Shown piece after piece: positions 1 through 38,869 of a DNA stretch of 38,869 nt (position 1 is the stretch's first letter; every line of letters starts with the position of its first letter). A model generated the notes under the pieces. That model made no database searches and was not told the DNA's origin. It saw only the letters and a list, made by a program, of their open reading frames with translations. Source of the stretch: Spirochaetaceae bacterium. Lineage in GTDB: Bacteria > Spirochaetota > Spirochaetia > DSM-27196 > PWMO01. Made by a program: the position numbers and the translations under genes. The DNA lies in contig REDW01000099.1 of NCBI GenBank assembly GCA_007693325.1, positions 1-38,869 on the forward strand. The letters are read 5' to 3'.

Positions 1-552
1 ATAGTCTTTGCCGGTGCGTCGCAGATGGTGGCGGTCACGATGCTGCAGGATCCCGCGGTACCGGTGATGCTGATTATCGTAACCACCGCCCTGATCAACC
101 TGCGTCACCTGCTGATGGGTGTCTCGATGGCGCCGCATCTGCGTGGCGCGCCGCGCGGGATGCAGGCGGCGGCGGCGTTCTTTATGATCGATGAGTCGTA
201 CGCACTGGCGATGAACCGCATGCAGCGCTTCGGTTTCGACATGCGCTACTACTTCACCTGCGGTGCAGTTTTTTTCTTCGGCTGGTCGCTGCTGACAGGC
301 GTGGGTATCGCGTTTGGGCAACTGATCGCCGATCCGTTTGCCCTGCCGCTGGATTTCATCATGCCGGCTACGTTTCTGGTGCTGGTGATGCCATTTCTCA
401 CCAATTGGCCCAGTATCCTGGCTGGCATTACCGCCGCGGTGACTGCTGTGCTCGGAGCACTGTTCCTGCCTGGCCACTGGTACATCGTGATTGCTGCCGT
501 TGTTGCCGCGGCGGTGGGCGCAGCCGCGGAAGGAGCCGGCGGTGCGGACTGA
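1..552 (+). CDS. azlC: AzlC family branched-chain amino acid exporter, large subunit (5' partial)
   Basis: This is the C-terminal part of the large membrane subunit of an AzlCD exporter, a family that exports branched-chain amino acids and their analogues. The reading frame is open from the first base of the window. It begins with the family motif FAGASQ, so the start codon lies upstream of the window. The visible part holds several hydrophobic membrane segments and the NLRHLLMG stretch typical of AzlC. The stop codon overlaps the start of azlD by a few bases, the usual azlCD arrangement and a sign of translational coupling. Substrate specificity cannot be read from the sequence. Confidence 0.85.
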   Translation: MVFAGASQMVAVTMLQDPAVPVMLIIVTTALINLRHLLMGVSMAPHLRGAPRGMQAAAAFFMIDESYALAMNRMQRFGFDMRYYFTCGAVFFFGWSLLTGVGIAFGQLIADPFALPLDFIMPATFLVLVMPFLTNWPSILAGITAAVTAVLGALFLPGHWYIVIAAVVAAAVGAAAEGAGGAD

Positions 553-874
553 GGTGATGTTGATGATTGCGGCTATGGGCGCGGTCACCTATCTGTCGCG
601 TATTGCCGGATTTGCCCTGGTCCGCGCGTTCGGTGTTCCGCCACTGCTGGCCCGCTGGTTGACCTACGTTCCGGTTGGTATCCTGACGGCTCTGATCGTT
701 CCAGCGCTGTTGATCCGTGATGGACAACTGCACGTTGGGCTTAACAATCACTATCTGGTTGCCGGTGCTATTGCGGCGGTGGTAGCGTACAAAACGCGCA
801 ACGTTCTGATAACCGTTGGTATCGGATTGACTGCAGTTCTTGCTCTGCAGTTGCTCGGCGGCGTTCCCGGGTAA
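542..874 (+). CDS. azlD: AzlD family branched-chain amino acid exporter, small subunit
   Basis: This 110-residue, almost wholly hydrophobic protein is the small partner of AzlC in a two-component branched-chain amino acid exporter. The N-terminal stretch with AVTYLSRIAGF matches the AzlD family. I chose the GTG at 542 because a good Shine-Dalgarno sequence (GGAAGGAG, 528-535) lies just upstream and because it overlaps the azlC stop codon at 550-552. A longer reading from 491 would add a charged tail inside azlC and has no ribosome site. The gene ends at a TAA that sits in the loop of a small intrinsic terminator. Confidence 0.85.
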   Translation: MRTEVMLMIAAMGAVTYLSRIAGFALVRAFGVPPLLARWLTYVPVGILTALIVPALLIRDGQLHVGLNNHYLVAGAIAAVVAYKTRNVLITVGIGLTAVLALQLLGGVPG

Positions 875-884
875 ACCCGGTTTT
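867..884 (+). terminator. Intrinsic terminator of azlCD
   Basis: A 5-bp GC stem (CCGGG at 867-871, CCCGG at 876-880) with a TAAA loop is followed directly by TTTT (881-884). The azlD stop codon lies in the loop. The stem is short, but the position is right. It is one of very few hairpin-plus-T-tract signals in the window. Confidence 0.6.
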
Positions 885-893
885 CCGTCCGGC

Positions 894-922
894 TTGCTCC
901 CGGCTGCAAAACGCCGTATTCT
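894..922 (+). promoter_or_regulatory. Promoter of hisJ-like gene
   Basis: The -35 box TTGCTC (894-899), a 17-base spacer and the -10 box TATTCT (917-922) give a predicted start near 929. A Shine-Dalgarno AAGGAG (936-941) and the GTG start at 947 follow. The same -35 hexamer precedes the glycogen synthase gene. Confidence 0.5.
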
Positions 923-946
923 CTCAAGAGTTACCAAGGAGATTAT

Positions 947-1762
947 GTGATATTTGACTGCCATATGCACACGCCGCTGTGCGGCCACGCAACCGGTACT
1001 CCTGAGCAGTACATCGATGCAGCGCGAGCCAGAGGAGTCGAGCTGCTGACGTTTACCTGCCACGTGCCGATGGCTAACCCGGGCTTTGGTACCCGCAACA
1101 CCCGCATGGCAGCAGATGACCTGCCGCGCTACTGCGAGATGATTGAAGCTGCCAGGGAATACGGGCAGGAGGTGGGGGTGCGCGTTCTGCTCGGCATTGA
1201 AGCCGAGGTGTTCCCCGATGAAGCCGAGATGGCCCGCATGGATGAGACACTCGCTCGCTATTCATTCGATTTTGTGCTCGGTTCGCTGCACCACCAGTTA
1301 CCGGTCTATCGTGAGCGCATTCGGCAACACGGTCTGTCCAGCGACGCTGCGATTATCGCTGATCATTTTGAGTCGCTGACCTACGCTGCCTCCACCGGCC
1401 GTTACGATAGCTTTGCGCATCCGGATCTGATTCGCATCTACGGTACCGTCAAGCCGTTCGAACCGCTGCAGTTTGAATCGGTTATCCGTGAATTTCTCAG
1501 TGCTGCAGCCGAGAACGGCACCTGCATTGAGGTGAACACCAGTGGCTTCACCAAGGGTGTCTTCGAGATTCAACCACGTCCACAGATCCTTGACTGGGCG
1601 CAACAGGCAGGCGTTCAGCTGACCCTGGGATCGGACGCACATCGACCGGATTCGGTGGGACAGCATTTCTCGCAGGCGTACGCCGCAATACGCGCGGCTG
1701 GGTTTGATCTGCTCTGCTATTTTGAAGCCGGACGCAAGACGGAGGTATCGATACCATCATGA
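947..1762 (+). CDS. PHP-domain phosphatase, histidinol-phosphatase (HisJ) family
   Basis: This is a 271-residue metal-dependent phosphoesterase of the PHP superfamily, HisJ/HisK type. That family removes phosphate from L-histidinol phosphate in histidine synthesis. Metal ligands are visible: His6 and His8 in DCHMHT, His14, His39 in FTCH, a Glu in GIEAEVF, a His pair in SLHHQL, and the C-terminal GSDAH motif. The length is normal for the family. The GTG start at 947 is supported by AAGGAG five bases upstream. The stop overlaps the next gene by ATGA. No other his genes are present, so the substrate is inferred from family only; a related phosphoester is possible. Confidence 0.8.
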   Translation: MIFDCHMHTPLCGHATGTPEQYIDAARARGVELLTFTCHVPMANPGFGTRNTRMAADDLPRYCEMIEAAREYGQEVGVRVLLGIEAEVFPDEAEMARMDETLARYSFDFVLGSLHHQLPVYRERIRQHGLSSDAAIIADHFESLTYAASTGRYDSFAHPDLIRIYGTVKPFEPLQFESVIREFLSAAAENGTCIEVNTSGFTKGVFEIQPRPQILDWAQQAGVQLTLGSDAHRPDSVGQHFSQAYAAIRAAGFDLLCYFEAGRKTEVSIPS

Positions 1763-2763
1763 GTAAGAAAACAGCGCGAGTTGCCGTCATCGGTGCAGGC
1801 GTTTCCGGGTTGACCGCGCGCCGCATCCTGCGCAGCGCCGGTGCTGCGGTTGATACGTTTGACAAGGGCAGGGGGCCCGGCGGCCGGATCAGCCGCCGCC
1901 GTGAGGGCGAATACCAGTTTGATCACGGAACACAGTACTTCACTGCAACCAGTGCCGAGTTCACGGCGCTTGTTAAGCGGTGGCAAGAACAGTCCGTGGT
2001 GGTGCCGTGGCGGCCGCGCATCGGTACGCTGCAGGACGGCCGATGGACCGAGAAGCACGGTGGTCCCGAGCGCTACGTCGGTGTTCCCGCAATGAACGAG
2101 CCGGCCAGGGCGCTGGCCGGTGAGGTTGACGGGAAAATCAACTACCAGTGCCGTATCGAGTCACTCCAGCATGCTCCGCAATCGGGTTGGACGCTTGGCG
2201 ACGACAGTGGCGTGCAGCACGAAGGTTACGACTGGGTGGTGATCTCCACGCCGCCGGCGCAGGTATTGCCGATGCTGAAGCTGCCTTCGCCGGTGCGTCC
2301 CATTCTCGGTGGTGCGGTTATTGATCCCTGCTGGGCCGTAATGGCGGTATTTGATCCCGCGCTCGAGATCGAGTGGGATGCGGCTTTTGTCCAGAAGGGG
2401 CCGCTGTCGTGGGCTGCGCGCAACGGCAGCAAGCCGGGGCGCCCTGATCACGACGCCTGGGTACTACACGCCACCGCTGAGTGGTCACGGCGCTTTGTTG
2501 AGAACGATAAAGAGTGGGTAGCCGAACAGCTTGTGGCTGCGTTTTTTGACGCCCTGGCGCGGCAGCCGCAGTCTCCGAGCTGGCGCGCCGCCCACCGGTG
2601 GCGCTACGCGCGCCCGCGGACTCAGTTGCCCGACGGCTACTGGTGGGACCCGGCCGTTGGCCTGGGGCTCTGTGGTGACTGGTGTATCGGCGGCCGCGTC
2701 GAGAGCGCGTTCAGCAGCGCCCGACTGCTGTGCGAGCAGATCATCGCTCGCATCAGCGCGTAG
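1759..2763 (+). CDS. NAD(P)/FAD-dependent oxidoreductase, renalase-like
   Basis: This 334-residue flavoprotein has an N-terminal Rossmann dinucleotide-binding motif VIGAGVSGLTA (about residues 10-20). It continues with FDKGRGPGGR, in which the acidic residue after strand 2 would bind the FAD ribose, and the DHGTQYFTA motif seen in renalase-like amine oxidases of bacteria. Near the C-terminus GLGLCGDWCIGGRVESA matches the usual second flavin-contact motif. The protein has no signal peptide and is probably cytoplasmic. It overlaps the PHP phosphatase gene by four bases (ATGA), so the two are very likely co-transcribed. The substrate is unknown. The gene ends 12 bases from a convergent gene. Confidence 0.75.
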   Translation: MSKKTARVAVIGAGVSGLTARRILRSAGAAVDTFDKGRGPGGRISRRREGEYQFDHGTQYFTATSAEFTALVKRWQEQSVVVPWRPRIGTLQDGRWTEKHGGPERYVGVPAMNEPARALAGEVDGKINYQCRIESLQHAPQSGWTLGDDSGVQHEGYDWVVISTPPAQVLPMLKLPSPVRPILGGAVIDPCWAVMAVFDPALEIEWDAAFVQKGPLSWAARNGSKPGRPDHDAWVLHATAEWSRRFVENDKEWVAEQLVAAFFDALARQPQSPSWRAAHRWRYARPRTQLPDGYWWDPAVGLGLCGDWCIGGRVESAFSSARLLCEQIIARISA

Positions 2764-2775
2764 CCCGCCTCCTGA

Positions 2776-3453
2776 TCAGCGGCTGTCGGCAACGGGTGGT
2801 GTTGCCGCCGGCTTTGCGCCTGTCGATTTCCTGCCGGCAGGCTTGCTGGGCGGAGGTGCCGCAATCCGGTAGACCAGGATAGCAGTGTAAAGCAGCATCA
2901 GGATTACAAATAGTATCCGGACTGCGATGTAGCCGCGTACCGTTGTCCCGAGCATGATGGCGTGAAAGAAGGCCAATGGGAAAACCAGGTACGCCAGCAG
3001 GTGCATCTTCTTCCAGGTGTTGTACTGAAACTTCAGCGGCTTGAAGAACCACGACGCAATTACGGCGATAATCAGCAGGAACAGTGCGGTGATCCCGAGC
3101 AGCTTGGGTGTGTTGAAAATGATGCGCTGGTAATCCACCAGGTCGGCAACCAGCATGATGACTCCATGAAAAAGGATCAGTATGAACCCCAGCTTGCCGA
3201 GACTGCGGTGCTGCGTCAGCAGTTTGCCCCGCGGAGCGACCTTTTCCATGATCGGCAGCCGCGCGGCAAGGACAAACTGGTAGAACATCATGATGAACCC
3301 CACCAGCGCCATAACCCTGGCGGGATGATACAGCCACAGAATTGCAGCTACCTCTTGCGTTGCCGAAAACTCGTTGACCACGCTTATGGTCCAGTAGGCA
3401 ACCGGCATCAGGGGTAGCAGTATTGCTGCAATCACCAGATGTTTTGCTTTCAT
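2776..3453 (-). CDS. Ferric reductase-like transmembrane heme protein
   Basis: This is a 225-residue integral membrane protein with about six hydrophobic segments and a Lys/Pro-rich C-terminal tail. Paired histidines in successive helices (LGFILILFHG, KKMHLLAYLVFPLAFFHA) fit the two b-type heme sites of the ferric-reductase-like/YedZ (MsrQ) domain. Members pass electrons across the membrane, to iron or to methionine sulfoxide reductase MsrP. No msrP or flavin domain is present here, so the partner is unknown. I chose the ATG at 3453: the reading frame runs 14 codons further upstream, but that part is not hydrophobic and overlaps the predicted promoter. No Shine-Dalgarno is present; the transcript is probably leaderless. 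Confidence 0.75.
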   Translation of the reverse strand: MKAKHLVIAAILLPLMPVAYWTISVVNEFSATQEVAAILWLYHPARVMALVGFIMMFYQFVLAARLPIMEKVAPRGKLLTQHRSLGKLGFILILFHGVIMLVADLVDYQRIIFNTPKLLGITALFLLIIAVIASWFFKPLKFQYNTWKKMHLLAYLVFPLAFFHAIMLGTTVRGYIAVRILFVILMLLYTAILVYRIAAPPPSKPAGRKSTGAKPAATPPVADSR

Positions 3454-3461
3454 GATGCAGC

Positions 3462-3492
3462 AGTATAGCATACGATCAGCATCGCTGATCAA
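3462..3492 (-). promoter_or_regulatory. Promoter with palindromic operator, ferric-reductase-like gene
   Basis: On the minus strand TTGATC (3487-3492) and TATACT (3462-3467) are separated by 19 bases. A perfect 7-bp dyad GATCAGC-N3-GCTGATC (3474-3490) lies in the spacer and touches the -35 box. The predicted +1 is within two bases of the ATG at 3453. A long spacer containing a dyad recalls MerR-type promoters, but the dyad is off-centre. Confidence 0.4.
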
Positions 3493-3513
3493 CACTCCGG
3501 CCGGCCCAGCGCT

Positions 3514-4530
3514 TCAGCGCGTCAGGAGTAGCGGCTGTTGTGTGGCGCGCCGCGGTGACCGCAACGGAGTGCGCAGACGCCGGGCGTAGGACGCAACCCA
3601 GCGGTTCGACCAGCCAAAAAGCGTACTGCAGCGCACGATGTGCCTCACTTCGCTGCGCGCTATCTTGACATTCCCGTTGAACACGTCCGGATTGGCGTCG
3701 CTGATGGCTACCGTGCGTATCGCCAGCAACATCGGCCAGATGCACGCCAGGCGAATCCGGTAGAGTGTTCGCGGCAACAGCTGAACGTAACCGAGTGCGG
3801 CTTGCAGGTGGCGTTCTGCCTTGGCTACCAGCCGGTTCAGCACCGCCAGGGCTTCAGTGCGGTGGCGCGGATCGAAAAGCTGTTCACGCGTGATTCCCGC
3901 CTGGCGGCAGAAGCTCTCAGGCACGTAGATCCAGCCGCGCTCGAAGTCTTTGCGCAAGCCGCGGATGATGTTGACCGTTTGCAGGGCCAGGCCGGTTTCG
4001 CGGGCCAACGGCATCAGGCGATGCAGACGTGCCCGAATCTGCGCAGAATGATAGGCAAAGACTTCGGTGGACAGGTATCCCACGCGGCCGGCAACCTCGT
4101 GCATATAGTCGTCCATGTCTGCTTCGGTCTCGATCTGCGGTCCGCGCGACAGCCAGCGCGCCATACCTTTGGTTGAACGACGCACGTGGAAGAGTATGGT
4201 ATCTCGCAGTTGATCCGGTAGTGCTCGCACTTGCTGCAGGATATCTCCGGCCTGAATCGCCGCCTGATAATCGACTTCGTGCTGTGCCGGGAATCTGCGG
4301 ATACTGCGCTCGAGTTCGGTAGCCCGGCGGTTATCGCCAATGACGTTGTGCCACAGTTCAAGCAGGTGTACCTTCTCAGCGGGCGTCAGGACGTTTGTGT
4401 CTTCCAGATAGTCCGAGACGCGCAGCAGCAGATACGCGAGACAGAGCGAGTTACCAAGCTCTGCCGGCAGGCTGCGAATAGAAGGGTAGAAGGTCCGGCT
4501 GGTGAGCCGCAGCAGATTCCAGCAATTCAT
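3514..4530 (-). CDS. Squalene/phytoene synthase family protein
   Basis: This 338-residue trans-isoprenyl diphosphate synthase family member would condense two prenyl diphosphates head to head, the first step towards squalene, hopanoids or carotenoids. It has the early motif TSRTFYPSIR, the first Asp-rich motif DYLED (residues 40-44), and the second region NIIRGLRKDFERGWIYVP about 150 residues later. Both regions would bind Mg-diphosphate. Length is normal. No desaturase or squalene-hopene cyclase lies nearby, so the product cannot be fixed. A TATGAT box (4545-4550, minus) would give a leader of about eight bases and no ribosome site is seen. The gene runs divergently from the membrane protein at 4653. 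Confidence 0.8.
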   Translation of the reverse strand: MNCWNLLRLTSRTFYPSIRSLPAELGNSLCLAYLLLRVSDYLEDTNVLTPAEKVHLLELWHNVIGDNRRATELERSIRRFPAQHEVDYQAAIQAGDILQQVRALPDQLRDTILFHVRRSTKGMARWLSRGPQIETEADMDDYMHEVAGRVGYLSTEVFAYHSAQIRARLHRLMPLARETGLALQTVNIIRGLRKDFERGWIYVPESFCRQAGITREQLFDPRHRTEALAVLNRLVAKAERHLQAALGYVQLLPRTLYRIRLACIWPMLLAIRTVAISDANPDVFNGNVKIARSEVRHIVRCSTLFGWSNRWVASYARRLRTPLRSPRRATQQPLLLTR

Positions 4531-4584
4531 GACAGCTTCAGTCTATCATACTGGCGCCAATCAACAAACCGGCGATTGCTGTTC

Positions 4585-4613
4585 TTGCATTGTGGCTACT
4601 GAGAGCGTATTAT
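4585..4613 (+). promoter_or_regulatory. Promoter of the membrane protein-uvrA operon
   Basis: TTGCAT (4585-4590), 17 bases, then TATTAT (4608-4613). A Shine-Dalgarno AAGGAG (4641-4646) and the ATG at 4653 follow. This is a good sigma70-type match and the likely promoter for the tandem uvrA as well, since no other is seen before it. Confidence 0.55.
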
Positions 4614-4652
4614 AAGGGAACAGAGAGATAACCACGGATTAAGGAGCGTACA

Positions 4653-5375
4653 ATGAAAATCAGAAATCTACTGCAGGAAGGAGTGAGCATCGGCAAGAGC
4701 AACATCATGCTCTTTGTTCCGGTTCTTGCCTCGTCCATTGTCATCTGGCTCTTGATGCTGATTACCATGGGCGGAGCGGGAATGTTCATGGTCAGCGGCG
4801 CCCAGAGTCCGGAAGCTATGGCCACCGGAGTGGCAACCGCGTTTGGCGGTATGGCGCTGGTTGCGATCGTTGGCGCCATCCTGACCATGCTGGCGCACGG
4901 TATGACGGTTGTGATGGTCGGCAAGGCGCTGGACGGGCAACAGGTTGACCTGAAGAGCGCGTGGAACAAGACGCTGCAACGGATCGTTCCACTGCTGCTG
5001 GCTTCAGTAGTTGTCGGCGTGCTGTTTGGTATCGGCATGATGCTGATTGTACTACCCGGCCTGGTGGTTGCCTTCTTCCTGATGTTCACCTTCGTGGCGG
5101 TCATGACCGACGAGAAGGGAGCATTCGAGTCGATCGGCGCCAGTTTCTCGCTGGTCAAGTCCCGGCTCGGCGATTGTGTGATTTTCTTCCTGCTGCTGAT
5201 TGCGGTAGGCTTTGTGTTTGGCGTGCTGAACGTGATACTAGGCCTGATACCGGTGCTGGGGCAGATTCTCGGTATGATTCTTTCCGCGCTCTACACAGGC
5301 TACGTTTCGATTCTGCTTGTGATGGCGTATCGTGATTTCCAGAGTCCCGCCGCTACCGACGAGCCCCTGACCTGA
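4653..5375 (+). CDS. Multi-pass membrane protein of unknown function
   Basis: This is a 240-residue protein with about six hydrophobic segments and few charged loops. Its make-up resembles bacterial membrane proteins grouped with the glycerophosphodiester phosphodiesterase membrane domain or DUF6159-like families, but I see no catalytic motif. The loop with MTDEKGAFESIGASFSLV between segments is typical of such proteins. The ATG has a clear AAGGAG six bases upstream and a strong promoter. The stop TGA (5373-5375) overlaps the in-frame CTG at 5372 of the tandem uvrA by CTGA. The two genes are therefore in one transcript and probably translationally coupled. Confidence 0.65.
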   Translation: MKIRNLLQEGVSIGKSNIMLFVPVLASSIVIWLLMLITMGGAGMFMVSGAQSPEAMATGVATAFGGMALVAIVGAILTMLAHGMTVVMVGKALDGQQVDLKSAWNKTLQRIVPLLLASVVVGVLFGIGMMLIVLPGLVVAFFLMFTFVAVMTDEKGAFESIGASFSLVKSRLGDCVIFFLLLIAVGFVFGVLNVILGLIPVLGQILGMILSALYTGYVSILLVMAYRDFQSPAATDEPLT

Positions 5376-8300
5376 TCCGCATACCCCGGGGCGCCAACTG
5401 CGCCCCGGACTCCGGCGCTGCTGAAATCACCGTCCGGGGCGCCCGCCAGAATAATCTCAAAGGTATCGATGTCCATCTGCCGCTACGCAAGCTGATCGTA
5501 ATCACCGGGGTCAGCGGTTCGGGCAAATCGTCATTGGCCTTCGACACGCTGTACGCTGAAGGGCAGCGGCGTTATGTCGAGACGTTTTCGGCCTACACCA
5601 GGCAGTTTCTCGACCGCATGGACAAGCCACAGGTCGAACGGATCGATGGTATCCCCCCGGCGATTGCGGTAGACCAGACCAATCCGGTGCGGACGTCGCG
5701 TTCGACCGTTGGCACCATGACCGAGCTCAACGATCATCTGAAGCTGTTGTTTGCGCGTGCATCACAGCTTGTCTGCCGCAACTGCTCGCAGCCGGTTACA
5801 CGAGATACGCCGCAATCCGCAGTAGATTCGATCTTTGCCGACCTCGGCGGCAACGCTACGCGCCTGGTGGTAACCTTTCCGGTTGGCGTTCCAACGGCGT
5901 TCTCCGAGGATGAGATAATCAAACTCCTTGCGGAGCAGGGCTACCGCACGATCCACTCGCGCAGCGACGCTGTGCTGGAGGTTGCTCAGGATCGTACCAC
6001 GCTGACGGAACCTAATCGCCAGCGCATTATCGAAGCGGTTGAAGCCGCGATGCAGCACGGTCACGGCCGCGCAGCAATCTGGCCGGTTGGCGGTAGGACG
6101 CCCGCGCAGCAGCCGTATCGCTTCTCGCGCGATCTGCACTGCGCCCGCTGTGACATTGACTACCGAGATCCGGTTCCCAACCTGTTTTCGTTCAACTCAC
6201 CGCTGGGCGCGTGCCCCGAATGCCGCGGCTTTGGCCGCATTATCGATATCGACCTTGACCTGATTGTTCCAGACAAGCGTGCAACGCTGGCCGAGGGTGC
6301 CGTCCGACCGTGGCAGAGCAGCAGCTACCGCGAGTGTCAGGCCGACCTGCAGAAGTTTGCCCGTCTGCGCGGTGTGCCTCTGAATGTTGCCTGGCGTGAC
6401 CTCAGCGACGCGCAGCGTAACTGGGTGATCGAGGGTGAGGGCGAATGGGACGACGGGGTCTGGTACGGGGTGCGCCGATTCTTTAACTGGCTGGAGTCCA
6501 GAAGCTACAAGATGCACATCCGCGTGCTGCTCTCCAGGTATCGCGCCTATACCGTGTGCAGCAGTTGCAACGGGGCGCGGCTGAAGTCGGAAGCGCTGGA
6601 TTTCCGCGTAGACGGGCTATCGATCCACGACCTCATGCAGCTGTCGATTGACCGCGTGATGAGCTTCTTCGATGAATTGCGTCCCGGCGGTGCGCTGGAC
6701 GAGGCCACCGGGCTGCTGTTGAACGAGATTCGCACGCGGCTGCGCTACCTGGTGGAAGTAGGAGTCGGCTATCTGACGCTTGACCGCCAGTCGCGCACGC
6801 TCAGCGGTGGCGAGGTGCAGCGCATCAACCTTACAACTGCACTCGGTACATCGCTGGTCAACACCCTGTTTGTGCTCGATGAGCCGAGCATCGGGCTGCA
6901 TCAGCGCGACATGCGGCAGCTGATATCGATCCTTACCCGGCTGCGAGATCTCGGCAACACGATCGTAGTGGTGGAGCATGATCCGGAGGTTATCCGTGCG
7001 GCCGACATGGTCATCGACATGGGGCCGCAGGCGGGCGAGCACGGCGGCGAGGTGGTGTTTCAGGGTAGCGTGGCCCGGCTGTTGCGTGCGCCGCACTCAT
7101 TAACCGCCGATTACCTTTGCGGCCGGCGGCACGTTGCTGCACCGTCGGCAGCCGGCGCGTCTGCTGAAGCTGTGACTGCGGGGGCTATAGAAATCCATGG
7201 CGCCTGCGAACACAACTTGAAGCAGATTGACGTAACGCTGCCGTTGCAGCGGCTGGTAGCCGTGAGCGGGGTGAGCGGGTCGGGTAAGTCGACACTGGTG
7301 CAGAACGTCCTGTACAACGCGGTTTGCGCTGCCATGGGCCGCCCGGCCGAGACGCCCGGGCGGCACCGCGACATCGCCGGATTGGAGTTGATCGACAACG
7401 TAGTACTGGTAGACCAGTCTTCTATCGGTAAGACCACTCGATCCAACCCGGCAAGCTATGTAGGCGCGTTGGACGCTATCCGTGCGCTGTTTGCCGCGCA
7501 TGCGGTTTCGCTGCAGCGCGGTTACCGTGCCGGCACGTTCAGTTTCAACTCTGGAAACGGGCGCTGCCCGACGTGTGGCGGCAACGGGTTTGAGCACATC
7601 GAGATGCAGTTCCTGAGCGATATCTACGTGCGCTGCCCGGATTGCAGCGGTACGCGCTACCGCCCGGAAATTCTCGATGTCAAGCTGACCGCGCCGGACG
7701 CAGTGGCGCCGGACGGGGAGATACCTGCGGCGGCCTCAATTGCCGATGTGCTGGCGATGACCGTTGACGCCGCGTGCCGGTTCTTTGCCGATCAGCCGCG
7801 GGTGCTGCGTGCAATGGAGCCGCTGCGCGACGTAGGGCTCGGTTACCTGCGGCTCGGCCAGCCTGTTCCCACGCTCAGCGGCGGTGAGGCTCAGCGACTG
7901 AAACTGGCCGGCCATCTGGCGCAGTCGCAAACCAGGAAAGGCCGCGAGTCGAGCACCCTTTTTCTGCTTGACGAACCGACCACCGGGCTGCACTTCGACG
8001 ATATCGAAGTACTCCTGCGTGCGTTGCGTGCGCTGATTGATGTCGGTCACTCGGTGGTAGTGATCGAACACAACCTGGACGTAGTGCTGGCTGCGGACTG
8101 GGTAGTGGATCTCGGGCCCGAGGGAGGCGAGGCAGGCGGACACGTTGTAGCGTGCGACACTCCCGCACGGCTGATAACCGAGGGCCAGGGACACACCGCC
8201 GTGGCTCTGCGGGCCTACGCGGCGCAACTGGCGCAGGGAAACGTCGAACTCGCGGTTGCCGAAGCAGCTGACGGCATAGAGGCGCGCTCAGCTCCTTGCG

Positions 8301-10939
8301 GCGGACACAGCGACATCGAGATTCGCAGAGCGCGCGAGCACAACCTGAAAGGGATCGACCTCTGCATACCGCTGGGAGAGCTGACGGTAATCACCGGGGT
8401 CAGCGGCAGCGGTAAGAGCACCGTGGCCTTTGATATCCTGTTTGCCGAGGGGCAGCGGCGTTACCTGGAATCGCTTAACGCGTACGCACGGCAATTTGTA
8501 CAACCCGCCGCACGCGCCGACTTTGACAGTGTGATCGCCGTGCCGCCAACGGTGGCAATCGAACAGCGCACCAGCCGCGGCGGCTACAAGAGTACGGTTG
8601 CAACCGTCACCGAGGTCTATCATTTCCTGCGCCTGCTCTACGTCAAGCTGGGGCTGCAGTACTGTCCGGACTGCAACGTGGCAATCAGCCCGCAGAGCAA
8701 GGACGAAATTGCAGCACAGATCATGCGCGAGCATTACGGCTCCAGCGTCAGCGTGCTCGCCCCGCTGGTGGTAGCACGCAAGGGCTACTACACCGACCTT
8801 GCCGGATGGGCCGCCAGGAAAGGGTATCAGACGCTGCGCGTTGACGGTGAAGCTACCCCCACGGCACCGTGGCCACGGTTGGACCGCTTTCGCGAGCATA
8901 CCATCGAGCTGCCGCTGGCGAGCGTGAAGCTATCCAGGCGCAACGCCGATGAGCTGGACCGCGCACTGAATGCGGCCCTGGCTCACGGGGGAGGGGTTAC
9001 CCACGTGGTGGTTGACGGGCGCGAGCAGACGCTGGTCTTTTCTACCTCGCGCGCCTGTCCGAGCTGCGGAACAAGTTTTCCCGACCCTGATCCGCGGTTC
9101 TTCTCCTATAACTCCAAGCACGGCTGGTGCCCCGCGTGCAGCGGTACCGGATTGGCGGACCTGCACACCGAGGACCACAGCGATCCGATGTCTGAAGAGC
9201 AGGTCCGCCCAGATGGATTCAACCATCGGCGCTGCCCGGAGTGCGATGGTACGCGTCTGCGGCGCGAAGCGCGTGCGGTACGTTACCACGGAACCGCGAT
9301 TACCGAGCTGGCAGCGCTGCCGGTTGATGCAGCCGCCGAGTACTTCGCCGCGCTGCAGCTGAGCGGCCGTGAGGCCGTGATTGCGCGCGATATTGTGTCC
9401 GAGCTGGTGGCGCGCCTGGACTTCCTGCATCGGGTGGGACTGGGCTATCTGCCGTTGGACCGGGCAGCGCCTACGCTCAGCGGCGGCGAGTCACAGCGCA
9501 TACGGCTGGCGGCGCAGCTGGGTTCAAACCTGCGCGGCGTGTGCTACATCCTCGATGAGCCCACGATTGGTCTGCACGCACGCGATAACGCGATGCTGCT
9601 GGATACTCTGCACGGGCTCTGTTCCAGGGGCAACAGCGTTGTGGTTGTAGAGCACGACGAGGAGACCATCCGCCGTGCGCAGCATGTGATCGACCTTGGA
9701 CCCGGCGGCGGCACGCTCGGCGGCGAGGTGATGTTTGCCGGGTCGGTAGACCGGTTGCTTCATGACCGGCGCTCGCTGACCGCCAGCTGGCTGCGCAACC
9801 CGCCACAGTTCCTACCGATTGAGCGCTCGCGCGACACATCAGCCGGCTCGATCGTTATCGAGGGCGCGCAGATGCACAATCTGAAAGGGTTCTCGGTGGA
9901 GATCCCGCTGGGGCGATTTGTGGCGGTGAGCGGCGTCAGCGGCAGCGGCAAGAGCACTCTGGTTCACGACGTGCTGCACCGTAATCTACGCGGTCTGCTG
10001 AAGTCGCATACAGCGCCAACGAGCAAACGGTCAGGCGGCAGCGGCAACCGACGTTCGGCCGATCGCACGCTTGCCGGTTGCAGTGCCATCAGCGGCTGGC
10101 AACCGCTGGCCTACGTACGCGAGGTGGACCAGACGCCGATCGGCAGGACACCGCGATCTACACCGGCCACCTATGTCGGCATCTGGGATGCGATACGCTC
10201 CTTGTTTGCCGGCTTGCCGGAGGCGCGCATGCGCGGCTACAGCGCCAGCCGTTTCTCGTTCAACACCGCCGAGGGCCGCTGCCAGCAGTGCGGCGGGCAG
10301 GGAGTACAGCGCATCGAGATGAGTTTTCTGCCCGACGTAATTGTGTTGTGTGACCAGTGCGACGGAAAGCGTTTCACCGCCGATACGCTGGAGGTTACGT
10401 TCAAGAACTGCAGTATTGCCGATGTGCTGGCGATGAGCATCGACCAAGCGGCGGATTTCTTTGACGCGCAACCGGCGATTCTGCATACGCTGCAGTTGCT
10501 GCAGGAGGTAGGTCTGGGCTATCTGCGTCTGGGGCAGCAAAGTCCGACGCTCAGCGGGGGCGAGGCGCAGCGTATCAAGCTGGTAAGCGAACTGGCCAAG
10601 GCTCGCATCAATGGAGCCGCGCGCAACGGCAACAGCGGCCGCCGCAGCGCGGCACTCTACATCCTGGATGAACCTACCATCGGGCTGCACATGGCCGATG
10701 TACAGCGCCTGGCGCGCGTGATCCACCGTCTGGTGGATGCCGGCAACACGGTTGTCGTCATCGAACACAATCTTGACCTTGTGGCGCAAGCCGACTGGAT
10801 AATCGATCTGGGGCCGGAGGGCGGTGCCGACGGGGGCTCGGTAGTGGCAACCGGTCCACCGCAGCAGATTGCCGCCGAAGCGGCTTCTCACACCGGGCGC
10901 TACCTGAAGCCGATTCTGTTGCGTCGCAGCCAAAGCTAA
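5372..10939 (+). CDS. uvrA: Tandem double UvrA (excinuclease ABC subunit A duplication)
   Basis: This single protein of about 1855 residues holds two complete UvrA units, hence four ABC ATPase modules; normal UvrA is about 940 residues. UvrA recognises DNA damage in nucleotide excision repair. Walker A motifs GVSGSGKS start at residues 46, 633, 1009 and 1521. LSGGE signatures start at 477, 835, 1369 and 1727, each followed by LDEP Walker B. CxxC zinc pairs are present in all modules. The first unit has normal UvrB-binding and insertion regions; in the second the insertion domain is shrunk to a short linker. No ATG, GTG or TTG lies between the in-frame stop at 5333 and Walker A. I take CTG 5372, overlapping the upstream stop, as the most plausible start. 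It could be a dedicated drug or damage resistance paralogue rather than the housekeeping UvrA. Confidence 0.85.
5386..5408 (+). promoter_or_regulatory. Hairpin at the 5' end of uvrA
   Basis: A perfect 9-bp GC-only inverted repeat (CCGGGGCGC at 5386-5394, GCGCCCCGG at 5400-5408) with a 5-base loop starts ten bases after the stop codon of the upstream gene. No T-tract follows. It could act as an attenuator, a processing block or a recoding stimulator. Confidence 0.5.
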
Positions 10940-10987
10940 CTTCCGCCGCATAACCCTCGGTCCCTGCGTAGTCTCCTCCGGCTGCGG

Positions 10988-11016
10988 TTGCCCGAAGTCG
11001 ATTTTATTGGTAATCT
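10988..11016 (+). promoter_or_regulatory. Promoter of the multicopper oxidase gene
   Basis: TTGCCC (10988-10993), a 17-base spacer and TAATCT (11011-11016) precede an AAGGAG (11053-11058) and the GTG at 11065. The 5' leader would be about 40 bases. Confidence 0.4.
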
Positions 11017-11064
11017 TTAGACAAAGTTAATCGACAGGTGTGAGACAAGCGCAAGGAGCCAACG

Positions 11065-12363
11065 GTGATTCAGAAACACGTAGTATTGAGGGCGTTGTTT
11101 GGATTGTACGTGGTTGCCGGTTTTGCTTTTGTGCTGACCGGTACTGTGCAGGTGGTTTCGGCTGCGCTGCCGCAGTCGGCCGACCAGGAGCTGGAACTGG
11201 ATGTAGACATCATCAAGAACCGCTGGCAGTGGGATCCGGACCACATAACGGTGGGAGAGGGAACGCTGGTTCGGTTGAATATTACCAATGATGATGATTA
11301 CGATCACGGATTCGCAGTATCTGAGTTCGGCGTTGATCAGCGTTTACCGGCCAATTCGACTACGACCGTTGAGTTTGTTGCCTCACGCGCGGGAGATTTC
11401 ACCTTTTTCTGTTCGGTCTATTGTGGTGCCGGCCACTTTGGACAACGCGGTACGCTTACGGTGCTATCCGATGATTCCGACCGGGTGGCTTACGAGGACG
11501 GTATTACCGCCGAGTCAGACCTGCCGATCCGAAGCCACAAAGACTCGGTCGAACGACTCGGCTACACGATTGCCGAAGACGGCGTCAAGGAGTTCGAGCT
11601 GAGCGCCGACCACATCATGTGGGACTACGGTGACGGGCACGTCATAGAGTCGTGGGGGTACAATGGGCAGCTGCCCGGACCGGAAATCCGCGTGACCGAG
11701 GGTGATACGGTGCGGATCAGTTTCACCAACAAGCTGCCGGTAGCCACAACGGTGCACTGGCACGGTATTGACCTGGTCAATCCGATGGACGGAGTCCCGG
11801 GCTACACGCAGGACCCTATCGAGCCGGGTGAGACCTTCGTTTACGAGTTTGTGGCATATCCGGCCGGTACCCGCTTCTATCATACGCACGGCTCGCACCA
11901 CGGTGATGAGGCGCAGCAGATGGATATGGGGCTGGCCGGCGCGTTTGTTGTTGAGCCGCGCGATTACCAGGCTCCGGACGTAGAGAAGACCTGGGTTCTG
12001 ACCGAGCGCATTCGCGACGGAATCTTCCCGATCAACGGTGCGGTCTATCCGGAGACCGATCCGATTCGGGTCGTTGAGGGCGACCGGGTGCGGGTGCGTA
12101 TGATCAACGCCGGATCGGCAACGTTTCATCCGATGCACCTTCACGGGCACCAGTTCAAGGTGATCTCGGTAGACGGGAACCCGGTACCCGAGGCTGCGCA
12201 ACTGACCCGCAACACGCTGCCTATTCTGCCTGGAGAGACCTACGACGTGGAATTCATCGCGGATAATCCGGGGCTGTGGCTGTTTCATTGCCACGAGCTC
12301 AATCATGCTGCGGGGGGTATGATCAGCGCGGTTATCTACGATGACTACATCGGCGGGCATTGA
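11065..12363 (+). CDS. CuA-like cupredoxin fused to a two-domain multicopper oxidase
   Basis: This 432-residue exported protein has an N-terminal hydrophobic signal or anchor (about residues 8-30). A COX2-like cupredoxin domain follows (about 35-140), then two multicopper-oxidase cupredoxin domains. The first domain carries a CuA-type site: His81, Cys116, Cys120, His124. The position of the usual Met ligand is Gln127. The oxidase part has all four copper motifs: HWHG (231-234), HTH (273-275), HPMHLHGH (355-362) and HCHELNH with Met419. Hence a type 1 centre (His355, Cys409, His414, Met419) and a trinuclear cluster are expected. It probably oxidises a periplasmic substrate (metal, phenol or redox protein) and reduces oxygen. 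The GTG start has AAGGAG six bases upstream. Confidence 0.85.
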   Translation: MIQKHVVLRALFGLYVVAGFAFVLTGTVQVVSAALPQSADQELELDVDIIKNRWQWDPDHITVGEGTLVRLNITNDDDYDHGFAVSEFGVDQRLPANSTTTVEFVASRAGDFTFFCSVYCGAGHFGQRGTLTVLSDDSDRVAYEDGITAESDLPIRSHKDSVERLGYTIAEDGVKEFELSADHIMWDYGDGHVIESWGYNGQLPGPEIRVTEGDTVRISFTNKLPVATTVHWHGIDLVNPMDGVPGYTQDPIEPGETFVYEFVAYPAGTRFYHTHGSHHGDEAQQMDMGLAGAFVVEPRDYQAPDVEKTWVLTERIRDGIFPINGAVYPETDPIRVVEGDRVRVRMINAGSATFHPMHLHGHQFKVISVDGNPVPEAAQLTRNTLPILPGETYDVEFIADNPGLWLFHCHELNHAAGGMISAVIYDDYIGGH

Positions 12364-12373
12364 ACCTGAGGAT

Positions 12374-13957
12374 TCACAGTAGCAGCAGCACAGCCCACAC
12401 GATAATCAGTCCGCTGACCGCCCAGCTGATGTAGCGCAGAAGGTGACCGTTGTGCAGTATTCGCAGCTGGGCAACCGCGGCGATTGCGGCGCGCCGCATG
12501 ATTCGCAGCACACCGGTTGATTGTGGCAGCGCGGCGCGCAGCAACCGATTGATGCGTGCAAAAGCCGCCACGAACAGTGCAGCGGCCAGCAGTGCCGGCC
12601 ACACACCGCTCAGGATTCCGCCGGCATAATAGAACTCAGCGCCGGTATGGAAGAACTGCCGCAGTACCAGCTGTGGCGCAACGCCGAGGGCAACGCAACC
12701 AGCGCTCAGCAGTCCCATGGCCAGCCACTGCACAAGCGGCGTGCGCGCCGGCGGCGCTTTGGCTGCGGCCTGGTCCGCTGCGCTTTCTGGTTCCGCTTTG
12801 GACACAAAGAAGCACAGATAGAGAAACTTGGTGAAGGAAAGCGCGGTACCAACGCTGGCGGCAATCAGCAGCCATACCGCGGGGGTTCCAGCGAGGGCCT
12901 GCTTCAGCAGCGACTTGCTGATGAAGCCGTTGAACGGCGGCAGCCCGGCGATCGAGGCCGATCCAACAACGGCTGCCAGCATCAACAGCGGCTTGCGGCG
13001 GCCGGCACCCTCTATCCGGTACATGTCATTGTGTCCGAAACAGTCGACCAATGAACCGGCCACCATAAATAGAAGCCCTTTGTAGATAACGTGGCTCACC
13101 AGGTGATAGTAGCCGCCACTGACCGCCAACGGAACAACACTGGCAACGCCGGCAGTCATGTAGCCAACCTGGCTTATGATGTGGAAGCTCAGAAACTCGC
13201 GCAACCCGCGCTGTTTGAGCGCGTACAGCACCGCAACCAGAGCCACAACGCCGCCGAAGATTTCCAGGCCAAAGCCCGGCAGCAGCAGTCCGGCGCCGAT
13301 CACGCCGGCTTTGGTGGCGTAGGCTGAGAGCACCACAACGGTTTCACGCCTGACCGCCGGATAGGTCTCGGTCAGCCACAGGTGCAGTGGAATAGCCGCG
13401 GTCTTGATGGCCACTGCCAGCAGGAAGAACGCATGTCCCGCGCTGATATTCGATAGCGAGACATCACCGGTGGCGCCGTAGTTGACGGCAATGCCGATCA
13501 GCAGTGCAACCGCACCGGCCATCTGGTAGATGAAGTAGCGCCGCAACACCGAGAACCTGGTCTGATCCTGATAGATCAATATGATGGCACCGAGTGTGAT
13601 CAGTTCCCAGAAGACAAAGAAGCTGAGCAGGTCGGCAACCGTGGCCAGCGCCAGGGTGGCGCCGCTATGGAGCAGGGCTGCTGCGGCAAACCAGCGGCCC
13701 GGTCGATGCGGTCGCACGTACAACAGCGAAATACTGCCGAAAGCCGCCAGCGCGGCCCCGACAAAACGCGCCTCGGGCGGGTAGTGCGAGAACGAGAAGA
13801 CAAAACCGAAGAACTCAGCGCCAATCGGCACGCTGAGCGGCGCCATAAGGTGGGCCGCTGCCGCGACCGCGAGCACCGCTGACGCCGCCGTTATAGCCCA
13901 GCGCTGCGGCAGGATTGCCATTGCACATGCGCTTGCGATAACCAGCAACCCGATCAC
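12374..13957 (-). CDS. Extra NuoL/M/N-like antiporter subunit of the Mrp/Mbh-type module
   Basis: This 527-residue, roughly 14-helix proton-conducting subunit is related to NADH dehydrogenase NuoL/M/N and Mrp antiporter subunits. The channel residues of the family are present: Glu in FFVFWELITLG (TM5), Lys in AVAIKTAAIPLHLWL (TM7) and Lys in FNGFISKSLLKQ. It is the last gene of the operon. I set the start at GTG 13957, which overlaps the stop of the preceding mrpD by GTGA; the longer reading frame to 14269 only antisense-extends into mrpD in another frame. It most likely takes the place of the NuoL-like core of MrpA, whose C-terminal parts are separate genes here. Confidence 0.8.
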   Translation of the reverse strand: MIGLLVIASACAMAILPQRWAITAASAVLAVAAAAHLMAPLSVPIGAEFFGFVFSFSHYPPEARFVGAALAAFGSISLLYVRPHRPGRWFAAAALLHSGATLALATVADLLSFFVFWELITLGAIILIYQDQTRFSVLRRYFIYQMAGAVALLIGIAVNYGATGDVSLSNISAGHAFFLLAVAIKTAAIPLHLWLTETYPAVRRETVVVLSAYATKAGVIGAGLLLPGFGLEIFGGVVALVAVLYALKQRGLREFLSFHIISQVGYMTAGVASVVPLAVSGGYYHLVSHVIYKGLLFMVAGSLVDCFGHNDMYRIEGAGRRKPLLMLAAVVGSASIAGLPPFNGFISKSLLKQALAGTPAVWLLIAASVGTALSFTKFLYLCFFVSKAEPESAADQAAAKAPPARTPLVQWLAMGLLSAGCVALGVAPQLVLRQFFHTGAEFYYAGGILSGVWPALLAAALFVAAFARINRLLRAALPQSTGVLRIMRRAAIAAVAQLRILHNGHLLRYISWAVSGLIIVWAVLLLL

Positions 13958-15441
13958 AGCGGCACCGCCTGAGCCAGTACGGCGTTGACATACGGTGCGC
14001 TGTCCAGCAGCGCCACTGCGGCGCGCGTGATAAACGGGTGCAGCCATGGGACGGCAAAGAACAGAATCACTGAAACCGCGGCCAGGAAGAGCGCCGGCAG
14101 CCGCTCGGCCCAGGAGAAGAACAGCCGTGGAAACGGAAGGTCGTGTATCAGGGTGCAGAAAGTGAGCGTCACGCGCTGGTAGTACCACAGAGCGGCAAAG
14201 CCGCCGAGCGCTACCAGTGCGGCCGGAACAAGCAGCGCTGCCGCAGCTCCCGACAGAACAATCGCCCACTTGCTGGCAAATCCTACCACCGGCGGAATGC
14301 CGATCATACCGAGCGCCAGGACCGCAAACGGCAGCGCCGGAAAGAACATCGGCCGTGATATCTCGACCATGCGCGAGATCTCATCGCTCTGCAGGTGGGC
14401 TACAATTGCTGCCGACACCAGGAAAAGACCGGCCTTGAGCACGCCGTGACTCAGCATATGGAACAGCGCTCCCTCAAAACTGCCGACGGTGGCTGCGGCA
14501 AATCCCACCAGAATATAGCCGATATGCGCAATGCTGGAGAACGTCAGCAGCCGATTGAGGCGCTGCTGTTTGAGCGCCATTGCGTGACCTACCACAATCG
14601 AGGCGCCACCGATGATCGCCAGAATGGTCGGGAAATGCGTTTCTGACAGTAGCGCAAACCCGTAAAGCAGCGAGACTATCCGTATAAGACAGTAGAGCGG
14701 AATCTTAGCCACCACGGCTGAGACCAGCGCGGCTACCGCCGGTGGTGCCGAGCCGTACGCGTCGGGCTTCCAGGCGTGAAACGGTACCACACCCATCTTG
14801 ATGCAGAACCCCGCGCTCAGAAGCGCCAGCACCGTAGTACGCAGTGCCTGCGGAGCGTCGCCAAAGTGGCGCGAGAGGTAGGCGAGATTCAGTGCGCCGG
14901 TTGCCGAGTACGTCAGCCCGATTGCCCACAGGATCAATAAACTTCCGAGTGAACTCATCAGCAGGTACTTGAAGCTGCCTTCCAGCCTTCCCTCGTCGTG
15001 ACCGTAGTTCAGCAGAGCATAGGTGACAATTGCACCGATCTCCATGAACACGTACATGTTGAACAGGTCAGCGGTCAGCACCATGCCGTTGAGCGCGGCC
15101 AGCAGCAGGAACATCAGGCTGAATCGGCGTAGCCTGTCCTGGGCATCTGCGGGGAACAGCAGGACCGGCAGGAAGACCAGCTGGATCAGTGCCAGCAGAA
15201 TGACGCTCAGCGCATCAAGCGCCAGCACGATGCCCTGTTGCGCCGACCAGCCGCCCAGGTGGTACACCAGGACCTCTGCGTGCTGCACGCCGGCTATCGC
15301 CAGGACGCTCAAGACCGCCGATGCTGCCGCTATCAGGAGCGCCATCGGCAGCGGCGCACCGCGCCGGATCTTTGCCGAGAAGAACAGCAACGGCGGTGCT
15401 GCAAGCGGCACAATAATCAGCAGAATCGGGACGTGATTCAC
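13954..15441 (-). CDS. mrpD: Na+/H+ antiporter subunit D (MrpD/MbhH-like)
   Basis: This 495-residue NuoN/MrpD family membrane subunit is one of the two ion-pumping chains of the module. Family residues are visible: Glu in FMEIGAIVTYALLNYG (TM5), Lys in FCIKMGVVPFHAWKPDAYG (TM7), Lys in SAVVAKIPLY and Lys in VGFASKWAIV (TM12). The start is GTG 15441, overlapping the mrpC stop by GTGA; the same four-base overlap links its own stop to the next gene. The 114-codon open extension upstream reads through mrpC in another frame and is not protein-like. The function is monovalent cation/proton exchange at the cytoplasmic membrane; Na+ is the usual ion in this family. Confidence 0.85.
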   Translation of the reverse strand: MNHVPILLIIVPLAAPPLLFFSAKIRRGAPLPMALLIAAASAVLSVLAIAGVQHAEVLVYHLGGWSAQQGIVLALDALSVILLALIQLVFLPVLLFPADAQDRLRRFSLMFLLLAALNGMVLTADLFNMYVFMEIGAIVTYALLNYGHDEGRLEGSFKYLLMSSLGSLLILWAIGLTYSATGALNLAYLSRHFGDAPQALRTTVLALLSAGFCIKMGVVPFHAWKPDAYGSAPPAVAALVSAVVAKIPLYCLIRIVSLLYGFALLSETHFPTILAIIGGASIVVGHAMALKQQRLNRLLTFSSIAHIGYILVGFAAATVGSFEGALFHMLSHGVLKAGLFLVSAAIVAHLQSDEISRMVEISRPMFFPALPFAVLALGMIGIPPVVGFASKWAIVLSGAAAALLVPAALVALGGFAALWYYQRVTLTFCTLIHDLPFPRLFFSWAERLPALFLAAVSVILFFAVPWLHPFITRAAVALLDSAPYVNAVLAQAVPL

Positions 15442-15776
15442 CCGCGCAACCTCTTGATGCGGTCGATATTGAGAATCTTGTACTGCTGGTAGATGCGCGC
15501 TATGTGGGCCAGCATGATAGCAGTCAGGCTGGCACCGATGACAATCGCGGTCAGTGCCAGCGCGTGCGGCAGCGGATCGACGTAGTGACTGCGGTCGGGA
15601 TGAATGATCGGGATTGAAGCTCCTTCGCGGTATCCAAGCGCAATCAGAAAGATCAGAGCGGCGGTCTCCATGATATTGAAGCAGATCACCAGCTTGATGG
15701 CATTCTTCTGGGTCAGCAGGCCGTATAGACCCACAAGGGTCAGAATGCCGGCACCGCCGAACGCGATATACTGCAC
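15438..15776 (-). CDS. mrpC: Na+/H+ antiporter subunit C (MrpC/NuoK-like)
   Basis: This 112-residue, three-helix NuoK-like subunit has a buried Glu in FNIMETAALIF, as expected for the family, and the PHALALTAIVIGAS motif typical of MrpC. The GTG start at 15776 follows the stop of the previous gene by three bases, and a GGGAG just before that stop serves as ribosome site. Like MrpB and MrpG, it is needed for complex assembly and the ion path in characterised Mrp systems. Confidence 0.85.
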   Translation of the reverse strand: MQYIAFGGAGILTLVGLYGLLTQKNAIKLVICFNIMETAALIFLIALGYREGASIPIIHPDRSHYVDPLPHALALTAIVIGASLTAIMLAHIARIYQQYKILNIDRIKRLRG

Positions 15777-15779
15777 CGC

Positions 15780-16475
15780 TCACTCCCTGATCAGGCTGAA
15801 GAAGACGATCGAGAGCCCCGCGGCAACCTTGAGCCCACTGGCGAGGTTGAGAAACGGGATCAATCCGGCGCTTGCCAGTGACCCCGGCCGGCCTAGCGGC
15901 ACCCCGGTGGCGGCGTTGGCCAGGAAGGCGCCTCCTGCTCCCAGGCCCACCAGGCCGATGCCTAGAAACAAGAGCATGCCGCTGTTTTCGACCAGCTTCT
16001 CCTGGGCTTCATCCAGTAGAAAGATGCGCCTGCTGCCCGAACAGTACGCCAGCGAGTAGATGATAACGGCTGCCGCGAGCATCACTCCACCGGTGAACCC
16101 GCCTCCTGGTGAGATGTGTCCAAAGAGGATAATGTAGAAACCGAATACCAGCAGGAACGGCAACAGAAGTGCAACGGTATCGCGCACAATAACGCTGAGG
16201 CTCGACGAGAGCATGCTGGTACGCCTACGCGGAGCTACAAACCCGATGATCAGCGATGCAGCCAGGATTACCGTAGCCTCGCCCAGGGTGTCGAAGCCGC
16301 GATAGTCAAACAGGATCGAACTTACCTGATTGGTGGCACCGGTTTGCTGCACGCCACGGTCAATGTAGCTCCCAACGTCCCGGCGCTGCATATCCAGGGG
16401 CAGTGACACGGCGGTCAGCAGCGCCAGCGCTGCCACTGCCGCAATCATCAGCGCGGCAATGATGCGTGAAGCCAT
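15780..16475 (-). CDS. Fused MbhE-like (MrpA C-terminal) and MrpB subunit
   Basis: This 231-residue membrane protein has two parts. Residues 1-85 match the last segment of MrpA, called MbhE in membrane-bound hydrogenases, with TNQVSSILFDYRGFDTLGE, a family hallmark. Residues 86-231 are MrpB (MbhF) with GHISPGGGFTGG at 119-130. In classical Mrp operons the first part belongs to the long MrpA chain; in Mbh and Mbs it is a separate gene. Here it is joined to MrpB. The ATG at 16475 follows the small MbhD-like gene by three bases. Confidence 0.8.
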   Translation of the reverse strand: MASRIIAALMIAAVAALALLTAVSLPLDMQRRDVGSYIDRGVQQTGATNQVSSILFDYRGFDTLGEATVILAASLIIGFVAPRRRTSMLSSSLSVIVRDTVALLLPFLLVFGFYIILFGHISPGGGFTGGVMLAAAVIIYSLAYCSGSRRIFLLDEAQEKLVENSGMLLFLGIGLVGLGAGGAFLANAATGVPLGRPGSLASAGLIPFLNLASGLKVAAGLSIVFFSLIRE

Positions 16476-16478
16476 AGT

Positions 16479-16715
16479 CTACAGCTCCTCGATCTTGTTC
16501 AGGGTCAGAATGAAGAATGCGGTAACCAGCCCTGCACCAATCACCGCTTCAGTCATTGCAACATCGGGTGCCTGCAGCAGCAGAAAGACCACCGCAGTTA
16601 TTATGCTGAAGACCGACATCGCCACAACCGCGTGGATGATAACATGCGAAAACACCGCGTACACGGCAACCAGGCAGAGAAAGAGCATCAGTCCGGTCAT
16701 GATCGCTATTGTCAT
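16479..16715 (-). CDS. MbhD-like subunit (DUF4040, MrpA C-terminal segment)
   Basis: This is a 78-residue, three-helix protein with LLLQAPDVAMTEAVIGAGL, the signature of the DUF4040/MbhD region that in classical Mrp is part of the MrpA C-terminus. The conserved acidic residues of that motif are intact. The ATG at 16715 overlaps the mrpG stop by ATGA; a longer in-frame reading to 16784 would run inside mrpG and lacks a ribosome site. An AAGGAG in the 3' end of mrpG serves the chosen start. Confidence 0.8.
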   Translation of the reverse strand: MTIAIMTGLMLFLCLVAVYAVFSHVIIHAVVAMSVFSIITAVVFLLLQAPDVAMTEAVIGAGLVTAFFILTLNKIEEL

Positions 16716-17071
16716 CCGGGGACCTCCTTGGTGAGCGCGATATCTTCTGCCAACTGATCGATACTGAGTTTGTCGGTGTCGCACTGCTGGCGGTAGGCGG
16801 CGCGCGCAAGTGCGTGGCTGGCGATGGCGTTGGTCATCAACAGGAAGGCCGCTCCCAACAGCGCCTTACTCAGCGCAAACCCGGTGGGGGCGGTCACCGT
16901 GTAGCTCAGAAGTACCGAGAGCACCCCACCGGTCAGGCACTTGGTGGCTACGTGCAGCCGGTCGTACATGACTCGGAAGCGGAACATCCCGAACGCAGTG
17001 ACTGCAAAGAACGCAACAGCGGCCACCAGCAGGGCAGCCGACAGCAGCGGTCGGACGGCATCAAGGCTCAT
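16712..17071 (-). CDS. mrpG: Na+/H+ antiporter subunit G (MrpG)
   Basis: This 119-residue, three-helix subunit carries the MrpG/PhaG motif GMFRFRVMYDRLHVATKCLTGG (a stretch of Phe/Arg followed by DRLHVATK). The ATG at 17071 lies inside the end of mrpF (11-base overlap) and has a GGGAG about ten bases upstream. The 27-codon open extension to 17152 is mrpF read in another frame. The C-terminal cytoplasmic tail is charged. Confidence 0.85.
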   Translation of the reverse strand: MSLDAVRPLLSAALLVAAVAFFAVTAFGMFRFRVMYDRLHVATKCLTGGVLSVLLSYTVTAPTGFALSKALLGAAFLLMTNAIASHALARAAYRQQCDTDKLSIDQLAEDIALTKEVPG

Positions 17072-17339
17072 CGTGGTGCACTCCCTGACGGTTGAGATAC
17101 TTGGAAACGATGATGATGTCAATGAACTGCAGTACCGAGTAGACCAGTGCAACGTCCAGGAATGACTCGGTCTCGAATACCATCGCCAGAATTACAATCA
17201 GCGAGAAGAGCATCAGGCCGATGGAATTGGCCGCTACCACGCGGTCCGGCACGGTTGGACCGCTGATCAGCCTGCCGAAGGTTGCTATCGCTGACAGAAG
17301 CAGTACGCCGATCACGGCAACGATCAGCGCGCTGCTCAC
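17061..17339 (-). CDS. mrpF: Na+/H+ antiporter subunit F (MrpF)
   Basis: This 92-residue, three-helix subunit has the MrpF/PhaF hallmark GPTVPDRVVAANSIG, in which the Asp and Arg lie near the ion path in characterised Mrp complexes. The GTG at 17339 overlaps the mrpE stop by GTGA, and the gene overlaps mrpG by 11 bases. Normal length for the family. Confidence 0.85.
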   Translation of the reverse strand: MSSALIVAVIGVLLLSAIATFGRLISGPTVPDRVVAANSIGLMLFSLIVILAMVFETESFLDVALVYSVLQFIDIIIVSKYLNRQGVHHDEP

Positions 17340-17836
17340 GGAAACACTCCCAGGAGCCGTTGCTCAATTGCGCTTATCGATTTCAGGGTCTGCTCCACGC
17401 TGACGCCCTGGCGGTCGAGGTTATGGATGTAGAGCGCGTTACGTTGCGGGTCTACATCCAGCACCAGCGTCCCTGGGGTAAGCGTGATAGTCACCGAGAG
17501 CAGCAGCAGGCCCAGCCGGTCGCCGATCTGGTAGTTGTAGCGCAGAACGCGCGAGCACACAGCTACTGAAGGTCGAACGGTCAGCGACGCGAGCCTGATG
17601 CTCGCCAGCGCCAGCGCCGGCAGGATATAGACGAGGAATGCACTGAGCCTGAACAGCCGCCGAACGGCGCTCAACGAGACAAACTCGATGTGCAGCGACG
17701 GGAAAACGATCATTGTGAACAGTATGATCAGGGCGCCGACCGCAGCAACGACGAGCTCGGTCGAGGCCGCAAGCACCAGCCAGGCGGTTGTCAGCAATAG
17801 AAAGACAACGATATTGCGCAGGGGAACTCTTTTCAC
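17336..17836 (-). CDS. mrpE: Na+/H+ antiporter subunit E (MrpE)
   Basis: This 166-residue MrpE/PhaE family membrane subunit has two N-terminal hydrophobic helices, then a cytoplasmic domain with TPGTLVLDVDPQRNALYIHNLD, typical of the family. The GTG start at 17836 comes four bases after the fkbM stop codon, with GGAG at the right distance. It is the first antiporter gene of the operon. In Mrp operons that begin with A, subunit E follows D; here E-F-G come first, as in mbh clusters. Confidence 0.85.
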   Translation of the reverse strand: MKRVPLRNIVVFLLLTTAWLVLAASTELVVAAVGALIILFTMIVFPSLHIEFVSLSAVRRLFRLSAFLVYILPALALASIRLASLTVRPSVAVCSRVLRYNYQIGDRLGLLLLSVTITLTPGTLVLDVDPQRNALYIHNLDRQGVSVEQTLKSISAIEQRLLGVFP

Positions 17837-17840
17837 GTAT

Positions 17841-18581
17841 TCACTCCGGCTGCCCGGATCGGAACAGGCGGCTGAAGACGCGGCACAACGTGCAGTAGAC
17901 TGCCGAAACCGCGCGCCGCCAGGTCCGATTCAGCGTGAGGTCGTCACTTCGACAGTACCAGTGATTTACCACGGTAATCCAGAAGCGTGTGTAGCCGTGC
18001 TGCGCGAGATAATCGCGTACCGAAGGGTCGCGGCACAACGAGTTATCCTCGATAATCAGCACGCGCGGCTGCCAGCGTTCAAGTGTGAGCCCCTGCAGCA
18101 CAGCCAATTCATTTCCCTCTACATCGATTGTGATTACGTCGACCGCATCGGCGGCGTGCTGCTGCAGGATGGAATCCAGCGTCCGGGTGGCAACGGTGAT
18201 CGACTCGATGGAACCGCGGTGCTCATCGATGCGAGAGCGCACGCGGTTGTGGTTGTTGAGCGTGGACAGCGTGTCACCGCCGGTGGCGATCAGAAACTCG
18301 GCACTTCCGTCGCTGGAATCGGCGGCCGCTTCAACTACGCTGCACGAACGCACGGCCCGGATCTGTGCCGCCAGGTACGGCACCGGCTCGACAACAATGC
18401 AGCGTCGGCCGAGCAGCTCAAACAGGTAGCTGGTGCTGCCGCTGATGCCGTTGTGTCCACCGACCTCGACACAGATCCCACTGCTCTCGCCAAGCATCCG
18501 CAGCGCGGCACGGTCCTCGCCGAACTGTGAGTAACCGGACCGCTTTGGATCACCGCGACGCGAGCTGTCAACCTGACTCAT
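17841..18581 (-). CDS. FkbM family S-adenosylmethionine-dependent methyltransferase
   Basis: This 246-residue FkbM-type methyltransferase has SQFGEDRA at the start of the domain, a glycine-rich SAM motif VEVGGHNGISGSTSYLFE (about residues 38-55), an acidic strand end in VVEPVP, and the ITIDVEGNELAVLQGL motif near residue 150. Family members methylate hydroxyl groups of polyketides, sugars or lipids; the substrate here is unknown. It is the first gene of the antiporter operon, four bases ahead of mrpE. The ATG at 18581 coincides with the predicted +1 of its own promoter, so translation would be leaderless. A methyltransferase heading an mrp operon is unusual and may be chance. Confidence 0.8.
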   Translation of the reverse strand: MSQVDSSRRGDPKRSGYSQFGEDRAALRMLGESSGICVEVGGHNGISGSTSYLFELLGRRCIVVEPVPYLAAQIRAVRSCSVVEAAADSSDGSAEFLIATGGDTLSTLNNHNRVRSRIDEHRGSIESITVATRTLDSILQQHAADAVDVITIDVEGNELAVLQGLTLERWQPRVLIIEDNSLCRDPSVRDYLAQHGYTRFWITVVNHWYCRSDDLTLNRTWRRAVSAVYCTLCRVFSRLFRSGQPE

Positions 18582-18587
18582 TCGGGA

Positions 18588-18617
18588 ATACTACCAACGC
18601 CGCAGCGGTTAGTGCAA
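18588..18617 (-). promoter_or_regulatory. Promoter of the fkbM-mrp operon (leaderless)
   Basis: Minus strand: TTGCAC (18612-18617), 18 bases, TAGTAT (18588-18593). Counting seven bases from the -10 box puts +1 at 18581, the A of the fkbM ATG. No Shine-Dalgarno is present. Confidence 0.55.
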
Positions 18618-18645
18618 CCGTTTGCTGCGTGTGTTACGATCGTTC

Positions 18646-18674
18646 TTGACCCGACCCGCTCTGCGCCCTATCAT
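18646..18674 (+). promoter_or_regulatory. Promoter of lrgAB (leaderless)
   Basis: TTGACC (18646-18651), 17 bases, TATCAT (18669-18674). The predicted +1 is 18681, exactly the A of the lrgA ATG. It is divergent from the fkbM promoter; the two -35 boxes are about 30 bases apart. Confidence 0.6.
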
Positions 18675-18680
18675 GGCGCC

Positions 18681-19049
18681 ATGTTGGGCGGATTGGCAGT
18701 TCTGCTGCTGTTTCTTCTGATTGGCGAAGCCGTTGCGGCACTTGGTGTTGGTCTGCCTGGCAACGTAGTCGGGATGCTGTTGCTGACGGCCGCGCTGGCG
18801 CTCGGTATTGTGCGCGTGGAGTGGGTGCGGCGGTCGTGTGATGTCCTGCTGGATAACCTGGCATTCCTGTTTGTGCCGCCCGGCGTTGGTGTGATGCTGC
18901 ATTTTGACCTCATCGGCCGCAGTTGGCCTGCAATCGCAGTGGCCGTGGTGGTCAGTACCGTTGCCGTCCTGGTGGTTACCGGTGTTGGCTCGCAGTGGCT
19001 ATTCCGTCACAAAGGGCGGTTCCTCGGGTCCGCGGAGCGCCGGCGGTGA
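18681..19049 (+). CDS. lrgA: CidA/LrgA family holin-like protein
   Basis: This 122-residue protein has four hydrophobic segments and the family motif LPGNVVGMLLL near residue 25. LrgA/CidA proteins are small membrane proteins that work with LrgB/CidB; they were first linked to murein hydrolase release and more recently to export of pyruvate and other organic acids. I prefer the ATG at 18681 because it starts the first helix and matches the predicted transcription start; an upstream in-frame ATG at 18612 would precede the promoter. The stop overlaps the lrgB start by GTGA. Confidence 0.8.
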   Translation: MLGGLAVLLLFLLIGEAVAALGVGLPGNVVGMLLLTAALALGIVRVEWVRRSCDVLLDNLAFLFVPPGVGVMLHFDLIGRSWPAIAVAVVVSTVAVLVVTGVGSQWLFRHKGRFLGSAERRR

Positions 19050-19738
19050 GCGAGATATCACCGGCTCTGTTCTGGGTAACGCTATCGCTGCTCACGTACA
19101 TGGCGGCGCGCGCGTTCTACGCGCGGATTCGCTTTGCGCTGTTTCATCCGATTCTGGTCACAATGGCTCTGATTATTGCTCTACTGCATGTTGGTGGGAT
19201 CGATTACGATGAATACATGAGCGGCGGCCGTGTGATAACGTTCTTTCTGGGACCGTCAGTGGTGGCATTGGGGTTGCCGCTCTACCTGCGGTTGCAGGAG
19301 CTGAAACGGTCCGCGCCGGCGATGCTGACCGCGGTCCTGTTTGCAAGCGCAGTCGGGATAGTATCGGTGGTGGTCCCGGCATTGATGGCGGGGGCGCCGC
19401 AGATGGTGGTGCGTTCTCTGGCTCCCAAGAGTGTCACCACGCCGATCGCGATTGTGGTCTCAGAATCGATAGGTGGTGATGCGTCGCTGACCGCTGCGGT
19501 GGTGGTGGTGACCGGAATCCTGGGTGCCGTTATCGGTCCGCTTGTGCTGCGTCTGGTGGGCGTAGTGCATCCGGTATCGTTTGGACTGGCGATGGGGGCT
19601 GCCGCGCACGGGATCGGCACCGCACGTGCGCTCGAGGAAGGCGAACTGCAGGGAGCTGCAGCGGGACTCGGTATCTGTATCTGCGGCGTCATGACCGCTG
19701 TGCTGACGCCGCCGATAGTCGGGCTGCTTTTGGGCTGA
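19046..19738 (+). CDS. lrgB: LrgB/CidB family membrane protein
   Basis: This 230-residue hydrophobic protein of the LrgB family is the partner of LrgA. Recognisable family stretches are SVTTPIAIVVSESIGG and AMGAAAHGIGTARALEE, both strongly conserved. I chose the GTG at 19046, which overlaps the lrgA stop by four bases; the longer open frame from 18923 is lrgA read in another frame. Together LrgAB probably act in wall turnover or organic-acid overflow transport. Confidence 0.85.
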   Translation: MSEISPALFWVTLSLLTYMAARAFYARIRFALFHPILVTMALIIALLHVGGIDYDEYMSGGRVITFFLGPSVVALGLPLYLRLQELKRSAPAMLTAVLFASAVGIVSVVVPALMAGAPQMVVRSLAPKSVTTPIAIVVSESIGGDASLTAAVVVVTGILGAVIGPLVLRLVGVVHPVSFGLAMGAAAHGIGTARALEEGELQGAAAGLGICICGVMTAVLTPPIVGLLLG

Positions 19739-19757
19739 ACATGGTTTGGTACCGCTA

Positions 19758-23745
<3,988 letters not shown>

Positions 23746-23750
23746 GCTGA

Positions 23751-23780
23751 AGTATAGGCACGCATCTTCCACACGGTCAA
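23751..23780 (-). promoter_or_regulatory. Promoter of the PPDK_N-like gene (leaderless)
   Basis: Minus strand: TTGACC (23775-23780), 18 bases, TATACT (23751-23756). The predicted +1 is within one base of the ATG at 23745. Its upstream edge abuts the palindrome at 23784-23806. Confidence 0.55.
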
Positions 23781-23783
23781 TCG

Positions 23784-23806
23784 CAGCTGTTATGATACAA
23801 CAGCTG
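23784..23806. promoter_or_regulatory. Operator-like palindrome between divergent genes
   Basis: Perfect 8-bp inverted repeat CAGCTGTT (23784-23791) and AACAGCTG (23799-23806) with a 7-base spacer. It covers a TATGAT -10 box (23791-23796) for the rightward gene and sits just upstream of the leftward -35 box. A bound dimer could control both. Confidence 0.5.
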
Positions 23807-23808
23807 GG

Positions 23809-24186
23809 GTGAATCTGATGCTATTGCGCGCGCTTGACCTGTTCTTTGTTGTGTTTCACACCGTACTGATTGTGTTCAGCCTGTTCGGCTGGATTGTGCC
23901 GCGGTTACGCCGTGCCAACCTGGTTGTGCTGTTGCTGATAGCGGCCTCGTGGTTGGGCCTGGGGATGTTCTACGGACTCGGATTCTGTCCTCTCACCGAG
24001 TGGCACTGGCGGGTCCTGCGCGCGCTGGGACAGCATGATCTGCCGCGCAGCTACACGCAGTACCTGCTGCAGCGTCTGCTGGGTATCTCGGTCACCTCCA
24101 CCGCAGTTGACTGGCTGACCGTGCTGAGTGCTTCCGCTGCGTTGATCATCTCGCTGGCACTGAACATCCGCGACCGGCGCGCTTAG
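23809..24186 (+). CDS. DUF2784-like small membrane protein
   Basis: This 125-residue protein has four hydrophobic segments and a FCPLTEWHW motif after the second, resembling the ICPLTPLE motif of DUF2784 proteins. Function unknown. The likely start is GTG 23809, about six bases after the predicted +1 of a TATGAT box; ATG 23818 is an alternative three codons in. No ribosome site is clear. It ends 65 bases ahead of the glycogen synthase gene, which has its own promoter, and runs divergently from the PPDK_N-like gene. Confidence 0.6.
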   Translation: MNLMLLRALDLFFVVFHTVLIVFSLFGWIVPRLRRANLVVLLLIAASWLGLGMFYGLGFCPLTEWHWRVLRALGQHDLPRSYTQYLLQRLLGISVTSTAVDWLTVLSASAALIISLALNIRDRRA

Positions 24187-24187
24187 C

Positions 24188-24216
24188 TTGCTCTGCGGCC
24201 CGGTTTGGACTACGAT
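24188..24216 (+). promoter_or_regulatory. Promoter of glgA
   Basis: TTGCTC (24188-24193), 17 bases, TACGAT (24211-24216), predicted +1 near 24223. AGGAG (24238-24242) and the ATG at 24252 follow. The -35 hexamer overlaps the end of the preceding gene region and equals that of hisJ. Confidence 0.45.
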
Positions 24217-24251
24217 AGCGACATCCCGCAGCCCGGCAGGAGAGCACGCGC

Positions 24252-25481
24252 ATGCCGATCAGCAAAGTTGCCCTTTTCTCCAATGAGTACCCGCCGAATG
24301 TCTACGGCGGAGCCGGTGTGCACGTCGAGTATCTGAGTAAGGCGCTGGCCGAGCGCGTAGCCGTTGAGGTACGCTGCTTTGGTGAGCAGGACGAGGTTTG
24401 CGGCAACCTGCGGATCAAGGGGTATCAGCCGTGGCCCGACATGAAGCAGAACACCGATCCACGGTTTGCCTCCGCGATGGGTGCGTTCTCTCAGAGCCTG
24501 GCCATGGCTAAGGACAACCTGGACGCCGATGTGGTCCACTGTCACACCTGGTACACGCAGATGGGCGGCCTGCTGGCTGCCAAGCTGTGGAATATCCCGT
24601 TTGTACTGACAACGCATTCGCTGGAGCCGCTTCGGCCGTGGAAGGCCGAGCAACTTGGAACCGCCTACCAGTTAAGCAGTTGGATGGAGCGTACCGCCAT
24701 TGAGAGCGCCGATGCGGTCATCGCTGTTTCCAGGGAAACCCGTAACGATGTCTTTCGGCTGTTTGGTGCCGCCGAGGCCCGCACACACGTCATTCACAAC
24801 GGTATTGATCTCGACGAATACCGGCCTACTGACAAGACCGATGTCCTGCAACGCTACGGGGTTGATCTTTCGCGGCCCTACGTACTGTTTGTCGGCCGCA
24901 TCACGCGGCAGAAAGGGATTGTTCATCTGGTAAACGCTATTCCGTACATCGATCGCAACGTGCAGGTGGTGCTGCTGGCCGGCGCTCCCGATACCGATCG
25001 GATTGCCGCCGAGATGAACCAGAGCGTAGCCGCCGCGCGCAAGGTGCGTGACGGAATCATCTGGATCGATGAGATGCTGCCTCGCGATCAGACCATCCAG
25101 TTCTACTCGCACGCCGCGGTGTTCTGTTGCCCGTCGGTGTACGAGCCGTTCGGCATTATCAATCTCGAGGCCATGGCGTGCCGGACTGCGGTAGTGGCGT
25201 CGGCTATCGGCGGAATCCCCGAAGTGGTGGTTGGCGATGAAACCGGAGTGCTGGTAGAGCTGGCTCTGGAGCCCGGTACGTTCTCGCCGCGCGATCCGGC
25301 GCAGTTCTCGCGCCAGTTGGCCGGCGCCATAAACCGGGTAGCTTCTGACCCCAGCCTGGCGCAGCGGATGGGCGCGGCCGGGCGTGTTCGCGCGGAACAG
25401 CACTTCAGTTGGCGTGCAATCGCTGCCAAGACGCTGGAGCTTTACAACGCACTGCTGGAGCGCAGAAGGGGAGATGCCTGA
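24252..25481 (+). CDS. glgA: GT4-family glycogen synthase (or maltose-1-phosphate synthase)
   Basis: This 409-residue GT-B glycosyltransferase of family GT4 is of the type annotated as actinobacterial glycogen synthase. The N-terminal glycine-rich FSNEYPPNVYGGAGVHVEYL loop binds the donor. The C-terminal half has VLFVGRITRQKGI and the EX7E-type motif CCPSVYEPFGIINLEAMA. It uses ADP-glucose (or UDP-glucose) to build alpha-1,4-glucan. Some relatives (GlgM) instead make maltose-1-phosphate, and no neighbour settles which applies here; glgC and glgE are not in the window. The ATG has AGGAG nine bases upstream. The gene ends nine bases from the convergent phoR. Confidence 0.85.
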   Translation: MPISKVALFSNEYPPNVYGGAGVHVEYLSKALAERVAVEVRCFGEQDEVCGNLRIKGYQPWPDMKQNTDPRFASAMGAFSQSLAMAKDNLDADVVHCHTWYTQMGGLLAAKLWNIPFVLTTHSLEPLRPWKAEQLGTAYQLSSWMERTAIESADAVIAVSRETRNDVFRLFGAAEARTHVIHNGIDLDEYRPTDKTDVLQRYGVDLSRPYVLFVGRITRQKGIVHLVNAIPYIDRNVQVVLLAGAPDTDRIAAEMNQSVAAARKVRDGIIWIDEMLPRDQTIQFYSHAAVFCCPSVYEPFGIINLEAMACRTAVVASAIGGIPEVVVGDETGVLVELALEPGTFSPRDPAQFSRQLAGAINRVASDPSLAQRMGAAGRVRAEQHFSWRAIAAKTLELYNALLERRRGDA

Positions 25482-25490
25482 GACGCCGGT

Positions 25491-27266
25491 TCAGTTTTGC
25501 GGCAGCTTGAGCGTGAATGTACTGCCACGGCCCTCTACGCTGTCCACGCTGACCTCGCCGCGGTGCGCCAGGGCGATGTGCTTCACAATTGCCAGCCCCA
25601 GCCCGGTGCCTCCCATGTCGCGGCTGCGGGCGCGGTCTACACGATAGAATCGCTCAAACACGCGTGCCAGCTCTCTGCGTGGAATTCCGCTGCCGTGATC
25701 GGTAACGCTTATTTGCAGCAGCTCGGCTGTGTTGTTAACAGTTACTTCAACGTCGCTTCCCTGCGGGCTGTACTTGACGGCGTTGTTTATCAGGTTAACC
25801 AGGGCCTGCTCCAGCAGCGCGGCGTTGACGCGAACCGTTTCCGCGCCGGCGCACGTATGCTGAACCTGGATTGACTTGCGCTCGGCGTCGTGTTCGCACG
25901 CCTGTACCGCCTTTTCTACTATCGCGTCGATCTGACACCACTCGAGCGGAACTTCCGCGTCGTAGGACTCCAGCCGACTCAGACTGAGTAGATCCTCGAT
26001 GATCAGGTTGAGACGCGTGGAGTGCGAGTGGATAATCTCCACAAACCGCTCGGCGGCCTGCGGATCGTGCAGCGCTCCATCGCGCAGCGTTTCCACAAAA
26101 CCCAGAATCGAGGTGATCGGCGTACGCAGCTCGTGCGATACGTTGGCAACAAAATCACGCCGGATGCTCTCGAGCTGCTTCATCTTGGTTGTGTCGTTGA
26201 GCACCAGCAGTACCCCGGGGCTATTCTCATTGTGCAACGTTGTTGCGTGAACGCTGACGTGTGTCATGCCGTTGTTGTATATGACGATGCCGGCTTCCTG
26301 CCGAGTCCCGGACTGCAGAGTCTGCTCGGCAATCTGGTCAATCTCTGCGTTGCGCAGCGCTTCGATGATCGATCTGCCTTTCACGTTGCGGTAGTCGATG
26401 CGGAAGAGCTCTCCGGCTGCTCGATTGATCGCGGTTATGCGGCGCCGCTGGTCAACCACCACAACCCCTTCAACCATAGCGCTGAGGATTGCTTCCAGTT
26501 CGTTTCGCTGTGCGGTTATGCTGCCGATGGTGTCGGATAGCTGGTCAGCCATGCTGTTGAGCGTATCGGCAATTGCGCTGATCTCCTGCGGCGCCCGCAA
26601 CTGGATCCGATATGCGAGATCTCCCGCTGCGTAGCGCAGGGCGCCCTGTTGGATGCTCAGCAGCGGACGGTGAATCCGCTTGACGATGATCAGCGTTAGC
26701 CCGGCAGTTGCTGCCAGTATCAGTAGCGCCGACAGGATAATGGCTGAAAACGCCTCGTTGGTGCGCTGGTCAATGGCCGAGACCGAACCCGCCACCCGTA
26801 CAACGCCGCTCTGATGGCCGGCGCTGTCGTAAACGGCAACGGCAACGTAGATACTCTTCTCGCCGGTGCTGCCGCTGACCCGTCTATCGGTCCCCGCTCC
26901 CTGAGCCATCGCAGCGACTATTTCGGGCCGTCCGGCATGATTCTCCGCGTGTTGCGCGTCAATGTGGCTATCAGCCAGCACCGTGCCCGCGCTATCGACC
27001 AGTGTTACGCGCAGCGGAAGATTGTGAACAAACTCCGCCAACACGTGCTCGGCTGCCGGCGCATCGGAATCCGCCGGCAGCGGATCAAACGGCTGTGATC
27101 CCAGAGCGTTGGCGATCAGCGCGGCGCTGTTATGCAGCTCGGTCTCTTTCTCGGCGTAGAAGGCGGTGCGAAAGACCCGCGTTGCAGCATATGTGAGCGA
27201 GCCCACCACCAGCAAAATCGCTATCAGGTAGACCGGATAGATCTGGTACAGCAGCGAGCGGCGCAT
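25491..27266 (-). CDS. phoR: Phosphate-type sensor histidine kinase PhoR
   Basis: This is a 591-residue membrane histidine kinase. Order: TM1 (residues 9-30), an extracytoplasmic sensor of about 130 residues, TM2 (about 175-198), HAMP, a PAS domain (NELEAILSAMVEGVVVVD onwards), HisKA with FVANVSHELRTPITS near residue 375, and HATPase_c with NLINNAVKYS, DHGSGIP and GGTGLGLAI. The extracytoplasmic part is larger than in E. coli PhoR and resembles Gram-positive or spirochaete-type PhoR. It follows phoB by five bases and is last in the phoU-phoB-phoR set, so it should control the phosphate-starvation response through PhoB. Confidence 0.82.
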   Translation of the reverse strand: MRRSLLYQIYPVYLIAILLVVGSLTYAATRVFRTAFYAEKETELHNSAALIANALGSQPFDPLPADSDAPAAEHVLAEFVHNLPLRVTLVDSAGTVLADSHIDAQHAENHAGRPEIVAAMAQGAGTDRRVSGSTGEKSIYVAVAVYDSAGHQSGVVRVAGSVSAIDQRTNEAFSAIILSALLILAATAGLTLIIVKRIHRPLLSIQQGALRYAAGDLAYRIQLRAPQEISAIADTLNSMADQLSDTIGSITAQRNELEAILSAMVEGVVVVDQRRRITAINRAAGELFRIDYRNVKGRSIIEALRNAEIDQIAEQTLQSGTRQEAGIVIYNNGMTHVSVHATTLHNENSPGVLLVLNDTTKMKQLESIRRDFVANVSHELRTPITSILGFVETLRDGALHDPQAAERFVEIIHSHSTRLNLIIEDLLSLSRLESYDAEVPLEWCQIDAIVEKAVQACEHDAERKSIQVQHTCAGAETVRVNAALLEQALVNLINNAVKYSPQGSDVEVTVNNTAELLQISVTDHGSGIPRRELARVFERFYRVDRARSRDMGGTGLGLAIVKHIALAHRGEVSVDSVEGRGSTFTLKLPQN

Positions 27267-27271
27267 CGGGA

Positions 27272-27967
27272 TTACTCTTCGCGCAGCCGGTAACCGACGC
27301 CGCGCACGGTCTCAATGCACGTACCGTAGTCAGCCAGCTTTCTGCGCAAACCCAGGATCTGCACGTCCACCGAGCGTTCGGTTACCGGATAGTCTTCGCC
27401 GCGGATAGCGTCAATGATCCGGGTACGCGAGAATACCCAGCCCGGGCTGCGCGCCAGGAACTCGAGTATGGCAAACTCGGTAGCAGACAGCGCCACCGTG
27501 TTGGTGCCGCAGCGCACTTCGTGGCGCGCGGTGTCAATTGTGATCCCGTGCAGTTTGAGCAGAACTGCCGTGTTGTGCGGCGAGTCTTCACCTGCGCTGC
27601 GCCGGAGCGACGTGCGCAGCCGCGCCAGCAGCACCGCGGGGCTGAACGGTTTGGTGATATAGTCATCGGCGCCGACCTCCAGACCAGAGACGATGTCGCT
27701 GTCTTCGGTCCGCGCAGTCAGCATCAATACCGGTATCTGGCTGTAGCGGCTGTTCTGCCTGATTCTTCGGCACACTTCAACGCCGTCGATGTCCGGCAAC
27801 AGGAGATCCAGAATAACCGCATCCGGTGGATTGCCGCGGATGACCTCCAGCGCCTTTTGTCCGGATTGGACGGTATCGACCTCGTAGCCCTCCTTGCGAA
27901 GGTTGTACGCTATCAGCTCCAGGATATCGTGTTCGTCGTCAACAACCAGGATTCTGGCCTGCGCCAT
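27272..27967 (-). CDS. phoB: Phosphate regulon response regulator PhoB
   Basis: This 231-residue OmpR/PhoB-type response regulator has receiver residues Asp10-Asp11, phospho-acceptor Asp54 in VILDLLLPD, and Lys in DDYITKPFSP. The C-terminal winged helix has the usual SATEFAILEFLARSPG and ERSVDVQILGLRRKL stretches. I chose the ATG at 27967, seven bases after GGGAG; an ATG two codons upstream is too close to that ribosome site, and the longer frame to 28033 overlaps phoU. It sits 13 bases after phoU and five before phoR. Confidence 0.85.
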   Translation of the reverse strand: MAQARILVVDDEHDILELIAYNLRKEGYEVDTVQSGQKALEVIRGNPPDAVILDLLLPDIDGVEVCRRIRQNSRYSQIPVLMLTARTEDSDIVSGLEVGADDYITKPFSPAVLLARLRTSLRRSAGEDSPHNTAVLLKLHGITIDTARHEVRCGTNTVALSATEFAILEFLARSPGWVFSRTRIIDAIRGEDYPVTERSVDVQILGLRRKLADYGTCIETVRGVGYRLREE

Positions 27968-27980
27968 CGGCATTCTCCCG

Positions 27981-28628
27981 TTACTCGTTGAGCTCGATGT
28001 GCTCGGCGCGTACCGCGAACACAATCCACTCACATATATTGGTAACGTGATCCCCCAGCCGCTCCAGGAACCGATTAACCAGCATGAGCTCCATCCCTTT
28101 TTCGATGGTCTGAGGATGTGTCTGCATGATCGCTACAATGAGTGTATACAGCTGCGTATTGAGCGCGTCAATCTTGTCATCGCGGGCGGCAATCTCACGC
28201 GCTGCGCGGTCATCACGCTCAACAAACGCCGTCAGGCTGTCGTGCAGCATCGACACATCGATCTCCGCCATGCGGCGGATGAGCGGCAACGCGTCTACAA
28301 ACAGCACATCGGTGACAACGCGTGCGCGGCGCGCCAGGTGGCGTGCGTGATCACCTGTGCGTTCCAGGCTCGACGCCAGCTTGATGCCCACCAGCAGTTG
28401 GCGCAAATCGGCACCGGCAGGTTGCGCGGTGGCGATAATAGCGGAGCACTGGTCTTCGATAGCTGCCTGCAGCGCGTCGATGCGTTTGTCCTCGCACACC
28501 ACCTGTTCTGCAAGTGCAAAATCCTGCAGCTCGAGCGCGGTCAGGGTTTTTCGCAGCGCGGTATCGACCATGGCGCCCATGCGCAGAATGCTCTGCTGCA
28601 CAGCGTCGATCTGTTCACGGAGCTCCAT
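27981..28628 (-). CDS. phoU: Phosphate signalling protein PhoU
   Basis: This 215-residue all-helical protein has two PhoU repeats, each with an E/DxxxD-type metal motif. It is the usual negative modulator linking the Pst phosphate transporter to PhoR. The pst genes are not nearby in this window, which is less common. The ATG at 28628 has no Shine-Dalgarno; a TTTACT box (28636-28641) would place +1 next to the ATG but has no clear -35. The gene starts 24 bases after fabF ends, so it may be transcribed from the fabF promoter, its own, or both. Confidence 0.85.
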   Translation of the reverse strand: MELREQIDAVQQSILRMGAMVDTALRKTLTALELQDFALAEQVVCEDKRIDALQAAIEDQCSAIIATAQPAGADLRQLLVGIKLASSLERTGDHARHLARRARVVTDVLFVDALPLIRRMAEIDVSMLHDSLTAFVERDDRAAREIAARDDKIDALNTQLYTLIVAIMQTHPQTIEKGMELMLVNRFLERLGDHVTNICEWIVFAVRAEHIELNE

Positions 28629-28652
28629 TAGCGCAAGTAAACGAGATGCGTG

Positions 28653-29897
28653 TTAAATTCTGGTTAGGATCAGGCTCGAATTGTGCCCGCCGAATCCGAA
28701 CGAGTTTGACAGCGCTGCATCCACACGCTTCTCTACGATTTGAGTTGGAAGCTGTATCGGTGGTAGCTCGGGATCGGGGTTGAAGAGGTTGATGTTGGCC
28801 GGGATGATGCCGTTGCGCAGGACCTGAACCGTGATTACCGCCTCTACTCCGGCGGTAGCTCCGAGCACGTGACCGTGATAGGACTTGGTTGAGCCGATGT
28901 GGGTTTTCTCAACACTGTTTCTGATCAGCGCGTGAATGCCGTTGATCTCGGCTAGATCACCTACCGGGGTGGAGGTACCGTGCGTGTTGATGTATCCGAG
29001 CTGCTCGGGGTTGAGTTCGGCCTGTTCGAGCGCCATCTGCATTGAGTACGCCGCGCCGCGTCCCTCGGGATCGGGTGCAACAAAGTCGTAGGCATCGCCG
29101 GACATACCGCAGGCGCGCACCTCGGCCAGAATTGGCGCTCCACGGCGTTTGGCGTGCTCGTACTCTTCCAGAATAAGGACCGCCGCTCCCTCGCTGAGCA
29201 CAAATCCGTCGCGGTCGCGATCAAACGGGCGCGACGCCGTCTCGGGTGAATCGTTACGCGTAGACAGTGCGTGCATATTGCCAAATGCAGCGATGGCCAG
29301 TTCGTTGAGCGTTCCCTCGGCGCCACCGGCTACCATGACGTCTGCCATGCTGTTGCGGATGATCAACTGCGCCATGGCGATTGAGTGGTTGGCGCTGGCG
29401 CAGGCGGTCTGCAGGCTGACGTTGGGGCCGCGCAGTCCGTACATCATACTGATAACGCCGGAGGCCATATTGCCGATTGACATTGGAATGTAGAACGGGC
29501 TGACACGGCGCGGACCCTTGGTCTGCAGAGCTACGGCGTTGTCATACTGTACCGTCAGGCCGCCGATGCCGCTGCCGATCGACACACCGACGCGTTGACG
29601 GTCTTCTACTTCGGCGAGTCCGGCTTGATCGGACGCCTCTTTCATGGCAGCTACCGCGTAGTGGCAGAAGCTGTCCATCCGCTTGGCCTTCTTGGCAAGC
29701 TCACCTTCGAAATAGGCGTTGTAGTCGAAATTCTGCACGTCACCGGCTATCTGCGTGGCCAGCCGCGATGTGTCGAATCGGGTGATCGGTCGGATAGCTG
29801 AAATGCCCGCCAGCACCGCATCCCACGTCTGCGCTACCGAGTTGCCCAATGGATTTACCGTTCCCATGCCGGTGATGACCACGCGTCGCTGTTGCAT
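28653..29897 (-). CDS. fabF: Beta-ketoacyl-ACP synthase II
   Basis: This 414-residue condensing enzyme of fatty acid elongation has an N-terminal RRVVITGMGTVNPLG and the full catalytic triad: Cys in SLQTACASANHS (about residue 165), His in NTHGTSTPVGD and His in KSYHGHVLGATAG. The usual C-terminal NSFGFGGHNSSL is intact. The nucleophile loop reads CASANH rather than the common CATGAH, a variation also seen in FabF-like proteins. The ATG has GGGAG about nine bases upstream. No acpP or fabG is adjacent; the gene stands at the head of the phoUBR set. Confidence 0.9.
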   Translation of the reverse strand: MQQRRVVITGMGTVNPLGNSVAQTWDAVLAGISAIRPITRFDTSRLATQIAGDVQNFDYNAYFEGELAKKAKRMDSFCHYAVAAMKEASDQAGLAEVEDRQRVGVSIGSGIGGLTVQYDNAVALQTKGPRRVSPFYIPMSIGNMASGVISMMYGLRGPNVSLQTACASANHSIAMAQLIIRNSMADVMVAGGAEGTLNELAIAAFGNMHALSTRNDSPETASRPFDRDRDGFVLSEGAAVLILEEYEHAKRRGAPILAEVRACGMSGDAYDFVAPDPEGRGAAYSMQMALEQAELNPEQLGYINTHGTSTPVGDLAEINGIHALIRNSVEKTHIGSTKSYHGHVLGATAGVEAVITVQVLRNGIIPANINLFNPDPELPPIQLPTQIVEKRVDAALSNSFGFGGHNSSLILTRI

Positions 29898-29999
29898 TGT
29901 AGTTCTCCCTGAATCCTACTATGAGGCCTTTGGCTGCATTATTCCTTTGGAAAAGTCGGATTTTTTTGTTCAATTGTCTGATTAGGGACGATAATGTGC

Positions 30000-30029
30000 T
30001 TGAATGCGGCGGCGTGGTGGCGCTACACT
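30000..30029 (+). promoter_or_regulatory. Promoter of the AraC-family gene
   Basis: TTGAAT (30000-30005), 18 bases, TACACT (30024-30029), predicted +1 near 30036, six bases before the ATG at 30042. A second candidate (TTGTTC 29966-29971, GATAAT 29990-29995) would start near 30002. Either start falls after the upstream ATG at 29994. Confidence 0.4.
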
Positions 30030-30041
30030 GTGGCTGAATCC

Positions 30042-30869
30042 ATGAAGCTGCTGTTCTTCATCCGCAATATCGATCTCAAGAGTCGTACCTTCGGTTGGGA
30101 ATCCCGTAGCCGGCCGAGTGTGCACGAGCTGGTATTCTGCCGTGCCGGGCACGGTGAACTGTCCGGTGAGGAGGGCAGAACGGCTGTCAGCGCCGGCAAC
30201 CTGCTGTTCAATCCCAAGGGCAGGCTGATTGGCAACCAGGGGCCGCTGAGCGTGATTCAAGTGCTTTTTTCCGAGGAGCTCTTCTCATCATCAGTCAACA
30301 TGGACCGCGAAGCATTATACGTTCTGGGGTTGATCAAGCTTCACGCGCGCAAACAGAATCTGATAGCGCTCTCCAAGGCCGGCTCAGAGAGGATGGTCAC
30401 CCTGCTCGACGCGATACTGTGGGAGTTTCAGAATCGCTACCGCGGCTACTCGTGGGCCATCAGGCTGAAACTGATAGAACTCCTGATCACGCTGATGCGC
30501 GATTCTCAGTTCAAGATTTCGATCAAAGGCCTCAAGCCGCTCTCGAGCTCACGGATCCAGGACGCGGTCCTCTATCTGAACACCGACTACATGAATCCGA
30601 TAACCGTGGAGGATGTACTCGATGCGTGCGGATTAAGCCGCAGCCACTTCCACGCGCTGTTCAAACAGGAGACCGGGCGAACGTTTGTTGACTATCTGTC
30701 CTGGTTGCGCTGCAACCGTGCTGCAGAGCTCCTGGTAACCACCGATCGAACTATTCTGGATATCGCCATGGAATGCGGTTTCAATAACCTGAGCCACTTC
30801 TATCACGTATTCAAGCGCGAGAAAGACACCAGTCCCATGCGCTACCGCCGGCAAGCGGTGATACCGTAG
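30042..30869 (+). CDS. AraC family transcriptional regulator
   Basis: This 275-residue regulator has an N-terminal cupin-like sensing domain (HELVFCRAGHGELSG... GNLLFNPKG) and a C-terminal AraC double helix-turn-helix, with AVLYLNTDYMNPITVEDVLD, LSRSHFHALFKQETG and DIAMECGFNNLSHFYHVFKRE. The ATG at 30042 is chosen because both predicted promoters start after the alternative ATG at 29994, whose extra 16 residues are not family-like. It lies divergent to fabF and 52 bases upstream of an iron-sulfur protein gene that has its own -10 box and could be its target. The effector is unknown. Confidence 0.82.
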   Translation: MKLLFFIRNIDLKSRTFGWESRSRPSVHELVFCRAGHGELSGEEGRTAVSAGNLLFNPKGRLIGNQGPLSVIQVLFSEELFSSSVNMDREALYVLGLIKLHARKQNLIALSKAGSERMVTLLDAILWEFQNRYRGYSWAIRLKLIELLITLMRDSQFKISIKGLKPLSSSRIQDAVLYLNTDYMNPITVEDVLDACGLSRSHFHALFKQETGRTFVDYLSWLRCNRAAELLVTTDRTILDIAMECGFNNLSHFYHVFKREKDTSPMRYRRQAVIP

Positions 30870-30909
30870 ACGCGTAACATTTATTACCGACTGTGTCAGC
30901 AATACACAC

Positions 30910-30915
30910 TACACT
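30910..30915 (+). promoter_or_regulatory. -10 box of the ferredoxin gene (leaderless)
   Basis: TACACT at 30910-30915 puts +1 at 30922, exactly the A of the ATG. No convincing -35 is seen, so an activator may be needed; a small dyad TGTGT-N7-ACACA (30892-30908) lies just upstream. No ribosome site. Confidence 0.4.
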
Positions 30916-30921
30916 TGGCGC

Positions 30922-31539
30922 ATGCTGAGAGAAATTATCGAGATCGACGAAGAACTCTGTGCAGGATGCGCTAACTGCGTGCCCAACTGCCACCAGGGTG
31001 CACTGCAGATAATCGACGGCAAGGCTCGCCTGATATCGGAACTCATGTGCGAGGGAATCGGCGTCTGTGTAGGACACTGCCCGACCGGCGCCATGGCGCG
31101 TTCATTCAGCGGCGCGGCGCCGGCAGGCAACCCTGGTAGTACAGTTCCAGCAGCCAGCGAGCTGCGCCAGTGGCCGGTGCAGCTGCATCTTCTGAATCCC
31201 GCGGCGCGGTACTTTCAGGGTGCCGACGTTCTGCTGGCGGCAGACTGCACCGCCTTTGCCATGGGAGGTTTCCACCAGAAGCTGCTCAAGGGCAAAACAG
31301 TGGCGATAGCCTGCCCCAAGCTCGATCAGGGCAAAGACGCGTACATCGAAAAGCTGACGCAGATGATCGATGATGCCGGCATCAACACATTGACCGTTGC
31401 CATGATGCAGGTGCCGTGCTGCGGTGGATTGCTCCAGATTGCGCAGGCGGCGGTGGCACAGGCACAGCGGCCCATCCCAATCAAGAAGCTGATAGTCTCA
31501 CTCGAAGGTGAGACTATCGATGAAGGCTGGGTAATGTAA
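30922..31539 (+). CDS. Ferredoxin-domain iron-sulfur protein with conserved Cys-rich C-terminal half
   Basis: This is a 205-residue cytoplasmic protein. Residues 1-60 form a ferredoxin-like fold: the first cluster motif CAGCANCVPNC is complete (CxxCxxCxxxC). The second, CEGIGVCVGHCP, lacks the second Cys (Ile instead), so it may hold a [3Fe-4S] or an atypical cluster. The C-terminal half has DCTAFA, CPKLD and VPCCGGL, a set of motifs I recall from a family of ferredoxins in anaerobes but cannot assign a reaction. The three further Cys sites could bind a metal. It follows an AraC-type gene and ends 14 bases from a convergent gene. Confidence 0.75.
   Translation: MLREIIEIDEELCAGCANCVPNCHQGALQIIDGKARLISELMCEGIGVCVGHCPTGAMARSFSGAAPAGNPGSTVPAASELRQWPVQLHLLNPAARYFQGADVLLAADCTAFAMGGFHQKLLKGKTVAIACPKLDQGKDAYIEKLTQMIDDAGINTLTVAMMQVPCCGGLLQIAQAAVAQAQRPIPIKKLIVSLEGETIDEGWVM
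31491..31518 (+). promoter_or_regulatory. Strong intragenic hairpin near the ferredoxin gene 3' end
   Basis: Perfect 11-bp inverted repeat GATAGTCTCAC (31491-31501) and GTGAGACTATC (31508-31518) with a 6-base loop, inside the last codons of the ferredoxin gene. No T-tract follows. It may end or protect the transcripts of the two convergent genes. Confidence 0.5.
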
Positions 31540-31553
31540 GCCGGCCTCTGAGC

Positions 31554-32018
31554 TCAATTCATTATGTCCTGTACTCGCTGCTGGAGTTCGGGATCCTGGG
31601 TCAGTGCAACGTAGATTTCGTTGAAGCGGTCGATGTCGATGCCCTGATTCTCTACAACCTGGGACATCTCAACCTGCGAGTCCTCCTGAATGCCCTGCAA
31701 TTCCTGCTCGGCCATGCGGTAGCGCTGCTCCTCATCGTCGGACAGCGGCTGCTCGAGTTCAAACTCCGGGTTGTGCTCGGCCTGATAGAGTTCATTGAAG
31801 CGATCGGTTGAAAGGTCCAGATCATTGAGTACGCTGATCATCTCTTCCTGGGTTTCCATCTGCACCTGCTCGATCTGTTGCAGTGCATCAACAAATTGCG
31901 CAAGCTCGGTTTCATCTACGTTGATCTGTTCGGTAGACTCCTGCGGGAACATGTCCTGGGTTGCACCCAATGCTGCAACAAGCGCTGCCATTAATGTAAT
32001 TATTGCAAATTTCTTCAT
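31554..32018 (-). CDS. DUF4168 domain protein, exported
   Basis: This 154-residue protein has an N-terminal signal peptide (KKFAIITLMAALVAALGA). The mature part is acidic, glutamine-rich and helical. It holds two related repeats of about 50 residues, each ending in a DRFNE(L/I)Y motif (around residues 71-77 and 131-137). This is the DUF4168 pattern; function unknown, probably periplasmic. The ATG has GGAGAAG about seven bases upstream, a clear ribosome site. It is divergent from the sugar dehydrogenase gene and convergent with the ferredoxin gene. Confidence 0.75.
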   Translation of the reverse strand: MKKFAIITLMAALVAALGATQDMFPQESTEQINVDETELAQFVDALQQIEQVQMETQEEMISVLNDLDLSTDRFNELYQAEHNPEFELEQPLSDDEEQRYRMAEQELQGIQEDSQVEMSQVVENQGIDIDRFNEIYVALTQDPELQQRVQDIMN

Positions 32019-32117
32019 GTCGTGCTTCTCCTCTTGGTCTAGGTTTGCGTTTTACTGTCTGGCATCCACACTACTACCGGCGTGTCCATTGCGTATCCGA
32101 TGAGTGTCAAGATTGTG

Positions 32118-32147
32118 TCAAAGTTTGTCTGTCGCTCAAACTTGACC
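32118..32147 (+). promoter_or_regulatory. Imperfect palindrome over the -35 of the sugar dehydrogenase gene
   Basis: TCAAAGTTTG (32118-32127) and CAAACTTGA (32137-32145) form an inverted repeat with one bulge. It overlaps a TTGACC -35 box (32142-32147); the matching -10 (around TAGGTT, 32166-32171) is weak. A regulator site is plausible. Confidence 0.35.
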
Positions 32148-32194
32148 GGAGCGCTCCCTTTTGAATAGGTTTAGAGCACGAGGGAGGTACACAA

Positions 32195-33361
32195 ATGAAA
32201 GGTGCAGGGCTTTTTCGCAGACGTGTCACGGTTTTGCCGGCAGCGCTGTTTTTCATGAGCGCTCTGGTGTTATGCGCGGCACCCACGCTGAGTCAGGAGT
32301 CAAACGGAGCCGTCATCGATTCAGAGCAGGAGCGCTTCCGGCTGGTAGAGGTGACCCGCGGTATGGAGCATCCGTGGAGTCTGGCATTTCTGCCCGACGG
32401 CAGCGCGCTGGTCACCGAACGGCCGGGGCGGTTGCATCGGTTGCAGCCCGATGGCTCAACCGAGCAGATATCCGGACTCCCCTCGATTGCGGCAGTAGGG
32501 CAGGGCGGCCTGCTTGACGTGGCAGTCGATCCACACTACCAGGACAACGGCTGGATCTACATGACGTACAGCGCGTCCTACAACGGCGGCTACGGCACCG
32601 TTCTGGGACGTGCCCGGCTGTCGGGCTCAGCGCTGACCGATTTTGAAGAGCTGTTCCGCATGGATCGCGGCGGCGGTGGACGCCTACACTTCGGCTCTCG
32701 CATCGCCTTCTTGCCGGATAATACGCTGGTATTCTCCATCGGGGACCGCGGTGAGATGAATCGCGCCCAGGACGGGCAGGATCACGCCGGCGCCTTGTTG
32801 CGCCTGAACCGAGACGGCACGGTTCCCGATGACAACCCCTTTGTCGACGATTCCGGCGCGCTCGATGAACTCTACACTCTGGGCAACCGCAACCCGCAGG
32901 GACTGACGGTGCATCCCGAAACCGATGTTCTCTGGCAGACCGAGCACGGTCCACGTGGCGGGGATGAACTCAATATCATCAGTCCGGGCAATAACTACGG
33001 CTGGCCGGAAATGTCGCAGGGCGTAGATTATCGTACCGGGGAACCGATTGGACAGGGAACCTCGGCCCCCGGCATGACGCAGCCGATAGAGCACTGGTCA
33101 CCCGCAATTGCCCCCTCCGGTATGGCGTTCTATTTCGGCGATCAGTTTCCCGATTGGCAGGGGAACCTCTTCCTGGGCTCGCTGGTCGATACCCATCTGC
33201 TGCGGCTGGAAATTGACGGGGAACGCGTAGTGCACCAGGAGCGATTGCTCGACGGTACTATCGGCCGTGTGCGTGACGTACGCCTGGGACCGGACGGCAA
33301 CCTGTGGCTGCTGAGCGACGCTTCCAACGGAGGGGTCTACCGGCTGGAGCCGGTGCAGTAG
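32195..33361 (+). CDS. PQQ-dependent aldose sugar dehydrogenase family protein, exported
   Basis: This 388-residue protein has a signal peptide (about residues 1-32) followed by a six-bladed beta-propeller of the soluble glucose/aldose sugar dehydrogenase family (YliI/GDH-B type). Family stretches include EHPWSLAFLPDGSALVTERPG, a GQGGLLDVAVDP segment with the blade motif, ELYTLGNRNPQGL and WQTEHGPRGGDELN. Members oxidise aldoses in the periplasm with PQQ as cofactor; no pqq genes are in the window, so the cofactor supply is unknown. The ATG has GGGAGG eight bases upstream. It is divergent from the DUF4168 gene. Confidence 0.85.
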   Translation: MKGAGLFRRRVTVLPAALFFMSALVLCAAPTLSQESNGAVIDSEQERFRLVEVTRGMEHPWSLAFLPDGSALVTERPGRLHRLQPDGSTEQISGLPSIAAVGQGGLLDVAVDPHYQDNGWIYMTYSASYNGGYGTVLGRARLSGSALTDFEELFRMDRGGGGRLHFGSRIAFLPDNTLVFSIGDRGEMNRAQDGQDHAGALLRLNRDGTVPDDNPFVDDSGALDELYTLGNRNPQGLTVHPETDVLWQTEHGPRGGDELNIISPGNNYGWPEMSQGVDYRTGEPIGQGTSAPGMTQPIEHWSPAIAPSGMAFYFGDQFPDWQGNLFLGSLVDTHLLRLEIDGERVVHQERLLDGTIGRVRDVRLGPDGNLWLLSDASNGGVYRLEPVQ

Positions 33362-33398
33362 CGCTGACAGCATAGTATAGCGCCGCCGCGTGGCTGGT

Positions 33399-33947
33399 TC
33401 AGTGCGCGGTGCCGCCGATCCGCGCCTTCTCATAGATGCGCTCGACTTCGTCCCTGGGGACAACCGCGCGGATCAGCCACGCCATGATGACAACCGCCGG
33501 GATGTTAAGCGCCAGGCGAGTCAGTGCAAAAGGCACGCCCAACGCCTGCAGCTCGAAGAGCTTCATCGGAATCTTGGTAGTGGACCAGGCGCCGATCAGG
33601 ATCAGAACGTTGAAGAACGAAGCCCCCTTGCTCATCAGCACCGCGGCCACCGGAAAGGCGCCGTAGAGCGGGCCGGCGGCGGCGGAGCCGAGTACAAATG
33701 CGATCGACGCGCCGCGAACGCCCGAACCGGGACCCATGAAGCGGATCATTGTCTGGCGCGGGACCCATACGTCCAGCAGGCCGAGCAAGACAAAGATCGG
33801 CGGCAGGACGGCCAGCATCTCCCAGGTGCCGGCCACCGCGGTGTCGACCGCTTTGTCAAACACGGCTCGGTTGCTGAACGCCAGGACGGCGTAGACCGCC
33901 ACTACCGCGAGCGCGAACAGATAGGGACGTAGCAGTTTCTTGATCAT
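33399..33947 (-). CDS. Permease, second half of a split two-gene transporter
   Basis: This 182-residue membrane protein has about five hydrophobic segments. Its core LGSAAAGPLYGAFPVAAVLMSKGA is like the UPF0718/DUF318 permease family, which includes organoarsenical exporter ArsP. It aligns by eye with the gene just upstream (GAFPVAAVL against AFPTAALLL). The ATG at 33947 overlaps that gene's stop by ATGA. Family members are usually a single chain of about 300-350 residues with both halves. Substrate unknown. Confidence 0.7.
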   Translation of the reverse strand: MIKKLLRPYLFALAVVAVYAVLAFSNRAVFDKAVDTAVAGTWEMLAVLPPIFVLLGLLDVWVPRQTMIRFMGPGSGVRGASIAFVLGSAAAGPLYGAFPVAAVLMSKGASFFNVLILIGAWSTTKIPMKLFELQALGVPFALTRLALNIPAVVIMAWLIRAVVPRDEVERIYEKARIGGTAH

Positions 33948-34426
33948 AGTGGCAACACCATCCCCATAATGAGCGCCACCAGCAGCGCGAAGAGGTAGGC
34001 GGCAGCATTGCGTACCAGCGCGGCGCGGGTGCCGAAGTACGAGACCTCAACCGGGAAGGTGACCACGCCAACCATCATCAGCGAGGAAACAAACGCCGCA
34101 ATCTGCGTAAGCCCTGCGCCTCCCTGAAGCAGCAGCGCCGCGGTGGGAAAGGCGATGAAGCCGGGAATCAGCGTGACCGAACCCACCACCGATGCCAGCA
34201 GCACGCCGTACCAGCCCGATTCGCGGCCGAGCAAACGGGTGAGGACTTCGGGACGCAGCAGCGCAATCATGATACCCACTATCAGGATGATAGCAATGAA
34301 CTGCGGCAGGATCCGCGTGAACGCCGCCCGGCTCTTGCGTAGCGCCATGAGAGTCTTCTGTCTGTCTTTGGCGGCCGACAGCAACAATGCCACTGCCGCC
34401 AGCGCGTAGAATACTATTGCACTCAC
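33944..34426 (-). CDS. Permease, first half of a split two-gene transporter
   Basis: This 160-residue membrane protein has about five hydrophobic segments and the core VVGSVTLIPGFIAFPTAALLLQ, related to the next gene and to UPF0718/DUF318 permeases. I chose the GTG at 34426, with GGAGG (34436-34440) nine bases upstream; the open frame continues 18 codons further but that part is not hydrophobic. Its start lies at the edge of an RND pump remnant. The pair overlaps by ATGA and probably makes a heterodimer. Substrate unknown. Confidence 0.7.
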   Translation of the reverse strand: MSAIVFYALAAVALLLSAAKDRQKTLMALRKSRAAFTRILPQFIAIILIVGIMIALLRPEVLTRLLGRESGWYGVLLASVVGSVTLIPGFIAFPTAALLLQGGAGLTQIAAFVSSLMMVGVVTFPVEVSYFGTRAALVRNAAAYLFALLVALIMGMVLPL

Positions 34427-34495
34427 TGCCTCATACCTCCCTGGCGGGTTCCACCGTGCCGGCCTGGACGCAGGCGGCACGCGTTTCCGCCCCGC

Positions 34496-34701
34496 AGGTG
34501 GCGCAGCCGGTTGGCATAGTCCACCAGAACGATACCGTTGTTTACCACAATTCCGGCCAGCATCACCAGCCCCATCAGTGAGAACATGCTGATTGATTCA
34601 CCCAGCAGGTAGTAAAACCAGAACACCCCGATCACAACCAGCAGGACCGAGCCGGTGTCGCGAATCGCCGCGAACGAGCCGGCGGTCTGCTCAGCCGGCT
34701 C
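34496..34701 (-). pseudogene. RND efflux pump remnant
   Basis: On the minus strand a short piece reads GVFWFYYLLGES, then FSLMGLVMLAGIVVNNGIV and LVDYANRLR, a hallmark of the last transmembrane part of HAE1/AcrB-type RND pumps, which are about 1000 residues long. Upstream an in-frame stop (34702-34704) and downstream loss of similarity after NRLR show that this is only a fragment. No other part of the pump is visible nearby. It is a decayed relic. Confidence 0.7.
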
Positions 34702-34749
34702 TCAATTTCGGTTGACCCGGCACCGCGTGCCCGGCTGACGTAGCCGATT

Positions 34750-35036
34750 TCAGCACATTTGCGTGAGAAACGGTAGCGCATCGAAGCCGGAATCAAAACT
34801 GAAGATGCGACCGACGCCCTGGTTGCTCATCACCGCCGCGCATCGTACGCGGGCTGAATTGCATCTTGGCGATCGATGGCCGTGTAGCGGTGCAGAATCT
34901 CCTGAAGCGCTTCGGCGTGCGTTATCAGCGGAACCTCGTCCCGCACCAGCCGCTCCAGAATCGGGACCGTACGTCCCTTGTTGGAGTGATCGGAGCCAAT
35001 CAGATAGATCGGGATGTTCGAGTCGATGAAGATCAC
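34750..35036 (-). pseudogene. VapC-type PIN toxin, broken by internal deletion and frameshift
   Basis: The first 60-odd codons (from GTG 35036) encode a PIN domain start: FIDSNIPIYLIG with the first catalytic Asp, then ITHAEALQEILHRY with the second acidic residue. The frame stops at about 34830. In another frame the C-terminal PIN piece follows: AVMSNQGVGRIFSFDSGFDALPF, ending at a TGA at 34750-34752. The middle of the domain, including the third acidic residue, is missing; intact relatives are about 130-140 residues. The toxin should be inactive. It overlaps the antitoxin gene by GTGA. Confidence 0.75.
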
Positions 35037-35290
35037 GGCTTCAGGCCGTCCAGATAACCGGATTCAACCTCGGCGGCCATGTCGTTCCAATCTGCAACGG
35101 GAAAACCGTAACGGGCGAAGCTGCGCACGGTTTCCAGCTTTGTTTGAGCCGCTTTACCGGGGCGCTCCCGCATCTCGTGCTTGACCGCTCGGCGTACCCA
35201 CTCGGAGACCGTCATGTTCTCCTGCCGGGCGAGCTGCTTCAGCGCCGCCATCTCTTCTTCCTCCAGCAGCACCTGCAATCGGATACTCAT
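35033..35290 (-). CDS. VapB-like ribbon-helix-helix antitoxin
   Basis: This 85-residue protein starts with a ribbon-helix-helix segment (SIRLQVLLEEEEMAALKQLA then NMTVSEWVRRAVKHEM), the DNA-binding fold of CopG/VapB antitoxins. The C-terminal tail (about residues 50-85) would bind the PIN toxin. It is intact though the toxin behind it is broken, so it now acts alone or on related toxins elsewhere. Its stop overlaps the toxin start by GTGA. The ATG at 35290 lies one base from the predicted +1, so it is leaderless or nearly so. Confidence 0.75.
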   Translation of the reverse strand: MSIRLQVLLEEEEMAALKQLARQENMTVSEWVRRAVKHEMRERPGKAAQTKLETVRSFARYGFPVADWNDMAAEVESGYLDGLKP

Positions 35291-35297
35291 ATAGATG

Positions 35298-35326
35298 TGT
35301 ATAAGCTACGTATGGAGGTGAGTCAA
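35298..35326 (-). promoter_or_regulatory. Promoter of vapB (leaderless)
   Basis: Minus strand: TTGACT (35321-35326), 17 bases, TATACA (35298-35303), predicted +1 at 35291, next to the ATG at 35290. A near-consensus -35 and exact spacing make this a good match. No ribosome site. Confidence 0.55.
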
Positions 35327-35556
35327 ACCGTGCCGCATTCGCGCGAGGAACAACGCGTCTGCGCCGGGCAGCACGCCGGGATGGGGGGCCACATTGCTGA
35401 GTTGCAGTCTTTCCGGCTGCCATACTCGTTATTGCGCTACAATCAATTGTTGGGCGTTGGACATTCTTTCCAAGTCGGTTTCTGGTGGCCTGAACGATTG
35501 TGTGACGTCGGCCCACAACGCCCGACTGGCGACATGTGACAGAAAAGGGCGATTCT
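35327..35556. other. Intergenic stretch without a recognised gene
   Basis: Between the vapB and fic promoters I see no reading frame with family resemblance, no tRNA and no clear repeat. Short open frames on both strands look random. Confidence 0.5.
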
Positions 35557-35596
35557 GGTACGTATGCTTGCAATATGTACCAAAAAGACGTATTGT
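35557..35596 (+). promoter_or_regulatory. Promoter of fic with palindromic operator
   Basis: TTGCAA (35568-35573), 17 bases, TATTGT (35591-35596), predicted +1 near 35603, three bases before the ATG at 35606. A 9-bp inverted repeat with one mismatch, GGTACGTAT (35557-35565) and ATATGTACC (35573-35581), spans the -35 box. A similar GGTGCATAT overlaps the start region. Autoregulation is plausible. Confidence 0.5.
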
Positions 35597-35605
35597 GGTG
35601 CATAT

Positions 35606-36706
35606 ATGTCCACCCATGTAGCACCGTTCCAGCCATCTGTCCCATACGATGCTCTGCCACCACTGCCTCCGCCCGCGCATGTGACTGACTCGGTGCCCGT
35701 TCTACGCCGAGAAGCAGATGCTCGGCAAGCGCTGGCCGAGCTTAAGGGCATGGCAAACATCATACCGAATCAGGCGATTCTGATAAACGCGATAGCCCTT
35801 CGCGAGGCGAAGGACAGTTCCGAGATCGAGAACATCGTGACGACGCAGGAGAGGCTGTATCGCGCGTTAGCCGCCGGCTCGTCCGCTGCAGCGGACGCAT
35901 CAACCAAAGAAGTCATGCAATACCGGTCGGCGCTACGCATCGGCGAGGCTCTGATTCGGGAGCACGGCTTCCTTTCGGTCAATCACATCATCAAGATCCA
36001 GACGGAAATCGTTGGCAATGATGCCGGACTCCGTGCGACGCCCGGAACGGCTCTTGTGGACGACCGCACCGGAGAGGTCGTGTACACGCCTCCGCACAAT
36101 CCCGCTGTCATTCGACAGCTATTGTCGAATTTCGCCGACTTCTACAACGGCGCGGCGACCAGTCTCGCCGACATGGCCATCCTCCACTATCAATTCGAGA
36201 CCATTCACCCGTTCCTGGATGGCAACGGTCGCACTGGACGTATTCTGAACGTGCTGTACCTCATACTGAAGGGCTTTCTTGACATCCCCATTCTTTACCC
36301 AAGCTCCTACATCATTGCACACAAACACGATTACTACCGCTATCTGAGAGGGGTAACCGCGTCCGGCGAATGGGAGCAGTGGATTCTGTTCATGCTGGAC
36401 GCTATTGTGGCCACATCCGTGGACACCATCGAAAGGGTCCGCGAGATACGTGCAGAACTTGACCGAACCGTTGACGAAGTGAGAGCAGCGCTGCCACGCA
36501 TCTACACCAGGAAGCTCGTCGAAACGCTCTTTGTACACCCATACTCCAAGATCGAGTTCCTGGTGGACGCCGTGGGCGTAGAACGCAAAGCCGCATCTCG
36601 ATATCTGCAGGCGCTGGAAGAACTCGGTCTTCTTGAGAGTCAGCAGGTCGGGAGAGAGAAGCTCTACATCAACGTCCGCCTGATGAAGATCCTCTCCTCG
36701 GAATGA
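35606..36706 (+). CDS. Fic domain protein AMP-transferase, class II, with winged-helix C-terminus
   Basis: This is a 366-residue Fic (FIDO) enzyme, the family that transfers AMP from ATP to hydroxyl groups of target proteins. The catalytic motif HPFLDGNGR is at residues 201-209. The inhibitory helix motif S71-xxx-E75-N76 lies N-terminal to it, so this is class II, held off until the Glu is displaced. A C-terminal winged helix (about 300-366, with LVDAVGVERKAASRYLQALEELG) may bind DNA. ATG 35606 is chosen because the promoter starts just before it; an in-frame ATG at 35564 lies within the operator. Not part of a two-gene toxin-antitoxin pair. Target unknown. Confidence 0.88.
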   Translation: MSTHVAPFQPSVPYDALPPLPPPAHVTDSVPVLRREADARQALAELKGMANIIPNQAILINAIALREAKDSSEIENIVTTQERLYRALAAGSSAAADASTKEVMQYRSALRIGEALIREHGFLSVNHIIKIQTEIVGNDAGLRATPGTALVDDRTGEVVYTPPHNPAVIRQLLSNFADFYNGAATSLADMAILHYQFETIHPFLDGNGRTGRILNVLYLILKGFLDIPILYPSSYIIAHKHDYYRYLRGVTASGEWEQWILFMLDAIVATSVDTIERVREIRAELDRTVDEVRAALPRIYTRKLVETLFVHPYSKIEFLVDAVGVERKAASRYLQALEELGLLESQQVGREKLYINVRLMKILSSE

Positions 36707-36769
36707 TAAGCTGCGTCGGATGCCGGGGTGACGTCTTTAACGCCGCCGCGCGGATAGTCTTCCTTCCAG

Positions 36770-36797
36770 CCGCAAGCCCCGGCGGCGGGGCTTGCGG
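36770..36797. terminator. Strong hairpin between convergent fic and the surface-protein gene
   Basis: Perfect 12-bp inverted repeat CCGCAAGCCCCG (36770-36781) and CGGGGCTTGCGG (36786-36797) with a GCGG loop. No T-tract on either side. It is the only sizeable hairpin between convergent genes and probably stops or stabilises both transcripts; a REP-like element is an alternative. Confidence 0.5.
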
Positions 36798-36835
36798 ATC
36801 TGTTGGCGCACAGCAACGCTGCAAACCGAGCGCTG

Positions 36836-38869
36836 TCACTCTTCCGGGAGGGTTTCCGGAAGATAGACGGCGCGGCGAAGCTTTCCATCAGTAGTCGTGT
36901 AGATCATGTTGACGCGGCTGGCGCCGTCTATGACGGTTGCAGTCGAGTTTGAATTATTGTTGATATCGTACAACGCGCTTTCGGCGATAGTTGCCGTCAC
37001 AAAGCTTCCGTTACTCAGTCGGGCGTACTTCGGCTTGAGCGCGCTGAAGCTCGCGTAGGTGATGTGCGGGCTGTTGTCGGCGTCAAGCGCGATAGACGAG
37101 AACCAGCCCGTGATGCCCTGCGAGTCTACAATCTGCGTGTCGAACGCCGCGGTCGGACCGGTCGCCTCCGCGTACATCAGGTTGCCGCTGTCGCCGTTGT
37201 AGTACGAGACGTGGATGCCGCCTGTCGCGTCGATCGCAATGCCGTTGCCGAACGTTCCTGCCGCGTCGGCATCGACGGTTCGTGGCGCGGCCCACGTCCC
37301 AGCTTCGGTCCTGTACGAGTAGCGAAGGCTGTTCATCGTCGCGTCGTGATAGACCACGTGCGGACGGTCGCTCGAGTCGACGGTGATCGCGACCCACATG
37401 CCGGCGTCGCTCCCGGCGCCGTCGACCACGATTCCGGCGGTCGGTGGCGGATCGGCTGCTCCGCCCCACTGGCGGTGTCTGAGCTCACCACCGTCGTAGT
37501 AGGCGATATGGGCCACCCCAGCGGAATCAACCGCGATGTCGTGGTAGGTAGCGGTGGCGGAGAGCGTTTCGGTGACGATGGGGTCAACGCCGGCGAAGTC
37601 GTCGGTGGTCGACCTGATTACGAGCCCGTCGCGTGAGCGGGTGACGAAGACCAGATCAGATCCATCGTGTGCCGCGACGCGGGTGTAGGCGAACCTGGCA
37701 CCCCCGGCGGTCTCGAGTTGTCTGCGAGTCATGCCGTCATGGAAGTAGACATACCGGTCGTTCTGTTGCTGACCTGCGTACGCGTAGATGAGCTTCCCGG
37801 CGCTCCCGTTGTCATGCCAGACCGCGTCCGGGTACACCGGCGATCTATCGTCGGCCACCGTCGTCAGATGGAACAGATCCATCTTGACCGGGTCCTGTTC
37901 GGCATTCGACACGCCGTTGAACGTCACAACTACCGGACCGGAACTCAGACCACCCACGGGCGGGAACGTTGCAGGAAGGGTAAACGATACGCTATTCGAC
38001 GACGCCGCGGCGATCGCCGCGACCGGGCCGCCATTAACGGTGACTGCCGGCGGCGCTCCCGCTCGCCCCAGGTTGTTCCCGCTGATCGTGATTCCCGTCT
38101 CACCGAGGTACGCGCTCGGGCGGCTGACAGACGTGATGAACGGTCGTACGTCGACCTCCAGCCTGTCCTCCGCCGTGTTGCCCGCGGCGTCGGTCACGAC
38201 CGTGCGCACGACGATTTCGTCTTTGGCGATGACCGGCTGGCCGCCGCTGGTCGGCAGGGACTGAGTGTCCCAGTCGGCCTCGTAGAACGCAGATCCGCTG
38301 ACCGGCAGTGGCTGGTCGTCGACCGTCACGACTACGCTTGCAACCTCGGATTCCCCATCACCAGCGGTACCCGTTACCGAAACCGTCCCGTGGAAATAGT
38401 CGGTGCCGCTTCCGTCGAGCAGGCTTACCACCGGCCCAGTCACTTCAGGATCCGTATTGTCCACTTCCACCACGATCGAGATCGTGTTGGTCGCTTCGAC
38501 AGCGTCGGTGACCTTCAGGTAGAGTATGTGCTGGCCTTCGGGCAGACCGCCGTCGGGCAGGTTCGGGAGATCGAACTCCCACTCCCACTCCGGCGCAGCG
38601 AGAGCTGAGATGGTCGCCGGAGCCCAGGTCGCGTTGTCGGTGCTGAGCTCTACCGACTTGATCCCCAGCGAGCCCGTTGCCAACCCGCGGATCACACCCT
38701 CGCCGTTGATGAATCGCCCCGGAAAGAGGGGTCGGTTCTGAAAGGCAGTGTTCGTCGGGTGATCGTATTCGGTGAAGATGCCGGCCGGTGCGGTTGGATC
38801 CTGTGTGACGACTATTTCTCTCGTATAGGTGTTCCCCGCCATGTCGGTTGCAGTGATGGCGATCCTGAT
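36836..38869 (-). CDS. Large extracellular protein with Ig-like, IPT/TIG and beta-propeller repeats (5' partial)
   Basis: The frame is open through the right edge of the window, so the start lies outside; the visible 677 or so residues are the C-terminal part. Ig-like domains come first (TATDMAGNTYTREI, with VTDAAGNTAEDRL later), then an IPT/TIG domain (SRPSAYLGETGITISGNNLG). Then about seven repeats of 40-50 residues with the pattern D(S/A)xGxxHIxYYD...LxY, probably one beta-propeller. Such proteins are secreted or surface-bound and bind sugars or partners. No sorting signal is seen at the C-terminus. Codon choice (many GTC, CGT, TCG) looks unlike the neighbouring genes, hinting at transfer. 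Confidence 0.7.
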   Translation of the reverse strand: MRIAITATDMAGNTYTREIVVTQDPTAPAGIFTEYDHPTNTAFQNRPLFPGRFINGEGVIRGLATGSLGIKSVELSTDNATWAPATISALAAPEWEWEFDLPNLPDGGLPEGQHILYLKVTDAVEATNTISIVVEVDNTDPEVTGPVVSLLDGSGTDYFHGTVSVTGTAGDGESEVASVVVTVDDQPLPVSGSAFYEADWDTQSLPTSGGQPVIAKDEIVVRTVVTDAAGNTAEDRLEVDVRPFITSVSRPSAYLGETGITISGNNLGRAGAPPAVTVNGGPVAAIAAASSNSVSFTLPATFPPVGGLSSGPVVVTFNGVSNAEQDPVKMDLFHLTTVADDRSPVYPDAVWHDNGSAGKLIYAYAGQQQNDRYVYFHDGMTRRQLETAGGARFAYTRVAAHDGSDLVFVTRSRDGLVIRSTTDDFAGVDPIVTETLSATATYHDIAVDSAGVAHIAYYDGGELRHRQWGGAADPPPTAGIVVDGAGSDAGMWVAITVDSSDRPHVVYHDATMNSLRYSYRTEAGTWAAPRTVDADAAGTFGNGIAIDATGGIHVSYYNGDSGNLMYAEATGPTAAFDTQIVDSQGITGWFSSIALDADNSPHITYASFSALKPKYARLSNGSFVTATIAESALYDINNNSNSTATVIDGASRVNMIYTTTDGKLRRAVYLPETLPEE

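Follow-up and report, generated by a model that had tools for sequence, protein, structure and literature searches.

The gene at 11065–12363 (+) of the window, the 38,869-nucleotide stretch of contig REDW01000099.1 from a Spirochaetaceae bacterium analysed here, encodes a protein of 432 residues in which a CuA-type domain with a natural glutamine ligand shares a single chain with a two-domain multicopper oxidase (MCO), an assignment strongly supported by the sequence. In our best reading of this protein (CuA-MCO), to which we give slightly better than even chances, the Gln-axial CuA site would deliver electrons to the type 1 copper, and the enzyme would reduce O2 in the periplasm.

The open reading frame begins with GTG at 11065 and ends with TGA at 12361–12363; these boundaries, given in the original prediction, were found correct on re-examination. 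The protein is 85% identical to its homologue in locus L027, from the same genus, and represents a form without the C-terminal Sco domain described below. A hydrophobic N-terminal helix (residues 2–25; 11068–11139, +), seen in the AF2 model and in a region present in the homologues, is a probable membrane anchor. It is followed by the CuA-type cupredoxin domain (residues 41–134; 11185–11466, +), MCO domain 1 (11545–11964, +), and MCO domain 2 (11974–12345, +). The corresponding Pfam matches span residues 31–133 (Cupredoxin_1, 2e-14), 194–299 (Cu-oxidase_3), and 318–426 (Cu-oxidase_2). The AF2 monomer is of moderate confidence (pLDDT 77, pTM 0.60), and a fold search with this model retrieves the three-domain nitrite reductases of Hyphomicrobium first, followed by two-domain MCOs. 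The model of the L027 protein shows an additional alpha/beta domain. Neither of these monomer models provides a reliable inter-domain geometry. An Rfam scan of the whole window gave no match, and a promoter and terminator scan around the CuA-MCO gene gave no signal above chance. Directly upstream, at 5534–10939 (+), lies a gene for a UvrA-like protein of 1801 residues, about twice the usual length, with a matching gene in L027.

The putative CuA ligands are His81 (11305–11307, +), Cys116 and Cys120 as bridging thiolates (11410–11424, +, with Val118 at the carbonyl position), and His124 (11434–11436, +), while Gln127 (11443–11445, +) occupies the place of the axial Met. All five residues are located where the original prediction had put them. 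The canonical CuA spacing is Hx34Cx3Cx3Hx2M (PMC6189053), and the window domain follows it in every position except the last. Shuffling the window protein 20,000 times gives the H-x34-C-x3-C-x3-H pattern twice, and the pattern is kept in 22/22 complete homologous domains from three phyla (with x35 in two Kaiserbacteria), so it is not a product of chance. The cysteine pair, whose absence from homologues would have weakened the CuA assignment, is invariant in the complete domains, as are both histidines. In agreement with a CuA-type cupredoxin fold, the best sequence matches of the first domain in the PDB include Thermus CuA variants (E ~1e-8) and N2O reductase (2e-8), as well as nitrosocyanin, and its scores against profile models are 63.6 bits for N2O reductase (NosZ) and 39.8 bits for CoxB.

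A review describes the CuA coordination of cytochrome oxidases and N2O reductases as fully conserved, down to the axial Met, and gives the ligand between the two cysteines as a backbone carbonyl (PMC6696091). The replacement of the usual Glu by Val118, also pointed out in the original prediction, is real but carries no meaning for ligation, since the residue at this position coordinates through its carbonyl. Among the complete domains the axial position is Gln in 19 (17 spirochaetes and 2 Kaiserbacteria) and Met in 3, all from Nanohaloarchaea; within the bacterial branch, Gln is thus fixed rather than a private mutation. A Met two residues past the last His (Hx2M) is found neither in the window nor in any intact bacterial copy, and we therefore name the domain CuA-type and do not class it as canonical CuA. 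A literature search for work on M160Q-type CuA variants retrieved no paper. An axial Arg occurs in one apparently broken copy outside this tally (L021, G012:C175), which is accompanied by a truncated PCuAC gene; this copy may be decaying, or the assembly may be at fault.

The remainder of the chain is a complete two-domain MCO, as originally predicted. The trinuclear His pairs are H231/H233 and H273/H275 in domain 1 and H358/H360 and H408/H410 in domain 2, and the type 1 ligands are H355, C409, H414, and M419, with roles assigned via the family motif. All these ligands are invariant among full-length homologues, as are the surrounding motifs, HWHG and HTHG in domain 1 and HPMHLHGH and HCHELNHAAGGM in domain 2. 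Domain 1 has no type 1 Cys, with HTH in place of HCH. In type B two-domain MCOs the type 1 copper is found in domain 2 only (PMC13151041). These enzymes are homotrimers with an interfacial trinuclear cluster, and their type 1 sites face a central tunnel. The window protein carries the Cys/His/His/Met set in domain 2 (HCHELNHAAGGM) and none in domain 1 (HTHG), together with eight trinuclear His in four HxH motifs, as in type B, and the MCO part would be expected to form a trimer.

Several established identities were considered and rejected. A NirK nitrite reductase is incompatible with the type 1 Cys being in domain 2 only and with a TIGR02376 score of 68 bits against a cut-off of 296. For cytochrome c oxidase subunit II, the CoxB score is 39.8 against 147.7 bits and no COX1 is found in the genome. 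The best MCO profile match is the copper-resistance oxidase CopA, followed by CueO, but both fall far under their curated cut-offs (160 vs 479 and 128 vs 525 bits, respectively), and the protein is thus not assigned to the cuprous oxidases.

Most spirochaete homologues are longer than the window protein (~589–601 residues, about 595) and carry a C-terminal Sco domain (SCO1-SenC, E 1.2e-47), whose CxxxC motif and distal His are invariant over 15 aligned rows. A PCuAC gene lies directly downstream in all 14 Sco-form loci in which the contig continues; its HX10MX21HXM motif was checked by eye in L027. PCuAC is present in 16 of the 19 genomes with CuA-MCO and in 2 of the 27 without it (Fisher p 1.2e-7, not corrected for kinship). 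The three carriers without PCuAC are the window's genome and G032, both with a Sco-less MCO, and G017, where the contig ends; in one of the two genomes with PCuAC and no CuA-MCO (G041), a contig ends in a Sco fragment beside the PCuAC gene. COX1 is present in just 2/19 CuA-MCO genomes, so these assembly genes are usually found without a cytochrome oxidase client. The occurrence of CuA-MCO shows no association with COX1 in either direction (Fisher p 1.0), as COX1 is rare across the whole order, and the idea that the MCO replaces COX1 was dropped.

The CuA of the Thermus ba3 oxidase matures through a pair of factors, with Sco responsible for reducing its cysteines and PCuAC for inserting the copper (PMC6696091). 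Given these roles, the Sco fusion, the linkage to PCuAC, and the scarcity of COX1, the CuA domain is most likely the client of both factors. The co-inheritance of a fused Sco and an adjacent PCuAC is new evidence for real metallation of the CuA site, which we regard as likely. PCuAC is not specific for CuA, as the nitrite reductase AniA receives its copper from a PCuAC protein, AccA (PMC13006917), and the pair may therefore act on the MCO coppers or on other cuproproteins. An unfused MCO–Sco neighbourhood is observed on Sinorhizobium plasmids, where separate MCO, SCO, and DUF411 genes adjoin.

The Sco-less form in the window is the result of a deletion. The gene order in L027 is uvrA, CuA-MCO-Sco, PCuAC, and Mrp genes. 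The segment at 3783–4835 of L027 (~1.05 kb) is absent from the window, while blastn shows collinear flanks on both sides of the junction (12352–12376), where the Sco domain and the PCuAC gene are missing between the MCO and the Mrp genes. As a consequence, the reading frame stops at residue 432 and the Mrp gene starts 10 bases after it. The rest of the genome (97.5% complete) yielded neither a Sco nor a PCuAC gene. Every copper ligand is nevertheless intact, and the end branch of the window copy in the tree is 0.055, compared with 0.159 in its Sco-bearing sister. Between the window and L027, pN is 0.055 for the CuA domain and 0.077 for the MCO, with synonymous sites near saturation; purifying selection is no weaker on the CuA domain than on the MCO. 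The homologue of G032 (L029) likewise lacks Sco and PCuAC and keeps its full reading frame. The tree does not group it with the window copy, so two independent losses are likely.

A search of the 46 genomes with the class I cytochrome c model PF13442 found no match, so the usual CuA donor is probably missing from them. The original prediction had proposed a self-contained electron relay; this is too strong, as an external reductant would still be required. One candidate donor is a Ferric_reduct-type membrane protein encoded in the window at 2776–3495 (−), with a Pfam PF01794 score of 48 bits and 50% identity to the corresponding neighbour in L029. A gene of this type is divergently upstream of CuA-MCO in 10 full-length and 3 partial spirochaete loci. 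In two Nanohaloarchaea, CuA-MCO is adjoined by a weakly CopD-like membrane protein with distant similarity to neighbours of the gene in Kaiserbacteria. Both types of neighbour are candidates only. Elsewhere in the window's genome (G000), on contig C3 (L003 625–1788), a gene for a Ferric_reduct-like protein of the same membrane family as the CuA-MCO neighbour in relatives lies beside a small plastocyanin-like gene. Contig C141 of G000 (L002 1024–2993, −) encodes a nitrite-reductase-like two-domain copper enzyme with a C-terminal plastocyanin domain, adjoining a separate plastocyanin-like protein.

These observations, firm at the level of sequence, are consistent with CuA-MCO acting as a membrane-anchored, extracytoplasmic (periplasmic) copper O2 reductase. 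A binuclear CuA would be held in its N-terminal domain by Cys116, Cys120, His81, His124, and the carbonyl of residue 118, while Gln127 would take the axial position. The domain would accept electrons one at a time from a donor that may be the Ferric_reduct-type protein or a small cupredoxin, and less probably a cytochrome c. From CuA the electrons would travel by way of the type 1 site in MCO domain 2 to the trinuclear cluster and there reduce O2 to water. Most of the spirochaete relatives would rely on their Sco domain and neighbouring PCuAC to reduce the CuA cysteines and load copper, making the enzyme and its assembly factors one unit, whereas the window copy has lost this module by deletion and retained its CuA site.

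An electron relay between the CuA site and the type 1 copper, as put forward in the original prediction, is plausible but does not follow from the fusion as such, because in the best-studied relative with an N-terminal tether, the three-domain nitrite reductase of Hyphomicrobium, the tethered copper is ~24 Å from the core type 1 copper (PMC7201279). This distance would suit a CuA domain that is metallated but has a structural, docking, or copper-holding role, with small reductants such as phenols, Fe(II), or Cu(I) donating directly to the type 1 copper in the manner of CueO-like enzymes or laccases, in the service of copper tolerance or of O2 or metal detoxification. The ranking of CopA and CueO as the nearest MCO profiles, even if far below threshold, points the same way, as do the CopD-like proteins beside the gene in two Nanohaloarchaea and their distant relatives in Kaiserbacteria. 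We nonetheless consider this role rather unlikely: the four CuA ligands are strictly conserved at canonical spacing and accompanied by a fused Sco, which argues for a redox-active binuclear site, and the sequence of the window protein shows no Met-rich stretch of the Cu(I)-oxidase kind.

It is far less probable that the first domain holds no binuclear copper at all, being a mononuclear or apo cupredoxin, and that Sco and PCuAC serve the MCO coppers only. The missing axial Met, the ability of PCuAC to load a type 1 copper in AniA (PMC13006917), and the persistence of the window and L029 copies after the loss of Sco and PCuAC would fit such a domain. Against this, a single Cys suffices for a mononuclear type 1 site, whereas two Cys and two His are invariant here at the exact CuA spacing, and the three archaeal homologues with Met represent the same domain with the full canonical ligand set. 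Gln as an axial ligand is also not foreign to cupredoxins, as TsNirK has working type 1 coppers that are coordinated by Gln (PMC6400189). Compatible with any of these readings of the family, but equally improbable, is that the window copy is a decaying, non-functional remnant, unable to mature without Sco and PCuAC. The deletion is clear, the genome offers no second copy of either factor, and an apparently broken gene is known in G012 (L021), yet the intact ligands and the short end branch of the window copy speak for a maintained gene, as do the full reading frame of the second lineage without both factors and the existence of Sco-less forms in Kaiserbacteria and Nanohaloarchaea.

CuA-MCO is present in 19/46 genomes of the spirochaete order to which the window belongs, in 2/393 genomes of a wider draw from the phylum with full coverage (with 3 further matches without the CuA domain), in 3/28 Nanohaloarchaeota, and in two Kaiserbacteria. 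A relative in Chloroflexi (L046) consists of the MCO part only, and a plasmid collection contained no full-length relative. In the tree, the sequences from Kaiserbacteria and Nanohaloarchaea group together (87/97), separate from the spirochaetes, whose deep forks are weak; this grouping makes transfer of the gene between phyla likely. The Kaiserbacteria and Nanohaloarchaea proteins have no Sco fusion, and the tiny genomes of these organisms make a respiratory role unlikely there. Isolate names of the carriers, such as DLM2, PLM2, and CSSed, presumably denote soda-lake sets. A wider proposal, that CuA-MCO is a heme-free O2 reductase combining a Gln-axial CuA with an MCO, matured by Sco in cis and moved between soda-lake bacteria and archaea, is tentative and falls somewhat short of even probability; its setting is one of lineages mostly without a heme-copper oxidase, in which no class I cytochrome c was detected.

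CuA centres have been described in cytochrome oxidase and N2O reductase, as well as in PmoD, where the ligands differ. CuA-MCO shares the Hx34Cx3Cx3Hx2 spacing, cupredoxin fold, and sequence similarity with the CuA domains of subunit II and N2O reductase, but in bacteria it has Gln for the axial Met, an MCO is attached, and the genomes mostly have no heme-copper oxidase. The Hyphomicrobium denitrificans nitrite reductases (PDB 2DV6 and 6TFO), which rank first in the fold search with the full-length model (E 2.5e-23, TM 0.49), also tether an N-terminal cupredoxin to a two-domain copper enzyme; there, in contrast, the tethered domain is of type 1, the core has type 1 and type 2 sites instead of a trinuclear MCO centre, and Sco is absent. 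The type B MCOs SLAC and CjMCO have the same two cupredoxin domains, a type 1 copper in the C-terminal domain only, and the trinuclear His, whereas a CuA or Sco domain is not described for them in PMC13151041. By its entry title, the Nitrosopumilus MCO (PDB 9CCK) is a two-domain copper oxidase with a tethered cupredoxin, which the title does not call CuA; its partner is C-terminal and it has no Sco. TsNirK of Thermus scotoductus (PMC6400189) combines a tethered cupredoxin with Gln-coordinated copper, although in this nitrite reductase Gln serves mononuclear type 1 sites. The Sco and PCuAC families of the Thermus ba3 system (PMC6696091) are here linked to a CuA-type domain, with the difference that Sco is fused in cis to its likely client and that this client is an MCO.

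Searches of open-access text returned nothing relevant on a CuA-MCO or MCO-Sco fusion. Judged from its sequence, CuA-MCO would join the tethered-partner copper enzymes as a variant in which the combination of CuA with a type B MCO, and in most spirochaetes with Sco, is new relative to that literature. If the preferred reading of a CuA site feeding an O2 reductase is correct, this would be a third kind of CuA-using enzyme, and the axial Gln in bacteria against Met in the archaeal relatives would provide a direct natural test of the role of the axial ligand. With Sco and its likely client on one polypeptide, CuA maturation could also be studied as an intramolecular process.

Short His-rich C-terminal tails (GGHDEH, SSHH, AEHH, HEHH) are common in Sco-less homologues (L029, L041, L044, L045, and L047). 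Near the CuA-less MCO of the Chloroflexi locus L046, separate cupredoxin genes are located at 5902–6369 and 11776–12450, one of which has a Cys pair without the matching His, possibly reflecting an unfused arrangement. In the Kaiserbacteria locus L047, the gene upstream of CuA-MCO (3217–5406) encodes a multi-TM membrane domain joined to a cupredoxin-like region and a YncE-type propeller.
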